From NCBI RefSeq assembly GCF_009765985.1, contig NZ_LMUM01000037.1, forward strand, positions 798,747 to 862,746: 64,000 nucleotides of DNA, written 5' to 3'. The notes beneath the pieces are model-generated. The model saw only the letters and a list, made by a program, of their open reading frames with translations. It had not been told where the DNA came from and made no database searches. The stretch is from Acidobacterium sp. S8 (GTDB lineage: Bacteria > Acidobacteriota > Terriglobia > Terriglobales > Acidobacteriaceae). The first letter of the stretch is position 1. Each line of letters begins with the position of its first letter. A program made the translations under genes and the position numbers. Positions 1 to 64,000 of the stretch are shown here, one piece after another.

Positions 1-40
1 GCCGTAAAGAAACACACTGTTGCTGTACAGGAACACCAGA

Positions 41-1099
41 ATGATGACCGATCTGAACGAGCTTCAATTCTTCGTGAGCGTCTCGCGCGCCCAGAGCTTT
101 ACCCTGGCGGCAAAAAATCTCGGCGTGCCCAAGTCGAGCGTCAGCCGGGCGATCAGCGGACTCGAAAGCAGATTAGGTGTCCGCCTTATCGAAAGAACCA
201 CACGAAACGTCGCCCTCACCGAAGTTGGCGAGCTCTATCTCGACCGCTGCCAGCGCGTGCTCGAAGAAGCTGAGCAGGCGGACCTGATCGTCGCGGTATC
301 GCAGACAAAACCGCGAGGCACCTTGCGCATCGCCGCGCCCGTTGCCTTCGCGCGATTTATCCTTGGCCCCGCTCTGGGAGATTTTCTTGTCGCTTATCCC
401 GAACTGCGCGTACAGCTGCAACTGATCGGTGGAGAAACTCCGGTGCATGAGAAGCAGTTCGATGTCGCCATTCGCGCCGCGCCTCTCGAAGACTCCGCCT
501 TTCTCGTAAAACCGTTGATGCGCGTTCGACTCGGTGCCTATGCGAGTCCTGGCTATTTGAAGGGCCGCAGTCTGCCCTCATCGCCATCCGATCTACGCCT
601 CGAAAGCTGCATTACTGCGACCTGCGGCACCTTTGGAGAATCCAGCAGCTCCGCCATGTGGCATCTGCGCCGCGGCTCAGAACAAAAAGAGGTACGTGTA
701 GAATCACGCGTCTCCGTTCCTGATCCGTCGATCAATCGCCAGCTCGCTGTTGCCGGAGCGGGCGTGGCCCTCCTTTCTCAGATTGCTGTGCGTGCGGATG
801 TCGAAGAAGGCCGACTGACGAGATTGTTGCCCGAGTGGGAGCCGGACCCTGTCGAGCTTCACGCGCTCTATCCCTCCCGCCTCAGCTCTTCGCCGAAGGT
901 GCGCGTCTTTCTGCAATTTCTTAATGAGCGCTTCCAGAACGAATCACTGCTCGATGGTCATCACCACGTGAGAGAGAAAAATACAGCGTCATCCTCTCAA
1001 CAACAAAAATCCCGCTCTCGAAAGAAGCCTTTCGCGCCTGCCGCAGTCAAGAAAGAGCCAGCGGCAAGAGCCGTGCCTCAGAGACGCACCAGCGGCTGA
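41..1099 (+). CDS. LysR-family transcriptional regulator
   Basis: LysR-type DNA-binding regulator, 352 residues from the ATG at 41. The ATG at 44 is equally possible; AGGA lies about 8 bases upstream. The winged helix-turn-helix fills roughly residues 1-65 (FTLAAKNLGVPKSSVSRAI), followed by a two-lobe effector-binding domain from about residue 95 (GTLRIAAPVAFAR) to about 295. That effector-domain start resembles the CrgA/YafC-like subgroup of LysR proteins. The last 50 or so residues lie beyond the normal LysR end (family about 300 residues) and form a Ser/Gln/Lys/Arg-rich tail, probably disordered. The usual divergent target would lie left of the window, so the regulated gene and effector cannot be named. 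Family call is firm; role unknown. Confidence 0.9.
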   Translation: MMTDLNELQFFVSVSRAQSFTLAAKNLGVPKSSVSRAISGLESRLGVRLIERTTRNVALTEVGELYLDRCQRVLEEAEQADLIVAVSQTKPRGTLRIAAPVAFARFILGPALGDFLVAYPELRVQLQLIGGETPVHEKQFDVAIRAAPLEDSAFLVKPLMRVRLGAYASPGYLKGRSLPSSPSDLRLESCITATCGTFGESSSSAMWHLRRGSEQKEVRVESRVSVPDPSINRQLAVAGAGVALLSQIAVRADVEEGRLTRLLPEWEPDPVELHALYPSRLSSSPKVRVFLQFLNERFQNESLLDGHHHVREKNTASSSQQQKSRSRKKPFAPAAVKKEPAARAVPQRRTSG

Positions 1100-1187
1100 A
1101 AATCCTGACCTCAGCTCTCGCAGGAACTGAGCATGCAAATGGAAGTAAATCTGATTGCCGAAAATTAGTCGACAAGATATCTCGCCT

Positions 1188-1215
1188 TTGACACACCTTT
1201 ACGTCTAGGTCTAAC
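1188..1215 (+). promoter_or_regulatory. Candidate sigma70-like promoter for PadR-ADOP module 1
   Basis: A perfect -35 TTGACA (1188-1193) is followed after 16 bases by TCTAAC (1210-1215), a partial -10 match. It sits about 35 bases before the PadR start. The -35 is strong and the -10 weak, as expected for a promoter under a local repressor. Inferred from sequence only. Confidence 0.35.
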
Positions 1216-1249
1216 ATTTCTCGAATACCAAGAGGTAAAGGGGTACTCG

Positions 1250-1576
1250 ATGGCGAGATATGACCTTCAAGGGAGCTTAGATCTGCTGATCCTGAAGACT
1301 CTTTCGCAGCGGAGTAAGCTGCATGGCTACGGCATTGTGCTGCATATTCAGCGCGCCAGCGACGAGCTTTTGCATGTCGAAGAAGGGTCGCTCTATCCCG
1401 CACTGCACCGCATGGAACAGAACGGCTGGATCCGCTCGGAGTGGGCTCTCACGGAAACCAACCGAAGGGCGAAGTACTACCAGCTGACGGCGGTTGGACG
1501 GAAGCAGCTTAAGGAAACCGAAGACAGTTTCGAGCAGCTGGTGAAGGGTGTGCGGGCAATATTGCGGTACGCGTGA
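1250..1576 (+). CDS. PadR-family regulator, acidobacterial ADOP-linked type
   Basis: Small winged-helix regulator of 108 residues. The opening pattern (LQGSLDLLILKTLS, then HGYGIVLHIQ, EEGSLYPALHRME and NRRAKYYQLT) is the acidobacterial PadR subtype that nearly always precedes an ADOP permease gene. A good ribosome site (AGGGG) lies upstream of the ATG. The stop codon overlaps the ribosome binding region of the permease gene that follows, so the two are probably co-transcribed and translationally coupled. PadR proteins usually repress their own operon and respond to small molecules or stress; the ligand here is unknown. A second copy of the pair is at 32886-35899. Confidence 0.93.
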   Translation: MARYDLQGSLDLLILKTLSQRSKLHGYGIVLHIQRASDELLHVEEGSLYPALHRMEQNGWIRSEWALTETNRRAKYYQLTAVGRKQLKETEDSFEQLVKGVRAILRYA

Positions 1577-1584
1577 GGTCAGCA

Positions 1585-4341
1585 ATGGGCATGTGGCAGC
1601 GGTTGAAGAACATGTTGCACCGTGAGCAGGTGGATGCCGACATTGAGGCGGAGCTGCAGGCACACATGGAGATGGCAGCAGAGGACGCGATGCACGCAGG
1701 AATGAGTCCGGAAGAAGCGCGGCGGACCGTGCGCCTGCGCTTTGGCAATCCGGTGGCGATGCGGGAGCGGACATCAGGAGCAGACATGACACTCGCGCTG
1801 GACGGTATCTGGAGGGATCTGCGTCTCTCCGTTCGGCAGCTGAGACGATCACCCGTTTTCACAGCAACAGCAGTAGTCACCCTTGCCATTGGCATCGGGG
1901 CGACCACGGCGATCTTCACCTTGATACAGCAGGTGATGCTGCGGTCGCTGCCGGTGGTGCAGCCTGAGCAGCTCTGGCGCATCGGTGACTCCGACGATTG
2001 CTGCTACTCAGCCCGCTACTCGCAGGGTGACTGGAATTTCTTCTCCTGGGAGGCTTACAAGCTCTTCCGCGAACACACGCCCGCATTCGAGGATCTGGCG
2101 GCGTTTCAAATCGGCGAAGGCAATGCTGAGCTGGGCGTGCGACGCGCCGGTTCGCAGGCACCCGCTGAGCCGCGCAACGGCGAGTATGTCTCCGGCAATT
2201 TCTTCCGCACCTTCGGCCTCTCTGCGTGGCGTGGGCGTCTCTTCACTGATGCCGACGACCAGGAAGGCGCGACGCCGGTCGCGGTGATGAGCTTCCGCGC
2301 CTGGCAGGAGAAGTATGGGGCCGATCCATCTGTGGTAGGAGCGACCTACCAGATCAACGGCCATCCATTCACCATGATCGGCGTTGCCCCGCCGGGTTTC
2401 TTCGGAGCGAAGATCGACGCCGATAACATGCCCGATTTCTGGCTGCCGCTGACGACGGAGCCGCTGATCGCCGGCGGAGCGACGCGCCTCAAAGATGCCC
2501 GCTCGGCCTGGCTTGACCTGATCGGCCGCGTTCGCCCCGGAACCGATACGAAGGCTCTCGAAGCGCAGCTTCAGGCAGAGCTGCACCAGTGGCTGGGAAG
2601 CCATGTGCAGGACATGTCTCCGCAGGAAAAACCGCTCTGGCAAAAGCAGACTCTGCATCTCACACCAGGCGGCGCGGGCGTTTCGCCAATGCGTCAAGAC
2701 TACAAAGGCGGCTTGCTGCTGCTGCTGGTGTGCGCTATCTGTGTCCTTCTGGTGGCATGCGCCAACATCGCCAATCTATTGCTGGCGCGTGGGCTGAAGG
2801 ACCGGCCGCAGACGGCGATCCGCGCCGCTCTCGGCGCATCACGCGCGCGGCTGGTGCGCAAGGCGCTGGCTGAGAGCCTCACCCTGAGCATGCTTGGCGC
2901 TATCGCCGGCATCGTCGTCGCGTATGCGGGCGCAAGACTTATTCTCCACCTTGCTTTCGGACCGGCCACAGATCTTCCTTTGAATGCTGCGCCCTCGACA
3001 CCGGTGCTGCTCTTCGCGCTAGGAATTTCGATGATTACCGGCATCGTTTTCGGCATGGCGCCCGCATGGATGACGTCGCGTGCTAAGCCGATCGAGGCGC
3101 TGCGCGGAGCAAATCGCTCGGTAGGAGACCATCGCCAGTGGGCGCAGAAGACCATGGTGATCGTACAGGTGGCTGTTTCACTCGTGCTGCTGAGCGCCGC
3201 GGCAATGCTCGGCCGGAGCTTCAGTAACCGGCAGCACCAGGATGTCGGCTTCGATCCTAACGGACGGTATCTGGTCTCAATCGATCCCAAGCTTTCGAAC
3301 TATACGCAGGAACAGCTCGTCCCGCTCTTCCGCAACATCGAAGACCGTCTGCGCGCCATCCCCGGCGTCCGCATGGCTGGCTCCGCTCTCCATGCTCCCC
3401 TGACCGGCATCTGGACACAGGACATCCTGACCGAAGGCCAACCCGAGCCCGGCCCGAACGACGATCTCAATTCAGGCTGGAACCGAATAACACCGGAATT
3501 TTTCGAGACCCTCGGAGACAGGATCGTGAGGGGACGACCCGTCACCGACGACGACAACGCCAATACACGGCCTGTGGCTGTAGTGAGCGAGACGTTTGCC
3601 CGAAAATTCTTCGGCAACCAGAACCCTATAGGGAAGCGCTTCGGGCCCGCTCCCAGGAAAAATGCGGGCACATATGAAATTGTTGGCGTGGTTGCGGACA
3701 TGCGATTTTTGGATTCGTCGTTGCCCGTGTATTTCCTCCCCGAAGCCCAGACCACGCACTTCGATCAGGCCAACCTCGAAAGCCGTGAAGTCTGGTCACA
3801 TTCTCTGTACACCATCGTGATCCATGCACCGGGAAACCATCCGGATATGCAGGCGCAGATAAAAAAGGCGATTGCGGATGTTGATCCGAACCTGCTCATG
3901 TATGACGTGCAGAGTTATTCCGACGTCATTTACAGCGGGTTTTCCCAGGAGAAGATGGTTGCCGGCCTGACCTGGCTCTTTGGAGCCGTCGGCCTGGTGC
4001 TCGCCGCTGTCGGCCTCTATGGAGTAACAGCCTATGGCGTGGAGCAAAGAACAAGTGAGATCGGCGTGCGCATGGCGCTGGGTGCGGACCGCGGCAATGT
4101 GGTGCAGATGGTGCTGCGGACTGCATTCTGGCAGGTGGGCGTCGGAGTGGCGCTGGGAATTCCCGGCGCGATTGGTGCAGGATATCTGTTCGCCAGCCAG
4201 CTTTTCGGAATAAGGCCGTGGAATCCGGCAATGCTGGGTTTCGCTACCCTGGTGCTCGTTTTCACAGCACTCGTGGCAGCAGCCATTCCGGCTCGACGCG
4301 CCGCAGCCGTCGATCCAATGCGAGCTTTACGAATGGAATAA
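1585..4341 (+). CDS. ADOP-type FtsX/MacB-like permease
   Basis: Acidobacterial duplicated orphan permease, about 918 residues. After a soluble prefix (AELQAHMEMAAEDAMHAGMS, about residues 15-60) come two repeats of a MacB-type extracytoplasmic domain plus an FtsX permease domain. Hydrophobic segments occur near residues 90-115, 375-400, 430-450, 475-500, 525-545 and in the last 140 residues, where EQRTSEIGVRMALGADR is the FtsX signature. No ATPase gene is adjacent, hence 'orphan'. The ATG at 1585 is chosen because GAGGT lies 6 bases upstream; a GTG at 1573 overlapping the PadR stop (GTGA) is an alternative. Family function is undefined; export or envelope-stress roles are guesses by analogy with MacB. 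Confidence 0.9.
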   Translation: MGMWQRLKNMLHREQVDADIEAELQAHMEMAAEDAMHAGMSPEEARRTVRLRFGNPVAMRERTSGADMTLALDGIWRDLRLSVRQLRRSPVFTATAVVTLAIGIGATTAIFTLIQQVMLRSLPVVQPEQLWRIGDSDDCCYSARYSQGDWNFFSWEAYKLFREHTPAFEDLAAFQIGEGNAELGVRRAGSQAPAEPRNGEYVSGNFFRTFGLSAWRGRLFTDADDQEGATPVAVMSFRAWQEKYGADPSVVGATYQINGHPFTMIGVAPPGFFGAKIDADNMPDFWLPLTTEPLIAGGATRLKDARSAWLDLIGRVRPGTDTKALEAQLQAELHQWLGSHVQDMSPQEKPLWQKQTLHLTPGGAGVSPMRQDYKGGLLLLLVCAICVLLVACANIANLLLARGLKDRPQTAIRAALGASRARLVRKALAESLTLSMLGAIAGIVVAYAGARLILHLAFGPATDLPLNAAPSTPVLLFALGISMITGIVFGMAPAWMTSRAKPIEALRGANRSVGDHRQWAQKTMVIVQVAVSLVLLSAAAMLGRSFSNRQHQDVGFDPNGRYLVSIDPKLSNYTQEQLVPLFRNIEDRLRAIPGVRMAGSALHAPLTGIWTQDILTEGQPEPGPNDDLNSGWNRITPEFFETLGDRIVRGRPVTDDDNANTRPVAVVSETFARKFFGNQNPIGKRFGPAPRKNAGTYEIVGVVADMRFLDSSLPVYFLPEAQTTHFDQANLESREVWSHSLYTIVIHAPGNHPDMQAQIKKAIADVDPNLLMYDVQSYSDVIYSGFSQEKMVAGLTWLFGAVGLVLAAVGLYGVTAYGVEQRTSEIGVRMALGADRGNVVQMVLRTAFWQVGVGVALGIPGAIGAGYLFASQLFGIRPWNPAMLGFATLVLVFTALVAAAIPARRAAAVDPMRALRME

Positions 4342-4425
4342 TGTTCCGACTCAATGAGGTCGAAGCGAGCTAAAGCAATTTCCTGAAAAGTTGCTGCCTG
4401 CTTGCGGCGTTATGAGGTAGCAATT

Positions 4426-5541
4426 CTACCTGACCAGGAAAGACATCAGCGTGCGCGCTATTCTGGATTTGACTTTCGCCTTGAAAGAAAAGAACGAGAA
4501 GCTTGAATTCCTGCGCGAATCGATTCCTGATGCGAGTTTGAGAATACGCTCCGCATTTTTATAGGCCAACTTCTCTCTATCCTCAATCGATAGATTGGCT
4601 TTTTTCAGAAAATCTACACCCTCGAAATTGTCTCCGAATGGATCATCGACGGAGAACAAAATATTGTCGATGCCCAATTCCGCAATCGCGCAGTTCAGAG
4701 CTGCCTGATCGAAAGCACCGCTTGTTGTGATGAAGACGTTCGCGCGCATGTAGTAAAAGACGCTCTTCTGCATACATGCGATTCTGGCTGACTCAGTACC
4801 CTTCGCCTGGCTGGCAAGAAGCCAATTACCCATAGTGAGAGCAGTGTTGATGCGCTTGAGGCCAAAGGGAATCAATTCGCCCATATGTCCGACGATTATT
4901 TTGAGATTCGGAAAGCGATCAAACACGCCGCTGGAGATGAGCCGGAGAAGATGCGTTCCGGTTTCAACCTGCCATCCCCAGCCTTGCATCATCGCTGGGC
5001 AGTCCTTGTAATAGCTATCGATGATCTCCTGCGGAGGATCGGTTGGATGTATATAGATGGGCACATCCAACGCCTGGGCCCGCTCGAGGATTGGCGAGAA
5101 CACATCCTCGTCCAGATAGTGTCCGTTCGTATGACCATTGATGAGCGCGCCTTTGAATCCAAGCTGAACTATCGTCCGCTCCAACTCATCGGCAGCATCC
5201 AGGGGCGACTGGGTCGGCAGCATCGCAAAACCGGCGAAACGGGTGGGATAGTCCTGAATGATTCCACCCAGCCAGTCATTGACTTCTTTGGACAAGCGGA
5301 CGGCTGTATTGCGTTCGAGGGTCTGAACGCCAGGCTGGACATGCGACAGCACTTGCAAGTCGATGCCTGCCGCGTCCATGCGGCGGATTCTCTCGGGACC
5401 AACATCCGTAAGACGTCCTTCGAGCATGTCGAGCAATTTGACGTAGGACGCAGGGTATAGTTCCCGAAGCTTGGGATGCAGGAAGGCTTCTTCGAGAGCG
5501 ATGATGCGGGTAACCGGCTTCTCACCATTCTTGTTTGTCAT
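4426..5541 (-). CDS. Amidohydrolase family 2 (metal-dependent decarboxylase-like)
   Basis: Amidohydrolase-2 (TIM-barrel) enzyme, about 371 residues from the ATG at 5541. A longer in-frame reading would run into the MarR gene upstream. The sequence resembles 2,3-dihydroxybenzoate / gamma-resorcylate / ACMS decarboxylases: IIALEEAFLHPK at the N-terminus (the ExH metal motif of decarboxylase relatives is reduced to EEAF), DLQVLSHVQPG, PIYIHPTDPP, KIIVGHMGE (metal His) and ILFSVDDPFGDN (metal Asp). It probably acts on an aromatic carboxylate or related ring-cleavage product in the cytoplasm. The MarR gene directly upstream on the same strand suggests aromatic-acid responsive control. Family sure, substrate unknown. 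Confidence 0.85.
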   Translation of the reverse strand: MTNKNGEKPVTRIIALEEAFLHPKLRELYPASYVKLLDMLEGRLTDVGPERIRRMDAAGIDLQVLSHVQPGVQTLERNTAVRLSKEVNDWLGGIIQDYPTRFAGFAMLPTQSPLDAADELERTIVQLGFKGALINGHTNGHYLDEDVFSPILERAQALDVPIYIHPTDPPQEIIDSYYKDCPAMMQGWGWQVETGTHLLRLISSGVFDRFPNLKIIVGHMGELIPFGLKRINTALTMGNWLLASQAKGTESARIACMQKSVFYYMRANVFITTSGAFDQAALNCAIAELGIDNILFSVDDPFGDNFEGVDFLKKANLSIEDREKLAYKNAERILKLASGIDSRRNSSFSFFSFKAKVKSRIARTLMSFLVR

Positions 5542-5641
5542 CGTATGCCCTGCGAGAAAACCCTCTTTAGGTCCCAAGGGAAAAGACAAATATCGGATTG
5601 CTTCATGCAACTTATTCCGGCCTGGACTGATTGCCCGGTTT

Positions 5642-6154
5642 TCACGTTGACCGGCTTGCGGCGAGCCGCTTTCCGTAGCCGGGGTGTCCATCCGGAGTCA
5701 GGCCACGGTGAGCAGCAAGTTTCGCGCATAACTCGATCAGTGTCTCTCGCTCTGCCGCCGTCAAAGACGAGCCCAGCTCCTCGTCATGTGCCGTAGCAAT
5801 CCGCTCGACCTTTTCCAGAAGCTGAATTCCTTTTCGTGTCAATTGCAGATGCTGGCTTCGACGATCTTCTAAGCTACGCGCGCGCGCAACCAGACCTTTA
5901 GCTTCGAGTTCGTCGAGCAATATGACCAGGCGACTGGGCACCATCCCGAGGTGAGAAGCTAGTTCGCGCTGATTTTTCCCTTCGTTCGCGTGGATCCAGC
6001 GCAGCATACCCAAATGCGGCGGGGAAATGCCGAATCCTGCGATCTTGCGGCCAAAGGAAAGCGCTGCATGTGTCCCGAGCTGTGATAACAGTAGTCCGAG
6101 CGCTCGCCGCGTGACTATCGGATTCTCCCGGAGCTTTTGTTTTTCGGCTGGCAT
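5642..6154 (-). CDS. MarR-family transcriptional regulator
   Basis: Dimeric winged-helix regulator, 170 residues, with AGGAG 5 bases before the ATG. The core is about residues 15-150: LGLLLSQLGTHAALSF (dimer helix), NQRELASHLGMVPSRLVILL (recognition helix), DELEAKGLVARARSLEDRRS (the DxRxx wing) and LTRKGIQLL. MarR proteins usually repress neighbours and release DNA on binding phenolic ligands. Here the likely targets are the amidohydrolase downstream on the same strand and the divergent membrane-protein gene at 6261; a palindrome in between (6191-6205) is a candidate operator. The C-terminus is slightly extended beyond the usual 140-150 residues. Confidence 0.92.
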   Translation of the reverse strand: MPAEKQKLRENPIVTRRALGLLLSQLGTHAALSFGRKIAGFGISPPHLGMLRWIHANEGKNQRELASHLGMVPSRLVILLDELEAKGLVARARSLEDRRSQHLQLTRKGIQLLEKVERIATAHDEELGSSLTAAERETLIELCAKLAAHRGLTPDGHPGYGKRLAASRST

Positions 6155-6190
6155 ATATCTCCTGTCTCAGTATAATCATCTTTCTTAATA

Positions 6191-6205
6191 ATTCATTTTA
6201 TGAAT
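6191..6205. promoter_or_regulatory. Candidate MarR operator palindrome
   Basis: ATTCAT-TTT-ATGAAT is a perfect 6-bp inverted repeat with a 3-bp spacer, in an AT-rich divergent intergenic region between the MarR gene and the small membrane-protein gene. Size and symmetry fit a MarR-family site and suggest joint control of both genes. Inferred; no binding evidence. Confidence 0.5.
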
Positions 6206-6260
6206 CGTTCTGTATATGAATTAAATCTCAAATACAAGCGATTCCCCCGAAGGAGCGTCT

Positions 6261-6719
6261 ATGTATCGAGCCGCAAAACTGCTATCTCTGATGTCAACCG
6301 GGTTTCTGGCTGGAGTATTCACTTACGCGTTCTTTGCGATTATCCCGGCATGGAATGAGGTTCCGCGCGAGGTGCACTTTACCTACCGTGTCGCGCTCAT
6401 GCGCCACAATGCAATCGTCATGCAGAGCATCATGCTCGTTGGCATCCTGGCTCCGCTGTGGTGGGCCTCGACGATCCGCGCCATGCCAGCCGCACGCGCC
6501 TGCGCCGTGGCCGCCAGCATCATGAATGTGACCACCGTGCTGGTCACGCGTTTCGGAAATGTACCCATCAACCAGCTAGTCAGGAAATGGCTTACCGAAC
6601 CTCCACCCGCGAACTATCTGGAGGCACTGCATCGCTGGACCGTGTTCAACAACATCCGAAGCACGGCGGCGGTGCTTGGTTTTCTTTTGATTTTGATCGC
6701 TGATGCTCTCATGGACTAG
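6261..6719 (+). CDS. DUF1772 / anthrone-oxygenase-like membrane protein
   Basis: Integral membrane protein of 152 residues with four hydrophobic segments (about 10-30, 52-70, 78-98 and 132-150). The signature VTRFGNVPINQLVRKW, followed by PP and LHRWTVFNNIRS, matches the DUF1772 family, which includes fungal anthrone oxygenases but is mostly uncharacterised in bacteria. GGAG lies 5-6 bases before the start. It is divergent from the MarR gene and probably shares its operator. A role in handling an aromatic or quinone compound alongside the amidohydrolase is plausible but unproven. Confidence 0.8.
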   Translation: MYRAAKLLSLMSTGFLAGVFTYAFFAIIPAWNEVPREVHFTYRVALMRHNAIVMQSIMLVGILAPLWWASTIRAMPAARACAVAASIMNVTTVLVTRFGNVPINQLVRKWLTEPPPANYLEALHRWTVFNNIRSTAAVLGFLLILIADALMD

Positions 6720-6849
6720 GATCGCCGCCGACCACTCGTCAGCGGAATCTGGCCGTCGAGGGCGACGGGCAAGTATGTCTCATTGACCGAAATCTGTAGT
6801 CAGGTGCGAAGTGTCGTTGGCTGGATAAGACAGGGGTGGCTGCTCTTAC

Positions 6850-6891
6850 GACAAAGCATCACCTTGCGCGAACGCAAAATAATGCTTTGTC
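6850..6891. repeat. Nested inverted repeat (cruciform-capable hairpin)
   Basis: GACAAAGCAT (6850-6859) pairs perfectly with ATGCTTTGTC (6882-6891). Inside it TTGCG-CGAA-CGCAA forms a second hairpin with a tetraloop-like CGAA. It lies between the converging DUF1772 gene and dnaN. Neither strand has a U tract after the stem, so a factor-independent terminator is unlikely; an RNA 3' end or protein-binding site is possible. Confidence 0.5.
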
Positions 6892-6917
6892 CTGCGAATT
6901 AACAAAACAAGCCAACA

Positions 6918-8039
6918 TCAGATGCGCATCGGCATGATGATATAGCGGTACTTGTAATCGTCGCTGACGTCTTCGGGGCGCATCTGGCCTGCTGACTGCG
7001 CATCCTTGAACTCCAGCCGCACCTCGCCGGAATTGCCCGTCGCCTTCAGGAAATCGAGCAGATAAGCTGAGTTGAAACCAACCATGATGGGATCGAAGTT
7101 GTAAGGGGTTTCGATCACATCTTCCGATTCTCCGGAGTCCGTCGAAGACGACGAAATCTTCAGCTCATTCTGTTCGACGCGAATCTTGATCGCGCCCGAT
7201 CGCTCATCGGCAAACTGCGCCACGCGCTGAATCGAAGCATTCAGGTCTTCACTGCGCACCACTACGAATTTATTGTTGTCGCGCGGCATCACCGCTTCGT
7301 AGTTAGGGAACTGGCCGGTCAGCTTGCGGCTTGTCAGCGTCCGGTGTCCGATGCGGAAGAAAAGTGTCTGGTCATCATCCGCAAAATCCAGATATTCCTC
7401 ATCGGTCGCCGAAAGCAGCGACTGCAACTCTGCCAGCGCCTTGCGCGGGATCAGCGTCTTCTTCTCGCCGCTGATGTTCCCCAGGCTCTCGCTGCCTTTT
7501 TCAATGTGAGCCAGACGATGCCCGTCCGTTGCCACCATCGTCAGGCTCTCCGCCTTCAGCACCAGCAGCGCGCCATTCAGGGTATAGCGCGACTCTTCAT
7601 TCGAGATCGCAAAGATGGTCTTCGAGATAAGGTTCTTGAGCGACGAAGTCGGAATTTTCGTGACGCTGCTCTCCGGGAACTCAGGCACCTGGGGAAAGTT
7701 CGCCCGCGCCATACCTACCATCTTGGTGTTCGAGCGTCCCGCCCGGATCTGCACCCAGTGGTTTTCGAGCAGCTTGATCGAAATCTCGCCATCGCCAAGC
7801 AGCTTGATGTAGTCGTACAGCTTTCGCGCCGGAATCGTGCACGAGCCAGGCTTCTTGACCTTTGCCGGGCATGAGGTCTTCATGCTCTGGTCAAGATCCG
7901 TGCCGGTAATCGTGAGCTTGTCGTCCGCTGCCTCGATCAGGAAATTCGAGAGGATGGGAATCGTTGTCTTGCGCTCGACCACGCTCTGCGTTGCGGTCAG
8001 TTCCCGCAGCAATTCCTGGCGGCTGACGTTGATTTCCAT
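6918..8039 (-). CDS. dnaN: DNA polymerase III beta subunit (sliding clamp)
   Basis: Ring-forming processivity clamp, 373 residues, the normal size. Three repeated clamp domains are visible: N-terminal MEINVSRQELLRELTATQSV with TIPILSNFLIEA, the middle domain from about residue 125 (SKTIFAISNEESRYTLNGAL), and the C-terminal domain ending in IIMPMRI, the usual terminal P-M-R motif. The start at 8039 matches the family N-terminus and has AAGGGA just upstream; an in-frame ATG at 8087 preceded by AAAGGGGG would add 16 residues and cannot be excluded. The gene lies on the dnaA strand but is separated from dnaA by two genes and the putative oriC. Confidence 0.98.
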   Translation of the reverse strand: MEINVSRQELLRELTATQSVVERKTTIPILSNFLIEAADDKLTITGTDLDQSMKTSCPAKVKKPGSCTIPARKLYDYIKLLGDGEISIKLLENHWVQIRAGRSNTKMVGMARANFPQVPEFPESSVTKIPTSSLKNLISKTIFAISNEESRYTLNGALLVLKAESLTMVATDGHRLAHIEKGSESLGNISGEKKTLIPRKALAELQSLLSATDEEYLDFADDDQTLFFRIGHRTLTSRKLTGQFPNYEAVMPRDNNKFVVVRSEDLNASIQRVAQFADERSGAIKIRVEQNELKISSSSTDSGESEDVIETPYNFDPIMVGFNSAYLLDFLKATGNSGEVRLEFKDAQSAGQMRPEDVSDDYKYRYIIMPMRI

Positions 8040-8159
8040 TGTCCCTTGCGCTGTCTGCTTTTCCTGCTCCACACCTGTCCCCGGCATACTCAGCCCCCTT
8101 TAGGGAATTGGCCACACTTTACACTACCGCGCGCGCAACAAAGAAGCGCGAAACCCTGA

Positions 8160-8625
8160 TGGAATTCATTCTAGTGAGAAAACCCAAAGTTGTGCCTGCG
8201 GAAATCGAGCCGAAATAGTGGGAAATTCCGAAATCCGGATGGAAACCCTGTTTGGCCACCGCGCGAAAGCCCCTATGTTGCTGGCGCCCACTACTACTCT
8301 TACTAAAAGAAATAAGTATCTATAAATAGCAGCCGTAGTAGATCGCTGCGGAAAAGTGGAAACATGGTCCAAAGCCTTTACCAGCGCCTTCCGGCGAATG
8401 TACCCGTTTTAGAAAACTGGTGCAGATGAAACTGGAAACCTTGGAAGACGCGGTGGAAACCTCTTCAAACGCGTCCCGTTCTCCGCATTCTTCACAGCCC
8501 GGTCGGAAAATCGGATGTGGAAACCTCTTTCCGAAAGTGGAAACTGCGTCCAGGCTCAATAAAGAAGCACGTTCCACGCAGCGAAGCTTTCCACCGCGAA
8601 TCGGTTATCCGAAATTTCCACAGGT
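8160..8625. other. oriC: Candidate chromosomal replication origin (oriC)
   Basis: Non-coding region upstream of dnaN. TTTCCAC, read on either strand, occurs six times in 270 bases: 8356-8362, 8453-8459, 8517-8523 and 8537-8543 on the minus strand, 8588-8594 and 8615-8621 on the plus. Most extend to GTTTCCAC, and near-copies lie at 8240-8247 and 8433-8440. ATTTCCACA (8614-8622), GTTTCCACA (minus, 8516-8524) and TTCTTCACA (8488-8496) each differ by one base from the DnaA-box consensus TTWTNCACA. To the left is an AT-rich stretch (about 8298-8330) framed by CTACTAC (8291-8297) and GTAGTAG (8335-8341). The minus strand of 8291-8305 reads 3'-GAT GAT GAG AAT GAT-5', like the DnaA-trio unwinding element. 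Together these fit an origin; not proven. Confidence 0.65.
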
Positions 8626-8640
8626 AGAACGCGGTCCCAA

Positions 8641-8679
8641 CAAAACAATAGCGGGCATCGGCAATTTGCCGTGCCCGCT
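8641..8679 (-). terminator. Intrinsic terminator of the esterase gene
   Basis: On the minus strand, just after the esterase stop, a strong hairpin (AGCGGGCA / TGCCCGCT outer stem, CGGC / GCCG inner stem, positions 8650-8679) is followed by a T-rich run (TATTGTTTTGTT). It would insulate the putative oriC and dnaN from upstream transcription. Confidence 0.7.
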
Positions 8680-8718
8680 GTGCAACATTCCGGTCGGACT
8701 GACCAGATTTTTTACGAA

Positions 8719-9846
8719 TTAACGCTGTGCGGTATCGCTGTGTGAGTGCTGAGCCAGCTCCCAGAACTCCTCATGCCGGTCGTCGCGGTAGATCAGGCCC
8801 CGCACTTTTCCGTCAGGGTCCTTCTGGAAAATAATCCGCGTAGGGCTGCCTGAAACGTAAAAGAAGGTCGTCGCATTTTCTGGCAGCAGCTCATTGCTCT
8901 CGCCCGCGCGGCCCCTCGAAAAGAGCGAATCGCCATCGCGATAGATCGTCGTCTGCACCACGCCCTGATCCTGATATTGGCCCAGGTAGGCGTCGTAGAT
9001 AGCTGGATTAAGCTTGGCGGGAGCCGGGTGCACGGGCACCATGATCTGTTCCGCCATCGGCGGAAGGTTGGCAATCTGATTCAAGGAATGTGAGAGCAGC
9101 CACTTCGGCAGGTCAGCATCGGCATAGGCTTTATCCCACGCATTGTGGTGCACGCTGGCGTACTCCCAGAGCCTCACATTTCCATGATTGGCCTTGATCG
9201 CCTCGTACATGACCTCGGCCTCTTTGGGAATCACCACATGGTCAGCCGCCCCATGGAACATCCAGACCGGCGTGCGTCCAATCGCGCGCGCGTACTGCTC
9301 CGGAAGACCCGCCTGGTGCCAGCGCTCCGGCGCATACGACCAGAAGATGCCGCCGCAGACGGGAACGACGGCTGCGAATTTATGCGGCCAGTCTTTTGCG
9401 ATCTCCCACGTACCGTAGCCGCCGAGTGACAATCCCGTAAGGTAAAGCCGCTGCGGATCCCCGTGGAACTCCTTAACGCTGGCGTCGAGAGAGGCAACCG
9501 CCATCTGCATCATGTCCGGATCAGTCCAGTGATGATGCTGAAAAGGAACTTGCGGCATGACCACCACAAACGGCCAGCGCTCCGGATGAGAGCGGATGGA
9601 CGCCGGCAGCCCGATCTGGGTCTGGTCCATACCGTCGTTGCCGCGTTCGCCGGACCCATGCAGGAAGAGAATCACGGGCCACTTCTGGTGCTCGTTCCAT
9701 CCCTCCGGCACATAGACCTGATACCTGTACGAGATACCCTGCAACTTCACGCTGCGGTTCAGAAAGCCCGTATCCTGGTGACGCGCGAAGGCGGGGAGAA
9801 CGGCGAGAAAAATTGCAGCGAGGGTAAAAAGACGGCGAAGGCCCAT
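8719..9846 (-). CDS. Secreted alpha/beta-hydrolase esterase (PHB-depolymerase/feruloyl-esterase-like)
   Basis: Exported serine hydrolase, about 375 residues. From the ATG at 9846 the protein begins with a signal peptide (MGLRRLFTLAAIFLAVLPAFA). The hydrolase fold covers about residues 30-245: VILFLHGSGERG (oxyanion loop), TGLSLGGYGTWE (nucleophile Ser in GxSxGG), MFHGAADHVV (Asp) and ASVHHNAWDKAY (His). A C-terminal module of about 110 residues (AIYDAYLGQYQDQG, then DGDSLFSRG) looks like a small beta domain. Starts at 9870 (ATG) and 9915 (GTG) are in frame; none has a clear ribosome site. It probably cleaves esters of plant material or storage polymers. It sits unusually between dnaA and dnaN. 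Confidence 0.82.
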   Translation of the reverse strand: MGLRRLFTLAAIFLAVLPAFARHQDTGFLNRSVKLQGISYRYQVYVPEGWNEHQKWPVILFLHGSGERGNDGMDQTQIGLPASIRSHPERWPFVVVMPQVPFQHHHWTDPDMMQMAVASLDASVKEFHGDPQRLYLTGLSLGGYGTWEIAKDWPHKFAAVVPVCGGIFWSYAPERWHQAGLPEQYARAIGRTPVWMFHGAADHVVIPKEAEVMYEAIKANHGNVRLWEYASVHHNAWDKAYADADLPKWLLSHSLNQIANLPPMAEQIMVPVHPAPAKLNPAIYDAYLGQYQDQGVVQTTIYRDGDSLFSRGRAGESNELLPENATTFFYVSGSPTRIIFQKDPDGKVRGLIYRDDRHEEFWELAQHSHSDTAQR

Positions 9847-10093
9847 TACCGGAGAGGATAGCAAGTGCATGCCGCATAGATGCAGGAAAAAAGCGATTTT
9901 GCTGCTCTGGCCCACCTAAAAGGGAGAGATTTTAGCAATTTTGCGCGTTTTCCTGTCAATCAAGACACCGAAGCGCACGTTAAACCGAGGGGGAAGAGCG
10001 ATGAAAAACGGAAACTCTAGTGACTCGACTACATCGTCCCAAGCGCAAGTCAGGACGCATGGAGTCTGTTCCATGCGCCCGGCTCATGGCTTG

Positions 10094-10348
10094 TCAGGCT
10101 TTCTTACCGGTAATAAGTCGTAGCAGGAAGGTCAGAATGACGGCCCCGACGACGGCGATGATGATGGTATAGATCATTCCGCCTTGGCCGGTAAAGCCCA
10201 GTGCGCGCATGATGAAGCCGCCAATAACGGCGCCGACGATGCCGACGATAATATCCATAATCGTCCCATAGCCGCTGCCCTTCATCAGTTTGCCGGTAAT
10301 CCAACCGGCAATGAGGCCTACGATAATCCACCAGATAATGGCGAACAT
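10094..10348 (-). CDS. GlsB/YeaQ/YmgE-family membrane protein (transglycosylase-associated)
   Basis: Very small inner-membrane protein, 84 residues, with three hydrophobic segments (about 3-20, 28-48 and 56-78) and the Gly-rich signature IIWWIIVGLIAGWITGKLMK, then VGAVIGGFIMRALG. AAGGGAG about 8 bases upstream supports the ATG at 10348 over a longer reading. Members are often stress-induced but their function is unknown. It is monocistronic in appearance, between dnaA and the esterase. Family call is secure. Confidence 0.9.
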   Translation of the reverse strand: MFAIIWWIIVGLIAGWITGKLMKGSGYGTIMDIIVGIVGAVIGGFIMRALGFTGQGGMIYTIIIAVVGAVILTFLLRLITGKKA

Positions 10349-10511
10349 GCAAAAACTCCCTTCATTTTCTGAGGCGCAGGCGCACGGAACAGACAATCTA
10401 CCTGCGTTTTGTGTGGCGCCGGAACATTAGCGCAAAACAAAGTGAGTTTCAAGAAAACAATCAGGAGCCCAAACGCGAGAGGATCCCGTCGGAAGGATCT
10501 CCTGATATGGC

Positions 10512-11948
10512 CTAGCTGTTGAGCGTCTCCTGCAACTTGTTGATCATGCGGTTCAGATCCTTATCTGCTCGGCGCTGCTCGTCGATCTTGCCGATCGAAT
10601 GCATGACCGTCGTGTGATGCTTGCCTCCGAACTGGCGGCCGATCTCCGGCAGCGAAGCTTCGGTCATTGTCTTGGCCAGGTACATGGCAATCTGACGCGG
10701 AACCACCACCGCACGCGAGTTGTTCTTCTGCTTCAGCTCGGCCACGCGCATGCCAAACTGCTCGGCCACGGCACGCTGAATCGCTTCAATCGTAATCTTG
10801 CGTACCTGCGTGTCAATGAACTGCTTGAGGCACTGCTGCGCTGCCGGCAAGGTAATTTCAAAACCGCTCATGCTGCACCAGGCAAAGAGGCGTGTGAGCG
10901 CGCCTTCCAGCTCACGCACGTTCGTCCGTACATTCGACGCCACAAAAAGGGCCACATCGACCGGAAGCGTAACGTGATCGTTTTCCGCTTTCTTCTGAAG
11001 GATTGCCACCTTCGTCTCAAGATCGGGCGGCTGAATGTCGGCAATCAATCCCCACTCGAAGCGCGAGCGCAAACGGTCCTCAATCTCAGCCAATTCCTTC
11101 GGCGGACGGTCCGAGGCGATGACGATCTGCTTCATGTTCTCGTGCAGCGCGTTGAAGGTATGGAAGAACTCCTCCTGAGTGCGCTCCTTTTGCGCCAGGA
11201 ACTGGATATCGTCGATCAACAGCAGGTCCACGGTGCGGAACTTGTCGCGGAAGCTCGTCATCCTGTCGTAGCGCAGCGAGTTGATCATCTCGTTCGTGAA
11301 CTTCTCACTCGATACGTAGCAGATCGAAGCCTGGGGTTCGCGCCGCTTTACTTCATGGCCGATCGCATGCATCAGGTGGGTCTTGCCCATCCCCACGCCG
11401 CCATAAAGAAAGAGCGGATTGTAGGCCTTCGAAGGCTTTTCCGCGACCGCTTCAGCCGCGGCACGCGCGAACTGGTTGCCCGCGCCGATGACGAAAGCGT
11501 CAAACGTATAGCGCGGATTGAGCTGCGCGGCAGAGGACCAGTCGAAGCGGCCCTGCTGCGGATTGCCGGGCCGTGCCACTCCGCGGGATGCTCCATCGCG
11601 TGACCCATTCTGCGGGGCGGTGGCCGCATGGGTAGGGACAGGCGCAAATCCGCCGTCTTCGCGAACGCGGACAAGCGTCGGGTCTTCTTCCGCCGTGATG
11701 AAGTTGACTTCATCGAACTCCAGTTGCAGGTTGTCGATGGCTTCCTGGATCAGGTCGCCGTAGCGCTCGCCTACATGCTGGAAGTTCGGCGTGGGAATCC
11801 GGACGAAGAGCTTCTTGCCGTTGATATGGCTGAACCGGGTGGGCTTCAACCAGTTGTCGAACGCCTGTCGGCTGATCTTCTTTTCGAGTGCTCCAAGAAT
11901 GCGCACCCAGGGGTTGAGGGTCGTGGGGGCCGTGGGAACAAAAGACAT
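10512..11948 (-). CDS. dnaA: Chromosomal replication initiator protein DnaA
   Basis: AAA+ initiator that binds DnaA boxes, melts oriC and recruits helicase; 478 residues from the ATG at 11948 (AAGGAAAT upstream). Domain I is about 10-90, a flexible domain II about 90-140, and the AAA+ domain III about 145-370 with Walker A GGVGMGKT (183-190), Walker B LLLIDDIQF (242-250) and an arginine finger in RLRSRFEWG (292-300). Domain IV (about 380-470) carries the DNA-binding signature GGKHHTTVMHSIGKI (441-455). In E. coli the signature is GGRDHTTV; here His444 replaces the base-contacting Asp433, which may alter box preference. Monocistronic, divergent from rpmH. Confidence 0.99.
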   Translation of the reverse strand: MSFVPTAPTTLNPWVRILGALEKKISRQAFDNWLKPTRFSHINGKKLFVRIPTPNFQHVGERYGDLIQEAIDNLQLEFDEVNFITAEEDPTLVRVREDGGFAPVPTHAATAPQNGSRDGASRGVARPGNPQQGRFDWSSAAQLNPRYTFDAFVIGAGNQFARAAAEAVAEKPSKAYNPLFLYGGVGMGKTHLMHAIGHEVKRREPQASICYVSSEKFTNEMINSLRYDRMTSFRDKFRTVDLLLIDDIQFLAQKERTQEEFFHTFNALHENMKQIVIASDRPPKELAEIEDRLRSRFEWGLIADIQPPDLETKVAILQKKAENDHVTLPVDVALFVASNVRTNVRELEGALTRLFAWCSMSGFEITLPAAQQCLKQFIDTQVRKITIEAIQRAVAEQFGMRVAELKQKNNSRAVVVPRQIAMYLAKTMTEASLPEIGRQFGGKHHTTVMHSIGKIDEQRRADKDLNRMINKLQETLNS

Positions 11949-12373
11949 CGTATTTCCTTCGCGCGGCGTCTGCTGCCAGTGATCCAGTAACTCCACCAGG
12001 GCCAGAATAAAAAACAGCATCCCTTCCCAGGTCTACAAGCCCGGGACATTAGGGCGCTCTGGTGTGCCAGGAGCTTCTTTGATGAGAGCAGCGTTCGCCC
12101 TCACGATCCGATCATTTTAAGCAGCAAGACGTGCAGAAAAATCTCTATGAACGCTGCCGATACTAGCACATTTAAACAGGCTTTAAACCTTACTTTCGGC
12201 ACAAATCGTACATCTATTTTTTTTTGCACCAGGGGTTGTGAAAAAGCGGGTCCGGACCGCATGTTTTGCGGTTCTGGCGGGGATGAGGTATACTCAGAAA
12301 TTGCTGCACCGAGTCTTTTTCCGCTCGGTTGACGGCACCCTATTTCATTGAAGATTTTCAGGAGCGCAGTTCC
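11949..12373. other. dnaA-rpmH intergenic region
   Basis: This 425-base gap separates the divergent dnaA and rpmH starts. It holds one perfect DnaA-box consensus match, TTTTTCACA on the minus strand (12237-12245), a 9-base T tract (about 12217-12225), a GC-rich partial palindrome (GCGGGTCCGGACCGC, 12246-12260) and the rpmH promoter. A lone box suits dnaA autoregulation better than an origin. No gene is seen in it. Confidence 0.5.
12266..12294 (+). promoter_or_regulatory. Promoter of the rpmH-rnpA operon
   Basis: TTGCGG (12266-12271), a 17-base spacer and TATACT (12289-12294) make a good housekeeping promoter about 80 bases before rpmH. Strong expression is expected for the ribosomal protein gene. 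Confidence 0.6.
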
Positions 12374-12529
12374 ATGCCGAAGCGCACATTTCAACCGAAT
12401 CGCCGTCGCCGCGCGAAGACCCACGGGTTTCGCAGCCGCATGAAGACTAAGAGCGGAGCAGCCGTTCTTTCGCGCCGCCGCGCCAAGGGCCGCAAGCGCG
12501 TCTCTGTCAGCGCAGGCTACCGCGACTAG
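12374..12529 (+). CDS. rpmH: 50S ribosomal protein L34
   Basis: Ribosomal protein L34, 51 residues, almost all Arg/Lys/Ser/Gly: [20 protein letters not shown], then [20 protein letters not shown] and a short tail. The start is fixed by the family N-terminus and AGGAG about 9 bases upstream; a longer in-frame reading from 12329 is not real. It is slightly longer than the usual 44-46 residues at the C-terminus (VSVSAGYRD). First gene of the rpmH-rnpA-yidD-yidC cluster, in the position universally found beside dnaA. Confidence 0.98.
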
Positions 12530-12547
12530 TCTCCAGCCTTTCTTTCG

Positions 12548-12565
12548 CCTGGCCCTCCCGCCAGG
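12548..12565 (+). other. Hairpin between rpmH and rnpA
   Basis: CCTGGC (12548-12553) pairs with GCCAGG (12560-12565) around a CCTCCC loop in the 55-base rpmH-rnpA spacer. There is no U tract, so it is more likely an RNA-processing or partial attenuation element, which would explain much higher L34 than RnpA output. Weak evidence. Confidence 0.35.
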
Positions 12566-12584
12566 TCGAAATCAGAAAACAACT

Positions 12585-12995
12585 ATGCAGGAAGAAGCTT
12601 CCCTCCGAACGCCATGCACATTGCGTGGCGCGCGCCTGAGCAAACATGCCGACTATCAACGCGTGTACCAGGCGAGCCGGAAGTGTTTTTCTGCATCAAT
12701 GACATATTTTTTCATGCCCCGCGTCGCGGAGCCTTCCGCGGCTTCAGGGCCAAGGGTGGGTCTCACCGCTGGCCGAGTACTGGGCAAGGCGGTCGAGCGC
12801 AATCGCATCAAGCGTCGCATGCGCGAAGCGGTACGCAAAAATCTCGCGCATCTTCAGTCCGATGTCGATGTCATCCTTCATCCTCGCAAGAGCGTGATCG
12901 CTATGGAATTTTCCCGCCTTGAGGTTGAGGTGGGGCGCGTATTTCAGACAGTCGAAATCGCTCTCAAGAAGACAACGTCGGAGCCGCGCGCATGA
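12585..12995 (+). CDS. rnpA: Ribonuclease P protein component
   Basis: Basic protein subunit of RNase P, 136 residues, which helps the RNA subunit remove 5' leaders from tRNA precursors. The family signature is complete: RLSKHADYQRVYQASRK at the N-terminus, RVGLTAGRVLGKAVERNRIK and RRMREAVR (the RNR motif), then VDVILHPRKS. About 15 residues precede the conserved start, so translation could also begin slightly later. Its end overlaps the yidD start by 4 bases (ATGA), showing coupling in the operon. Confidence 0.97.
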   Translation: MQEEASLRTPCTLRGARLSKHADYQRVYQASRKCFSASMTYFFMPRVAEPSAASGPRVGLTAGRVLGKAVERNRIKRRMREAVRKNLAHLQSDVDVILHPRKSVIAMEFSRLEVEVGRVFQTVEIALKKTTSEPRA

Positions 12996-13321
12996 ACCGC
13001 GCCCCAGCTTCCCGCGTATCTCTTACAGCCGTCGTGCATTCTTTCTACAAATTAGTTCTCTCGCCGGTGCTGCATGCGGGTGCCGGAATGACCGGAGGCG
13101 CATGCCGCTTCCAGCCCACCTGCTCCGAATACGCCGCCATCGCGCTCCATGAGCACGGCTGGATGCGTGGAGGATGGATGGCGCTCCGTCGCATCGCACG
13201 CTGCCATCCGGGAAGCCACGGCGGTTTCGATCCAGTTCTGGCAAAGCGCTCTTTCAAGCACAGTTCCCATGCGCCAGTTACCATAAAAGAAGCGCACACT
13301 TCACACGATTCGAGATTATAG
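12992..13321 (+). CDS. yidD: Membrane protein insertion efficiency factor YidD
   Basis: Small membrane-associated YidD protein, 109 residues, aiding YidC-dependent insertion. Conserved features: an amphipathic N-terminal helix (VHSFYKLVLSPVL), the Cys motif CRFQPTCSEYA, an ALHEHGWMRGGW stretch and RIARCHPGSHGGFDPV. The last 25 residues (HSSHAPVTIKEAHTSHDSRL) are a variable tail. The gene overlaps rnpA by 4 bases and lies 9 bases before yidC, so the three form one translational unit. Confidence 0.96.
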   Translation: MNRAPASRVSLTAVVHSFYKLVLSPVLHAGAGMTGGACRFQPTCSEYAAIALHEHGWMRGGWMALRRIARCHPGSHGGFDPVLAKRSFKHSSHAPVTIKEAHTSHDSRL

Positions 13322-13330
13322 GAAGCACTC

Positions 13331-15085
13331 TTGGCAGAAATAAAAAATCCCAATCAGCAGGGCGGCGTCGGTGGTGACTCAAAGACCATGCTGGTCTTCA
13401 CCGCAATTTTCCTCGTGTTGTTTCTCGGGCTGCAGTATTTTAAGCCGAAGAAGCCAGCGACGCCGCCCGCCCCCCAGACACAGCAGCAAGCGGCAACACC
13501 GGCTTCATCGGCGCTCCCGCCCACTTCCGCATCTCCTGTTTCGGCAGACAATGCGGCAAGCGCCACCCAGGCCGCTGCGGAATCGACGACCGTCGTCGAA
13601 AACGAACTCTACCGCATTACTTTTTCCAACCGTGGAGCGCAGGTCAAATCGTGGATACTGAAGAAGTATAAGGATGATGACGGCAAGCCTCTCGATCTGG
13701 TCAACCAGGCCGCTGCCGCGAAGTTCGGCTATCCACTGTCCCTATTTACCTATGACGAAGGTATGCGCGACCGCCTGCAACAGGCGATGTTCGTTCCTTC
13801 ATCGACAGGAAATATCGCGGCTCCCGGAACGCTCAGCTTCGATTATTCCTCTGGCGGACTCGCTGTCCACAAGACCTTTAAATTCGATTCAAGCTATGTG
13901 ATTCACGCCGAGGTTTCGGTTACGCAGAACGGCGCGCCCGTAGCGGCTCTGCTCTCATGGCCTTCGGGCTTTGGCGATCAGACGACTCTGCCGCAATTCG
14001 CTACCGGCACTACACTCGATACGGCTCAGGATGGCAAGTCCGATCAAATTGCCCTGAAGAAAGTAGTCGGCGGCGAGACGCTCCACGGCCCTTTCAACTG
14101 GGCGGGTGTCAGCGACCTCTACTTTACGGCGGTCTTCCTTCCCGACTCGCCGAAGAATCTTGACCTGGTAAGCCTGCACAACACGCTGCCCATTCCGCAG
14201 AACCGCAAGAAGCCTGATCCAAGCCACATCGAGCAGGCTCCTGTGCTGGGCGCGGCCATGGGGACTGCGCAGCCTTACAGCGTGCAGCTTTTTGCCGGCC
14301 CCAAAGCACTCGAAGTCCTTGGAGCGATCCCGGCAAACGGCGGCCCCACCCTTGAAAAGACCGTCAGCTTCGGCATGTGGGGCGTCATTTCCAAGCCGCT
14401 CTTCGTGATCCTGAAGTTCCTGCACGACCACGTTACCGGCGAGTGGGGATGGGCGATCCTGATTCTCACTGTCATCCTGAACGTGGCCATGCTGCCGACG
14501 CGCTTCCAGATGATGAAGTCATCGCTGAAAATGCAGCGTATTCAGCCGCAGATGGATGCCGTGAAGGCCAAGTACGCGAAGTACAAGACCACCGATCCGC
14601 GTCGCCAGGAAATGAATAAAGAAGTTTTCGAGCTGCAGAAGCGCGAAGGCGTGAACATGTTCGGCGGCTGTATTCCAATGCTGATCCAATGGCCGCTGCT
14701 CTTCGCCTTTTACCGCATGCTCGGCAACGTGATCGAGCTGCGCCAGGCGCACTGGCTCTGGCTGCCTGATCTCTCAGCTCCGGACCCGCTGCACATTCTG
14801 CCGATCTTCTTCATCGTCTCGATGTTCCTGGTGCAATGGCTCACCCCATCGCCCGGCGTCGATCCCGCGCAGCAGCGCATGATGGCCTTCACCATGCCTG
14901 CGGTCTTCGGCTTCATGACCTGGAACATTGGCTCCGGACTGGCACTGTACTGGGCCGGCAGCAACATTCTTGGCATCGTGCAGCAGATGGCCATGAACCG
15001 CACCAAGATGGGCCGGGAAGTACGCGAGATCGCAGCACGCCGCGCGGCCAAGAAGGCAGGCAAAGCTCCGGCTCTTCGAAAATAG
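13331..15085 (+). CDS. yidC: Membrane protein insertase YidC
   Basis: Inner-membrane insertase/chaperone that works alone or with SecYEG; 584 residues, typical of the long Gram-negative form. Translation appears to start at a TTG at 13331, preceded by AGGAAG at 6-7 bases. There is an N-terminal membrane anchor (about 16-32), a Pro/Ala/Gln-rich linker (about 35-75), a large periplasmic beta domain (about 80-350), and the conserved 60KD_IMP core from EWGWAILILTVILNVAMLPT (about 375) to the end, with five membrane segments and a basic cytoplasmic tail (RRAAKKAGKAPALRK). Last gene of the cluster; a terminator follows. Confidence 0.98.
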   Translation: MAEIKNPNQQGGVGGDSKTMLVFTAIFLVLFLGLQYFKPKKPATPPAPQTQQQAATPASSALPPTSASPVSADNAASATQAAAESTTVVENELYRITFSNRGAQVKSWILKKYKDDDGKPLDLVNQAAAAKFGYPLSLFTYDEGMRDRLQQAMFVPSSTGNIAAPGTLSFDYSSGGLAVHKTFKFDSSYVIHAEVSVTQNGAPVAALLSWPSGFGDQTTLPQFATGTTLDTAQDGKSDQIALKKVVGGETLHGPFNWAGVSDLYFTAVFLPDSPKNLDLVSLHNTLPIPQNRKKPDPSHIEQAPVLGAAMGTAQPYSVQLFAGPKALEVLGAIPANGGPTLEKTVSFGMWGVISKPLFVILKFLHDHVTGEWGWAILILTVILNVAMLPTRFQMMKSSLKMQRIQPQMDAVKAKYAKYKTTDPRRQEMNKEVFELQKREGVNMFGGCIPMLIQWPLLFAFYRMLGNVIELRQAHWLWLPDLSAPDPLHILPIFFIVSMFLVQWLTPSPGVDPAQQRMMAFTMPAVFGFMTWNIGSGLALYWAGSNILGIVQQMAMNRTKMGREVREIAARRAAKKAGKAPALRK

Positions 15086-15112
15086 AACTGGAAAATCGCA
15101 CGATACGTTACG

Positions 15113-15142
15113 AAGGTGTCTGAGAGATCAGGCACCTTTTTT
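15113..15142 (+). terminator. Intrinsic terminator after yidC
   Basis: AAGGTGTCTGA (15113-15123), loop GAGA, and TCAGGCACCTT (15128-15138) form an 11-bp stem with one G-U pair, followed by TTTT. A typical factor-independent terminator ending the rpmH-yidC transcript and leaving khpB-mnmE as a separate unit. Confidence 0.85.
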
Positions 15143-15200
15143 CGTTAACTCAGGGTGAGGCGTTTGCCACGATCACAGTAACCGGTGAGATACTAGGTCG

Positions 15201-15728
15201 ATGCCAATTGATGACTATTCTGCCGCAGCTCAGAAGATTGCCGCATTCCTCAAAACACTCACCACTCTCGGCGACCTCCGCTTGAAGTACCGCATCACTG
15301 CGGGCGCAGGTGCTGCCGATCCGGATGGGCTGGAAGCACGCGAGATTTATGTCGAACTGGCTGGCCCCGATGCCGGGATGCTGACTCAGCGCGGCGGAGA
15401 GCTGCTGCGGTCGCTCGAACACGTAGCCGCGAAGATCATCCGGCTCGATCCCGAAGAGCACGATAAAGTCTCATTCGACGCGCATAATTTCAAAGCTCTG
15501 CGGGCCCGCGAGCTCAAGCTCGCCGCAGAGACAGCCGCAGAAAAAGTCCGCCGTACCGGCCAGCCCTACAGCTTTGCGCCCATGAGCTCGCGCGAGCGCC
15601 GTATGCTGCATCTTGCATTCCGCGGCTACGGCGATCTCGAAACATCTTCAAGCGGCGAAGGATTGCGGCGATTTGTTGTTGCGTATCCCAAAGGATATGA
15701 GCACGCCAGGGAGCGGTCCCGCAGATAG
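15201..15728 (+). CDS. khpB: Jag/KhpB-type KH-R3H RNA-binding protein
   Basis: RNA-binding protein of the Jag (KhpB, EloR) family, 175 residues. A KH-like domain spans about 45-105 (GMLTQRGGELLRSLEHVAAK) and an R3H domain about 120-165 (FAPMSSRERRMLHLAFRG, then GEGLRRFVVAYPKG). The N-terminal Jag_N domain of Firmicute homologues is absent, as in most non-Firmicutes. Linked with yidC and mnmE in many bacteria; in Gram-positives it influences cell elongation through RNA binding, but its role in acidobacteria is unknown. The stop is 3 bases before the mnmE start, so the pair is co-translated. Confidence 0.92.
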   Translation: MPIDDYSAAAQKIAAFLKTLTTLGDLRLKYRITAGAGAADPDGLEAREIYVELAGPDAGMLTQRGGELLRSLEHVAAKIIRLDPEEHDKVSFDAHNFKALRARELKLAAETAAEKVRRTGQPYSFAPMSSRERRMLHLAFRGYGDLETSSSGEGLRRFVVAYPKGYEHARERSRR

Positions 15729-15731
15729 CTC

Positions 15732-17105
15732 GTGCACTCTGAAGCAAAACCCGCTCTTCAAAACGAAACCATTGTCGCCATATCCACGCCGCCCGGGCGT
15801 GGAGGCATCGGCATCGTGCGCCTCTCTGGTCCTCGCGCGCAGGAAATCGCTCTACCCCAACTGAATCTGCGCAGCGGTCTCGAACACGCGCGAGCGAAAT
15901 TTGCCGAGGTTCTCGATCCCGAGACACAACAGAAACTCGACGAAGCCGTCGTCACTTACTTCGCCGCGCCCAATTCCTACACAAGCGAGGACATCGTCGA
16001 GATCGCCGCGCACGGCTCGCCCGTCATTCTCGATCTGCTCGTAAGGCAATCACTCGCTCGCGGCGCGAGACTCGCCAATCCCGGTGAATTTACCGAGCGC
16101 GCTTTTCTTTCCGGGCGCATCGATCTCACGCAGGCCGAAGCGGTGCGTGACCTGATCGAATCGCAAACGCTCTATCAGGCGCGTGTCGCAGCGCAGCAAC
16201 TAGGCGGAGCGCTCTCACGCCGCATCCAGCCGGTCAAGCAAACCCTGATGGAATTGATCGCTGTGCTGGAGGCGGGTATCGATTTCGCTGAGGACGATAT
16301 CGACATAACCCCCGACGCGCAGATCATCGCCCGAATCACCGCGATAGAAAAACCGCTGGCAGAGCTGGCGCAGTCATTCGAGCAGGGCAGAATCATCCAT
16401 TCCGGTCTGGCGCTCGCCATCGTGGGTCGCCCGAATGTCGGCAAGTCGTCGCTTTTTAATCGTCTGGTAGAACGCGAACGCGCCATCGTGACGCCCATCG
16501 CCGGAACCACGCGCGATTTAGTAACTGAAACAGTTGCAATTGGCGGCATCCCCATCAAGTTTGTGGATACCGCTGGCCTGCGCGATTCCGACGACACCGT
16601 CGAGTCCATCGGAATTCAGAAATCGCGCGAAGCTCTGGCCGATGCCGATCTGGTGCTCGTAGTCCTCGACGGCTCCGCTCAGATGAGTGCAGAGGATGCC
16701 AGCCTGATCGCCTCCGTGTCGGACCGTCGTGCCATCGTCGTTCGCAATAAATCCGACCTGGCTTCCAACGTCGTTACTCCAGAAAGCACAGCAGCTACTG
16801 TACCGACATCGGCTCTCACTGGTGAAGGTATCGAAAATCTGCGGAGCGCCATCCTGCAGCTCATCCGAGGCTCAAGTGCTGCAAGCGAAGACGGCATGCT
16901 GACCAACCTGCGTCAGCAGCAGGCAGTCTCTACCGCGCTCGAAGGTCTTACAGCCGCGAAAGCAGCGGTGAATAATAAAATCCCCCACGAGATGCTGCTG
17001 CTCGATCTCTACGCAGCCCTTCGCCAACTCGACGCCCTGACCGGCGAGACCACTCCTGACGACGTTCTGAACCTGATCTTCTCCACCTTCTGTATCGGAA
17101 AGTAA
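15732..17105 (+). CDS. mnmE: tRNA modification GTPase MnmE
   Basis: GTPase that with MnmG installs the carboxymethylaminomethyl group on U34 of certain tRNAs; 457 residues, normal length. Translation starts at GTG 15732, 3 bases after khpB. The N-terminal formyl-folate-binding domain (TIVAISTPPGRGGIGIVRLS) is at 12-31; a helical domain with the inserted G domain follows: P-loop GRPNVGKSSLFN (about 232-243), DTAG (about 279), NKSD (about 340); the terminus FSTFCIGK carries the conserved CxGK Cys. mnmG is not in the window. Confidence 0.98.
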   Translation: MHSEAKPALQNETIVAISTPPGRGGIGIVRLSGPRAQEIALPQLNLRSGLEHARAKFAEVLDPETQQKLDEAVVTYFAAPNSYTSEDIVEIAAHGSPVILDLLVRQSLARGARLANPGEFTERAFLSGRIDLTQAEAVRDLIESQTLYQARVAAQQLGGALSRRIQPVKQTLMELIAVLEAGIDFAEDDIDITPDAQIIARITAIEKPLAELAQSFEQGRIIHSGLALAIVGRPNVGKSSLFNRLVERERAIVTPIAGTTRDLVTETVAIGGIPIKFVDTAGLRDSDDTVESIGIQKSREALADADLVLVVLDGSAQMSAEDASLIASVSDRRAIVVRNKSDLASNVVTPESTAATVPTSALTGEGIENLRSAILQLIRGSSAASEDGMLTNLRQQQAVSTALEGLTAAKAAVNNKIPHEMLLLDLYAALRQLDALTGETTPDDVLNLIFSTFCIGK

Positions 17106-17549
17106 TGTGGCTTTCCGCAGTCATGTGCACAGGAAGACTTATTTCGCGCCTATGATCCAGAGATAGCAAGGATTCTTCCCATCCGCAGCCAGCACACGCT
17201 GCATGGCTGGAGTCCATGTCTCTCGGTGATTCAGCGCTTTCATCCGAGATCCACCACCTTGACCGACCTCTTTTTGCAGAGGACAAACGACTACGTGGAA
17301 GGGCGAGAAAATGGCGCGTCATAAAGCAGTATCGGACGGCTCAAATTGCACGCACAGTTCAAAACCCGGGCTTGTTAAAGCCGAATCTGTATAGGTTACG
17401 GGATCGTGAACGCCGATTTCAGCCCTTTTTTATCGGAAGGCTGCCCCGGAATCAGCCAATACCAGTGAATTTATCGGGTTAAACTGCGATTTTCGATAAA
17501 CTAGGATGTGTCGTAGAGATCCGCTATCCGGAAAACGAGGTAATCCAAA
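17106..17549 (+). promoter_or_regulatory. mnmE-ahcY intergenic region with structured ahcY leader
   Basis: No convincing gene lies in this 444-base gap. From 17369 on it is rich in stems: GGCTT-GTTA-AAGCC (17369-17382); CCGAT (17413-17417) with ATCGG (17432-17436); and CAGCC (17420-17424) with GGCTG (17439-17443). The last two interleave like an H-type pseudoknot. A second CAGCC (17453-17457) could pair with the same GGCTG instead. This is a switch-like layout ahead of ahcY, a gene often under SAH riboswitch control, but the known SAH riboswitch consensus is not recognised here. Confidence 0.35.
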
Positions 17550-18977
17550 ATGGCAACTGCAACATTGGAACGTGCTGCTGACTATAAAGTCGCGGATATG
17601 TCCCTGGCTGACTGGGGACGTAAAGAAATTTCGATAGCCGAGCACGAGATGCCCGGCCTGATGTCGATCCGGCGCAAGTACGCTGCGGAAAAGCCTTTGG
17701 CTGGAGTTCGCGTTACCGGCTCGCTGCACATGACGATCCAGACTGCTGTGCTCATTGAGACCTTGACCGATCTCGGTGCCGACGTGCGCTGGGCAAGCTG
17801 CAACATTTTCTCCACGCAGGATCATGCTGCTGCCGCCATCGCCGCCGCCGGCATTCCTGTCTTCGCCTGGAAGGGCGAGTCACTCGAAGAGTATTGGGAC
17901 TGCACCTACAAGGCGCTCTCGCACCCCGACGGCACAGGCCCGCAACTTGTTGTCGATGACGGCGGCGACGTCACGCTGCTCATCCATAAAGGGTATGAGC
18001 TGGAAGAAGGCGATAACTGGGTCAACACGCCATCTTCAAATCACGAAGAGCAGGTTATCAAGGACCTCCTGAAGCGCGTTCATGCAGAGAATCCGCAGCA
18101 CTGGCATAACGTTGTGAAGGAATGGCGCGGCGTCTCTGAAGAGACGACCACGGGTGTGCATCGTCTCTACAAGATGAAGGAACAGGGCAAGCTGCTGATT
18201 CCTGCCATCAACGTGAACGACTCGGTAACGAAGTCAAAGTTCGACAACCTCTACGGCTGCCGTGAGTCGCTGGCCGACGGCATCAAGCGCGCCACTGACG
18301 TCATGGTTGCGGGCAAGGTCGCCGTGATCTGCGGGTATGGCGATGTAGGCAAAGGCTCGGCGCACTCGCTGCGAGGTATGGGCGCCCGCGTCATCGTCAC
18401 CGAGATCGATCCGATCAACGCGCTGCAGGCTGCGATGGAAGGTTTTGAAGTCGCTCCCATCGAGGACACCCTTGGACGCGGCGACATCTACGTCACCTGC
18501 ACCGGCAATCTCGATGTCATTACCCTCGAACACATGAAGGCGATGAAGGATCAGGCGATCGTCTGCAACATCGGCCACTTCGACAATGAGATCCAGATGG
18601 ATCGCCTCAACGAAGAAGCTGGCGTTAAGAAGATCAACATCAAGCCGCAGGTAGACCAGTACACCTTTCCTAAAGGAAACAGCATCTTTGTGTTGGCGGA
18701 AGGCCGCCTGGTGAATCTGGGCTGTGCTACCGGACACCCGAGCTTTGTGATGAGCAACAGCTTTGCCAATCAGACTCTGGCGCAGATTGATCTTTGGAAG
18801 AATAAGGACGTCTACAACATTGACGTATATACGCTGCCGAAGAAGCTCGACGAGGAAGTGGCTCGCCTGCACCTGGAAAAGATTGGCGTAAAGCTCACGA
18901 CACTCACTCCCAAGCAGGCTGAGTATCTGGGTGTTTCGCAGGAAGGCCCGTACAAGCCCGATCATTACCGTTATTGA
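17550..18977 (+). CDS. ahcY: Adenosylhomocysteinase (SAH hydrolase)
   Basis: NAD-dependent enzyme that splits S-adenosylhomocysteine to adenosine and homocysteine, clearing the inhibitor left by methylation; cytoplasmic, 475 residues, close to bacterial homologues with the extra internal segment. Visible motifs: [20 protein letters not shown] (about 57-76), [18 protein letters not shown] (about 82-99), the NAD loop [11 protein letters not shown] (about 260-270), [12 protein letters not shown], and the C-terminus KPDHYRY typical of the family. A conserved ribosome site (GAGG) precedes the ATG. Followed by a strong terminator, so probably monocistronic. Confidence 0.98.
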
Positions 18978-18989
18978 TCGTCTGATCTA

Positions 18990-19034
18990 AAGAGAGCGGC
19001 CGGAGATGATTCAATCACTCCGGCCGCCTCTTTT
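18990..19034 (+). terminator. Intrinsic terminator after ahcY
   Basis: GCGGCCGGAG (18996-19005) and CTCCGGCCGC (19018-19027) form a perfect 10-bp GC stem around ATGATTCAATCA, extended by AAAGAG against CTCTTTT, ending in TTTT. A textbook strong terminator. Confidence 0.92.
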
Positions 19035-19140
19035 GTATACGGCAGTCTTGTGCCGGATGATTGGCAGAAGCTCTTTCACGCGACCCACACCACGACTTTT
19101 TCAGCAAAAGTGCATCTAAGCGCATTGGAGAAAGATTTCG

Positions 19141-20631
19141 ATGCGCAAGCTAGATGTATGTGGAGCGGCCCTGGTTGCCGCAGTTCTTTTTTCGACAGTT
19201 GTCGGATGTAACAAGCAAGCAGATAACGCAACACCTGCCCCAGCTGATCAGAGCCAGGGCCAGGATCCAAATGCCGATCCGGCGAGCGCGAATATGGCCC
19301 CGGCCGATCAGTCGGCGCCGGCGAATGAGAGTACCACCACCGCGCCGCGTGCAACCACCGCCGCAGCTCCTGCGTCTGCTCCAGCCTCCGGTGCAAGCGA
19401 CAATGTTCCGCCTCCGCCACCAGATCAGGAAGCAACCAGCTATCCCGAGGACAACACCGTTCCCGCATCGGATGTCAGCTCCGATCAGAGTGCGTACTAC
19501 GACCAGACCGCCGTGCAGCAGCCGGTTTATGCCCCACAGCCGCCTCCGCCGCTTCCGGTTTATGACCAGCCGGCTTGCCCCGGATCAAACTACATCTGGA
19601 CGCCAGGCTATTGGAACTACCAGCCAGCCGGATATTACTGGGTGCCCGGTGTGTGGGTCATCGCACCCTATGTCGGTGCACTTTGGACGCCGGGCTACTG
19701 GGGCTGGGGCAATAACCACTATGGTTGGAATCATGGCTATTGGGGTCCGCACATCGGCTATTACGGCGGCATCAACTACGGCCACGGTTATGTGGGCAGC
19801 GGCTACTACGGCGGCTATTGGAACCACGACAACTTCTACTACAACCGGTCGATCACGAACGTAAATACCACAGTAGTTAAAAATGTCTATGTCCACAACG
19901 TGACGATCAACAATGTGACTATCAATAACTACAACAATTCACGAGTTGCCTATAACGGCGGCCGAGGCGGCCTCACGGTACGCCCCACACCGGCAGAATT
20001 GCAGGCATCTCATGAGCGCCACTTGCCTCCGCTTACCGCCCAGACACAGCACGCCCGTCAGGCAAGTCAGGACCGTGCGCAGTTCTTCAATACGAACCAT
20101 GGGCGTCCGGAGAACGTAGCTCTTGCCCGCCCTTTAGCTACGCCTTACCATGCTCCTGCGGCACAGCCGCCCGTACGTGGCGTGGCTAACCCCGGATTCG
20201 CTCGTCAGGCAGAGCCAAATCGCCCGAGCAATCAGCCACATCCGGAAAATCATCCTGCCCCGACGCCTCAGCATCCGGAACAGATGCAAACGGCTCGTCC
20301 GGAAACCCATGCTCCTCCACAGCATCCGGAAACTCGCCCGCAACCGGCGCCGCAGCAACATGTGCAGCCAACAGCGCATCCGGAAACTCACCCTGCTCCG
20401 GCAGCGCCTCGTCCAGAATCGCGCCCGCAGCCACAACCGCAACAGCATGAGCCGCAGGCGCGGCCCCAACCAGAGAACCATCCAGCGCCTGCAGCGCGTC
20501 CGGCACCGCAGCAGCAACATACTCAGCCAGCACCTCGGCCAGAGAGCCGTCCTGCTCCGGAAGCTCGACCGGAAAATCATCCAGCGCCAGCTCAGCACCC
20601 GGAGCAGCCTCACGAAGAGCATCCTCACTGA
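19141..20631 (+). CDS. Outer-surface lipoprotein with YxWxxGYW repeats and Pro/His-rich tail
   Basis: Lipoprotein of 496 residues: signal peptide with lipobox VVGC (Cys at about 23). Residues 25-140 are low-complexity Ala/Pro/Ser/Gln linker. Residues about 145-240 carry repeated aromatic motifs (YIWTPGYWNY, YYWVPGVWV, LWTPGYWGWG, GYWGPHIGYYGG), like YXWV/BcpO-type repeat proteins of unknown function. Then comes an Asn/Val-rich stretch (NVNTTVVKNVYVHNVTINNV) resembling a beta-helix rung. The last 170 residues are imperfect repeats built from HPE, RPE, NHPAP and Gln/Pro/His runs. The design suggests a cell-surface or periplasm-spanning protein; the His-rich tail may bind metal. No close function can be assigned. 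Confidence 0.78.
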   Translation: MRKLDVCGAALVAAVLFSTVVGCNKQADNATPAPADQSQGQDPNADPASANMAPADQSAPANESTTTAPRATTAAAPASAPASGASDNVPPPPPDQEATSYPEDNTVPASDVSSDQSAYYDQTAVQQPVYAPQPPPPLPVYDQPACPGSNYIWTPGYWNYQPAGYYWVPGVWVIAPYVGALWTPGYWGWGNNHYGWNHGYWGPHIGYYGGINYGHGYVGSGYYGGYWNHDNFYYNRSITNVNTTVVKNVYVHNVTINNVTINNYNNSRVAYNGGRGGLTVRPTPAELQASHERHLPPLTAQTQHARQASQDRAQFFNTNHGRPENVALARPLATPYHAPAAQPPVRGVANPGFARQAEPNRPSNQPHPENHPAPTPQHPEQMQTARPETHAPPQHPETRPQPAPQQHVQPTAHPETHPAPAAPRPESRPQPQPQQHEPQARPQPENHPAPAARPAPQQQHTQPAPRPESRPAPEARPENHPAPAQHPEQPHEEHPH

Positions 20632-20652
20632 GTCGCGGGTTACTTAGGTATA

Positions 20653-20686
20653 GGCGGACAAGTTGTTCCTTGTCCGCCATATTTTT
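20653..20686. terminator. Terminator between lipoprotein and DinB-like genes
   Basis: GGCGGACAAG (20653-20662) and CTTGTCCGCC (20669-20678) form a perfect 10-bp stem, followed on the plus strand by ATATTTTTT. It ends the lipoprotein transcript and could also act on the converging gene. Confidence 0.85.
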
Positions 20687-20697
20687 TGGCTAAAGAG

Positions 20698-21267
20698 TCA
20701 GCGCCTGCCTGCAGCTTCTACTGAATTCGTAGGGTCAGCGCCCTGCCAGCTCACATCTGCCGTGGGACCGTACGTGGAAGGCACTTCTTTATCGAGCATC
20801 CGCAAATAAACAGTGAGTTGAGTGCGGTGATGTGCAGTGTGAAGAACGCGGCGCCAGAAAATCCAGATACGCTGGCGTTGTACATCGAAGAAGGGAACCG
20901 TCTCCATCCACCATTCACCTTCCTGTTTCGCGAAGAAGGCGAGCCGCGCAACCGCCAGTTCAACAAACCGCGCTGTCGCGCTTTCAACGTCAAGAGCTGG
21001 CGGCAGTACGGTTTCCGGTGCTGGCTCAGGCGTAGCAAGAAATTCTCCAAAGAAGCGGCGCTCGGAGAGCAATTGATGCTTGAAGATATCTCGCACACTG
21101 CTGGATTTCGGATGTGGCCTGTAATCGAGATCGGCATCAGAAAAGATGCGCCAGGTAGACACAACTTTGTTGGTCTCGCTTACATACGTGTCGAGCAAAT
21201 GTTGAAAGAGCGGCTGTACGGCGCGGGGAATCAAGCTCTCCGGAATCGCTGTGTACGAGTAACGCAT
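20698..21267 (-). CDS. DinB-like four-helix-bundle protein
   Basis: DinB/YfiT-type four-helix-bundle protein, 189 residues. The metal-binding histidines of the family are suggested by IFKHQLLSERRFFGEFLA (first, about residue 68) and RRVLHTAHHRTQLTVYLRML (second pair, about 145-149). Such proteins are putative metal-dependent thiol-using enzymes or stress proteins; the substrate is unknown. Start is at the ATG 21267 with AAAGG 7 bases upstream; a GTG two codons earlier would overlap that ribosome site. It follows thrS on the same strand, 93 bases after the thrS stop. Confidence 0.82.
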   Translation of the reverse strand: MRYSYTAIPESLIPRAVQPLFQHLLDTYVSETNKVVSTWRIFSDADLDYRPHPKSSSVRDIFKHQLLSERRFFGEFLATPEPAPETVLPPALDVESATARFVELAVARLAFFAKQEGEWWMETVPFFDVQRQRIWIFWRRVLHTAHHRTQLTVYLRMLDKEVPSTYGPTADVSWQGADPTNSVEAAGRR

Positions 21268-21301
21268 AGTCACCCTTTCCAGCCAACAGTAGTGTGATCC
21301 T

Positions 21302-21332
21302 GGGCGAAGCGCGAAGCTGCTCTACTTCGCCC
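21302..21332 (-). terminator. Hairpin after thrS
   Basis: GGGCGAAG (21302-21309) and CTTCGCCC (21325-21332) form an 8-bp stem between thrS and the DinB-like gene. No T tract follows on the minus strand, so termination would be partial or factor-assisted. Confidence 0.3.
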
Positions 21333-21359
21333 CAAGGAGAAAATTACGTTAAGCCACGC

Positions 21360-23399
21360 CTATAACTCGACGGCTTTGTCTTCAATCAGCTTCACGCTAT
21401 TGGCAATAAACGTATCGAGCGGAGTAGAACCCTGATCGCCCTTACCGCGCGTGCGCACGCTCACCGCATTCGCCTCGGCTTCCTTATCTCCCATGATGAG
21501 GACGTAAGGAACCTTTTGCATCGTGAAGTCCCGAATCTTCGCGTTCATTTTTTCGTTGCGACTGTCCAGCTCTACGCGTAGTCCGGCCTTTTGTAACTGT
21601 TGCTGCACTTTTTGTGCATATTCCAGATGGCGCTCACTGATAGGCACGAGCCCGACCTGCACCGGAGCCAGCCACAACGGAAACGCACCGGCATAGTGCT
21701 CGATCAGAACTCCGAAGAAACGCTCGACGGAACCGAAGAGCGCGCGATGCACCATCACAGGCTGATGCCGCTCGCCATCTTCGCCGACATATTCAAGCTC
21801 AAAACGTGCCGGCAGATTGAAGTCGAATTGCACCGTCGAAAGCTGCCATAACCTGCCCAGCACATCGACCAGCTTGATATCGATCTTCGGCCCGTAAAAC
21901 GCCGCTTCGCCCGGAATAGTCTTGTACGGAATACCCTTCCGCTTCAGCACATTTTCGAGCGATGAAATCGCAAGCTCCCATTTTTCATCCGACCCGGCAT
22001 AACTCTGGCGATCCTTCGGATCCCAGGTGGAAAGCTCGACCTTGAAATCATTGAATCCGAATGTCTTGAGCACAGCCTGGGCAAAATCGATGCAGGCAGC
22101 CACTTCTTCTTCGATCTGTTCCGGAGTGCAGAAGATGTGCGCATCATCCTGCGTAAAACCACGCACGCGCAACAGACCGTGCATCGTGCCCGAGCGCTCA
22201 TAACGGTAGACATTCCCCAGCTCCGCATAACGAACCGGCAGATCGCGATAGCTCTTGGGCGAGTTCTTGTAGATGAGGATGTGGCCGGGACAGTTCATCG
22301 GCTTCAACCGATAGTCGGCGTCGTCCAACTCCATCTTGGTGAAGAAATTCTGCGAGTAAAATCCTTCGTGTCCGCTGGTCTGCCACAGGTTCACGCGCAT
22401 CACGTGTGGCGTGTAGACCATATCGTAACCGCGACGGATACATTCTTCGCGCATCCAGTCTTCCATGATCTTGCGGATCATCGCACCCTTCGGATGCCAG
22501 AAGATCAGGCCCGCTCCAGCAAGCTCTTGAATCGAAAACAGGTCGAGCTGCTTGCCCAGCACGCGATGATCGCGCTTGGCCGCTTCTTCCAGTCGTGCGA
22601 AGTGCTCATCCAGCTCTTTCTTTGAGAAAAATGCCGTGCCGTAAATGCGTTGCAGCTGCGGATTTTTCTCGTCGCCAAGCCAATAAGCTCCTGCAAGATT
22701 CGTCAGCTTCACCGCCTTCACACGGCCGGTTGATGGCACATGCGGGCCACGGCAGAAGTCCACAAACGCGCCATTGCGGTATAGCGAAATCTCTTCGCCC
22801 GGCTTGGTGAAGCGCTCGATGAAGTGCATCTTCATGAAGTCGTTCTCAGCCTTAAAGCGCGCAAGCCCTTCTTCGCGCGGCTCCCACTCGCGAACAAACT
22901 TCTGATCGCGCGCAACCACCTCAGCCATGCGGCCTTCAATCAGCTTCAGGTCTTCGGGCGTAAACGGCGTCGGACGATAAAAGTCATAGAAGAATCCGGA
23001 ATCGGTAGCCGGGCCGTGACCAAGCTTTGTTTCAGGAAACAGCTCAAGCACCGCCGTTGCCATCACATGCGCGGCAGAGTGGCGAACAACCTTGAGCGCG
23101 TCTGGATCTTTTTCAGTCAAAAGCTGCAGCGACACGTCCTCATTCAGAGGCGTGCTGAGATCCACCAGGCGCTCGGCCTGCGGGTCTTCCGATCCATACA
23201 TGGCTGCTTCGCTGTGCGTTTCATCGTCGTTCGCGGCAGTAGCTGCAGCGTGCAACGGCTTGATGCGCGCCACAACGGCGGCTGCAGCGAGGCGCGGCGA
23301 AATGCCGTTGGCCACATCAAACGGGGTCGATCCTGCGGGAAGTTCTTTTACGGAGCCGTCGGGAAGCTGAATTCGAATGGATTTTTCTGATGCACTCAT
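21360..23399 (-). CDS. thrS: Threonine-tRNA ligase
   Basis: Class II aminoacyl-tRNA synthetase charging tRNA-Thr, 679 residues. Domains in order: TGS (about 5-65, IRIQLPDGSVKELPAGSTPF), editing domain with HSAAHVMATAVLELFP and the SAD Cys/His motifs (about 107-270), catalytic core with motif 2 RYERSGTMHGLLRVRGFTQ and zinc-site PMNCPGHILIYKN, and the C-terminal anticodon-binding domain (PVQVGLVPISERHLEYAQKV to the end). About 30 extra residues lie between TGS and editing domains (AATAANDDETHSEAAMYGSE), a lineage-type insertion. No infC-rpmI-rplT follows, unlike in many bacteria. Confidence 0.98.
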   Translation of the reverse strand: MSASEKSIRIQLPDGSVKELPAGSTPFDVANGISPRLAAAAVVARIKPLHAAATAANDDETHSEAAMYGSEDPQAERLVDLSTPLNEDVSLQLLTEKDPDALKVVRHSAAHVMATAVLELFPETKLGHGPATDSGFFYDFYRPTPFTPEDLKLIEGRMAEVVARDQKFVREWEPREEGLARFKAENDFMKMHFIERFTKPGEEISLYRNGAFVDFCRGPHVPSTGRVKAVKLTNLAGAYWLGDEKNPQLQRIYGTAFFSKKELDEHFARLEEAAKRDHRVLGKQLDLFSIQELAGAGLIFWHPKGAMIRKIMEDWMREECIRRGYDMVYTPHVMRVNLWQTSGHEGFYSQNFFTKMELDDADYRLKPMNCPGHILIYKNSPKSYRDLPVRYAELGNVYRYERSGTMHGLLRVRGFTQDDAHIFCTPEQIEEEVAACIDFAQAVLKTFGFNDFKVELSTWDPKDRQSYAGSDEKWELAISSLENVLKRKGIPYKTIPGEAAFYGPKIDIKLVDVLGRLWQLSTVQFDFNLPARFELEYVGEDGERHQPVMVHRALFGSVERFFGVLIEHYAGAFPLWLAPVQVGLVPISERHLEYAQKVQQQLQKAGLRVELDSRNEKMNAKIRDFTMQKVPYVLIMGDKEAEANAVSVRTRGKGDQGSTPLDTFIANSVKLIEDKAVEL

Positions 23400-23469
23400 A
23401 AGATGAGATAACTGCGAAAACCTCGGTCTTTATCTCATCCATGCTAGCAGGTAGCCGCACAGAAATGCT

Positions 23470-23823
23470 CTATGCGGGTACCCGGCTGATCGCCGTTCGC
23501 AGGCTGAAACCAGCCAGTCCCAAAGCCAGAATCAGATTGATCAGCGCGCGAAAATCCAGCATGTTTTCGATCAGCCTCCCAAACGCCACCGCCATAATCG
23601 CCCATCCCAGGCACCCGGCAAAGCTCACCCAGGCCAGGGTGCGGTCAGCAGGACGTCCCACGCGCAGCAGGTTCAGTGCTGCCAGCAGCCATCCGGCAAG
23701 TGTCGTGCATTCCGCCCACAGCAAAAGCTCCGGCTTGTGGCCATATGCCTGCAAACTCCCCAGTCCATGACCAAATCCACCGAGCAGCAACAGCCATCCG
23801 AAAATTCGGTCTACCGTCTTCAT
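23470..23823 (-). CDS. Small four-helix membrane protein
   Basis: Predicted integral membrane protein, 117 residues, with four hydrophobic segments (about 5-22, 34-53, 63-83 and 88-108). Family not recognised. Its ATG overlaps the stop of the SRPBCC gene by 4 bases (ATGA), making it the third gene of the ArsR-SRPBCC operon; such operons often end with a small membrane protein of unknown function. Expression should follow ArsR control. Confidence 0.75.
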   Translation of the reverse strand: MKTVDRIFGWLLLLGGFGHGLGSLQAYGHKPELLLWAECTTLAGWLLAALNLLRVGRPADRTLAWVSFAGCLGWAIMAVAFGRLIENMLDFRALINLILALGLAGFSLRTAISRVPA

Positions 23824-24311
23824 CGAATGTTCTCGCGGTGCTCCGCTACAAAATTCGAGAACCGCTCCACTATCTCAGGCCAGCCGCCATCGACACCCTC
23901 GCGCATCTTGGCCGCGCCCGCACCATGCCGCTCCAGGCAGCGATGCTCCAGCTCCACCCGCGTCGATGCCTCCGACTCCGGGATAAACCGCACCTCAACC
24001 TCGCTCGCCTTTGCCGGATCAGGGTCATACTGCCAGTCCGGCTGCAGATGCCACGACAGCACCACCTTCGCCGGTGGCTCCCACGCCAGTACCTTGCCCC
24101 ATTCGCACTCCGTACCGTCCGTTGCGCGTTCATACCAGCGACCGCCTAGCTTGCCTTCCAGAATCGCCGTCTCGTAAGGCTGCTTGCCGATGTGATGGGT
24201 CGAAGGCCACCATCCGCCGAAAAACTCCGTAAAGATTTTGAAGGCCTTCGCCTGCGGCGCGCCAACGACGACAGTTTTCAATACCGGGGCCAAAACAGCT
24301 TCAGATGACAT
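23820..24311 (-). CDS. SRPBCC/AHSA1-like ligand-binding protein
   Basis: START-like SRPBCC domain protein, 163 residues from the ATG at 24311. AHSA1/CalC-type features: KTVVVGAPQAKAFKIFTEFF at the start, GGRWYERATDGTECEWGKVL (the central strands), PPAKVVLSWHLQPDWQYD and a final amphipathic helix (GWPEIVERFSNFVAEH). It overlaps the ArsR gene by 11 bases, and ArsR-SRPBCC pairs are a common arrangement. The fold binds small hydrophobic molecules; ligand unknown. The reading upstream of 24311 lies inside the ArsR gene in another frame and is not real. Confidence 0.85.
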   Translation of the reverse strand: MSSEAVLAPVLKTVVVGAPQAKAFKIFTEFFGGWWPSTHHIGKQPYETAILEGKLGGRWYERATDGTECEWGKVLAWEPPAKVVLSWHLQPDWQYDPDPAKASEVEVRFIPESEASTRVELEHRCLERHGAGAAKMREGVDGGWPEIVERFSNFVAEHRENIR

Positions 24312-24624
24312 GCGGTTCCTCCCATCGCTCCGCGGCCGCTTTGAAAGCAGCCAGAGCATCACCCCATAAAAGATCGAGCTCCAGCCGAAGACGAGCCACT
24401 CCCTCCGCATCGGCAGCGTAAATGCGACGCGTCCCTTCCTTGCGGTCCCTCACTAGCCCGGCCTGCTTCAAGATACGCAGGTGCTGTGAAACTGCCGGGC
24501 GGCTCACCGGAAAGTGCCCGGCCAACTCGCCCACCGACTGCGGCCGTTCAATCAAAGCGCGAAAGATGGCAAACCGTGTCCCGTCGCCCAGCGCCTCGCA
24601 TCCGGATTGAAGGTAAGCATCCAC
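24301..24624 (-). CDS. ArsR-family regulator (leaderless)
   Basis: Dimeric winged-helix repressor, 107 residues: LGDGTRFAIFRALIERPQSV, recognition helix VSRPAVSQHLRILKQAGLVR and the wing DRKEGTRRIYAAD. No metal-binding CxC motif is present, so it belongs to the non-metal ArsR group that accompanies SRPBCC proteins. Start is a GTG at 24624 without a ribosome site. The promoter (-35 TTGACA, -10 TATTAC) places the transcript start only about 3 bases upstream, implying a leaderless mRNA. Overlapping inverted repeats on the start codon are likely autoregulatory operators. It controls the three-gene operon 24624-23470. Confidence 0.9.
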   Translation of the reverse strand: MDAYLQSGCEALGDGTRFAIFRALIERPQSVGELAGHFPVSRPAVSQHLRILKQAGLVRDRKEGTRRIYAADAEGVARLRLELDLLWGDALAAFKAAAERWEEPHVI

Positions 24625-24635
24625 TTACCGTAAGT
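24612..24635 (-). promoter_or_regulatory. ArsR operator overlapping its own start codon
   Basis: Two nested palindromes share one arm: GGTAAG-CATCCA-CTTACC (24612-24629) and ACTTAC-C-GTAAGT (24623-24635). They cover the GTG start and the -10 element, so bound repressor would block both polymerase and translation start. Inferred from symmetry and position. Confidence 0.6.
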
Positions 24636-24663
24636 AATAACTAACCAAATAAAGACTTGTCAA
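24634..24663 (-). promoter_or_regulatory. Promoter of the ArsR operon
   Basis: On the minus strand a perfect -35 TTGACA (24663-24658), an 18-base spacer and TATTAC (24639-24634). Expected transcription start is near 24627, three bases before the GTG start codon. Confidence 0.65.
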
Positions 24664-24770
24664 GAGTCTTTTGATAAGCCACAAACGCAGTTGAGGAAGG
24701 GCCTTCGCGGATCAAGTCACCTGTAACCTTCCGCATCAATCCTCGTCGGATAAAGCAGCAGGAGTCGACA

Positions 24771-25376
24771 ATGTTTGATTCAGATGTAAGCCGCGATGAC
24801 CGGGCAAAGAAGATGACCCGACGAGTCTTCCTTGCCGGCTGCGCGACAGTTGCAGCATCTTTCGCCGTCCTTGGGCTGCGAAAATCTCCTGCCATAGAGG
24901 CCGAAACGGCAGTACATGGCACTCCAGGCGAGGTCATAATCGCCAACTTCAGCAATGATGGAAAAAGCCTCGGCAGGCAGACAGTCGCAAAGATTGTGAA
25001 AACAGACGCCGAGTGGCGTCAGCAATTGGGCAACAACTCTTTCGATATCGCGCGCAGGGCGGATACAGAGATGCCATACACAGGCGTCACCTGGAATGAG
25101 CACGGCCATGGCATCTTTCGCTGTGTCTGCTGTGACACCGCGCTCTTCAGCTCGCAGACAAAATTCGACTCCGGGACTGGCTGGCCAAGCTTCTGGGCGC
25201 CAATTGCGAAGGAAAACATAGTTGAAGTCGCGGATAATTCCTTATTAGTCGAACGCACCGAAGTCAAATGCGTGCGCTGCGAAGGCCACCTTGGACATGT
25301 TTTCAATGATGGGCCGGATCCGACCGGTCTGCGCTACTGCATGAACTCTGCATCGATGCACTTCATGAAGACATAA
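24771..25376 (+). CDS. msrB: Exported peptide-methionine (R)-S-oxide reductase
   Basis: MsrB repairs the R-epimer of oxidised methionine in proteins; 201 residues. The catalytic domain (about 75-200) shows GIFRCVCCDTALFSS and CVRCEGHLGH (the four zinc Cys), FDSGTGWPSFW, and RYCMNSASMHF with the catalytic Cys. Residues 15-40 (MTRRVFLAGCATVAASFAVL) form a twin-arginine-like signal with a possible LAGC lipobox, so the enzyme is probably exported folded by Tat to the periplasm, perhaps lipid-anchored. Translation may begin at the ATG 24771 or at the internal Met about codon 15. Monocistronic. Confidence 0.93.
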   Translation: MFDSDVSRDDRAKKMTRRVFLAGCATVAASFAVLGLRKSPAIEAETAVHGTPGEVIIANFSNDGKSLGRQTVAKIVKTDAEWRQQLGNNSFDIARRADTEMPYTGVTWNEHGHGIFRCVCCDTALFSSQTKFDSGTGWPSFWAPIAKENIVEVADNSLLVERTEVKCVRCEGHLGHVFNDGPDPTGLRYCMNSASMHFMKT

Positions 25377-25383
25377 TCGAGAC

Positions 25384-25992
25384 TCAGAGATCGCTATTCC
25401 TCGATCGGTACGAAGCCACCTTGTGGCGGTTTCCGCACACGCGCATGCTGCACCATCGCCGCCGATGCGATTTCGTGCGGTCATAAAACCACAGTACGCA
25501 CCCATCGCCCTCGCAGCCGCGCACCAGATCGAAATCTGCCGTTGCGAGAAACTCGGCCGCCGCCTCGGCGAGCGGAGCAAGCCATTGCTCCGCCGTCTTG
25601 CTCTCATACCGACGCACGACAACAGGGTGTCCGATTTTTGGCTGCGTCAGCTCGCAGTAGCTTCTCCCCTGACTAAGAAAATCGTTCAGTTCCGTAAGAT
25701 CGAGCCGTTTGCCGTTCTTCCGCTGCATCACCAGCCTTCGCCCCGTCTCGCGAAGCTGGCGCGCCGCCTCCAGCAGTTTGCCGGGCCGCAGGTGTCGCGC
25801 CGCATCTCCATCTATCCATCCCGCACGCGCCATCCAGCGAACCACATCGCCGTCGCTCTGCCAGAAATCCACCAGCTCGTCCACTGGCCTGGCAACTGTG
25901 TTGAGCATGTCCATCACCGGATCATCGCCCACGAACTCCTGGTCCGGAAAGGTGCTGGACGGAAGCTGACCCGCTGATTTCACGCTACCCAT
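25384..25992 (-). CDS. CGNR zinc-finger regulator with ABATE domain
   Basis: Putative transcription factor, 202 residues: N-terminal ABATE domain (about 15-130, FVGDDPVMDMLNTVARPVDE) and C-terminal CGNR zinc finger (about 155-200) with CEGDGCVLWFYDRTKSHRRR, then WCSMRVCGNRHKVASYR. The ATG at 25992 has AGGAG 6 bases upstream; an upstream in-frame reading to 26106 lies in the divergent control region and is rejected. The gene is divergent from the alpha/beta hydrolase at 26119, with four copies of a GTTACA-type motif between them, suggesting it represses itself and the hydrolase. Confidence 0.88.
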   Translation of the reverse strand: MGSVKSAGQLPSSTFPDQEFVGDDPVMDMLNTVARPVDELVDFWQSDGDVVRWMARAGWIDGDAARHLRPGKLLEAARQLRETGRRLVMQRKNGKRLDLTELNDFLSQGRSYCELTQPKIGHPVVVRRYESKTAEQWLAPLAEAAAEFLATADFDLVRGCEGDGCVLWFYDRTKSHRRRWCSMRVCGNRHKVASYRSRNSDL

Positions 25993-26010
25993 AGAAGCTC
26001 CTCGAGAAAG

Positions 26011-26093
26011 GTGTAACTTTTTATGTATCCGAATGAAGGTTACAACAGTCTCATAATCGTGTAACCTATATTTTAGCTTATAAGGGGTTACAA
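26011..26093. promoter_or_regulatory. Four-site operator between CGNR regulator and hydrolase
   Basis: GTGTAAC (26011-26017), GGTTACA (26039-26045), GTGTAACC (26060-26067) and GGTTACA (26087-26093) alternate in orientation, giving two inverted-repeat pairs displaced by 48-49 bases. They occupy the 126-base divergent promoter region. Likely binding sites for the CGNR protein. Confidence 0.55.
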
Positions 26094-26118
26094 ATCCACC
26101 AGTCACCAGGAGCCTGCC

Positions 26119-27000
26119 ATGCCAGAAGTTTCATCTCAGCCTTATCCCGTCGCCCGCACTTCCTTCCACACCGTTCATGCCGACGGCGTGGACGTCTTCT
26201 ACCGCGAAGCCGGTCGCGCGGATGCGCCGGTCGTTCTGCTGCTGCACGGTTTCCCATCCTCTTCGCACATGTATCGCGAGCTCATTCCCCGGCTGGCCTC
26301 GCGCTATCGTGTCATCGCGCCCGATCTACCCGGCTTCGGCTTCACTGTCGTGCCCGAGGCACGCAATTACACCTACACTTTTGATTCGCTCGCTAAGACC
26401 ATCGGCGCGTTCGTCGACGCGCTCAAGCTCACGAAATATGCCATCTATGTCTTCGATTACGGCGCACCCGTCGGTTTCCGCCTGGCAATTGCTCATCCCG
26501 AGCGCATCACCGGCATCATCTCGCAAAACGGCAACGCCTATGAGGAAGGCTTGAGCGATGCCTGGAACCCGATCCAGAAATACTGGGAGGCGCCCACGGC
26601 AGAAAACCGTGCTGCCTTAGAGCAGTTCCTCACCCTCGACGCAACGCGCTGGCAATACACCCACGGTGTCGCCAATCCAGAGCAGGTCGTGCCCGAGTCT
26701 TACACGCTCGACGCAGCCCTGCTCGATCGCCCCGGCATCAAGGAAATCCAGCTCGACATCTTCCTCAACTATGCCAGCAACGTCGCTCTCTACCCCACAT
26801 TCCAGAAATATTTTCGCGACTCGCAGCCCCCTCTGCTTGCTATCTGGGGAAAGAACGATCCCTTCTTCCTGCCGGCAGGCGCAGAAGCTTACCGCCGCGA
26901 TATCCCCAAAGCTACTGTTACGCTGCTCGATACCGGCCACTTCGCCCTCGAAACCCACGTCGATGAGATCGCAACAGCAATCTTTAACCTGTTGCAGTGA
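26119..27000 (+). CDS. Alpha/beta hydrolase of the epoxide hydrolase/haloalkane dehalogenase type
   Basis: Cytoplasmic alpha/beta hydrolase, 293 residues. The fold is clear: VVLLLHGFPSSSHMYRELIP (oxyanion HGFP, about 35-55), VIAPDLPGFG (about 67-76), nucleophile elbow YVFDYGAPVGFR with Asp rather than Ser, and the final VTLLDTGHFALETH supplying the catalytic His. An Asp nucleophile in xxDYGxPxG is typical of epoxide hydrolases and haloalkane dehalogenases. The substrate cannot be told from sequence; detoxification of a reactive compound is likely. Divergent from the CGNR regulator and probably under its control. Start ATG follows CAGGAG. Confidence 0.85.
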   Translation: MPEVSSQPYPVARTSFHTVHADGVDVFYREAGRADAPVVLLLHGFPSSSHMYRELIPRLASRYRVIAPDLPGFGFTVVPEARNYTYTFDSLAKTIGAFVDALKLTKYAIYVFDYGAPVGFRLAIAHPERITGIISQNGNAYEEGLSDAWNPIQKYWEAPTAENRAALEQFLTLDATRWQYTHGVANPEQVVPESYTLDAALLDRPGIKEIQLDIFLNYASNVALYPTFQKYFRDSQPPLLAIWGKNDPFFLPAGAEAYRRDIPKATVTLLDTGHFALETHVDEIATAIFNLLQ

Positions 27001-27032
27001 CTCGTTACTACGCAATTCAGGAATGAAAACTG

Positions 27033-27070
27033 GTCCACGAAGGCGGCTGCGAAAGTGCCTCCGTGGACCG
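27033..27070 (+). other. Hairpin downstream of the hydrolase gene
   Basis: GGTCCACG pairs with CGTGGACC, extended by AGGC and GCCT, across 27033-27070. There is no U tract. Possibly a weak terminator or mRNA end of the hydrolase transcript, directly ahead of the DUF1569 promoter. Confidence 0.4.
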
Positions 27071-27087
27071 GTCACTGAGCCAGAGTC

Positions 27088-27117
27088 TTGACATATATTC
27101 CTATATTAGAATATATA
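27088..27117 (+). promoter_or_regulatory. Strong promoter with embedded operator before the DUF1569 gene
   Basis: Perfect -35 TTGACA (27088-27093), 18-base spacer, TATATA (27112-27117). Between them lies a perfect 8-bp inverted repeat, ATATATTC (27093-27100) and GAATATAT (27109-27116), with an 8-base spacer. A repressor bound there would occlude the promoter completely. Confidence 0.65.
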
Positions 27118-27136
27118 GTTTCACGTGGCAGATGCA

Positions 27137-27173
27137 GACGGCCACCATGCTTTGTTTGAGGTGGCCGTCTTTT
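27137..27173 (+). terminator. Terminator-like hairpin abutting the DUF1569 start codon
   Basis: GACGGCCACC (27137-27146) pairs perfectly with GGTGGCCGTC (27160-27169), followed by TTTT (27170-27173), 3 bases before the ATG at 27177. The only ribosome-site-like sequence (GAGGTG, 27158-27163) is partly inside the stem. The layout looks like an attenuator or a translation-blocking hairpin rather than a normal gene end. Confidence 0.6.
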
Positions 27174-27176
27174 CGT

Positions 27177-27629
27177 ATGAAGAATCTTTTCGAAGCAGCG
27201 ACTGTGGAAGAAGTGAAGCAGCGGGTCGGCCAGCTGCAGCCGGATAGTAGACGACAGTGGGGCTCGATGAACCCAGCACAGGCGATGGCTCATTGTTCGG
27301 CAGGGCTGGAGATGGCGCTCGGCAACATCCGTCCACCGCGGGTGCTGATCAGCAGGATTCTCGGGCCAATCATCAAGCCGAAGGCATTTCGTGAGGAAGC
27401 GCCGATGCGCCGGAATTCGCCTACGGTCAAAGAGCTCGTCGTGAACGACGACCGCGAGCTGGGAGCGGAACGCGAACGCCTGAGCCGGCTGATCGACCGC
27501 TTTTCAACCGCCGGTCCCGCAGGCTGCACCACACATCCGCATGCTTTCTTTGGAAAGCTCACGCCAGACGAATGGTCTATGTGGATGTACAAACATCTGG
27601 ATCATCATCTGCGACAGTTTGGTATGTAG
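27177..27629 (+). CDS. DUF1569 (DinB-superfamily) protein
   Basis: Protein of about 150 residues with the DUF1569 pattern: MKNLFEAATVEEVKQRVGQL at the N-terminus, WGSMNPAQAMAHCSAGLEMA, then FFGKLTPDEWSMWMYKHLDH with conserved His residues. This is a DinB-type four-helix bundle that may bind a metal through His in AHC and KHLDHHL; function unknown. The start at 27177 matches the family N-terminus; ATG 27132 and 27063 are in frame but would put the hairpin or promoter inside the coding region. Expression seems tightly controlled by the operator and hairpin just upstream. Confidence 0.8.
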   Translation: MKNLFEAATVEEVKQRVGQLQPDSRRQWGSMNPAQAMAHCSAGLEMALGNIRPPRVLISRILGPIIKPKAFREEAPMRRNSPTVKELVVNDDRELGAERERLSRLIDRFSTAGPAGCTTHPHAFFGKLTPDEWSMWMYKHLDHHLRQFGM

Positions 27630-28029
27630 CGCCAATTCTAAAAATTCGCTGGCGGAGGCGTCCTGGTGCTTGTACTTTGCCCTGATTGGTCGTCATCGCC
27701 GACCCCACTAGGCGTAAAATCCGAAATCTTTCGCCGAAGACACCCTTCGGCTACGGACACGAAAATCTTGTCAAGCCCCCGCTGCCGTCACCCAGCTCTA
27801 TATTGCTGATTCCAAATAGGTTGATCGCGGCCACTAGACTGCCGAAATTATGAAGAAAATTGCTATTCTGGATATAGGAAGAGAATTTGTCTTCAGCGAA
27901 AGTAACCACTCAGGCCGATTACCCCGTAAGTCGTTGAAAATACTATAAGCAAAATAAGATTATAAGAATCAATAAGATAGCGGGGAATAATCCCCTGCTA
28001 TCTTATTGAAAAATAACAAAAAGAAGGAT
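27630..28029. other. Intergenic region with AT-rich insert
   Basis: A 400-base gap without a clear gene. It holds a hairpin GCCGAAG-ACACC-CTTCGGC (27733-27751) and, from about 27840, a stretch clearly richer in A+T than its surroundings. Inside it a 32-codon reading frame (27850-27948, beginning MKKIAILDIG) has no ribosome site and is not called. The tgt terminator occupies 27970-28008. The composition suggests acquired or decayed DNA. Confidence 0.5.
27970..28008 (-). terminator. Terminator after tgt
   Basis: CAATAAGATAGCGGGGA (27970-27986), loop ATAA, TCCCCTGCTATCTTATTG (27991-28008): a 17-bp stem with one bulged T, followed on the minus strand by a T-rich run. It ends the vapBC-tgt transcript. 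Confidence 0.85.
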
Positions 28030-29190
28030 TTACTCAGGGGGTAGGGGGGTATCCAGCCGGTCCCGCAGCCGCTGCATCGTGTTCAGATAAAACGCCAGAT
28101 TATGCAGGGTGTTCAGCACCGCTGCCAGTGGCTCCTGCGATGCCATCAGGTGCCGCAGATAAGCCCGGCTATAACGCTGGCAGACCATGCAGCCGCACTC
28201 CGGATCAAGCGGTCCGTGATCTTCGGCAAATCGCCGGTTCTTGATATTGAGTCGTCCCTCAGAGGTAAAGATAAGGCCATGACGCGCGGCGCGCGTCGGC
28301 AGCACGCAATCCATCATGTCGACGCCCATCTTCGCGTATTCCACAATTTCATCGGGATAGCCGACACCCATCACGTAGCGCGGCTTGTCCTTGGGCAGAT
28401 ATGGCAATGTTTCAGCGATGACCTCCCGCGTCAGCTCACGCGGCTCGCCGACGCTCAGGCCGCCAATCGCGTAACCGGGGAAGTCCATCTCGACCAGCCG
28501 CTCCGCTGCCTCGCGGCGCAGGTCTTTATACATGCCGCCCTGCACAATGCCGAATAAACTGGGCATAGCCTCGGGCGGCATGTTCGACGCGGGTGCCCCA
28601 TCCTGAGCCGCAGGCGAAGGGTGGGACGGAACCTGATTCCAAGGCCGCTCATGCTTATGCGCGTCGAAGTGTGTCTTACTGCGTTCAGCCCAGCGCAGCG
28701 TCAGATCGAGCGACTTGCGTGCGCGCGCGTAATCTGCGGGGTACTCCGTGCACTCGTCGAAAGCCATCGCAATATCGGAGCCGAGCGCGATCTGTACATC
28801 CATCGAGTGCTCTGGAGAAAAGAAATGCTTTCCCCCATCGAGATGCGAGCGGAACTCGACGCCGTCTTCGGTGACTTTGCGCAGCTCATTGAGACTGAAG
28901 ACCTGAAAGCCGCCCGAGTCAGTCAGGATGGCACGATGCCAGCTCATAAAGCGGTGCAGCCCGCCCATGCGGCGGATCAGCTCATGCCCTGGGCGCAGAT
29001 ACAGGTGATACGTGTTGCCAAGAATAATCTGCGCACCCAGCTCTTCGAGCAGATGCTGTGGCACAGCCTTTACGGAAGCCACCGTCCCGACCGGCATGAA
29101 GACCGGCGTCTCCACCGCCGTATGCGGCAAGGTCATGGTGGCGCGGCGTGCATTGCCGCTGGTGGAATGTAGTTGAAAATCTAAAGACAC
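28030..29190 (-). CDS. tgt: Queuine/preQ1 tRNA-guanine transglycosylase
   Basis: Exchanges guanine-34 of GUN-anticodon tRNAs for preQ1 in queuosine synthesis; about 386 residues. Motifs: GNTYHLYLRPGHELI, ILTDSGGFQVFSL (catalytic Asp), GSDIAMAFDECTEYP, FGIVQGGMYKDLR, GGLSVGEPRELT (base site) and the zinc cluster CGCMVCQRYSRAYLRHL. The start is uncertain: GTG 29190 is chosen because earlier in-frame codons run into vapC. Between the catalytic core and SLFGIVQGG sits an in-frame insertion of about 22 residues (HPSPAAQDGAPASN) encoded by a palindromic repeat (28591-28626). Confidence 0.95.
   Translation of the reverse strand: MSLDFQLHSTSGNARRATMTLPHTAVETPVFMPVGTVASVKAVPQHLLEELGAQIILGNTYHLYLRPGHELIRRMGGLHRFMSWHRAILTDSGGFQVFSLNELRKVTEDGVEFRSHLDGGKHFFSPEHSMDVQIALGSDIAMAFDECTEYPADYARARKSLDLTLRWAERSKTHFDAHKHERPWNQVPSHPSPAAQDGAPASNMPPEAMPSLFGIVQGGMYKDLRREAAERLVEMDFPGYAIGGLSVGEPRELTREVIAETLPYLPKDKPRYVMGVGYPDEIVEYAKMGVDMMDCVLPTRAARHGLIFTSEGRLNIKNRRFAEDHGPLDPECGCMVCQRYSRAYLRHLMASQEPLAAVLNTLHNLAFYLNTMQRLRDRLDTPLPPE
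28591..28626. repeat. Short palindromic repeat inserted in frame in tgt
   Basis: GTGCCCCATCCT (28593-28604) and AGGGTGGGAC (28619-28628) form an imperfect inverted repeat around GAGCCGCAGGCGA. The core resembles the GTGCCCCATCCT...AGGGTGGGA palindromes I recall as abundant between genes in Acidobacteriaceae. Here it lies inside tgt and adds coding sequence without a frameshift. Resemblance is from memory, not a search. Confidence 0.55.
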
Positions 29191-29219
29191 AGAATCACTT
29201 TCTTGATCGCCTGCTCGGA

Positions 29220-29588
29220 CTATAGAAGGTTGGCATGAATCCCAAGCTCCTCTGCTACTATCCGCAGGCGCTTGTCCCGCGTCCATAACTTCGCAGGTGG
29301 ATGGATAAAGATGGACCCGATCAGATGCGCGTCAGTTAAGCCGATAACTCTACGGTATAAGGCTCGCGCCTCCACCATATGCATGATCTCTTCCATCTGG
29401 GCGACTTTCAGACAGGGTAGTCTCTGCAGGTAGCCCAGAGTCCGGACCCGATCAGGCAGAGAGCCAAGCGCCAGTTCTCCGATCACAAAGGGATGGATGG
29501 CGATGTCGTTCTGCATGAGATGTGTGCGAAGCTCATCATCACCGGACCGAAAATGGTCCACCCAGATCGAAGTATCGGCGAGAATCAT
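29220..29588 (-). CDS. vapC: VapC-type PIN-domain ribonuclease toxin
   Basis: PIN-domain RNase of 122 residues, toxin of a type II system. The acidic active-site residues are present: Asp in ILADTSIWVDHF (about 5), Glu in FVIGELALGS (about 38), Asp in IGLTDAHLIGS (about 86) and Asp in LWTRDKRL (about 104). VapC proteins cut tRNA or rRNA when their antitoxin is lost; the target here is unknown. It overlaps the antitoxin gene by 4 bases (ATGA) and is followed at 30 bases by tgt on the same strand, so tgt may be read from the vapBC promoter. Confidence 0.92.
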   Translation of the reverse strand: MILADTSIWVDHFRSGDDELRTHLMQNDIAIHPFVIGELALGSLPDRVRTLGYLQRLPCLKVAQMEEIMHMVEARALYRRVIGLTDAHLIGSIFIHPPAKLWTRDKRLRIVAEELGIHANLL

Positions 29589-29782
29589 CCCTGGGGTGGT
29601 CTGCGCCGCGGAACAGGCTTCATCGTCGGAGCCGTGCCGCCTAGCTCTGCTAGCCTGCGGGCGCTTTCCCGCTCAATGAGCGCCTTGAGCGCTTCACGAA
29701 CCAGCGCGGTTTTTTCCGCCACACCCGTATATTCCTGGGCAAGATGCACCAGCTCGTCGTCCAACGCAAGTGTTGTTCTCAT
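29585..29782 (-). CDS. vapB: VapB-type ribbon-helix-helix antitoxin
   Basis: Antitoxin partner of VapC, 65 residues. The N-terminal half (MRTTLALDDELVHLAQEYTG, then KTALVREALKALIERE) is a MetJ/Arc ribbon-helix-helix DNA-binding domain; the C-terminal tail (TMKPVPRRRPPQG) is basic and Pro-rich and probably wraps the toxin. GGAGGT 5 bases before the ATG at 29782 fixes the start; the longer reading is excluded. The dimer presumably autorepresses the pair. Confidence 0.9.
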   Translation of the reverse strand: MRTTLALDDELVHLAQEYTGVAEKTALVREALKALIERESARRLAELGGTAPTMKPVPRRRPPQG

Positions 29783-29997
29783 CTCTACCTCCGGCATCAA
29801 TATTAGCATCATTTGATGTCATATATTTATGTCTCATGAATGCAGATCCATTGACCGCCAAATGTGAACAGGCTAGGCTGCATGCAAGTGATCTTGTTTC
29901 TCCCATCCTTTGGCTCACGCTGTCTCTGTTGTCGCTAGTTCTGCGTTCTTTCCCGTTTTTCTAGTCTGTTTTTTCCCTTCCTACTGAGGAATCAGAG

Positions 29998-30903
29998 ATG
30001 AAAATCCATCGTTCCATCGTTTTTTCGTCCGTCGTGTCTCTCGTCACACTGCTCGCCGCAGCCGCAACTGTGGATACACATTGGAAAGACGGCCTTCTGC
30101 AATGGCGAGAACAGCGAGCGCAGCATCTTTCCGCGCCTGATGGCTGGCTCACGCTCGTCGGCCTGGAATGGCTGCAGCCCGGCGCAAATACCTTCGGCTC
30201 CGCAGCCGACAACCGTATTCGTCTCAACGCCGCGGTAGCCGATCATCTGGGTGTTCTTGAACTGAAAGGTAATGACGTCTACCTCTCCGCGCCCGCATCG
30301 AGCCTGAAAGTCAACGGCGCTCCCGCGCATGCGCTCAAGATCGATACAGACGGCGAAAAGCCAACAGTGCTGCAGGCCGGAACGCTGACACTGCTCATCA
30401 TCCATCGCGGCGATCGCTACGCCATGCGCATCAAAGACACGCAGGCGCCCACCCGCATCCACTTTCAAGGTCTGCACTGGTACGCCCCCAATCCGCATTA
30501 CCGCATTGAGGCAAAGTGGATTCCATTTACGCCGCCGCACGACGTGCCTATCCCAACGATCATCGGCACGACAATTAAGCTGCCCGCGCCCGGACTCGCG
30601 GAGTTCACCATCGATGGCAAGACCATCCAGTTAGAGCCAGTTATCGAAGAGCCGGGAGACAAGCAGCTCTTCTTTATCCTGCGTGACACAACCAGCAGAA
30701 CCATGACATATGGAGCGGCACGCTTCCTCTACGCGGACTTCCCCGACAACGGACTCGATAAGCCGGGCCACATCGTGCTCGACTTCAATCGCCTGCAGAA
30801 TCCCCCGTGCGCCTATACCCCGTATGCGACGTGCCCGTTGCCTCCCCCGCAGAATAAGCTGACGGTTGCGTTGCCGGTAGGTGAGCAGCGATATTCACAT
30901 TGA
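29998..30903 (+). CDS. DUF1684 domain secreted protein
   Basis: Exported protein of 301 residues. A signal peptide (about 1-24, SVVSLVTLLAAAATV) precedes the DUF1684 domain: HWKDGLLQWREQRAQHLSAP, DGWLTLVGLEWLQPGANTFG, DRYAMRIKDTQAPTRIHFQG, WYAPNPHYRIEAKWIPF and near the end DFNRLQNPPCAYTPYATCPL, where the two Cys could form a disulfide. Members are widespread in soil bacteria and of unknown function; the C-terminal pattern recalls flavin-reductase-like or metal-site folds but nothing firm. GAGGAATCAGAG precedes the start. Monocistronic. Confidence 0.85.
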   Translation: MKIHRSIVFSSVVSLVTLLAAAATVDTHWKDGLLQWREQRAQHLSAPDGWLTLVGLEWLQPGANTFGSAADNRIRLNAAVADHLGVLELKGNDVYLSAPASSLKVNGAPAHALKIDTDGEKPTVLQAGTLTLLIIHRGDRYAMRIKDTQAPTRIHFQGLHWYAPNPHYRIEAKWIPFTPPHDVPIPTIIGTTIKLPAPGLAEFTIDGKTIQLEPVIEEPGDKQLFFILRDTTSRTMTYGAARFLYADFPDNGLDKPGHIVLDFNRLQNPPCAYTPYATCPLPPPQNKLTVALPVGEQRYSH

Positions 30904-30949
30904 GTATTTACTAAAAAGCAACCCCCACGGCACGAAGCGCGCAAAGGTT

Positions 30950-31080
30950 GTCATTCTGAACGAAGTGAAGAATCCAGATAGTGCTTGCAGGCAAAATGTC
31001 TTTCAGGCTTTCTGCCTGAAATATTGCTTGAAACGGAGTATTTTCTGGACTCATCGCGCGGATGTCGCCCTCAGAATGAC
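30950..31080. repeat. REP/MITE-like palindromic element
   Basis: Ends are a perfect 10-bp inverted repeat, GTCATTCTGA (30950-30959) and TCAGAATGAC (31071-31080); an internal hairpin TTTCAGGC / GCCTGAAA lies at 31001-31021. The left end continues as ACGAAGTGAAGAATCC, a sequence I recall as a dispersed repeat in many soil and environmental bacteria (GTCATTCTGAGCGAAG type). It fills most of the gap between the DUF1684 gene and the aldehyde dehydrogenase. Non-coding. Confidence 0.6.
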
Positions 31081-31111
31081 GGCTGCTGAAGGAATGGTTT
31101 CGTAAGATTTG

Positions 31112-31151
31112 CAGTAAAAAGGAGCGGGATTTTATCCGCTCCTTTTTACTG
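31112..31151. terminator. Bidirectional terminator
   Basis: CAGTAAAAAGGAGCGG (31112-31127) and CCGCTCCTTTTTACTG (31136-31151) form a perfect 16-bp stem around GATTTTAT. The A/T runs in the stem supply a U tract in either direction, serving both converging genes. Confidence 0.88.
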
Positions 31152-31191
31152 GTAGGTATGTTCGTCTGACAAGGACCAGCCGCAGGCACGC

Positions 31192-32691
31192 TCACAGTGC
31201 CGTCGTGACAGCCTTCACTTCGGTGTAATTGTTCAGCACTTCGGAGCCCATCTCGCGGCCCCAGCCGGATTGCTTATAGCCACCGAAAGGCAGCGCCGCG
31301 TCGAAGACGTTGTGGCAGTTGATCCACACCGTGCCGGAGCGAATACGCTTGGCCATTTTGTTTGCCGTCGAAATATCGCGGGTCCAGATGCTCGCGGCAA
31401 GACCGTACGGCGTGTCATTTGCTTCCTTGGCGATGCGATCGAGATCGGAATCGTTATAAGGAATGGCGCAGACGACTGGGCCGAATATTTCTTCGCGGAT
31501 GACCTTCATATCCGGATTCGTCTTTGTCAGCACCGTCGGCTGCACAAAGTAGCCCTTGCCCGCAGCTTTTTTGCCGCCGGCTGTCGCCTTGGCGCCTTCA
31601 CTCAGGCCGGAGTCGATATAGCCGTTGACCTTCTGGAACTGCTCTTCTGAGACCAGAGGCCCCATTTCAGTCTGAGGATCGAGCCCGTTGCCGACGCGGA
31701 TCTTTGATGCGATATCGGAGACGCCTTCAACGACCTTGTCGAAGATGCTCTCGTGCGCGAGAAGCCGCGAACCGGCGCAGCAGCACTGTCCGTGATTAAA
31801 GAAGATGGCCGAAGCTGTCCCAGCAATAGCGCGATCAAGATCAGCATCCGGGAAGATAATCGCCGGTGACTTGCCACCCAGCTCCAGAGTGACCTTCTTC
31901 AAATTTCCGGCAGCGGCATGCACAATCAGCCTGCCCACCTCTGTCGATCCAGTGAAGGCGATCTTGTCGACCAGGTCATGCGCAGCCAGCGGTGCGCCCG
32001 CACCCTCACCGTATCCCGTCAGCACATTGACAACGCCATCAGGAAAACCCGCTTCGTGGATCAACTCGGCCAGCTTCAATCCGCTGAGCGGTGTCTGCTC
32101 GGCCAGCTTCAACACGACCGTACATCCGGCAGCGAGCGCGGGACCGAGCTTCCACGCAGCCATCAACAGAGGGAAATTCCACGGAATAATCTGCCCGACG
32201 ACGCCAATCGGCTCGCGCAGCGTGTAGCTCAGGTAATCGCCAGGAAAGGAAATGGGAAACGTGTGGCCCATGATCTTGGTTGACCACCCGGCCATGTAGC
32301 GGAAGAGATCGATCGCCAGAGGAACATCGGCGACGCGCGCCACGGCGAGAGGCTTGCCGTTGTCCATCGATTCGATCTCGGCAAACTCCTCCAGATGCTG
32401 CTCCATCAGGTCGGCCAGTTTCAGCAGGAGCCGGCCACGCTGCGATGGGCTCATCTTAGACCACGGGCCTTCATCGAAGGCGCGGCGAGCGGCTTTTACG
32501 GCGCGGTCAACATCTTCCGCTTCAGCCTCAGGCACGTGCGCCATAACCTCGCCCGTGGCCGGGTTGTAGACGGGGAGGGTTTTGCCGGAAGCGGCCTGTA
32601 CGAACTTGCCATCGACGAGCATGCGATGCGACTGAGAGATGAAATCTGATGTTTTGCGGTCGAGGCGGGGATCAAGGGCAATCGTTGCCAT
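31192..32691 (-). CDS. NAD(P)-dependent aldehyde dehydrogenase
   Basis: Aldehyde dehydrogenase of the classical ALDH1/2-like group, 499 residues from the ATG at 32691 (AAAGGAG upstream). It oxidises an aldehyde to the acid with NAD(P). Seen: IPWNFPLLMAAWKLGPALA (cofactor), GSTEVGRLIVHAA, VTLELGGKSPAIIF (catalytic Glu, about 267), FFNHGQCCCAGSRLL (catalytic Cys, about 301) and EIFGPVVCAIPYND. The substrate is not predictable; retinaldehyde-like, betaine or small aliphatic aldehydes are all possible. Monocistronic between two terminator-bounded regions. Confidence 0.94.
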   Translation of the reverse strand: MATIALDPRLDRKTSDFISQSHRMLVDGKFVQAASGKTLPVYNPATGEVMAHVPEAEAEDVDRAVKAARRAFDEGPWSKMSPSQRGRLLLKLADLMEQHLEEFAEIESMDNGKPLAVARVADVPLAIDLFRYMAGWSTKIMGHTFPISFPGDYLSYTLREPIGVVGQIIPWNFPLLMAAWKLGPALAAGCTVVLKLAEQTPLSGLKLAELIHEAGFPDGVVNVLTGYGEGAGAPLAAHDLVDKIAFTGSTEVGRLIVHAAAGNLKKVTLELGGKSPAIIFPDADLDRAIAGTASAIFFNHGQCCCAGSRLLAHESIFDKVVEGVSDIASKIRVGNGLDPQTEMGPLVSEEQFQKVNGYIDSGLSEGAKATAGGKKAAGKGYFVQPTVLTKTNPDMKVIREEIFGPVVCAIPYNDSDLDRIAKEANDTPYGLAASIWTRDISTANKMAKRIRSGTVWINCHNVFDAALPFGGYKQSGWGREMGSEVLNNYTEVKAVTTAL

Positions 32692-32832
32692 AGCGAAACT
32701 CCTTTGCGGACGGCCACATTTCAAAAGACGTAGAAGGGCCGAATCTGCGCAGCCAACACAATACACCCCGCGCAGAGGCGCTGTAAAAGACACGGCAACA
32801 GAGGGTTTTCAAGGTATTGAACAGCAGCACTC

Positions 32833-32861
32833 TTGCGTAAGAGAAGCAATCATTCTATGCT
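32833..32861 (+). promoter_or_regulatory. Promoter of PadR-ADOP module 2
   Basis: TTGCGT (32833-32838), 17-base spacer, TATGCT (32856-32861), about 25 bases before the PadR ribosome site GAGGGGAG. Spacing is ideal and both hexamers match well. Confidence 0.55.
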
Positions 32862-32885
32862 CTTGTCAATCATTGAGGGGAGAGC

Positions 32886-33215
32886 ATGACGAAATCAAAC
32901 GACCTGCTCCAGGGCACGCTGGACCTGTTGATTCTCAAAACTCTGAGCCTTGAGCCAATGCACGGCTGGGCCATTGCGCAGCGTATTCATCAGCTCTCGA
33001 ACGATGTTCTGCGCGTGAACCAGAGCGCGCTCTATCCTGCGCTACACCGCCTTGAGCATCAGGCATGGATTCAGGCTGAATGGGGCGAATCGGAGAACAA
33101 CCGTCGCGCCAAATACTACTCGTTGACTAAAGCCGGGCGGAAACGCCTCGAAGCAGAAGAGCAATCATGGGATCGACTCTCATCGGCGGTCCAGGGTGTT
33201 TTGAAAGCTGTGTGA
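32886..33215 (+). CDS. PadR-family regulator, ADOP-linked (second copy)
   Basis: Second acidobacterial PadR protein, 109 residues, paralogous to the one at 1250: LLQGTLDLLILKTLSLEPMH, VNQSALYPALHRLEHQAWIQ, ENNRRAKYYSLTKAGRKRLE. The winged helix is about residues 8-85 with a short C-terminal dimerisation helix. GAGGGGAG lies just before the ATG. The stop lies 8 bases before the ADOP start, and its TGA merges with the GAGG ribosome site, as in module 1. Probably represses this two-gene operon. Confidence 0.93.
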   Translation: MTKSNDLLQGTLDLLILKTLSLEPMHGWAIAQRIHQLSNDVLRVNQSALYPALHRLEHQAWIQAEWGESENNRRAKYYSLTKAGRKRLEAEEQSWDRLSSAVQGVLKAV

Positions 33216-33223
33216 GGTTTTCG

Positions 33224-35899
33224 ATGCGCATTGTTCAAAGCCTGCTTCGCCGTCTGCGTTCCTTGCTGAAAAAAGATTCGAGCAATGTGGATTTGAGCGA
33301 AGAGTTGCAGTTTCATCTCGAGCATCAGGTAGAAGCAAACATCTCCCGCGGCATGTCGCCCGAGGAGGCGAAGGCGGCAGCAAGAGCCGAATTCGGCAGC
33401 GTAGCGGGAGCCACAGAAGCCAGCTATGAAGCCCGTGGCGTAGCTTTGCTCGACGACCTTGTGCAGGACGTTCGCTACGGTCTGAGGACGCTCATCAAGC
33501 ATCGCTCTTTCACTCTTGTCACCATCCTCACTCTCGCTCTGGGAATCGGTGCATGTACGGCGATCTTCAGCGTTGTGAATGCCGTGCTCATCCGGTCGCT
33601 GCCTTATGGCGATGCGGGCAAACTGGTCTACCTCTTCACACCGAATCCTCAGCTTGGTCTCCCTGCTGAGGTTTTCGGACCCAGCTATGCGGATTATTCG
33701 GATTTGAAGAAGCAGAGTCATTCTTTCTCCGAGATGACGTTGTTTGGACAAGGAACCTACAACCTCGCTGCGGGTGATCGGCTGGAAAGAGTGAGCGCCG
33801 CGACAGTCGACGCCGATTTCTTTGCGACTCTGCAATCCACTCCTGAGCTTGGCCGCGTTATCAGCACAAGTGACGAGCAGCCGGGGAACAATCGTGTCGT
33901 TGTCATCAGTCATACACTCTGGCAGAACATGCTTGGCGGAAGAAGCGACATTTTGGGATCTACGCTGCGGCTCGATGGAACTTCCTATCAGATCGTTGGC
34001 GTCATGCCGCGAGATTTTGGCTATCCGCACAAAAGCGATCTCGCTTATGGCAATGGCCGCATCGACACGACGCAGCTCTGGATGCCTTCCGCTTTAACAC
34101 CTCAGCAGCGGGCGGATCGAGAAGCCTCCAACGGTTATGCCATTGCACGCTTGAAGCCGGACGTGACGTTGCGAGAAGCGCAGACCGAGATGAGCACGAT
34201 CATGGCTCGACTGAATCTGCTTCATACTCCGGAGATGCGTGGGTGGGGCGCATATATCAAACCGTTTCGAGATAGCGCCGTGGGCCCGGTGAGGCCGTTG
34301 ATGTGGTTGCTGATGGGAGCCGTCGGAGTTGTGCTGCTGATCGCATGCGGCAATGCTGCCAACCTTTTGCTGGCAAGGGCTGCCACCAGAACTCACGAAC
34401 TGGGCGTGCGAGCAACGTTAGGCGCGCGGCGCGGCCGGCTGTTACGTCAAATGTTGACGGAATCTCTGATGCTGAGCGTGGCAGCCGGTTTTGTGGGTAT
34501 CGGGTTGGCCTACTGTTTTCTTCATGTACTTCTAAAACTTGATCCCGGAGATATTCCGCGCATGCTCGACGCAACGCTGGATATCCGTGTCATGGTCTTC
34601 GTTATTTTTGTGACTGTGCTGACCAGCGTTCTCTTCGGCATTCTGCCCTCTCTTGCTGCAACGCGTATCAATCTCGCGGAATTTCTAAAGAGCGGCGGTA
34701 TGCGCGGCATCATGGGAGATCGCAGGAGAGTGAGAAACGGCCTGGCGATTGCACAGGTTGCACTCGTAGTTGTCCTGCTTACAGGAGCCGGTCTGCTGCT
34801 TCGGAGCTATGTCAAAATTCTTTCCCTTCAAACTGGCTTCGCCGCCTCTACCGTCACCGTGAATGTGCAGCTGAACCCGCAGTATGAAAGTGCGCAGAAG
34901 AGGTGGGATTTTTTCGAGCAGCTTCTTGACAAGGTAAAACTGGTTCACGGAGTTCAAGCTGCGGGCGTAGTGGACTATCTGCCGCTAAGCAACTCAGAGA
35001 GCCTGACCTTCTTTGACGTTCTCGGTTATGCAAACCAGAAAAATCAGCTCGTGGAGACGTGGAGGGTCACACCGGATTATCTTTCCGCGATGCAGATCCC
35101 TTTGCTCGAGGGCAGAGGTTTTAATGATGACGATGGGCCCGGACACTCACCGGTAGCGCTGGTCAACGAGGCCTTTGCGAAGAAATATCTCGTTGGCAGC
35201 AATGCAGTCGGGCATAAGCTTCGCATGTCGTCTCAAGACCCGTGGACGACGATCATTGGTGTCGTGGGGGATGTTCGGAGCAGAAGTCTTGAGGCCGCCG
35301 TACCGCCGCAAATGTACACGCCATTCTGGCAGAGAGACTTTGGAGACAATCTCATGGGCATGAGCGCCTTCATTGCAGTGCGCTCATTCTTGCCGCAGGA
35401 TGTCGTTGTCTCTGAAGTTCGTTCAGTCGTGCGAAGTCTCGATCCGAATCTGGCCATTGCAAACGTTCATGCCATGGGTGCCTTGGAAACAGCGGCCGCA
35501 GCCAGACGCCGCTTCCAGACAACCTTGTTGGCCGTATTCTCAGGGATCGCTATGGTGCTCGCTATTGTCGGTGTGTATGGCCTGCTTGCGTACTCAGTCA
35601 GGCAGAGAACAGGAGAGATCGGCATCCGGATGGCGCTCGGTTCCTCTCGCGTGGGAGCAATGCGCCTGGTTTTGCAGGAGGGGCTCCGCCTGCTCGGAAT
35701 TGGTTTGTTGGTCGGCCTCGCCGCAGCTTTGGCGTGCATGCGGCTGTTATCCGGCTTTCTCTATGACGTGCCTGCTATCGACCCGCTTACATTTCTCATG
35801 GTTCCAGCATTGCTGTTCGCTGCAACGTTCATCGCATGCCTCATCCCGGGATACAGAGCGGCATCCATCGATCCGATAAACGCATTGCGCCACGAGTAG
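33224..35899 (+). CDS. ADOP-type FtsX/MacB-like permease (second copy)
   Basis: Second duplicated orphan permease, about 891 residues from the ATG at 33224. Prefix domain with ELQFHLEHQVEANISRGMSP; first permease helix near 105-125 (SFTLVTILTLALGIGACTAI); MacB-type periplasmic domains around 135-355 and 560-750; FtsX parts near 370-500 and 770-890 with VRQRTGEIGIRMALGSSRVG. Organisation equals the copy at 1585, but sequence identity is only moderate, so this is an old paralogue, not a recent duplication. No ATPase gene nearby. The earlier in-frame start at 33167 lies inside the PadR gene and is rejected. Confidence 0.9.
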   Translation: MRIVQSLLRRLRSLLKKDSSNVDLSEELQFHLEHQVEANISRGMSPEEAKAAARAEFGSVAGATEASYEARGVALLDDLVQDVRYGLRTLIKHRSFTLVTILTLALGIGACTAIFSVVNAVLIRSLPYGDAGKLVYLFTPNPQLGLPAEVFGPSYADYSDLKKQSHSFSEMTLFGQGTYNLAAGDRLERVSAATVDADFFATLQSTPELGRVISTSDEQPGNNRVVVISHTLWQNMLGGRSDILGSTLRLDGTSYQIVGVMPRDFGYPHKSDLAYGNGRIDTTQLWMPSALTPQQRADREASNGYAIARLKPDVTLREAQTEMSTIMARLNLLHTPEMRGWGAYIKPFRDSAVGPVRPLMWLLMGAVGVVLLIACGNAANLLLARAATRTHELGVRATLGARRGRLLRQMLTESLMLSVAAGFVGIGLAYCFLHVLLKLDPGDIPRMLDATLDIRVMVFVIFVTVLTSVLFGILPSLAATRINLAEFLKSGGMRGIMGDRRRVRNGLAIAQVALVVVLLTGAGLLLRSYVKILSLQTGFAASTVTVNVQLNPQYESAQKRWDFFEQLLDKVKLVHGVQAAGVVDYLPLSNSESLTFFDVLGYANQKNQLVETWRVTPDYLSAMQIPLLEGRGFNDDDGPGHSPVALVNEAFAKKYLVGSNAVGHKLRMSSQDPWTTIIGVVGDVRSRSLEAAVPPQMYTPFWQRDFGDNLMGMSAFIAVRSFLPQDVVVSEVRSVVRSLDPNLAIANVHAMGALETAAAARRRFQTTLLAVFSGIAMVLAIVGVYGLLAYSVRQRTGEIGIRMALGSSRVGAMRLVLQEGLRLLGIGLLVGLAAALACMRLLSGFLYDVPAIDPLTFLMVPALLFAATFIACLIPGYRAASIDPINALRHE

Positions 35900-35909
35900 T
35901 AAGTGTCGT

Positions 35910-38156
35910 TTATTCACCGAACCGCAGCCGGAGGCCAAAACGCGCGAGACGTGGTGTACCGAGGGTCGTCAGTGGGGTTTTTCCCACTTCAATCGACCGG
36001 TCGAAAAGATTCTCCCCAGCCGCAAACAGCTCAACATGCCGTCCAAACTCACGCGAGCCGTATGCGTCGAGGCGGAAATAGCTGTGGAGCAGATAATTGT
36101 TCGCGTCATCGTCAAATTGGCGTCCACTGATACGTGCCTGGAGACTTAATACTCCGATCCGACGATCGCTGACACGCACCTGGGTAGTCGCCATGTTGCG
36201 CGCGACCTGTGGAATCCAATTGCCGACAAGCTGAGGCTGCTGTGTGTAACTGGTAACTGTCGCGTTCGCAAATTGATAGCCGCCGGTTAGCGTGGCCCAG
36301 CGTACCGGATGCGACTCGTAATCGACTGAGACGCCGCGGCTTTCAATCTGCCCGAGATTTTCGCGCTGCAGCAGCGTGGATGTCGGCGTGCTGCTCAGCG
36401 TAAGCGCCGTGATCGGGCGATTCACCCGTGTCCAGAAATAACTCACGCGCAACATCGATTGCCATTGCGGCAGGTTTGCCTGGAAACCCGTTTCCCATCC
36501 CGTAGCGCGTTCTGAGCGCAGGTTCGCATTGGGCAGCGTGACCTGCTGGCCTACCTGACCCGTGCGGTAAAGCTCGTTCTGAGTAGGTGCGCGATAAGCG
36601 CGAAATCCGGAGGCATGCAGCGCGAAGTTGCTGGTGATGCGCCGCGAAAGTCCGAGACGCGGATCGAAGACCGTCTCACTGAACGATGGATATGTCTTGA
36701 CAGTATTCTGTGTCCACTGCGCTGCATCGAAATTTGAAAAATGATCGACACGCCCCGAGGCGCTCAGTGTCCACTTGCCGGGAGTTGAAAGCGCTTCGCC
36801 GTAAATACCCGTCTGCCTCTGACGGGCTGCTGTGTTCTGGATGCCGCCGGCGCCAGCGAAGAGCACTTCATCATCCGACGCGCGGACATCGTGCGTATCC
36901 GCGCCGGCAAGCACGACTGTTTTTGCGCCGATTGGCTGTCGCCAGTGCGCTGCTGCTCCAAGCTCATCTGCAGGGTCTTCTGCGTAACGAGTCAGAGTTT
37001 CCGCAGTGCGAGTGGAGTTGATCGACGAAAATGTCTGGCGGTAATGCTCCGTGCTGCCGTAGAAGCGAAACGTAAGTTGTGACCAGTCCGTGCCCGCCGA
37101 GTATCGCCAAAGTCGTGTCGCGTTCTTTTGCAGTGGCGTGCCGTTGTCGCGAGCCTCGTTGAATCCACTCCCGCGCAAAAAGATACGGTTACTGTTACGA
37201 ATTGTACGCTCCAGATCGATTAGCCCATTCTGCGAATGCACGTTGTTCGCCTGGTCAATGGGGCCGCGCAGATCGGGAGCTGTAAGGATGTATCCGTCTG
37301 TGCCGACGATGCCGCCCGCAAACAAGCCGCCCCAGGGACCGCGCTTCAGAGAAGCCAGCACGCCATTCTCGGTTGTGCTTTCACCGCCATAGCCGGTTGT
37401 CAGTGCAAAAACATCTCGTTCCGGCTTCACCGGCATCACGTCAATGACGCCACCAATGGCACTCGACCCATAGAGATCGGAGGCTCCGCCGCGCACCACT
37501 TCCACCGATTGCACCGCGAGCGCCGGCATCTCTTCCCAATGGATCCAACCACCGTAAGGATCATTCAGCGGCACATCGTCGGAGACAACCAGCGTGCGGC
37601 TCGCCGCAGTCGAACCCAGTCCGCGCAGCGATATGCCCTGCGACGTAGGGTTCGCCACGAGCGAGCTTGAACGGCGAAAAAGTTCTACTCCCGGCACCTG
37701 CCGAAGACGGCCGTCGAGCGCTGGTGTAGCCGCCTCCTGTAGCTGTCGCGTTCCCATCACGCGAGTGCTGACCGGGCTGTCTAGTGTGTCCAACGGGGAG
37801 CGATACGCCGTGACGACCACTTCTTCATGGTGCTGCAGTAAAGTGATGTGTGCGTCAGCGAGAGGCAAAAGTGTAACCGTAATGGTTCCATATCCCGGAG
37901 CGTTCGCCCGCACCGTAATAGCAGCCTGAGATGAATTCGAAAAGTGGAACCTTCCATCGTCCCCACTTACGGCGAGTACAGAGCCATCCGTGCCATCAAT
38001 CTCAGCATGCGCAATGGGGCTACCATCGTCATTGAGCACAATGCCGGAGAATGGTTGCAACTGCTGGGCCCGGCAGACAGGCAAAAGAATGAAGCCATAC
38101 AACAAGGATGCGACCATCAGCAAGCCAAAGCTGGTTACTTGTCTCTTCATCTTCAT
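35910..38156 (-). CDS. TonB-dependent outer-membrane receptor
   Basis: TonB-dependent transporter, 748 residues. A signal peptide (about 1-31) is followed by a carboxypeptidase-regulatory-like beta domain (about 35-110, SGIVLNDDGSPIAHAEIDGT), a plug (about 115-225: VVTAYRSPLDTLDSPVSTRV, SQGISLRGLGSTAASRTLVV, VEVVRGGASDLYGSSAIGGV) and a barrel to the end (RFGLRLRFGE). The plug is of the BtuB/CirA/FepA class; the substrate could be cobalamin, a siderophore or a carbohydrate. It starts 5 bases after the folK stop on the same strand, so it may be in the folK transcript. It ends 10 bases from the converging ADOP gene. Confidence 0.9.
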   Translation of the reverse strand: MKMKRQVTSFGLLMVASLLYGFILLPVCRAQQLQPFSGIVLNDDGSPIAHAEIDGTDGSVLAVSGDDGRFHFSNSSQAAITVRANAPGYGTITVTLLPLADAHITLLQHHEEVVVTAYRSPLDTLDSPVSTRVMGTRQLQEAATPALDGRLRQVPGVELFRRSSSLVANPTSQGISLRGLGSTAASRTLVVSDDVPLNDPYGGWIHWEEMPALAVQSVEVVRGGASDLYGSSAIGGVIDVMPVKPERDVFALTTGYGGESTTENGVLASLKRGPWGGLFAGGIVGTDGYILTAPDLRGPIDQANNVHSQNGLIDLERTIRNSNRIFLRGSGFNEARDNGTPLQKNATRLWRYSAGTDWSQLTFRFYGSTEHYRQTFSSINSTRTAETLTRYAEDPADELGAAAHWRQPIGAKTVVLAGADTHDVRASDDEVLFAGAGGIQNTAARQRQTGIYGEALSTPGKWTLSASGRVDHFSNFDAAQWTQNTVKTYPSFSETVFDPRLGLSRRITSNFALHASGFRAYRAPTQNELYRTGQVGQQVTLPNANLRSERATGWETGFQANLPQWQSMLRVSYFWTRVNRPITALTLSSTPTSTLLQRENLGQIESRGVSVDYESHPVRWATLTGGYQFANATVTSYTQQPQLVGNWIPQVARNMATTQVRVSDRRIGVLSLQARISGRQFDDDANNYLLHSYFRLDAYGSREFGRHVELFAAGENLFDRSIEVGKTPLTTLGTPRLARFGLRLRFGE

Positions 38157-38161
38157 TCATT

Positions 38162-38695
38162 CTACGGACGCGTCAAAATATGAACCGCGTTGATGCTGTT
38201 CGCACCGATATCAGGGAGGGAGCCGAGCAATTCCTTCATGGTTCGGCGAAGGATCGGATGCACGTGCTCTGGCGCGATTTCAGTCAGAGGCGCAAGAACA
38301 AATCTCCTCTCCGTGAGAGCGGGATGCGGCAGCGTAAGCGAAGAAGTGTTCACAATCAGGTCATCTACCAGCAGCAGGTCGAGATCGAGTGTGCGCGGCC
38401 CTTTCGGAGTACTGCGATTGCGGTCGCGTCCAAAGCTGCGTTCAATCACAAGAAGCTGTTCCAGAATTAACTCCGGCGCAGCAGCCGTGCGAAGCGCAGC
38501 CACGGCATTTGCGAACGAAGGCTGATCGACCAATCCAACCGGGACTGTTTCGTAGAGCGAGGAGCGCGCGACGACTTCGCCAACCTTGCTGAGAGCGTGG
38601 AATGCGGCCTCAATCGTCTCCGCGGGCGAGCCCGCTAAAGAGGGAAGGTTCGATCCCAGGCCAATATAAGCCATGTGCATGTCAGTCAATGTCAT
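38162..38695 (-). CDS. folK: 2-amino-4-hydroxy-6-hydroxymethyldihydropteridine pyrophosphokinase
   Basis: HPPK transfers pyrophosphate from ATP to the pterin in folate synthesis; about 177 residues. Motifs: AYIGLGSNLPSLAGSP (nucleotide loop), SSLYETVPVGLVDQPSFANA, RSFGRDRNRSTPKGPRTLDLD (the conserved ATP/pterin motif with Asp pairs) and LPHPALTERRFVLAPLTEIA. The start among ATGs at 38695, 38680 and 38674 is uncertain because none has a clear ribosome site. Divergent from nadD with only about 50 bases between starts. folC, the other folate gene here, is 15 kb away. Confidence 0.95.
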   Translation of the reverse strand: MTLTDMHMAYIGLGSNLPSLAGSPAETIEAAFHALSKVGEVVARSSLYETVPVGLVDQPSFANAVAALRTAAAPELILEQLLVIERSFGRDRNRSTPKGPRTLDLDLLLVDDLIVNTSSLTLPHPALTERRFVLAPLTEIAPEHVHPILRRTMKELLGSLPDIGANSINAVHILTRP

Positions 38696-38746
38696 CGTGA
38701 GGTCTGCGCAGGAACAGTTTACGATCATCGGAAGAGCATTTTTGAT

Positions 38747-39418
38747 ATGCGAATTGCTTTCTTCGGCGGAACCTTTGATCCGCCTCATCTCGGACACCTG
38801 ACGATCGCCCGTGCGGCGGCTGATCGCCTGTCTCTCGATCGCGTTCTCTTCGCGCCCGTCGGCAGCCAGCCGCTGAAGCAGGATTCCTCTATCGCCGCCT
38901 TCGCCGACCGTATGGCGATGGTAAAACTGGCCGTTGCTGGCGATCCACGTTATGCCGCTTCCGATATCGACGCGCCGCGCGCAGATGGTCAGCCAAACTA
39001 CACTATCGATACCATTCTTCGGTTGAAGGACACGTTGAACGTCGAAGACCGGATCTTCTGTCTTATCGGAGCCGATTCGTTTCTATCCCTGCGCCACTGG
39101 TACCGCGCATTTGAGCTTTTGTTCGCTTGCGAATTTATTGTTGCCGGGCGCCCCGGCTTCGATCTGGCCGATGCAGAACAATCTCTGTCGCCATCAGCGC
39201 GCATTGTCGGCGACCCGATGCACACTCCCGGCCTCGATACCGTGAAGCTCACAAACGACGCGGGAAAGCATGCCACCCTTTATTTTCTGCCGGATCTGCA
39301 TGAAGATATCTCCGCTACCGAGCTGCGAGAGGCACTCGCGAAGCCAGGTACACCGGCGCAGGAGCTGCCGCCATCGGTAGCGGAGTATATTCAGCAGCAC
39401 CATCTTTATCGTGGATAG
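38747..39418 (+). CDS. nadD: Nicotinate-nucleotide adenylyltransferase
   Basis: NadD adenylates nicotinate mononucleotide in NAD synthesis; 223 residues, the usual size. The nucleotidyltransferase motif GGTFDPPHLGHLTIA is at about 6-20, DSFLSLRHWYRAFELL in the middle and the ISATELREAL (ISSTxIR-type) signature near the C-terminus (about 190-199). The start is set by the family N-terminus MRIAFFGGTFDP; codons from 38675 are untranslated leader. Divergent from folK and 79 bases upstream of rsfS, a very common gene neighbour. Confidence 0.96.
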   Translation: MRIAFFGGTFDPPHLGHLTIARAAADRLSLDRVLFAPVGSQPLKQDSSIAAFADRMAMVKLAVAGDPRYAASDIDAPRADGQPNYTIDTILRLKDTLNVEDRIFCLIGADSFLSLRHWYRAFELLFACEFIVAGRPGFDLADAEQSLSPSARIVGDPMHTPGLDTVKLTNDAGKHATLYFLPDLHEDISATELREALAKPGTPAQELPPSVAEYIQQHHLYRG

Positions 39419-39497
39419 AAACTCGATGCCTCTGGCGCTCAGAGTGCCGTCCACGCTACGATGAAGCGTTGCACCGAAAGAGAGCATCCCAAAAAGA

Positions 39498-40034
39498 ATG
39501 GCATCCACCGAAACCCGCAAAATGGTGCTGGCTGCCGCAGCAGCCTGCGAAGACAAAAAGGGCGAAAACACCCGCGTCCTGGAACTGGATCCCGCTGATT
39601 CAGGCTTCACCGACTTTTTCCTTATCACCAGCGCCGCAAATGACCGCCAGGCAGTCGCTATTGGTGATGAGATTGAGCTTCGCCTGAAGCGCGAGTTCGG
39701 TACTTATCCAAACTCGGTTGAAGGCCGAAAACAGGGTGAATGGATCCTGATCGACTACGTTGACTTCGTAGTCCACATCTTCCTCGATGAGAAGCGCGCT
39801 TTCTACGATTTGGAGCGACTCTGGAAGTCTGCGCAGGCCGTCGATCTGGAGGCACTCAAGGCCGCGCTGACTGAAAAGGTCGTCGCCAGCCGTAAGAAGA
39901 GCGTGGCGAAGAAATCTGCAGCGAAGGCGACGCCGAAGAAAGCAGCGAAGTCAGTCCCCGCGAAAGCTAAAAAAGCTGCCGCGAAAAAATCCCCGGCAAA
40001 AGCGCCGTCGAAAAAAACTACTCCCAAAAAATAA
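39498..40034 (+). CDS. rsfS: Ribosome silencing factor RsfS with histone-H1-like tail
   Basis: RsfS binds L14 and blocks 30S-50S joining when nutrients run low. The core (about residues 5-125) has the family motifs: LDPADSGFTDFFLITSAANDR, VEGRKQGEWILIDYVDFVVH and IFLDEKRAFYDLERLW. The remaining 50 residues are almost only Lys, Ala, Pro and Ser in repeats such as KKSAAKATPKKAAK, like the C-terminus of histone H1. The tail is highly basic, surely disordered, and could grip rRNA or DNA. Total 178 residues versus about 105-130 usual. Its stop lies in the stem of the terminator that follows. Confidence 0.93.
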   Translation: MASTETRKMVLAAAAACEDKKGENTRVLELDPADSGFTDFFLITSAANDRQAVAIGDEIELRLKREFGTYPNSVEGRKQGEWILIDYVDFVVHIFLDEKRAFYDLERLWKSAQAVDLEALKAALTEKVVASRKKSVAKKSAAKATPKKAAKSVPAKAKKAAAKKSPAKAPSKKTTPKK

Positions 40035-40066
40035 GATGAGGCGCCGCACGGGCGCCTCATCTTATT
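40030..40066. terminator. Bidirectional terminator overlapping the rsfS stop
   Basis: AATAAGATGAGGCGCC (40030-40045), loop GCACG, GGCGCCTCATCTTATT (40051-40066): a perfect 16-bp stem whose A/T ends provide U tracts on both strands. It includes the rsfS stop codon and also closes the converging TonB receptor gene. Confidence 0.88.
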
Positions 40067-40083
40067 TGTCCTCTTAGCGTCTG

Positions 40084-43000
40084 TTAGAAGACCACCTTCA
40101 ATGCGCCCTGAATCTGGCGAGCACCAGTCGTAGCATCATTCTGTTGAATCTGGCTCTGCGAAATACCGAAGGTCGGCGAACCGAGCGTCAGAGAGGATGC
40201 AGTAGGCGAAGACAGATTGGGGTGATTGAGCACGTTGTAGCTCTCTGCCCGGAAGACTAGCTTCACCTGCTCGAAGATGGTTTGGGTTTTTTGGAAGACC
40301 ACATCCGTATTCACGAAGCCCGGCCCGATGAATTTGTTCCGGTGAATGGAGACATTTTCATCAAACGGAGCGTTCGAAAATGCAGCCATGGATGGGCCGG
40401 TGATTTTGCCATTAGCAGTAATGGTTCCGCGCTGCGATGGATAGGGGCTGCCGATCAGCTCAGGGCGGTTGTTCACGCTGGTGTGGAGGTTATCGACGGT
40501 GCCGCGGAGGTCGAAGGGCAACCCGGTTTGCACCTGCTGGATTCCGGAAAGCTGGATGCCTTCAAAGATGCTTCCGAGGATGCCGTTAGAGAGGTACTTC
40601 GCGCCCTGGCCAATCGGAAGGGCATAGGTGATTGCAGCAGTTCCGCGATGACGCACATCGAAGTCTGAATTTCCGTATTCCGGCAGCAGATCAAAGGAAT
40701 TGCGTGGGAATCCGCTGTTCCCCGCTCCGGGAGCCAGCGGATCGCTTCCATTGTCGAGCGAATGCGCGTAAGTATAGCTGCCTAACAGGGACAGACCGCC
40801 GGACTGATAGGTCACCTTGGATTGCAATGCATTGTAGTTAGCGCTAGATATAGCCGTCTGGTAGAACTCGTGAAAGAACGCCGTATTGTTGACCGCAGGA
40901 TCGGTGATGGCGCTTCCCTCGTAAAGAGCCGTACGCTGGGCTGCGTTCTCGCAATCATTTGCGCTGTTGCCGTTGGCTTCGCAGGCTGAGATCACGCTGG
41001 CAACGAGAGCAGGTTGGGGCGGCGCGCCATCAACCTCTCGCAGCACGTGGGTGCTGTGGCTCGCGACGTAATTGACCTCCAGGCCAAGCCCATCGCCGAA
41101 CTGGTGCTGCACACCAAGGTTCCATGCCTGGTTGCCGGGCATCTTCAGGTGTGGGTCAATTACGACCGGTTCGTTGAAGTCTCCGTTTGTGATGTTGACC
41201 GATGGGGTGAGGGTGCCGGGGTAAGGCTGCGTCGACGCAACTGGAGTTGCAGGCGGCGTGGAGGTGAAGGGAAAGGCGTTATAGTCGACTTGGAAGGGTG
41301 GATTCGACTTGGCATTTCCAAAGAGGTTGTCGAAGATGCGGTCGTGAAAGATGCCGTACCCGCCGCGGATAACAGTCTTACCGTTGCCGACTGGATCGTA
41401 AGCGAAGCCGATGCGCGGCTCGACCATTCCCCAATTGTTGGCATAAAGCATGCGGCCGGTGCCGGGCCCCACCGACGTAAAGGTGAAGTATCCGGAGGCA
41501 GGCAACGGCGCCGAAGCATCCCCGTAGAAGTTTGAGAAGTTGCCATCGTTTTCATAGGGAACGCCGTTGAACTCATAGCGCATCCCAAGAATAGCTGTGA
41601 AGTTCGGCGTAACCTTCCAGGTATCCTGCCCGAAGACGGCCCACTCGTGTTGACGGAAGCGTGTCAGGTCATTGGGACTGCGCACCCCCTCGCGGGTAAA
41701 GAATTGGTTCTGGGTCTCGTTGGCAATGGCTCCCTGCGCACCCCATACTGAATCTTCAAAGCCGTTCAGGCTGGGAGAATTGGGATCCCCGTTCCAGGCG
41801 TATGCCGGAGCATCAAAGTCACTGAAGACATTGAAAGAGAGTTGGTCGCGTGAGCTGAAATTGTCGTAGTCAGAATCCTTGATGCTGCGGTATTCGCCAC
41901 CGAATTTGAGGCTGTGTGCGCCCTTAACGATGGAGTAGGTATCGGCGAACATGAGCGTAGAGCTGAGACGCGCCTGCCCATTGCTGTCGCCCAGTTCCGC
42001 GCAGCCAAATGAATTGCCCGTGCTGGAGAGGAAGTAAGGAAGGAAAAGATCGCGGCCATTGCCAAAGGAATCTGTCCCCGTCACTGCATCGAAGCCGGCA
42101 TGCCCGCAGAAAAAGCCGGCGTTGTTCTGGTTGTAGCCAGCGCGGAAAAGATTGGTGCTGCTGGGCGAGAGGGTCGATGCTAGCGAAATGACTCCGTTAT
42201 GCGTAGTGGCAATGACGGCGACCGCGCCGTAGCCCGGAATGACTTCGTCATGGAAGGGATTGGATTCGTTCGAGTGACCGTATTGATAGCGGACGGTCAA
42301 CTGGTGGCGGCTGGTAAGCGCGTGATCGAAACGGCCTATGAAAGTGTAGCTGTTCAGGCTATCCGGCGAAGGGTAAAAGTAGGTCGAGCTGATGCCGTCG
42401 CCGTTGTCTACCTGTCCGAGCGGAAGGACGCTCAGAACGTGCGAGATGAGCGGGTCCTGGCCAAGTTGTGAAAAATTGTTGGGGTTACCCGGCGTGGTCA
42501 GGTTCACCGGGGTCTGGCTGCCATCGGTGGGATCGATATAGGTGTAAACGCCGCTCTTATAAGCAGCGGTTGGCACGATCTGGTTATTGGTGAGCGTTGT
42601 ACGGAAGCGCTGCGCCTCACCGTTCAGAAAGAAGAAGGTGTGATCTTTCCAAATTGGACCGCCGACCGATGCGCCGAAATCGTTACGCACATAAGGATCC
42701 TGCGGACCATTGTCCTTGGTGTTGAAGAAGTCACGTGCGCCGAGCGCGTTGTACCTGCCAAACTCGTAAACATCTCCGTGGAACTGATTGCTTCCCCCGC
42801 GTGTGACCACATCGATGATCGCCCCCGTGTTGCGGCCGAACTCAGCGTCAAAATTATTGGAAATGATACGGAATTCCTGTGCCGAATCCGGATTGGCGGA
42901 TGATACGCCTCCCTGGCCCCCCGGAACCGAAGTGTCGTTGTTGTCCGCGCCGTCGAGCATGAAGTTATTGTTGCGGTCACGCTGGCCATTGACTGAAAAC

Positions 43001-43530
43001 CCGCCCATATTATTCGAAGCGGTAACCGCCCCGGGCGATAAAAGCACAAGCTGGTACGGGTCGCGAAGAATCAGCGGCAGATCATTGATCTTCTTCGAAT
43101 CAATAATGGTGGAAAGCTGGAAGCTGTCAGTTTCGACCGGCGTTAAGCTCTCGGCTCCCACATTCACTGTCGTGCTTGCTCCACCCACGGCAAGGCTCAC
43201 GCGGAGAGGCACGGTCTGAGCGACGGTAACAACCACGTCATCAAGAGTCGTATCCTGAAAGCCAGGCGCGCTCACCACCACAGAGTAATGTGCTGGAGAA
43301 AGAGCTGCAAACGTGAAAACGCCAGCCGAGCTGGTCACTGTGGTCTGCACGATACCGGTGGAATTCGAGGTAGCGGTGACGTTCGCTTTCGGCACGGTAG
43401 CGCCGCTCGGATCAAGGACCGTCCCGATGATGGAACCTGTTTGTGCGTAGGCGCCGGCCGAGAAAATCAAAGCACCGAGCAAAACCAAGAAACTGCAGAG
43501 CAATCTGGACTGCCACGAAACTTTAAACAT
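40084..43530 (-). CDS. Large Oar-like TonB-dependent receptor
   Basis: Outer-membrane TonB-dependent receptor of 1148 residues, the acidobacterial OmpA-related/Oar type. Signal peptide about 1-29; N-terminal carboxypeptidase-regulatory-like domain about 30-110 (GSIIGTVLDPSGATVPKANV); a plug about 120-260 (LPLILRDPYQLVLLSPGAV, SVNGQRDRNNNFMLDGADNN, NTGAIIDVVTRGGSNQFHGD); a giant barrel to a terminal Phe (IQGALKVVF), the usual outer-membrane assembly signal. Such receptors take up large oligosaccharides or peptides, but no SusD-like partner is next to it. It interrupts the usual rsfS-rlmH pair on the opposite strand. Confidence 0.93.
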   Translation of the reverse strand: MFKVSWQSRLLCSFLVLLGALIFSAGAYAQTGSIIGTVLDPSGATVPKANVTATSNSTGIVQTTVTSSAGVFTFAALSPAHYSVVVSAPGFQDTTLDDVVVTVAQTVPLRVSLAVGGASTTVNVGAESLTPVETDSFQLSTIIDSKKINDLPLILRDPYQLVLLSPGAVTASNNMGGFSVNGQRDRNNNFMLDGADNNDTSVPGGQGGVSSANPDSAQEFRIISNNFDAEFGRNTGAIIDVVTRGGSNQFHGDVYEFGRYNALGARDFFNTKDNGPQDPYVRNDFGASVGGPIWKDHTFFFLNGEAQRFRTTLTNNQIVPTAAYKSGVYTYIDPTDGSQTPVNLTTPGNPNNFSQLGQDPLISHVLSVLPLGQVDNGDGISSTYFYPSPDSLNSYTFIGRFDHALTSRHQLTVRYQYGHSNESNPFHDEVIPGYGAVAVIATTHNGVISLASTLSPSSTNLFRAGYNQNNAGFFCGHAGFDAVTGTDSFGNGRDLFLPYFLSSTGNSFGCAELGDSNGQARLSSTLMFADTYSIVKGAHSLKFGGEYRSIKDSDYDNFSSRDQLSFNVFSDFDAPAYAWNGDPNSPSLNGFEDSVWGAQGAIANETQNQFFTREGVRSPNDLTRFRQHEWAVFGQDTWKVTPNFTAILGMRYEFNGVPYENDGNFSNFYGDASAPLPASGYFTFTSVGPGTGRMLYANNWGMVEPRIGFAYDPVGNGKTVIRGGYGIFHDRIFDNLFGNAKSNPPFQVDYNAFPFTSTPPATPVASTQPYPGTLTPSVNITNGDFNEPVVIDPHLKMPGNQAWNLGVQHQFGDGLGLEVNYVASHSTHVLREVDGAPPQPALVASVISACEANGNSANDCENAAQRTALYEGSAITDPAVNNTAFFHEFYQTAISSANYNALQSKVTYQSGGLSLLGSYTYAHSLDNGSDPLAPGAGNSGFPRNSFDLLPEYGNSDFDVRHRGTAAITYALPIGQGAKYLSNGILGSIFEGIQLSGIQQVQTGLPFDLRGTVDNLHTSVNNRPELIGSPYPSQRGTITANGKITGPSMAAFSNAPFDENVSIHRNKFIGPGFVNTDVVFQKTQTIFEQVKLVFRAESYNVLNHPNLSSPTASSLTLGSPTFGISQSQIQQNDATTGARQIQGALKVVF

Positions 43531-43750
43531 GAACCCGACGAGTGCAATTCGTTAACCAAATAGACATCAATCCGAATAGTAATGACAAATTAGTAAACTA
43601 ATTGCGGAATTCATTCGTCTAAAGTTTACGAATTTTTCAAAGTTTTTGTTCATTTCAACGCTCACACGATCTATTTTGCCGTGGCGTTTGTATGAAAAAC
43701 CATACGAAAATCCGGCTTCCTGTATAGTGGGTGACTGCAATCTGTCATCT
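43531..43750. promoter_or_regulatory. AT-rich divergent control region (TonB receptor / rlmH)
   Basis: This gap separates the receptor and rlmH starts. It carries GTAAACT (about 43593) with AGTTTAC (about 43623), a 7-bp inverted repeat spaced by roughly 25 bases, and TTGTATG-AAAAAC-CATACGAA (about 43687-43708), a near-perfect inverted repeat. These could be operators for the receptor or rlmH promoters. No gene seen. Confidence 0.4.
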
Positions 43751-44197
43751 ATGGATATTTCCCTCCTCTCGATTGCCACCCGTACTCGCAGCGAAACACA
43801 CGATCCTGCTCTAAGGCTTTATCTTGAACGCATTGGCGGCTATGCTCCGGTGCGGCAGGATGTGTATCGCACGGAGAACGCGCTCTTTGAGGCATTGGAT
43901 CGTCAGCGCGGACGGACCCAACCCATCCTCGTCCTGCTCGACAGTCGGGGAAAGCAATTCACCTCGGAGCAATTTGCACAGTGGCTGGGCAAGCAGCGGG
44001 ATCAGGGCCAACAGATCATTATTTTCGCTATCGGACCGGCGGATGGCTGGTCGGAAAACTCCAGAAAACGCGCCAACCTGCTGCTCTCGCTCGGGCCGAT
44101 GACGCTGCCGCATGAACTCGCGCGTGTCGTGCTCAGCGAGCAGGTCTATCGGGCATTTACAATCCTATCTGGGCATCCGTATCACACGGGCCACTGA
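43751..44197 (+). CDS. rlmH: 23S rRNA pseudouridine-1915 N3-methyltransferase
   Basis: RlmH, SPOUT-class methyltransferase that methylates pseudouridine 1915 in helix 69 of 23S rRNA; 148 residues from the ATG at 43751. Features: MDISLLSIATRTR start, ILVLLDSRGKQFTSEQFAQW, IIIFAIGPADGWSENSRK and the knot end LPHELARVVLSEQVYRAFTI with GHPYH at the C-terminus. The longer frame back to 43646 is untranslated control sequence. It normally follows rsfS; here the giant TonB receptor lies between them. Five bases separate it from cobO. Confidence 0.94.
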   Translation: MDISLLSIATRTRSETHDPALRLYLERIGGYAPVRQDVYRTENALFEALDRQRGRTQPILVLLDSRGKQFTSEQFAQWLGKQRDQGQQIIIFAIGPADGWSENSRKRANLLLSLGPMTLPHELARVVLSEQVYRAFTILSGHPYHTGH

Positions 44198-44202
44198 GGT
44201 TT

Positions 44203-44751
44203 ATGACCGAATCACGCCCCGAATCGCGTCGAGGATTGATCCTTATCAACACCGGCCCCGGAAAGGGTAAAACCACGGCCGCCATGGGCACCGCCCTGCG
44301 TGCCGTCGGCAATGGCATGAAGGTGCTGATGCTGCAGTTCCTCAAGGGTTCGTGGCATTATGGCGAATTGGACGCAGTTGAGGCTTTCAACGGCAACTTT
44401 GTCATGAAACAGATGGGCAAAGGCTTCGTGAAGATCGGCGGCGCTGAGACCGATCCCGAAGATATCCGCATGGTCGAAGAGGCATGGGAAGAGGCGCGTC
44501 AGGCTATCCTCTCCGGCGAATGGGATATGGTGGTGCTCGATGAAATCAACTACGCAATCAGTTATGGCATGCTTGACCCGGCAAAGGTGGTAGCAGCACT
44601 CCATGAGCGCCCGGAGATGGTGCATGTCATCCTTACTGGACGCAACGCGCACCCTTCGCTGGTTGAAATTGCCGACACTGTGACCGAGATGCGCGAAGTA
44701 AAGCACGCCTACCAGAAGGGAATTCTGGCGCAGCGCGGCATTGAGTATTAG
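44203..44751 (+). CDS. cobO: Cob(I)yrinic acid a,c-diamide adenosyltransferase
   Basis: CobO/BtuR-type ATP:corrinoid adenosyltransferase, 182 residues, adding the adenosyl group to reduced corrinoid. The P-loop-like GPGKGKTTAAMGTALRAVGN is at about 18-37; further motifs are VLMLQFLKGSWHYGEL, DMVVLDEINYAISYGML and VHVILTGRNAHPSLVEIAD. No other cobalamin synthesis genes lie in the window, so it may serve salvage of imported corrinoid. Co-transcribed between rlmH and accD (11 bases to accD). Confidence 0.95.
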   Translation: MTESRPESRRGLILINTGPGKGKTTAAMGTALRAVGNGMKVLMLQFLKGSWHYGELDAVEAFNGNFVMKQMGKGFVKIGGAETDPEDIRMVEEAWEEARQAILSGEWDMVVLDEINYAISYGMLDPAKVVAALHERPEMVHVILTGRNAHPSLVEIADTVTEMREVKHAYQKGILAQRGIEY

Positions 44752-44762
44752 AAAGGAAAGGC

Positions 44763-45626
44763 ATGTCCTGGTTTAAGCGGCAGGAATACAAAATCGAGAA
44801 CGAGGGAGAGAAGACGGTCCGCACTGAAGGTCTCTGGATCAAGTGCGACAGCTGCGATCAGGTGATCTTCAAGGCCGATCTCGAAGCGAATCTCCACGTC
44901 TGCCCTAAGTGTGGTCATCACTTCCGTATCAGCGCGCGGACGCGTATCGATCTGCTGCTGGAGCCGGGCTATGAAATCGTCGATACCGAGCTGAAATCCA
45001 CCGATCCGCTCAAATTTAGCGATCTCAAGTCTTATAAATCCCGTCTCAAGAAGGCCCAGAAAGACACCGGACTGAACGATGCCATTCTGAACGCCGTCGG
45101 AAAACTCGGTGACCATGAAATCGTGCTCTCGGTCATGGAATACGCCTTCATCGGCGGAAGCATGGGCGCCGTAGTGGGAGAGACCATCGCACGCGCCGTT
45201 GACCGCGCCTATGAATCTCGCAAGCCGTTGATTATCGTCGCCGCCTCAGGCGGAGCGCGCATGATGGAGGGCATTGTAAGTCTCATGCAGCTGGCAAAAA
45301 TTTCCGCCGCTCTCGGGCGTCTCGACGATGAAAAAATTCCATTTATCTCCATCCTCACCGATCCGACCACCGGCGGCGTAACCGCAAGCTTCGCCATGCT
45401 GGGCGACCTGAACATCGCCGAGCCAAATGCGCTTATCGGCTTCGCCGGCCCTCGAGTCATCGAGCAGACGATCCGCCAGAAACTGCCCGAGGGTTTCCAG
45501 CGCTCAGAATTTCTACTGGAACACGGCTTTCTCGATGCCGTCGTGAACCGCAAAGAGATGAAGAGTTACCTGAGCCGCGCCTTGGATTTTATGAAGCAGC
45601 CTTCACAGGATAAGGTCGCCGGTTGA
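44763..45626 (+). CDS. accD: Acetyl-CoA carboxylase carboxyltransferase subunit beta
   Basis: AccD, beta subunit of the carboxyltransferase that makes malonyl-CoA for fatty-acid synthesis; 287 residues, the normal size. The N-terminal zinc ribbon is WIKCDSCDQVIFKADLEANL with CPKCGHHFRI (four Cys, about 28-52). The crotonase-fold core has ASGGARMMEGIVSLMQLAKI, SILTDPTTGGVTASFAMLGD and FAGPRVIEQTIRQKLPEGFQ. It pairs with AccA encoded elsewhere. AAGGAAAGGC just upstream is a good ribosome site. Last gene of the rlmH-cobO-accD unit. Confidence 0.97.
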   Translation: MSWFKRQEYKIENEGEKTVRTEGLWIKCDSCDQVIFKADLEANLHVCPKCGHHFRISARTRIDLLLEPGYEIVDTELKSTDPLKFSDLKSYKSRLKKAQKDTGLNDAILNAVGKLGDHEIVLSVMEYAFIGGSMGAVVGETIARAVDRAYESRKPLIIVAASGGARMMEGIVSLMQLAKISAALGRLDDEKIPFISILTDPTTGGVTASFAMLGDLNIAEPNALIGFAGPRVIEQTIRQKLPEGFQRSEFLLEHGFLDAVVNRKEMKSYLSRALDFMKQPSQDKVAG

Positions 45627-45663
45627 GTAGCCAGTCATAGCGATTGGGGGCCACATGGATTTC

Positions 45664-45694
45664 AGCTAAATTCCTCTCGTTAATGAATTTAGCT
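45664..45694. terminator. Hairpin between accD and SRPBCC gene
   Basis: AGCTAAATTC (45664-45673) and GAATTTAGCT (45685-45694) form a perfect 10-bp stem around an 11-base loop between two converging genes. A long U tract is missing, so termination is likely but modest. Confidence 0.5.
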
Positions 45695-45751
45695 GTATTA
45701 CTGCCCGTCTGAAGGATAGCTATTTATCCAGAATTTGCCTTCGACTCGCCT

Positions 45752-46198
45752 TTAAACCTGAGCCTCGGCGATTTTCTTCATGGCTACCAGCAGATAATCA
45801 TCACCGCCGACCGTGTCTTTGTAGCGCTGCTCTCCATTCGCGACCGCAGTGAAATCCCCTTGGCGCACCTCCAGCGTGGATGCATCGGTTCCGCGATCTT
45901 TCACCTGAAACGTCATCGTCAGGTAGTTCTCCGGAACATCCGAAAGAGCGGGATTATTGGGGTCAATTACGGTGTATTCGAGCAGATAAGGCGCGTTAAA
46001 GGTGACAATTTTGCCCTTTACGTAGACTTTGCCGTCCGCGGCGCCGCGCCAGAGCAACGGTGACTCCGGTTTCCAGTCGGTCTCCGCCTTGCAGCCGAAC
46101 ATATATTGCGGAATGAATTCGTTGTCCGTGAGAATCTTCCAGAGAGCCTCTGCGGGTGCATCAATGTCGATAGTTTTTTCAATAAAACGTTCGGTCAT
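45752..46198 (-). CDS. SRPBCC/AHSA1 domain protein
   Basis: START-fold SRPBCC protein of 148 residues: FIEKTIDIDAPAEALWKILT, FGCKAETDWKPESPLLWRGA, VKGKIVTFNAPYLLEYTVID and a C-terminal helix DYLLVAMKKIAEAQV. Similar to activator-of-Hsp90-like (AHSA1) proteins; binds an unknown hydrophobic ligand. The ATG at 46198 is set by the family N-terminus. Divergent from the AraC regulator (46244), with 45 bases between starts, so the regulator probably controls it. Confidence 0.87.
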   Translation of the reverse strand: MTERFIEKTIDIDAPAEALWKILTDNEFIPQYMFGCKAETDWKPESPLLWRGAADGKVYVKGKIVTFNAPYLLEYTVIDPNNPALSDVPENYLTMTFQVKDRGTDASTLEVRQGDFTAVANGEQRYKDTVGGDDYLLVAMKKIAEAQV

Positions 46199-46243
46199 GC
46201 GGTTTTTAGCCTCGTCCACCACTGTACGCAAAGTGGCTTATCG

Positions 46244-47110
46244 ATGATTGTAAAAACGCGACAAGAATCTGCTGCGAAAGTGGAAGAGTCATTCGATCCG
46301 GCACTCGGTCAGCCGCGCGGCGTACTTCGGCATCCGCCCGCTGCGGCGGGAACCTTTCGCCACGCGCGTCGCAGCGCACCAGCCGAACTTGCACCCTGGG
46401 TCGATCATTACTGGATGGTTTATTGGGACCTACGTGGCCTCCCGCCTCGACTGGTAGAAACGCTGCCTCATCCGAATGTGCACATCGTTTTCGAGAAGCC
46501 GGAATCGAAGGTCTGGGGTGTTTCCACCAGCAAGTTTTCGCGCATGCTTGAGGGCCACGCTCACGCCTTCGGCATCAAGTTCACACCCGGCGGATTCTTC
46601 CCATTCTTCCAGCGTCCTGTAGCTTCGCTTGCGAAGATCTCTATTCCGGTCAGCGAAGTCTTCGGTGCAGCCGCAACCGTTCTGGAAAAATTCATCTTCT
46701 CCACCGAAGACGAAGACTCGATGACCGCCGAAGCGAATGCTTTTCTGCTGCAACGCCTGCCAGCTCCGGATGACAAGGCCACCCTCGCCCGGCAGATGGT
46801 GGAACGCATTCTTCGCGAGCGCGATCTGCTTACGGTCGATGATCTCTCTGCGCGCTGCGACATGAGCCTCCGTTCCCTGCAGCGGCTCTTCAGCCAATAC
46901 GTCGGAGTCAGCCCCAAATGGGTGATACGCCGCTATCGATTGCATGAGTTGCTGGAGCAAATCCATTCGGGCATGCAGATCGACTGGGCGCAGCTTGCCG
47001 TAGAACTCGGATACTTTGATCAGGCGCACCTTATTCGCGATTTCAAGTCGATCACCGGCTACGCGCCCACCGAATATACCGGCATACAAAGCGTCCAGAG
47101 AGACAACTGA
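46244..47110 (+). CDS. AraC-family transcriptional regulator
   Basis: AraC-type regulator, 288 residues. The N-terminal sensing domain (about 25-170, YWMVYWDLRGLPPRLVETLP, then FGIKFTPGGFFPFF) is the DUF6597-like type found in many soil bacteria. The double helix-turn-helix is about 185-280: LTVDDLSARCDMSLRSLQRL and LAVELGYFDQAHLIRDFKSI. The start 46244 is preferred; the longer frame to 46106 overlaps the divergent SRPBCC gene. It may control that SRPBCC gene or the alpha-glucuronidase downstream. Confidence 0.9.
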   Translation: MIVKTRQESAAKVEESFDPALGQPRGVLRHPPAAAGTFRHARRSAPAELAPWVDHYWMVYWDLRGLPPRLVETLPHPNVHIVFEKPESKVWGVSTSKFSRMLEGHAHAFGIKFTPGGFFPFFQRPVASLAKISIPVSEVFGAAATVLEKFIFSTEDEDSMTAEANAFLLQRLPAPDDKATLARQMVERILRERDLLTVDDLSARCDMSLRSLQRLFSQYVGVSPKWVIRRYRLHELLEQIHSGMQIDWAQLAVELGYFDQAHLIRDFKSITGYAPTEYTGIQSVQRDN

Positions 47111-47165
47111 GGACATTAGCGAGTATGCTTCTGGAAAATCGTTTTACTTCATCGGAGTGCATGGC

Positions 47166-49691
47166 TTGCGGCTGCGATATCTTTTCTGTTTGATCCTGCT
47201 TGTTTTTGTATGCACGTATGGCGCGCATGCCGAAACCGGTGAAGCCGCGTGGCTTCACTACGCCCCTGTTCAAGATTCCCGGCTGTACGCAGCTTTGCCC
47301 GGAACTGTCATCTCTCTCAACGACAGCGTTCTCGCGAAGAGCGCAGCCAGGGAGCTTTTGCAAGGCGTCTCCGGCATGCTGAGACGTGAGCTGCGCGTCC
47401 GGACGCAAAAAGAGATCGACGCCAGCGCATTTGTAATTGGTACAGTTACAGAAGTACACCGACGCTTTCCAGATCTTCCGGCGACGGAAATCGCGGATGA
47501 CGCTTTCTATCTGAAAACGCTGCACCATCGCGGCCACACGTATATCGTCATTGCCGGAGCCAATGAGCGCGGCATTCTTTACGGCGCTTTCGCTCTCCTG
47601 CGTCGCATCGCGCAGCAACAAAGTCTCGCCAATCTCGATGACAAAGAAACGCCTGCGGCTCCTATTCGCTGGGTCGATCAGTGGGACAACCCGGACGGCA
47701 GCATTGAGCGCGGCTATGCTGGGCGTTCGATTTTTTTCGACAACGGCCATGTCCGCAGCGATCTCACGCGCGTGAGTGAATACGCACGTCTTCTCGCCTC
47801 AGTCGGCATCAACGGCTGCAATGTGAACAACGTCAACGCCGCTGCCGATACGCTGAGCACAGCATCGCTTGAAGAGCTTGCCCGCATTGCCGATGCTTTC
47901 CGTCCATGGGGCGTGCGCATGGCGCTTTCGGTAAACATCGCCAGCCCGCAGACCATTGGACATCTCGACACATTTGATCCACTCGATCCGCGCGTCGAAG
48001 CCTGGTGGAAGAGCAAGACGGATGAAGTCTATCGGCTCATTCCTGACTTCGCCGGATTCACCGTCAAAGCGGATTCTGAAGGCCAGCTTGGTCCCTCGAA
48101 CTATGGTCGCACTCCTGCCGATGCCGCCAACACGCTTGCTCGCGCACTGAAGCCGCATGGAGGAGTCGTTCTCTATCGCGCTTTCGTATACAACCATCAT
48201 CTCGATTGGCGTGATCCAAAGGCCGACCGCGCTCGCGCCGCCTACGATATCTTCCATCCGCTCGATGGCGAGTTTGAAGACAATGTGGTGCTGCAGATTA
48301 AGCATGGACCTATCGACTTCCAGGCGCGCGAGCCGGTATCCCCGCTGATCGGTGGTCTCGGACGTACGAACGAAGCGATGGAGGTGCAGGTCACGCAGGA
48401 ATACACCGGACAGCAACGGCATCTTTGCTTCCTCGTTCCCATGTGGAAGGAGGTTCTCGACTTTCACATGTACGCTGAAGGCTCCGACCTGCACGCGAAA
48501 CCAGAAGGTACGCCCGTCAAAGAACTCATCGCAGGCAAGAGCTTTCATCGTCCGCTCGGAGGCATGGTCGGTGTGGCCAATGTCGGGCTCGATGCGAACT
48601 GGCTCGCGCATCCGCTGGCCATGGCGAATCTCTACGGCTTCGCCCGCCTCGCTTGGAATCCTGATCTCACACCGAAAATCATCGCCGAAGAATGGACGCG
48701 CCTGACCTTCGGCAATGATCCCGAAGTTGTGAAAACTATCACCGCGATGCAGTTGGCGTCGTGGCACATTTATGAGAGCTACACCGGGCCGCTTGGCGCA
48801 GGCACCATGACCGACATTATCGGCGTGCACTACGGTCCCGGCATCGAATCATCAGAGCGCAACGGCTGGGGCCAGTGGCATCGCGCGGATCACGATGGTA
48901 TCGGCATGGATCGCACTGTAGCCACCGGAACCGGCTACATCGGCCAATATCACGAACCGGTTGCCGCCATGTACGAATCGCTGGCAACCTGCCCGGATGC
49001 CCTGCTGCTCTTCATGCATCACGTTCCCTATACCTACCGGCTGCACTCAGGCAAAACCGTCATTCAGCATATCTACGATTCGCACTACGAGGGCGCGGAG
49101 GCTGCGGCGAATCTCATACCACAATGGCAGACGCTCAAAGGCCGGATGGATGATGAGCGATACGAAGACGTGCTGAATCGCCTTACCTACCAGGCAGGAC
49201 ACGCGATTGTATGGCGCGATGCCATCAGTGAATGGTTTCTCAAGACTTCCGGTATCCCTGACGACAAAGGCCGCGCGGGGCATCATCCCAACCGCGTGGA
49301 AGCCGAGTCGATGCAGCTCAAAGGCTACGCGCCTGTCGATGTTACGCCATGGGAGACTGCTTCCGGTGGCAAAGCCGTAATTTGTGAGCTAGCAGAGCCG
49401 TGCTCAGCAAGCTTCGCATTCAGCGGGAAGCCCGGACGCTATCAGATATCCGCGCAGTACTTCGACACCAACAACGGCGCAGCAGGCTTTCGCCTGCTCA
49501 TTAATGGCAAACAAATGGATGCGTGGACAGCCGACGACTCGCTACCTTCGCCAAAGATGAATGGCCATACCAGCACGCGGCATACGACGTCGGACGTTGC
49601 GCTACAGGCCGGCGATACGATCCAAATCGAAGGCCTGCCCGATCATGGTGATAAGGCAGGCCTGGACTACGTTGAGATCGATCCGGAATAA
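47166..49691 (+). CDS. Secreted GH67 alpha-glucuronidase with C-terminal CBM-like domain
   Basis: Alpha-glucuronidase of family GH67 removing (4-O-methyl)glucuronic acid from xylan fragments; about 841 residues. A TTG at 47166 with GGAG 8 bases upstream gives a clean signal peptide (MRLRYLFCLILLVFVCTYG, cleaved near AHA); a GTG at 47157 is the alternative. The GH67 N-terminal domain is about 20-150, the barrel about 150-590 with ADSEGQLGPSNYGRTPADAA and IKHGPIDFQAREPVSPLIGG (catalytic acids), then the helical C-domain. The last 135 residues (RVEAESMQLKGYAPVDVTPW to DYVEIDPE) look like a CBM35/CBM6-type beta-sandwich, absent from typical GH67. A xylan-degrading role is expected. Confidence 0.93.
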   Translation: MRLRYLFCLILLVFVCTYGAHAETGEAAWLHYAPVQDSRLYAALPGTVISLNDSVLAKSAARELLQGVSGMLRRELRVRTQKEIDASAFVIGTVTEVHRRFPDLPATEIADDAFYLKTLHHRGHTYIVIAGANERGILYGAFALLRRIAQQQSLANLDDKETPAAPIRWVDQWDNPDGSIERGYAGRSIFFDNGHVRSDLTRVSEYARLLASVGINGCNVNNVNAAADTLSTASLEELARIADAFRPWGVRMALSVNIASPQTIGHLDTFDPLDPRVEAWWKSKTDEVYRLIPDFAGFTVKADSEGQLGPSNYGRTPADAANTLARALKPHGGVVLYRAFVYNHHLDWRDPKADRARAAYDIFHPLDGEFEDNVVLQIKHGPIDFQAREPVSPLIGGLGRTNEAMEVQVTQEYTGQQRHLCFLVPMWKEVLDFHMYAEGSDLHAKPEGTPVKELIAGKSFHRPLGGMVGVANVGLDANWLAHPLAMANLYGFARLAWNPDLTPKIIAEEWTRLTFGNDPEVVKTITAMQLASWHIYESYTGPLGAGTMTDIIGVHYGPGIESSERNGWGQWHRADHDGIGMDRTVATGTGYIGQYHEPVAAMYESLATCPDALLLFMHHVPYTYRLHSGKTVIQHIYDSHYEGAEAAANLIPQWQTLKGRMDDERYEDVLNRLTYQAGHAIVWRDAISEWFLKTSGIPDDKGRAGHHPNRVEAESMQLKGYAPVDVTPWETASGGKAVICELAEPCSASFAFSGKPGRYQISAQYFDTNNGAAGFRLLINGKQMDAWTADDSLPSPKMNGHTSTRHTTSDVALQAGDTIQIEGLPDHGDKAGLDYVEIDPE

Positions 49692-49706
49692 ATTACTGGC
49701 CGGATG

Positions 49707-50630
49707 TTAGCTACCAAGCATTTCGAGCAGCGTATCGAAGTCCTCGAGCCGCGAATACTCAATGATGACCCGGCCTCGGCCCTTCTTATCCTCAATGCGG
49801 ACTTTAAGACCAAGGGAGCGCTGCAGCCGATCCTGCGCTTCACGAACGTTTGGATCGACCGGCTTTTCCTTCGCCTTATCTTCGCTGCCGAGCTTTTTCT
49901 CCGGGTTCATCAATCCCTGCACGTAGCTCTCAGTCTGTCGGACGGACATGGAGAGTGCGCCCACTTTTTGCGCTGCCTTAAGAATAGTTTCCGGGTTTTC
50001 GAGCGGCAGAAGGGCGCGTGCGTGACCGAAGCTCAATGCTCCGCCTTCGACCTTCTCCTGCACTTCCCTGGGCAGCCGCAACAAGCGCAGAAAATTCGAA
50101 ACTGAAGCGCGGTCTTTGCCAGTGCGTTGTGCCATCTGTTCCTGCGTAAGCTTGAATTCCTTCCCCAGGCGGTCAAAAGCGCGCGCCTGCTCCATCGGGT
50201 TCAGGTCGGCGCGCTGCAGATTTTCGACGATGGTCATTTCCATCGCCTGGACGTCGGAAACCTGGCGAATGATCGCCGGAACCGTATCTTTGCCGGCCTT
50301 TTGCGAGGCAAGCCAGCGGCGCTCGCCGGCGATCAACTGGAAGCGGCCACTCGCCAGCGGCCGTACGATGATCGGCTGCACGACTCCAGTCGCGGCAATG
50401 GAGTTGGCCAATTCAGCCAGTTGTTGTTCATCGACACGGCTGCGTGTCTGGTAGGGATTGCGGTCAATTTCCCCGACCGGGATCTCATGCGGCCTTCCGG
50501 TCACTTCTTTTTCTGCCTGTTTTGGTGCAGGCTCAGCCACAGGAGCGGCAGTCGCCTGCACCCGCGGCAGCAGCGATTCCAGACCTTTACCCAGGGCCCG
50601 ACGTTTTGGAGCTTCAGTGGCTGTCGTCAT
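49707..50630 (-). CDS. parB: Chromosome-partitioning protein ParB
   Basis: CTPase and parS-binding protein that spreads around the origin; 307 residues. After a variable N-terminus starting KRRALGKGLESLLP, which includes the ParA-stimulating region, comes the CTP-binding domain (about 48-150: GEIDRNPYQTRSRVDEQQLA, IIVRPLASGRFQLIAGERRW, ENLQRADLNPMEQARAF), the helix-turn-helix (about 160-215: LTQEQMAQRTGKDRASVSNF) and a C-terminal dimerisation domain (VIIEYSRLEDFDTLLEMLG). Its ATG lies 18 bases after parA on the same strand with AAAGGAT before it. Two parS sites are directly upstream of parA. Confidence 0.98.
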   Translation of the reverse strand: MTTATEAPKRRALGKGLESLLPRVQATAAPVAEPAPKQAEKEVTGRPHEIPVGEIDRNPYQTRSRVDEQQLAELANSIAATGVVQPIIVRPLASGRFQLIAGERRWLASQKAGKDTVPAIIRQVSDVQAMEMTIVENLQRADLNPMEQARAFDRLGKEFKLTQEQMAQRTGKDRASVSNFLRLLRLPREVQEKVEGGALSFGHARALLPLENPETILKAAQKVGALSMSVRQTESYVQGLMNPEKKLGSEDKAKEKPVDPNVREAQDRLQRSLGLKVRIEDKKGRGRVIIEYSRLEDFDTLLEMLGS

Positions 50631-50648
50631 AACGTATCCTTTCCAGTT

Positions 50649-51494
50649 TTAGGCGTAGGGCCAGAATTTGATTTCTTTTTTGCTGCGCTTGGAGGCTGCG
50701 GCTTTTCGTTCCCTGGCTTTAGGGCTCTCTATCTTGTTGCGCTGCAGCAGTTCTTCCGCAAGCTCTGTGTAAGCCTCGGCTCCGCGGGAGCGTGGGTCGT
50801 AGAGAATGACCGGCTTGCCATAGCTGGGTGCCTCGGCAAGGCGAACATTTCTGGGAATGGCCGTTTTCAGCAGCTTGTCTTTGAAATACTCACGCAGGTT
50901 TTCCGTCACCTGCTGGGCAAGATTCGTGCGGTCGTCATACATGGTCAGCAGTACGCCTTCAATCTCAAGCTTCGGATTGAAGGATTCCCGAACCCTGTCG
51001 AGGGTATGCATCAGCTCACTGATGCCCTCCAGGGCGAAATATTCGGCCTGCATGGGTACGAGCAGCGTGTCGGAAGCTACGAGAGCGTTGAGAGTGAGAA
51101 GATCGAGCGCGGGCGGACAGTCGAGAACAATGAAGTCATAATTTTCGCGTTCGGAGGCGAGAGCTTCCTTGAGCCGTTGTGCGCGATTTTCATTTTGGAT
51201 GAGCTCTACATTGGCGCCGATAAGGTTTTTGCTCGAGGGAATCAGCTTCAGGGTCTCGATTTCCGTAGACAGGATGGTTTCGGCCACGGTGGCTTCGCCG
51301 AGGAGAATGTCATAGGTAGATTTCCGCTCGTCGTCGCGAGGAAATCCATAGCCCCCGGTCGAGTTGGCCTGCGGATCGCAATCGATCAGAAGAGTCTTTA
51401 ACCCTTCGAGGGCAAGTGCAGCGGTGAGATTGATGGTGGTAGTAGTTTTTCCCACTCCACCCTTTTGATTTACGACGGCCAGAATCTTACTCAT
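50649..51494 (-). CDS. parA: Chromosome-partitioning ATPase ParA (Soj)
   Basis: ATP-dependent DNA-binding ATPase that drives origin segregation with ParB; 281 residues. Deviant Walker A KGGVGKTTTTINLTAALALE (about 10-29), LLIDCDPQANSTGGYG (A' motif, about 37-52) and FIVLDCPPALDLLTLNALVA (Walker B, about 117-136) are present. The C-terminus is a basic tail (RKAAASKRSKKEIKFWPYA) likely to aid non-specific DNA binding. The start at 51494 lacks a clear ribosome site. It is downstream of rsmG with the parS sites in between. Confidence 0.98.
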   Translation of the reverse strand: MSKILAVVNQKGGVGKTTTTINLTAALALEGLKTLLIDCDPQANSTGGYGFPRDDERKSTYDILLGEATVAETILSTEIETLKLIPSSKNLIGANVELIQNENRAQRLKEALASERENYDFIVLDCPPALDLLTLNALVASDTLLVPMQAEYFALEGISELMHTLDRVRESFNPKLEIEGVLLTMYDDRTNLAQQVTENLREYFKDKLLKTAIPRNVRLAEAPSYGKPVILYDPRSRGAEAYTELAEELLQRNKIESPKARERKAAASKRSKKEIKFWPYA

Positions 51495-51690
51495 GAGGAT
51501 AGGAAGAGACTAAAGATCATGGCTGCGGAATTCAAATGGAAAGGCCTGTGCAGAACTGGACATAAATTGTGGAAGACTTTTTGGAGGGATCCGGAGGGCA
51601 CCTCTAAGTTGTCGGATAGCTGCGAGATACACGGCAGCAAACGGAATCCATTGCGCGAAGTTAATTGAGGACATCCGTGGAAAACTCTGA

Positions 51691-51706
51691 TGTTCCACGT
51701 GGAACA
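51691..51706. promoter_or_regulatory. parS: parS centromere site 1
   Basis: TGTTCCACGTGGAACA is a perfect 16-bp palindrome and an exact match to the widespread parS form. ParB nucleates here. It lies in the parA-rsmG gap. Confidence 0.95.
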
Positions 51707-51735
51707 TTATGTGCTTTTTGGGGATATGAATGCGG

Positions 51736-51751
51736 TGTTCCACGTGGAACA
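51736..51751. promoter_or_regulatory. parS: parS centromere site 2
   Basis: Second perfect TGTTCCACGTGGAACA, 45 bases from the first, so the two sites lie on nearly the same DNA face (about four helical turns). The minus-strand reading of these sites gives the well-known spurious peptide MFHVEH. Confidence 0.95.
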
Positions 51752-51754
51752 TGA

Positions 51755-52369
51755 TCAGGGTTTTTGACCAATCAGGAGGCAGCGTTGGTCGGAATTTGGA
51801 ATTGAGAGAGAAGGCTGCCAGTCGAGCTGACTCATGTCAGCGATCAAGGCAGGGCTGGAAGTGGCTGTTGTAAGAAGAACCAGATAGCCACCTAAAGATA
51901 CAGCCTTGACCGCGGCGCGGCAGGCATTTTGCATTTTGTCGACCGCCCGGAGGGTGACTGCCTGGAATTGCCAGTCAAGCTGCTCAAGCCTGCCCTGGTA
52001 GACGTCGGCATTCCCTAATTTTAGTGTTCGAACGACTTCCCGTAGGAATGACGCCTTTTTCGATTGCGATTCTCCGAGGGTCACAAAAATTTCGGGACGG
52101 CAAAGCGCAATGGGAAGGCCCGGAAATCCCCCGCCTGAACCAAAGTCAAGTAGAGTAGGGATATCGGCTGGGAGCTTTTGGGCCGCAAAAATGCACTCGA
52201 TGAAATGCCGGGTCAGAATTTCTTCGGGTTGGCGCACCGAAGTCAGGTTGAGGCGTTCATTCCACTTCAGGAGAAGCGCCAGATACTCTTGAAAGCGCTC
52301 AAGGGCCTCTTCCGGAAGAGGTTGAAGGCCGGCATCAAGAACAGCCTTTTCGATCAGTACAGCCGTCAT
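51755..52369 (-). CDS. rsmG: 16S rRNA guanine-527 N7-methyltransferase
   Basis: RsmG (GidB) methylates N7 of G527 in 16S rRNA with SAM; 204 residues. Conserved segments: LLLKWNERLNLTSVRQPEEI, ADIPTLLDFGSGGGFPGLPI (SAM loop, about 69-88), LGESQSKKASFLREVVRTLK and VTLRAVDKMQ (R-A motif). The start at 52369 shares an ATGA with the preceding gene's stop; the longer reading to 52777 runs inside that gene in another frame and is rejected. Loss of this gene gives low-level streptomycin resistance in other bacteria. Confidence 0.96.
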   Translation of the reverse strand: MTAVLIEKAVLDAGLQPLPEEALERFQEYLALLLKWNERLNLTSVRQPEEILTRHFIECIFAAQKLPADIPTLLDFGSGGGFPGLPIALCRPEIFVTLGESQSKKASFLREVVRTLKLGNADVYQGRLEQLDWQFQAVTLRAVDKMQNACRAAVKAVSLGGYLVLLTTATSSPALIADMSQLDWQPSLSIPNSDQRCLLIGQKP

Positions 52370-53100
52370 AAAACAACGGATTCCTGTATCGGCCGGGGCT
52401 TCCAGCTGCGGGCTGCCGCAATAAACTGGCGAAAAATATCCTGTGAACCCGAACTTTGACCAAATGTACGTTCGGGATGCCATTGAACGCCCAGAACAAA
52501 ATGTTCTCCCGGCTGCTCCACTGCCTCGATTGTGCCGTCGGGGGCGGTCGCCACGACCTTTAATTGATCTCCCGGAACAGCGATGGCCTGATGATGGCTG
52601 CTGTTTACAGGCAGGGTGGGGGTAAATCCATGAAAATACTGGGATTCCGCGGCAATCGCGACCGGATGTGCTTCGCTGATCTCGCGTCCAGCCTTGTGGT
52701 TCAGGTCGCTGGAGAGGTTCTGGATCAGCGTTCCGCCCTTCCACACATTGAGTGACTGCGTTCCGTAACAGATGCACAGCAGGGGCTTATGCAGGTTAAA
52801 CGCATCCTGCAGCAGCAGTTCGTCGACTGCCTCGCGGGCCGGATCGGCTTCGGCGCACTCTGGAATCGGCTCCTGCCCATACTTCTGAGGATTCAGATCA
52901 GCCGGGCTGCCCGGCAGAAGCACCCCTGCGCAGGAGGCAACTATCTTTGCGACTGCGGCAGGCGTTTCTGACAGGGAAATTGGCACAGCGATGCCGCCTG
53001 AGGCTTCTACCGCCTGGGCATACTGCGGCCAGGTACGCTGGTTATATTCCAGTTCCGTGGAGTTAGGCTCCGGGATGGCGATGCGAGGTGGTTCGCTCAT
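52366..53100 (-). CDS. Class I glutamine-amidotransferase / gamma-glutamyl-GABA hydrolase family
   Basis: Peptidase C26/PuuD-like enzyme, 244 residues. The triad is visible: Cys in LLCICYGTQSLNVW (about 111), His and Glu in VLGVQWHPERTFG (about 212-214), with oxyanion GVLLPGSPADLNPQKY (about 60-75) and the substrate loop NSSHHQAIAVPGDQ. PuuD itself hydrolyses gamma-glutamyl-GABA; because it sits immediately after folC and plsC with overlapping stops, a gamma-glutamyl hydrolase acting on folyl-polyglutamate is also conceivable. It overlaps both neighbours by 4 bases. Confidence 0.87.
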   Translation of the reverse strand: MSEPPRIAIPEPNSTELEYNQRTWPQYAQAVEASGGIAVPISLSETPAAVAKIVASCAGVLLPGSPADLNPQKYGQEPIPECAEADPAREAVDELLLQDAFNLHKPLLCICYGTQSLNVWKGGTLIQNLSSDLNHKAGREISEAHPVAIAAESQYFHGFTPTLPVNSSHHQAIAVPGDQLKVVATAPDGTIEAVEQPGEHFVLGVQWHPERTFGQSSGSQDIFRQFIAAARSWKPRPIQESVVL

Positions 53101-53924
53101 AATGCATTCTCAGGAATTTCGGTAATGGCCTCAAGCGAGGGCTGTGCCGGGAGTTGCAGGTAAGAGTGCGCGTAATAGAGGCGGCAGATCTCGTCGCTCA
53201 AGCGCGCCGTCAGCTCTTCCGTCTGCCGCATGGTGTAGCCGACGGTCTCAATCGGCTCTCCCACTGCCAATGTGATAGGTACCGGATAAAACTGACCGGT
53301 ATGAATCGGCAGCAGTTCATGCGTTCCAATAAGAGCCATGGGAACGATCGGGACCTGCGCTCGGATTGCCATAAAGGCCGGGCCATTCAGGAAAGCACTC
53401 GGGTGGCCGCTGTCGGAGCGACCGCCTTCGGGAAAGATAAAAAGCGGCATGCCCGATTTCAAAGTCTTTACGGCGCCGCTGAGGCTTGAAATGGAAGCGC
53501 GCGGGTTGTCGACATTGACCGGCACCTGTCCGGACCGATTCAGATGCCACCCGATGAAGGGCAGCTTCCAGAGGTCATGACGGGCCACAATGCGGAACTG
53601 AAAGGGCAAAGTGCTGAAGATCACCGGCGTATCCATATAGGAGAGGTGATTGCAGGTATAAACTGCGACCTTATGCTTACGCAGGTTTTCGGCTCCCAGG
53701 ATCGTAACCGAGCAGGCGCTAATAAATACTGAGGCGCGCGCCCAGGCCTGAGCAATCCGATGCTGGAACCTGCCGTCTTTCTCAAACAAAGATGCGGCAA
53801 GCGACAGGCTGCCGAAAAATGCTGTGGAGGCAAAAAATGCAGGCCCTTGCAGAAAAAGCGATAATGCTCGATTGGCAAGAGGCAGCGGATTGGGCCGCGG
53901 ACCGAGTGGACGCCGAGTGCTCAT
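53097..53924 (-). CDS. plsC: 1-acyl-sn-glycerol-3-phosphate acyltransferase
   Basis: PlsC-type acyltransferase making phosphatidic acid at the inner membrane; 275 residues. An N-terminal hydrophobic stretch (about 20-45) is followed by the signature TCNHLSYMDTPVIF (NHx4D, about 92-99), KLPFIGWHLNRSGQVPVN, FIFPEGGRSDSGH (FPEG, about 159) and VPIVPMALIGT. A second acyltransferase is not present here. The gene overlaps folC upstream and the amidotransferase downstream by 4 bases (ATGA), one translationally coupled operon. Confidence 0.93.
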   Translation of the reverse strand: MSTRRPLGPRPNPLPLANRALSLFLQGPAFFASTAFFGSLSLAASLFEKDGRFQHRIAQAWARASVFISACSVTILGAENLRKHKVAVYTCNHLSYMDTPVIFSTLPFQFRIVARHDLWKLPFIGWHLNRSGQVPVNVDNPRASISSLSGAVKTLKSGMPLFIFPEGGRSDSGHPSAFLNGPAFMAIRAQVPIVPMALIGTHELLPIHTGQFYPVPITLAVGEPIETVGYTMRQTEELTARLSDEICRLYYAHSYLQLPAQPSLEAITEIPENAL

Positions 53925-55246
53925 TTCGCCAGCTCCGCGCGCAACTTGCCTACAAGGTAGACGGAGCCGGTTCCGACGATCAATCCGTTTGCCGGCGTAA
54001 TCGCCTCGGCGCGTTTCAATGCTCTTTTAGCATCAGCACAGGCTTCAAAAGATGCGCCCGTGGCGACCGATGCTGCAATCAGTTCGTCCATAGTTGCCGA
54101 ACGTGGCGAATCGACGGGCGTGAGCAAAACATGATCGAAGAGTGGAAAGAGAATCTGCGTGATTTCCGCAATGGCCTTATCGCGCAGGCAGCCGAAGATG
54201 AGCGTCTTCGGAGATTGCGATTCCATTCCAGCAAGCATCGCACGCAATGCCCACGCACCAGCTGGGTTGTGACCTACATCGAGCAGGATCGTCGCACCGT
54301 TCGTTGCGGCAAAGCGTTCCATTCGGCCAGCCCAGCGGGTTTCGCGGATTCCGCGTGCAATATCTTCAGCGTTAATTTTGTAACTATTACGGTTACGTAT
54401 TTCAATTGCGGTGGCAATGGCCAGCGCGAGATTGCGCTGCTGGTGCTGGCCCGTCAGCGGAGAGTCGATCTCAATCATCTCGCCCAGCACTTGCAAAGAG
54501 TAGCGATTGCCTTCGCTTTCAGGCTGTGTTGTGCGCGATGGAATATATTCGGCTGCGTTGACTCCCTGCACATCGAGCGTTACGGCTACGTCGCCGATGG
54601 CGTAATTTGCTTCAGGATGCTGCGGCAACGTCACCATCACGCCATTTTGCCGCAAGATGCCCGCTTTTTCGCGTGCAATATCGGTAATTGTCGGGCCCAG
54701 CCATTCGGTATGATCGAGTGAGATGTCGGTAATCACAGAGACGAGCGGCTCAACGATGTTCGTCGCGTCAAGCCTGCCGCCCATGCCCACTTCGAGTATG
54801 GCGATATCGACATTTACTTCAGCGAACGCTACAAAAGCAACGGCTGTGATGCTTTCAAAAAAACTTGGAGGTGCGGGCAGCTCGCCTGCATCGACAAGCC
54901 TGCGCGCCGTATCGTCGACTTGGAAATAAAAACGGGCGAAGTCGTCATCGTCGATATCCGCACCATTGATGCGAATGCGCTCGTTCACGCGCGCCAGGTG
55001 CGGCGATGTGTAAAGGCCGGTGCGGTACCCGGCGGCCTGCAGAATAGAAGCCAGCGTGGCAGAGGTAGAGCCTTTGCCGTTGGTCCCTGCAATCAATACT
55101 GAAGGAAATTTTTTTTGCGGATCGCCCAGTGCGGCGGCGAGAACGCGCATATGCTCAAGCTCAAACTTGCGCCGCGGCTGCCCGGCAGGAACATGCAGCT
55201 CCCCGGCAAGCGCGAACAAACTTTCGATGGCGTCAGCATAGGACAT
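53921..55246 (-). CDS. folC: Bifunctional folylpolyglutamate synthase / dihydrofolate synthase
   Basis: FolC adds glutamate residues to (dihydro)folate using ATP; 441 residues. Mur-ligase fold: VLIAGTNGKGSTSATLASIL (P-loop, about 49-68), GLYTSPHLARVNERIRINGA (about 77-96), ILEVGMGGRLDATNIV (about 146-161), SLDHTEWLGPTITDIAREKA, TGQHQQRNLALAIATA, RMERFAATNGATILLDVGHN and the C-terminal domain to KLRAELAK. It is the first gene of the folC-plsC-amidotransferase-rsmG operon. Confidence 0.97.
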   Translation of the reverse strand: MSYADAIESLFALAGELHVPAGQPRRKFELEHMRVLAAALGDPQKKFPSVLIAGTNGKGSTSATLASILQAAGYRTGLYTSPHLARVNERIRINGADIDDDDFARFYFQVDDTARRLVDAGELPAPPSFFESITAVAFVAFAEVNVDIAILEVGMGGRLDATNIVEPLVSVITDISLDHTEWLGPTITDIAREKAGILRQNGVMVTLPQHPEANYAIGDVAVTLDVQGVNAAEYIPSRTTQPESEGNRYSLQVLGEMIEIDSPLTGQHQQRNLALAIATAIEIRNRNSYKINAEDIARGIRETRWAGRMERFAATNGATILLDVGHNPAGAWALRAMLAGMESQSPKTLIFGCLRDKAIAEITQILFPLFDHVLLTPVDSPRSATMDELIAASVATGASFEACADAKRALKRAEAITPANGLIVGTGSVYLVGKLRAELAK

Positions 55247-55300
55247 GCATCGATTTTAGTTGATCCTTAGCGCTGCACTCAGCAACAACATTACGGGTTT

Positions 55301-55990
55301 CTACTCTGCCGGAGGTGACGGCTTACCCGCCAGATCGCAGGCGCGCCACATGTACCAGCTTGCGACCGAGCGCCACGGCTCCCAGCGCTTGCCGCGCCGC
55401 AGCATCTCTTCCGGTTTGGCCAGCATGGTGGCGTCAAACGGCTTGTTCTTCGGCAATTTTTTGAATGTAAGCGAGAAACCTTTACGCACACCGTAATCGG
55501 TGATGGGGAAAACGTTGGGCCTGCCGAGCCGGAACATGAGCAGCATCTCCACCGTCCATTTGCCGATACCGCGCACCGCCGTCAGCCGTTCGACGATCTC
55601 GTCATCCGGCATGCGCCGAATCTGGATCAGCGTTGGAACCGTCCCATCCAGCGTCTTGGCGGCGAGATCGCGCAGTGCCTTGCTTTTGCTGGCGGAAAGA
55701 CCAACCGAGCGCAACATATCGTCACTTGCCTGCAATAGATGCTCCGGGCTGGGATGAATCTCCCCAAAGAGCGTGAGCAGACGTTTTAGAATCGCCGCTG
55801 CAGCCTTTCCGTGGAGCTGTTGGTAAATAATTGATTCGAGCAGCGCTTCGAAGGGCGAGTGCTGGCTTTTTAGCTTCACCGAGTAGGGACCGGCGCGCGC
55901 AATCAGTTCGCCGAGTTTGGGGTCGGCAGCCGCAAGTTCGCGGCAGGCCAGGGCGGCATCGTATCGTACAGAGCGGCGTCCGTCGGTCAT
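55301..55990 (-). CDS. HhH-GPD DNA glycosylase (AlkA/3-methyladenine type)
   Basis: DNA-3-methyladenine glycosylase II-like base-excision enzyme, about 229 residues. The helix-hairpin-helix is LTAVRGIGKWTVEMLLMF (about 140-157), followed by the catalytic Asp in VFPITDYGVRKG. Helix ALLESIIYQQLHGKAAAAIL near residue 50 is the typical first HhH-GPD helix. No FeS-cluster Cys, so not EndoIII/MutY. ATG 55990 is chosen over an upstream TTG at 56020. It overlaps nothing, and its promoter faces the aldehyde dehydrogenase at 56032 across about 40 bases. Confidence 0.9.
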   Translation of the reverse strand: MTDGRRSVRYDAALACRELAAADPKLGELIARAGPYSVKLKSQHSPFEALLESIIYQQLHGKAAAAILKRLLTLFGEIHPSPEHLLQASDDMLRSVGLSASKSKALRDLAAKTLDGTVPTLIQIRRMPDDEIVERLTAVRGIGKWTVEMLLMFRLGRPNVFPITDYGVRKGFSLTFKKLPKNKPFDATMLAKPEEMLRRGKRWEPWRSVASWYMWRACDLAGKPSPPAE

Positions 55991-56031
55991 CGCAGCAAGT
56001 GTACGCGAAATCGCGGACAAATAGGGAACAA

Positions 56032-57468
56032 ATGGCGAAGAAAATGACGAGTCGTGGATTTTTGCTAGACGGGCAGGAAATTTTCGCGGGCAGAGAGATG
56101 GAAATCCGTTCGCCCTGGGATCAGAGTGTCATTGGAAGCGTGCGAGAAGCGGAACGAAGCCACGCCGTTGAAGCAGTTCGTCTCCTGGATAGGGCATTTG
56201 CCACGACACGAACGCTCGCCAGCTATGAGCGAAAGCAGATTCTGGAGAAAGTTGCCGCGAGTATTGCAGCGGCGAAGGACGAGCTTGCCCAACTCATTGT
56301 TGCTGAAGCGGGAAAGCCGCTCAAGGCCGCGCGTGTCGAGGTCGATCGCGCTGTCCTGACGTTTACAACCGCAGCTGAGGAAGCTGTGCGCGAGGGTGGT
56401 GAAGTGCTCCCGCTTGATTTGCTGAAGGGCAGCGAAGGCCGATGGGGCATGGTGCGGCGCTTTCCGGCAGGTCCGATCTTCGCCATCACGCCATTCAATT
56501 TTCCTTTAAATCTGGTAGCTCACAAACTCGCGCCCGCTATCGCCGCGGGCTGTCCGATTTTGCTTAAGCCCGCTCCGCAGACGCCTTTCTGCTCTTTGCG
56601 CCTCGGCGATTTCATTCTCGAAGCTGGTTGGCCTTCGGAAGCTCTGGCTGTGCTGCCACTTACAAATGAGGACGCAGAATTCCTGCTTGAGCATGAAGAT
56701 CGACTCAAAATACTCAGCTTTACCGGCAGCGCGAAAGTGGGCTGGGCATTGAAGCAGAAGGCAGCGAGAAAGCGCGTTCTGCTGGAGCTCGGCGGCAACG
56801 CTGCGATGATCGTCCACGGCGACTGGCCCGATCTCGCGGGCGCTGCGAAGAATATCGTCGTCGCCGGAACCAGCTACGCAGGACAGAGCTGCATCTCCGT
56901 GCAACGCGTGTATGTCGAGCGGCCCATTTTCGATGAGTTCATTCAGAATGCTGTTCGTCATGCGGGAACGCTTGTCTGCGGGGATCCTGCGAACGAAGCG
57001 ACCGATGTCGGCCCCGTCATCCGAACAGCAGAGGCGGAACGCATCGAAAGCTGGATGGACGAAGCGCGGGCCGCAGGCGCCACTGTGCTTACCGGAGGCT
57101 CACGCGAAGGCAATATGGTGGAACCGACGCTTCTCACCGGCACGCGCAGTCCCATGAAGGTTCTCGATGAGGAAGCCTTCGCGCCAATTCTCGCTATCGA
57201 GCCATATGATGATTTCGACGCCGTCCTGAACGAAGTCAACCGTTCGCGTTATGGTTTGCAGGCTGGACTGATGACTCGCGATGTGGGCAGAATCTTTCAG
57301 GCTTACGAAAAGCTCGATGTCGGCGGTCTCATCGTCGGCGATACCCCGACGTGGCGGCTCGATCCGATGCCTTATGGCGGCGTGAAAGACTCTGGCATGG
57401 GCCGCGAAGGGATTCGCTACGCCACAGAGGAAATGACTGAGCGCAAGCTGCTGGTGATGGCGCTATAG
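56032..57468 (+). CDS. Aldehyde dehydrogenase, lactaldehyde/GAPN-like group
   Basis: NAD(P)-dependent aldehyde dehydrogenase, 478 residues from the ATG at 56032 (AGGGA upstream). Features: GPIFAITPFNFPLNLVAHKL (cofactor), FTGSAKVGWALKQKA, RVLLELGGNAAMIVHGDW (catalytic Glu, about 252), AGQSCISVQRVYVERPIFDE (catalytic Cys, about 285) and DEEAFAPILAIEPYDDFD. The NAxxIV version and short length fit the group around phosphonoacetaldehyde, lactaldehyde and non-phosphorylating GAPDH enzymes. It is followed by a Rieske oxygenase on the same strand (76 bases), so the two may act in one aromatic/aldehyde pathway. Confidence 0.92.
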   Translation: MAKKMTSRGFLLDGQEIFAGREMEIRSPWDQSVIGSVREAERSHAVEAVRLLDRAFATTRTLASYERKQILEKVAASIAAAKDELAQLIVAEAGKPLKAARVEVDRAVLTFTTAAEEAVREGGEVLPLDLLKGSEGRWGMVRRFPAGPIFAITPFNFPLNLVAHKLAPAIAAGCPILLKPAPQTPFCSLRLGDFILEAGWPSEALAVLPLTNEDAEFLLEHEDRLKILSFTGSAKVGWALKQKAARKRVLLELGGNAAMIVHGDWPDLAGAAKNIVVAGTSYAGQSCISVQRVYVERPIFDEFIQNAVRHAGTLVCGDPANEATDVGPVIRTAEAERIESWMDEARAAGATVLTGGSREGNMVEPTLLTGTRSPMKVLDEEAFAPILAIEPYDDFDAVLNEVNRSRYGLQAGLMTRDVGRIFQAYEKLDVGGLIVGDTPTWRLDPMPYGGVKDSGMGREGIRYATEEMTERKLLVMAL

Positions 57469-57544
57469 CCTATGCCGAGGGACGCTAATTCCTATGATCC
57501 ATGAAGGTGCCTCTCACAGCCCTACGCTATAGTTGAGAAGAGAA

Positions 57545-58654
57545 ATGGCCACGAAGCTCACCACGATCGCCACACCGCAAGGACCGAGCGCTACGCTCAT
57601 CTATAACGACTGGTATCCGGCCATGCGCAGCGAGTTGCTGCAAGGCAAAGAGCTTCAAACAGCAATGCTCATGGGCATTCCGCTGGTGCTGGGCCGAAAG
57701 ACCGATGGGCAACTCTTTGCGATGCGCGATAGCTGTCCGCATCGCGGTATTCCGCTCTCGTGCGGATGGTTTGATGGTCAGCAGCTTACGTGCAAATACC
57801 ATGGCTGGGCCTTCGAACCGGTAAGCGGACAGTGCAAAGAAATCCCATCGCTCACCAGCCATGACACGCTCGATGCGACACGCATTTACGGGACTGCTTT
57901 TCCTTGCGAGGAACGCGATGGCTATGCGTGGGTCTACGTGCCTGAGCCGGGGTCGGGCCGCGTACGCGCCGACGAGAGTGTATTGCCGCCGGTTCCTGAG
58001 ACGCCGAAATTTGGCCCACGCTTTCGCAGTCAGCACCTTACCGCCGAGCTGCCCTGCAATGTCGATCACGGCATCATTGGACTGATGGACCCGGCGCACG
58101 GCCCCTTCGTGCATCAATCGTGGTGGTGGCGGAAGCAGGCCAGCATTCACGAGAAAGAAAAGCACTTCGAACCGATAGATCAAGGCTTCCGGATGTCCTC
58201 GCATGCGCCCTCAGCCAACAGTGCGCCTTATAAGCTGCTCGGCGTCTATGGCGAGCCAATTACGACCACCATCGACTTCGTTCTGCCAAACCGGCGTTAC
58301 GAAACCATCCGCGCCGGAGATAAATGGTTCTCAAGCCTCACAACCGTAACACCTACAGTTGCAAATGCCTGCCGTATCGATGTTTATGCTGCCTGGAATG
58401 TGTTTTATCGTGTTCCATTTGTAACAACCATAGCTACATTATTCGGCAAACGCTTTGTAGAGCAGGACCAGGTGACGATGATTCAGCAAGCCGAGGGGTT
58501 GAAATACGATCCCACGCTGATGCTCATCGATGACGCGGACCGACCGGCGAAGTGGTATTTCGCGCTCAAGCAGGCACGGCTTGAAGCAGCAGTCAGCGGT
58601 CAACCGATGCGGCATCCCATGGATGGGCCGGTCACGTTGCGCTGGCGCAGCTAA
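57545..58654 (+). CDS. Rieske [2Fe-2S] aromatic-ring oxygenase-like protein
   Basis: Rieske non-haem iron oxygenase component, 369 residues. The Rieske cluster motif is SCPHRGIPLSCGWFDGQQLT with CKYHGWAFEP (C-x-H ... C-x2-H, about 65-90). The catalytic-domain iron motif is around ELPCNVDHGIIGLMDPAHGP (Asp/His pair, about 165-184). Similar to phenylpropionate or vanillate/pheophorbide-a-type oxygenase alpha subunits. No ferredoxin reductase is adjacent. ATG 57545 follows GAGAAG; a TTG 12 bases earlier is less likely. Substrate unknown; it ends 12 bases before the converging GH57 gene. Confidence 0.88.
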   Translation: MATKLTTIATPQGPSATLIYNDWYPAMRSELLQGKELQTAMLMGIPLVLGRKTDGQLFAMRDSCPHRGIPLSCGWFDGQQLTCKYHGWAFEPVSGQCKEIPSLTSHDTLDATRIYGTAFPCEERDGYAWVYVPEPGSGRVRADESVLPPVPETPKFGPRFRSQHLTAELPCNVDHGIIGLMDPAHGPFVHQSWWWRKQASIHEKEKHFEPIDQGFRMSSHAPSANSAPYKLLGVYGEPITTTIDFVLPNRRYETIRAGDKWFSSLTTVTPTVANACRIDVYAAWNVFYRVPFVTTIATLFGKRFVEQDQVTMIQQAEGLKYDPTLMLIDDADRPAKWYFALKQARLEAAVSGQPMRHPMDGPVTLRWRS

Positions 58655-58666
58655 AAAATAAAGCGC

Positions 58667-61177
58667 TCAGCCAGCGGCCATTGACTCCGCCAGTTTCTGC
58701 GCATCTTCGTCTTCTTCAACGACCAGCTCATCGACGCGTATCCTCATCTGTCTGCCCAACTCTCGGAAGCGCTCTTCCCACTCTGCGGGCAGCTTCTCTT
58801 TGCGAGAGAGCTTCAGCGTGTCATACCAGATATTCTGCGCCTGCCAGATATTCAAGTCGAATGGCAATTCCGACAGCGTTCGCGCAGTCAAAAGAGCATC
58901 GTCGAGACGGGCCATATTCTTAAATTCCGCCTGTAGACGAACCATGACGCGCTTCATCTTCTGGTCAGCGATGTAGCTTAGTTCGACTTTATCCACATCA
59001 ATCTGATCAGCCGACGACAACCCGCGATAAGCTCGCACCTGCACTGCATCAATTGGTTCGCTTTCAAGAGCTCGTCTCAGGCCAGCATTGATGGCAAAAC
59101 TAGCAGCCAGGCTCAATGACGGCGGTTTTGGCACGCCGGCCTTACTCAGGAAATGCAGCAGCGATGCGTGGTCCTTGTAAATCGAGATCAGGCTCGATTC
59201 GACTTCGGAGATGGTTGTGCTCAGGATCTGCTTGATAATTCTCCGCTGCTCATCTTTGAAGAGCGACTGCACGGAATAGGTCTCGGCTTTGAAATGACGA
59301 TCGAAGAGGCGGATCAGCGCGGGAAAGTCTGCCCCAATCACGGCCGAGCGAGCCTTCTGCACAAAGTCTTCGTATTCGTCCATTCGCGATGGGTCGAAGG
59401 ATTTCACTACCGCGGTAATATTCTGGTCGCCGAAATGCACAACGGCGTAGATCAGAGTCTCCGGTTCCTGCGTGATCTGCGAAGCAATCCGTGCTCGCCC
59501 GAAGAGCAGCCTTCCCCGGCCAGATGTAACCACTTCGTAGCTGATCCTGCGAATGGAATAACAGAACAGCTCCGTCTCTTCCGGATAGCTGGAAAAAATG
59601 GAACTGATCGCGTAATGCGCTGCCACCTGTTCGAGCCCGACCTGCATCTTCTTGATATGCCGCTGGTAAATAGCCGCGCCATCTCCTTGCTCCGGAATAT
59701 TGCTCTTTGCCTCCTGCAGTTGCCTGACGAACTGGTTTTCGAGCGCCGTGCCGTCGGCGCCGAAGACCTCGCCAGCCAGTTGAAGCAGGCGTCCGGCATA
59801 GGCAATGATCTGCACTGTCTCAATACCGGAAACCTCATCGAAAAACCAGCCGCAGCTCGTGTACATAAGCAGCGCCTGCCGTTGCAATTCCATCAGCTTG
59901 AGGGCTGTGATCCGCTCTTCGGCACTTAGCTCGTGTGTGGTCTGCGCAGCAAGAAACTGAGCCACCGTCGAACCGCTACGGCTCAGAATCACAGGGATGT
60001 AAGCATCGCGAGCGGCCCAGACATTGTGAAACAGCTCGGCGCCAGCTCTTTCGGTCAACGGAGCCACCGCATCTCGCAAGTCGTCCAGCGCCTCGCGCAG
60101 CGGTCTGCGCCACTGTTGGTTCCAGTCCGGATGCGAGCCCATGTTGCAGCCGCAGTTTGACCGCCATCGTCCGACTCCATGCGCGCAGCTCCAGGATGAA
60201 TCTTCGACAATCTGCGCTTCCTGCGTTGGCGGAAACTTCGCCAGGAACTCGCCGTAATTTGTAAGCTGCACGTCAGGCTTGCGCTCGATCAACTTCAGCG
60301 CGTAGGAAAGAGCCATCTCCCCGTGCCGGTGGTGATGACCATAGCTTTCGCCATCTGTAGCGACGTGGACCAATTGCGGTCCAGGCGCATCATCGAACCC
60401 ATTCACCAGGCGCGCGGCGAAGTTATCGCCGCTGTTCAAAATGCCCTCAAACGCAATTGCCTGGGAGCGAGCGCCATCATAGAAGAACACGGCAATCTCG
60501 CGCCCTGTCTTCAAACGAATCAGGTACGGCCTGCGCGTATCTACGGTGCGCGCATTCACATCCGACCACGCCGCCTCAGCGTCGCCATCGGTTGTCTCCG
60601 CGCTTTTCTTTAGCGGACGAACCCGCGCACATTGCCCCGGCGCCAGAACTGTGAAGAGAATTCCATGGTCGGCCAGTAGTTCCAGCGTTTCAGAATCGAC
60701 AGCGGTCTCCGCCAGCCACATGCCCTCCGGCTGCCGTTCAAAGCGGCGTACAAAATCAGCGATTCCCCAGCGAATTTGCGTCGTTTTATCTCGCATGTTC
60801 GCCAGCGGCATAATGATGTGGTTGTAAACCTGCGCCATCGCCGAGCCGTGCCCAGAATAGCGATTCTGGCTCGCGAGATCGCCTTCCAGCACCATGCGAT
60901 AGGTGCGAGGTGCGCAAGCCTCCAGCCACGATAGAAGCGTTGGGCCGAAATTGAAGCTGATATGCGAATAGTTATTCAGAATGCGGGTAATTTCATTCTG
61001 CTTATTCACAATGCGCGAAGCGCCGTTCGGCGCGTAACATTCCGATGTGATGCGCTCGTTCCAGTCATGGAAAGGCGCGGCCGAATCCTGCGTCTCAACC
61101 TGCTCAAGCCAGGGATTCTCACGTGGGGGCTGATAAAAATGCCCGTGAATACAAACATAATGGTCGATCTTCGGCAT
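58667..61177 (-). CDS. GH57 glycoside hydrolase with DUF3536 domain
   Basis: Large cytoplasmic GH57 protein, about 836 residues. The GH57 barrel begins MPKIDHYVCIHGHFYQPPRE (His-containing strand 1) and contains PEGMWLAETAVDSETLELLA (nucleophile Glu, about 168) and QLVHVATDGESYGHHHRHGE (Asp, about 285). DUF3536 fills the C-terminal half (about 390-810). Its relatives are amylopullulanase or branching-enzyme-like, but substrates for the DUF3536 subgroup are unproven. Start ATG 61177 is chosen from the conserved N-terminus; an upstream TTG is in frame. No signal peptide. Divergent from the beta-galactosidase (118 bases). Confidence 0.9.
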   Translation of the reverse strand: MPKIDHYVCIHGHFYQPPRENPWLEQVETQDSAAPFHDWNERITSECYAPNGASRIVNKQNEITRILNNYSHISFNFGPTLLSWLEACAPRTYRMVLEGDLASQNRYSGHGSAMAQVYNHIIMPLANMRDKTTQIRWGIADFVRRFERQPEGMWLAETAVDSETLELLADHGILFTVLAPGQCARVRPLKKSAETTDGDAEAAWSDVNARTVDTRRPYLIRLKTGREIAVFFYDGARSQAIAFEGILNSGDNFAARLVNGFDDAPGPQLVHVATDGESYGHHHRHGEMALSYALKLIERKPDVQLTNYGEFLAKFPPTQEAQIVEDSSWSCAHGVGRWRSNCGCNMGSHPDWNQQWRRPLREALDDLRDAVAPLTERAGAELFHNVWAARDAYIPVILSRSGSTVAQFLAAQTTHELSAEERITALKLMELQRQALLMYTSCGWFFDEVSGIETVQIIAYAGRLLQLAGEVFGADGTALENQFVRQLQEAKSNIPEQGDGAAIYQRHIKKMQVGLEQVAAHYAISSIFSSYPEETELFCYSIRRISYEVVTSGRGRLLFGRARIASQITQEPETLIYAVVHFGDQNITAVVKSFDPSRMDEYEDFVQKARSAVIGADFPALIRLFDRHFKAETYSVQSLFKDEQRRIIKQILSTTISEVESSLISIYKDHASLLHFLSKAGVPKPPSLSLAASFAINAGLRRALESEPIDAVQVRAYRGLSSADQIDVDKVELSYIADQKMKRVMVRLQAEFKNMARLDDALLTARTLSELPFDLNIWQAQNIWYDTLKLSRKEKLPAEWEERFRELGRQMRIRVDELVVEEDEDAQKLAESMAAG

Positions 61178-61295
61178 GCAGGAAGGGCTCCGGTCGTTTT
61201 GCTGCTTCCATTGTAGGTGCAGCAATTTTCAGCACGAAGCTCAGTCAAGCCCTGTACACTGTCGTTTCATAACAAATCGGAGCAAATCGAAACCA

Positions 61296-63119
61296 ATGGT
61301 TCGTAAATCTGCACTACTCCTTCTCCTCCTGCTTCCCTTCCTCGCCGCTGGAAATTCCTCGTTTGCTGCCGAGCACACCTTCAAGGCGGAAAACGGCAAG
61401 TTCACGCTCGACGGCAAGCCGTTCCAAGTCATCTCCGGAGAAATGCACTACGCCCGCATTCCGCGCGCCTACTGGCGCGACCGCTTCAAGATGGCCAAAG
61501 CCATGGGTCTGAATACGGTGACGACATATGTCTTCTGGAATGAGCATGAACAGCGCCCCGGCATTTACGATTTCTCCGGAAATAACGATGTAGCCGAATT
61601 CATTCGCGAAGCCCAGGAAGAGGGCCTCTACGTTATCTTGCGTCCCGGCCCATATGCCTGTGCGGAATGGGAGTTCGGCGGCTTCCCGGCATGGCTGCTC
61701 AAGGATCACAGCACCGTCGTTCGCTCCAGCGATCCGAAGTTCATGGATCCAGCCAGGAAATGGTTCATGCGCTTAGGCAATGAGCTGGCTCCGCTGCAGA
61801 TCGGCAATGGAGGCCCCATCATTCTGGTGCAGGTGGAAAATGAATACGGCTCCTTCGACAAAGACCACGACTATATGGAGCAGGTTCACCACGCCATTCT
61901 CGATGCCGGATTTACTAAGGCGCAGCTTTACACCGCAGATGGTCCTGAACAAGTCCCGAATGGTTCTTTGCCTGAATTGCCAGTCGGCATCAACTACGGC
62001 CCCGGCGACGCAAAGAGCGGCTTTGCCCATTTGAAGAAGCTGCGCCCCGAAGGGCCTTTCATCAACAGCGAATATTGGGACGGCTGGTTTGATCATTGGG
62101 GATCGAAGCACGCCCAGACCGACGCCAAGCAGCAAGCCAACGACCTCGACTGGACACTGCGCCAGGGATATTCCATCAGCCTCTACATGTTCCACGGCGG
62201 CACCAGTTTCGGCTGGATGAACGGCGCCAATTCTGACGGCAAAAATTATGAGCCGGACGTTACCAGCTATGACTACGACTCGCCGCTCGATGAAAGTGGA
62301 AGGCCAACCCCGAAATACATCCTCTTTCGCGACGTCATTTCTAAAGTTACCGGCGTTACTCCGCCTCCGGTTCCACAGATAGCGCCAGCCATCACGGTGC
62401 CGTCCTTCACGCTTACGCAGTCGGCCTCGCTCTGGAAGAACCTGGGAAAGTCCACGCATAGCGAACAGCCGCTTTCGATGGAAGACCTCGACCAGGCCTA
62501 CGGCTACATTCTTTACCGCACCACCCTCAGCGGACCGGTCAGCGGCGACCTCGTACTCGATCAGCTGCATGACTACGCAAAAATCTACGTCGACGGCAAG
62601 CTTGCTGGAACGTTCGACCGCCGCCTGAACCAGAGCACCCTGCCGCTCAACGTCACCGCATCCAAAGCGCGGCTCGACATCCTCGTAGAGAACACAGGCC
62701 GAGTGAATTTCACCAAGGTTATGCGCGGCGAGCGCAAAGGCATCACCAAAGAAGTCACGCTCGCAGGCAAGCCCGTCACTGGATGGGAGATCTACCCGCT
62801 GCCTATGCAGGCACCAGAAAAATACAGCTATAGCAAAGAACCGTGCTCCGGAGCCTGCTTCTACCGCGCAACCTTCAACATTGAAAAGCCGGCGGATACC
62901 TTCCTCGACACCAGTGCGTACACCAAAGGCCAGGTCTGGCTCAATGGCCGCGCCCTGGGGCGAGTCTGGAACATCGGGCCGCAGAAGACCCTCTACGTGC
63001 CCGCGTCGTGGCTCAAGCAGGGCGAAAACGAGGTCGTCGTCCTCGATCTGGAAGGCGAGCCCAACCGCACGTTGCAGGGGCTCGATCATCCAGTGCTGAA
63101 CGCAGCGGTGAAGAAGTAA
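61296..63119 (+). CDS. Secreted GH35 beta-galactosidase
   Basis: Beta-galactosidase of family GH35, 607 residues, signal peptide about 1-24 (SALLLLLLLPFLAAGNSS). Catalytic domain about 30-345: ISGEMHYARIPRAYWRDRFK, VTTYVFWNEHEQRPGIYDFS, VILRPGPYACAEWEFGGFPA, acid/base Glu in ILVQVENEYGSF (about 185) and nucleophile Glu in INSEYWDGWFDHWG (about 259). The C-terminal half is beta-sandwich with a galactose-binding-like fold (GQVWLNGRALGRVWNIGPQK). It would cut beta-galactosides of plant pectin or hemicellulose outside the cell. murQ follows 9 bases later, so it may be in the same transcript. Confidence 0.95.
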   Translation: MVRKSALLLLLLLPFLAAGNSSFAAEHTFKAENGKFTLDGKPFQVISGEMHYARIPRAYWRDRFKMAKAMGLNTVTTYVFWNEHEQRPGIYDFSGNNDVAEFIREAQEEGLYVILRPGPYACAEWEFGGFPAWLLKDHSTVVRSSDPKFMDPARKWFMRLGNELAPLQIGNGGPIILVQVENEYGSFDKDHDYMEQVHHAILDAGFTKAQLYTADGPEQVPNGSLPELPVGINYGPGDAKSGFAHLKKLRPEGPFINSEYWDGWFDHWGSKHAQTDAKQQANDLDWTLRQGYSISLYMFHGGTSFGWMNGANSDGKNYEPDVTSYDYDSPLDESGRPTPKYILFRDVISKVTGVTPPPVPQIAPAITVPSFTLTQSASLWKNLGKSTHSEQPLSMEDLDQAYGYILYRTTLSGPVSGDLVLDQLHDYAKIYVDGKLAGTFDRRLNQSTLPLNVTASKARLDILVENTGRVNFTKVMRGERKGITKEVTLAGKPVTGWEIYPLPMQAPEKYSYSKEPCSGACFYRATFNIEKPADTFLDTSAYTKGQVWLNGRALGRVWNIGPQKTLYVPASWLKQGENEVVVLDLEGEPNRTLQGLDHPVLNAAVKK

Positions 63120-63128
63120 TCTGTGACT

Positions 63129-64000
63129 ATGGAAAAGCTCGACCAGCTTCTGACTGAAGCACGCAACCCGGCCACCGCCAATCTCGACCAGCTCTCCACG
63201 CTCGATCTGCTCCAGACGATGCACGACGCCGACCGAGATGTGCTCACGGCGGTCGAGCGCGAACTGCCGCACATCGCGCAGGCCATCGATGCCATCGTCG
63301 CTCGTCTCGACAACGGCGGTCGGCTCTTTTATGTCGGCGCAGGCACTTCAGGCCGTCTTGGCGTGCTCGACGCCTCCGAGTGCCCGCCCACTTACAACAC
63401 ACCGCCGGAACTGGTGCAGGGCCTCATCGCAGGCGGCGACGTAGCTCTTCGCCGTTCCGTAGAGCGCGCTGAGGACGATGCCTCGCAAGGCCAGCGCGAC
63501 CTCGAAGCCCACGCCTTCAGCGGAAAAGACGTGCTCGTCGGCATTGCGGCCAGTGGACGCACGCCCTACGTGCTCGGCGGCCTCGATTACGCATGCAGTC
63601 TCGGAGCCGCTACCATCGGCCTCAGCTGCGTGCCTAATTCGCAGGTGGCACAGCGGGCGGAGATCGCCATCACGCCGGCCACCGGGCCCGAAGTAGTTAC
63701 AGGATCGACACGCATGAAGGCGGGTACGGCAACCAAGCTTGTGCTCAACATGCTCTCGACGGCATCGTTGGTGCGTCTCGGCTATGTTTACGGCAACCTG
63801 ATGGTCAACGTGCAGCCCACAAACGTAAAACTGCGCGACCGTGCCGCCAGAATCATCGCCACTCTTACCGATGTGTCACACGAAAAAGCCGCGGCGCTGC
63901 TCGATGAGGCAGGCTCAGTGAAAACAGCCATCGTGATGCAGCGTCTTGGACTCTCTCGCGCAGAAGCCGAAACAAAACTGCAGGCGGCCAAAGGAAGATT
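63129..64000 (+). CDS. murQ: N-acetylmuramic acid 6-phosphate etherase (partial)
   Basis: MurQ releases lactate from MurNAc-6-P in cell-wall recycling. It starts at ATG 63129 and is cut by the window end after 290 codons with no stop, close to the usual 295-310 residues. The SIS domain shows FYVGAGTSGRLGVLDASECP (about 62-81), VLVGIAASGRTPYVLGGLDY, and the conserved block STRMKAGTATKLVLNMLSTA (about 198-217). Only 9 bases separate it from the beta-galactosidase; such proximity links extracellular glycan degradation with sugar recycling but may be only co-transcription. Confidence 0.95.
   Translation, partial: MEKLDQLLTEARNPATANLDQLSTLDLLQTMHDADRDVLTAVERELPHIAQAIDAIVARLDNGGRLFYVGAGTSGRLGVLDASECPPTYNTPPELVQGLIAGGDVALRRSVERAEDDASQGQRDLEAHAFSGKDVLVGIAASGRTPYVLGGLDYACSLGAATIGLSCVPNSQVAQRAEIAITPATGPEVVTGSTRMKAGTATKLVLNMLSTASLVRLGYVYGNLMVNVQPTNVKLRDRAARIIATLTDVSHEKAAALLDEAGSVKTAIVMQRLGLSRAEAETKLQAAKGR

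Follow-up and report, generated by a model that had tools for sequence, protein, structure and literature searches.

Convergent DnaA-trio arrays at a probable chromosome origin in Acidobacteriaceae

The route by which the second helicase reaches the right strand of a bacterial origin is stated not to be resolved by known protein contacts (PMC10201434). A stretch of DNA upstream of dnaN raises this question in a particular form: is it the chromosome origin, and are the trinucleotide arrays on its two strands read by the same protein, DnaA? It lies in the window analysed here, 64,000 nucleotides (G000:C29:798747-862746) from a genome of 5.44 Mb that is assembled into 38 contigs and 99.99% complete, and whose closest named relatives by dnaN are Acidobacteriaceae. 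A first-pass annotation had proposed a candidate oriC with DnaA-trios on two sides, a proposal that is supported by conservation, by a single strong match in the genome, by GC skew in two relatives and by the substitution pattern. We put the probability that the region is the origin, that one array is a BUS (a basal origin unwinding system, as known from B. subtilis) and that the other is read by DnaA, all three together, at about 0.63.

The trio and box region lies in the 631 bp gap between dnaN (6918-8087, − strand; an open reading frame identified through relatives) and an esterase-like gene (8719-9915, − strand). The proposed initiator acting at the core, dnaA (10512-12020, − strand; an open reading frame matched to DnaA structures), is 2.1 kb further along, and in the ORF list rpmH, rnpA and yidC lie beyond it on the + strand. 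The names dnaN and dnaA are backed by searches, while esterase-like, rpmH, rnpA and yidC are the names we presume for the others. The region had been placed between dnaA and dnaN on the strand-switch side of the cluster; its actual neighbours are dnaN and the esterase-like gene, and the strand switch sits between dnaA and rpmH. A −10-like sequence, CTAGAATG (8168-8175, − strand), precedes the start of the dnaN ORF by ∼85 bp and is kept in most of 25 aligned regions; judged by its letters, it may be the dnaN promoter.

Anatomy of the core and its first array

The core covers ∼90 bp (8281-8369) and consists, in order, of two tandem DnaA boxes, a 5 bp spacer, trios on the + strand, an AT-rich stretch and a facing trio array on the − strand. 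Box 1, GTTTCCACT (8355-8363, − strand), lies 13 bp from the first trio, and its TCCAC is invariant in a 54-row alignment, A1, made up of the window, seven hand-picked relatives and 46 loci with a profile score of at least 45. Box 2 (8347-8355, − strand) is a degenerate tandem copy, TTTTCCGCA, that has one base in common with box 1 and a TTTTC strongly conserved in A1. The spacer ATCGC (8342-8346) separates box 2 from the first trio of array 1, which reads 5'-TAG-CAG-CCG-TAG-TAG-3' (8327-8341, + strand), the third trio from the box being C-centred. The AT-rich stretch (8306-8326) has A or T at 18 of 21 positions, a composition equalled by 0.07% of the 21-mers of the window, and is likely to be opened first. 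Array 2, 5'-TAG-TAA-GAG-TAG-TAG-3' (8291-8305, − strand), faces array 1. CTACTAC at 8291-8297, GTAGTAG at 8335-8341 and the letters read on the minus strand of 8291-8305 all agree with the original annotation. Ranked by a simple trio score, the arrays take the first two places among the 127,972 15-mers on both strands of the window; the score was devised after the arrays had been seen.

Two criteria for a BUS are given in PMC8287927: a box that departs from TTATCCACA, or from the motif of the species itself, at no more than two positions, and a distance of at most 16 bp from box to first trio. The published program requires, in addition, at least three consecutive NAN trios (PMC8287927). On the side of array 1 the box criterion is met, since box 2 has two mismatches; box 1 has three mismatches to the E. 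coli motif, yet it equals the local TTTCCAC motif. The distance criterion is also met, with box 2 at 5 bp and box 1 at 13 bp. The three-NAN run is missed in the window because the third trio is C-centred, giving two NAN, one NCN and two NAN. In A1, A or C occupies all four centres in 52 of the 54 rows, and a three-NAN run is present in 26/54, so that in this register the central A-to-C exchange would let the published rule pass only those 26 array 1 sequences. By its sequence, array 1 is thus seen to work like a BUS with a relaxed centre rule, DnaA-dependent strand opening being inferred. That array 1 is a BUS we regard as highly probable, the binding and opening again being inferences. The Bacillus DnaA-trio layout had been claimed for both arrays; it holds for the right-hand one and fails for the left-hand one, which has no adjoining DnaA box.

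The DnaA encoded in the window aligns with a chain of structure entry 8btg, which we take to be B. subtilis DnaA. The residue letters of 8btg agree with those in PMC10721633 at the positions named there. Of the trio-binding residues, our DnaA keeps E183, N187, R202, K222, E223 and E228, and has D in place of N196.

Evidence for a probable origin

The clustering of TTTCCAC that first drew attention to the region is real. Six copies lie within 266 bp, and six more are spread over the rest of the window (12 in total). Besides the copy in box 1 (8356, − strand), a motif search located boxes at 8453-8459, 8517-8523 and 8537-8543 on the − strand, the last two spaced 20 bp apart as a pair also seen in relatives, and, in the opposite orientation, at 8588-8594 and 8615-8621 on the + strand. 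The random expectation, previously given as ∼0.03, was computed as 0.025, for which the Poisson probability of at least six copies is ∼3e-13; the figure is really weaker because the 7-mer was picked after the fact. Within 8160-8625, four 9-mers rather than three are one base off TTWTNCACA: TTTTCCGCA (8347, −), TTCTTCACA (8488, +), GTTTCCACA (8516, −) and ATTTCCACA (8614, +). The description of the boxes as non-consensus stands insofar as variant DnaA boxes are supported, but the variation is a matter of lineage, many relatives having TATCCAC at the same place. A change in DnaA domain IV was considered as the source of the switch between TTTCCAC and TATCCAC and rejected: HHTTV occurs in every DnaA tail displayed that reaches this point, whichever box is present. 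Across the genome, the 9-mer TGTGGAAAC is found in 33 scattered copies, against 42 for its backwards control.

The region has a cluster of DnaA boxes next to an AT-rich stretch, one criterion for oriC, and the clustering extends to relatives. Up to 700 bp upstream of dnaN, T[AT]TCCAC boxes number 2.08 on average against 0.10 expected, with at least two in 52 of 78 regions. The origin could instead lie elsewhere, for example between dnaA and rpmH, with the present region serving only as a DnaA-binding regulatory region. One exact TTWTNCACA does occur in the dnaA-rpmH gap; against this, none of 35 regions upstream of dnaA (some genes being entered twice) holds two or more T[AT]TCCAC boxes, and the core has all the parts of an unwinding module, from the boxes and the spacer to the trios and the AT-rich stretch. 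On the box counts, an origin at dnaA-rpmH is poorly supported.

An alignment of dnaN upstream regions, which the first-pass annotation had named as a check, gave the same order of elements across 25 regions. On inspection of motifs in 81 dnaN upstream regions, the core was seen in most, with TTTCCAC or TATCCAC as the commonest box. With an nhmmer profile built from 51 of these 81, the core was detected at E 0.01 in 85 of 111 sequences, including 74 of 80 named loci (training rows counted). A 93-position sequence model, R1, gives a single strong match in the genome, at E 6.6e-11, followed by one at 0.38, and matches 155 of 200 family genomes at E 0.1. Among 200 genomes drawn from the class, 43 match at E 0.01, 37 of them from the same family; the six matches beyond it are weak and all belong to one other family. 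In more distant genera many R1 matches span only the boxes and array 1. Since the selection of A1 tends to miss genomes without array 2, R1 and the change counts given below favour loci that have it. Two genomes carry a second weak core match far from the main one, at G179:C1:4877033-4877097 and G303:C1:2541664-2541728 (model positions 17-89, E ∼0.006).

The core lies directly upstream of dnaN in 23 of 23 genomes in which the positions of both could be compared, and in 6 of 7 in another comparison; in clade 2, a divergent group of the family, it lies near the dnaN start. These positions would suit a role for array 2 in dnaN expression, as promoter or leader, and not in the origin. In G158, however, the core (G158:C1:573231-573313) is separated from dnaN by ∼70 kb and lies 1.8 kb away from dnaA, to which it is oriented as in the window, and the match spans model positions 3-84, thus most of array 2. 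Furthermore, the −10-like CTAGAATG lies nearer to dnaN in the alignment, and no known RNA family reached the Rfam gathering score in 6800-12700. We judge the expression role very improbable. G158 is a natural test of the independence of the core from dnaN. Conversely, in G020 the core (C1:1493814-1493895) stays with dnaN and dnaA (C1:1907724-1909151) is ∼414 kb away, while in G079 dnaA is ∼75 kb from the core. Because these three genomes separate the core from either dnaN or dnaA, it is not tied to one gene.

GC skew was consistent with an origin at the core in two of the four complete relatives. In G020, skew in 2 kb bins runs −0.111, −0.097, +0.011 in the bin that contains the core, +0.054 and, further on, +0.13. 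When the genome was split into halves at each of 369 points, the core ranked first and dnaA 138th; the sign changes at the core and not at dnaA, which again speaks against an origin near dnaA. Many of the 40 stretches used for G020 were chosen with an eye to dnaN and dnaA, whereas G202 and G126 were sampled at even intervals, as were the first 20 stretches of G003. The skew of G202 fits the core (12th of 393 splits, p 0.0026). That of G003, which is of the same genus, is weak there (8th of 628, p 0.15); in a finer sample, all 9 stretches to the left of the core were negative and 5 of 10 to the right were positive. In G126 (core at G126:C1:4177398-4177479) the skew does not fit the core (177th of 486, p 0.40) and points away from it; the chromosome, or its assembly, may be rearranged, or another origin may be active. 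Nor could a skew minimum be demonstrated on the draft contig of the window itself, where the skew is noisy and has the wrong sign just to the right of the core (−0.04, −0.09). This uninformative result and G126 also count for an origin elsewhere, a reading that we consider improbable. Over 55 named loci the side of dnaN was the more G-rich in 36 (p 0.013; means 0.000 vs −0.020). We consider it very likely that the region is the chromosome origin.

The second array and what may read it

The second array is what is new here. The flank outside it (8276-8290) has no DnaA box, the best 9-mer having four mismatches, and among the A1 rows a box with at most two mismatches adjoins array 2 in only 1 of 54, compared with 73 of 1080 random 25-mers, which is below chance. 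Lacking an adjoining box, array 2 is not a complete second unwinding module by the BUS definition, and DnaA would have to arrive there in trans or by way of array 1. The three-NAN run is met by array 2, with five NAN trios in the window and a run in 31/54 A1 rows.

Trio character was assessed against shuffled sequences. In clade 1, the strand of array 2 passed in 42 of 109 segments and the other strand in 6 of 109, so that single segments mostly fail (67/109). Clade 1 here takes in every segment that lacks the GATATA motif, 109 in total, divergent ones included; the sets of named and unnamed loci share some members. In clade 2 the strand of array 2 passed in 7 of 12 and the other strand in 1 of 12; one of the seven passes sits at an unusual place. 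The intervening DNA of the divergent group (19 aligned) differs (TTTGATATAAG), and several of its genomes carry a top-strand run such as GAAGTACTAGAAGTAGC, again readable as trios.

What reads the arrays is indicated by their substitutions, which were counted by parsimony on a dnaN tree. In A1, array 1 has A or C at the trio centres in 214 of 216 cells, and array 2 in 205 of 216. At the centres of array 1, 30 of 32 changes over the 54 genomes exchange A and C, the comparison outside the arrays on the other strand being 75/797; at those of array 2 the exchange makes up 26 of 36 changes, against 104/797 in all columns outside the arrays (Fisher 7e-15). The first trio position changes most often between A and G (15/24 in array 1, 18/45 in array 2) and the third between C and T (46/47 and 14/26), while in the AT-rich stretch the commonest change is A-T (115/271). 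One column outside the arrays, column 19 of A1, also shows only A-C changes (5/5). According to PMC10721633, B. subtilis DnaA tolerates an A-to-C exchange at the trio centre, as described by an amino-group rule. Our exchange test was devised after that result was known. That the two arrays, on opposite strands, share one rhythm and one kind of exchange argues, without proving it, for a single protein that reads both.

The absence of a box at array 2 leaves room for a one-sided BUS origin, in which array 2 would be the site of another protein, such as a helicase loader or an origin regulator. A precedent for a second single-strand site at trios is the DRE, the element recognized by DnaD (PMC10201434). 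Moreover, profiles of two loader-related families found nothing in the genome at E 0.001, neither DciA (PF05258; the control found 7 of 14 genomes) nor DnaB_2 (PF07261; the control found B. subtilis and L. lactis). The helicase loader therefore remains unidentified and an unknown one must exist. However, the three-base rhythm and the central A-C exchange are common to both arrays and match the DnaA pocket, and the DRE, in the portion of its description at hand, lies opposite the trios in the same place and is not a separate array beyond the AT-rich stretch. A reader other than DnaA is therefore a serious but unlikely alternative, and we think that array 2 is probably read by DnaA, in the absence of binding data.

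The arrays are also roughly inverted repeats and could be the arms of a hairpin or cruciform. Pairing in A1 reaches 67.7% of cells against 65.8% in shuffles (reached by 3 of 500), and covariation 0.149 against 0.129 (18/500). These values are only slightly above those of shuffles: about one third of cells is unpaired, variation is confined to one side in four pairs, and a shift of three columns leaves the covariation score the same, as expected of the trio rhythm alone. The core of the window folds no better than shuffles (z 0.00). A hairpin between the arrays is thus poorly supported, and we hold it to be the least plausible of the alternatives.

A further conserved element lies beside the core. 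The inverted repeat GTTTT-NN-AAAAC (GTTTTNNAAAAC repeat, 8406-8417) keeps a fixed distance from box 1: it is present in 76 of the 109 clade 1 segments, and 76 of 78 sites lie at −55/−56 from that box, with a background of 0.0027 per 150 nt. None of the 12 segments of the divergent group has it. The sequence GTTTTCTAAAAC has two exact copies in the genome. It is possible that the repeat is the site of an unidentified origin regulator.

Proposed mechanism and comparison with known systems

If DnaA reads both arrays, initiation might proceed as follows. DnaA would bind the TTTCCAC boxes, chiefly the tandem pair at 8347-8363, and a filament of ATP-DnaA would spread from the pair along the + strand trios from 8341 to 8327, 3' to 5' and leftwards. 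By inference from the B. subtilis BUS, this filament would open the AT-rich stretch at 8306-8326. Opening would expose array 2 on the − strand (8291-8305), which DnaA is presumed to capture with the same base pocket. The 3' to 5' direction of array 2 is rightwards, hence two filaments would face each other, and both single strands would be held by DnaA with opposite polarity. One filament per strand could place one helicase per strand, the two moving apart, and the second filament would do the job proposed for the DnaD recognition element opposite the trios in B. subtilis. In a published model the helicase sits around the strand that carries the trios and travels 5' to 3' (PMC10201434); given this model, a helicase on array 1 and one on array 2 would set off in opposite directions.

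What has been observed is the anatomy, its conservation, the clustering of boxes, the skew switch in two of the four complete relatives and the trio-like evolution of both arrays; DnaA binding, strand opening and helicase loading are inferred from these. That array 2 places the second helicase is a tentative suggestion, which we rate slightly below an even chance. Equally provisional is the general proposal for Acidobacteriaceae, that the arrays converge from both strands around one AT-rich stretch and that a DnaA filament on each strand decides on which strand, and in which direction, each helicase is placed, without a second reader of the DnaD kind. Such an origin, with a single-strand code for DnaA on both strands, would be a symmetric and testable answer to the second-helicase problem. 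The A-to-C exchange, seen at trio centres across dozens of genomes, also lends evolutionary support to the B. subtilis amino-group rule (PMC10721633).

Neither trios on both strands nor this origin were described in the available parts of PMC8287927, PMC10201434, PMC10721633, PMC13220808, PMC10316083 and PMC5109545, and nothing was found on the DnaA-trio together with Acidobacteria; subscription papers and preprints were not covered by either search. The trios of Thermotoga maritima and Helicobacter pylori (eTrio, DnaA-trios) resemble the core in that TAG-type trinucleotides lie beside DnaA boxes and are engaged by DnaA, but in the portion of the source available they are given on one strand only (PMC10316083).

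The B. subtilis DRE resembles array 2 as a conserved single-strand site opposite trios that has been proposed to place the second helicase (PMC10201434). It differs in being the complement of the trios, with TnnT repeats read by DnaD, whereas array 2 lies beyond the AT-rich stretch and itself reads as trios. The presence of DnaD as a reader, a further criterion for a DRE, is not met, the genome having no DnaB_2 (PF07261) match.

The core also resembles the B. subtilis BUS, which is made up of tandem DnaA-boxes, a GC-rich gap and DnaA-trios. Both have tandem boxes, a short spacer and TAG-type trios by an AT-rich stretch, and the residues of DnaA that contact the bases are the same. The acidobacterial core departs from it in that C-centred trios are common and the core of the box is TTTCCAC or TATCCAC, and in having a second trio array, without boxes, on the opposite strand.
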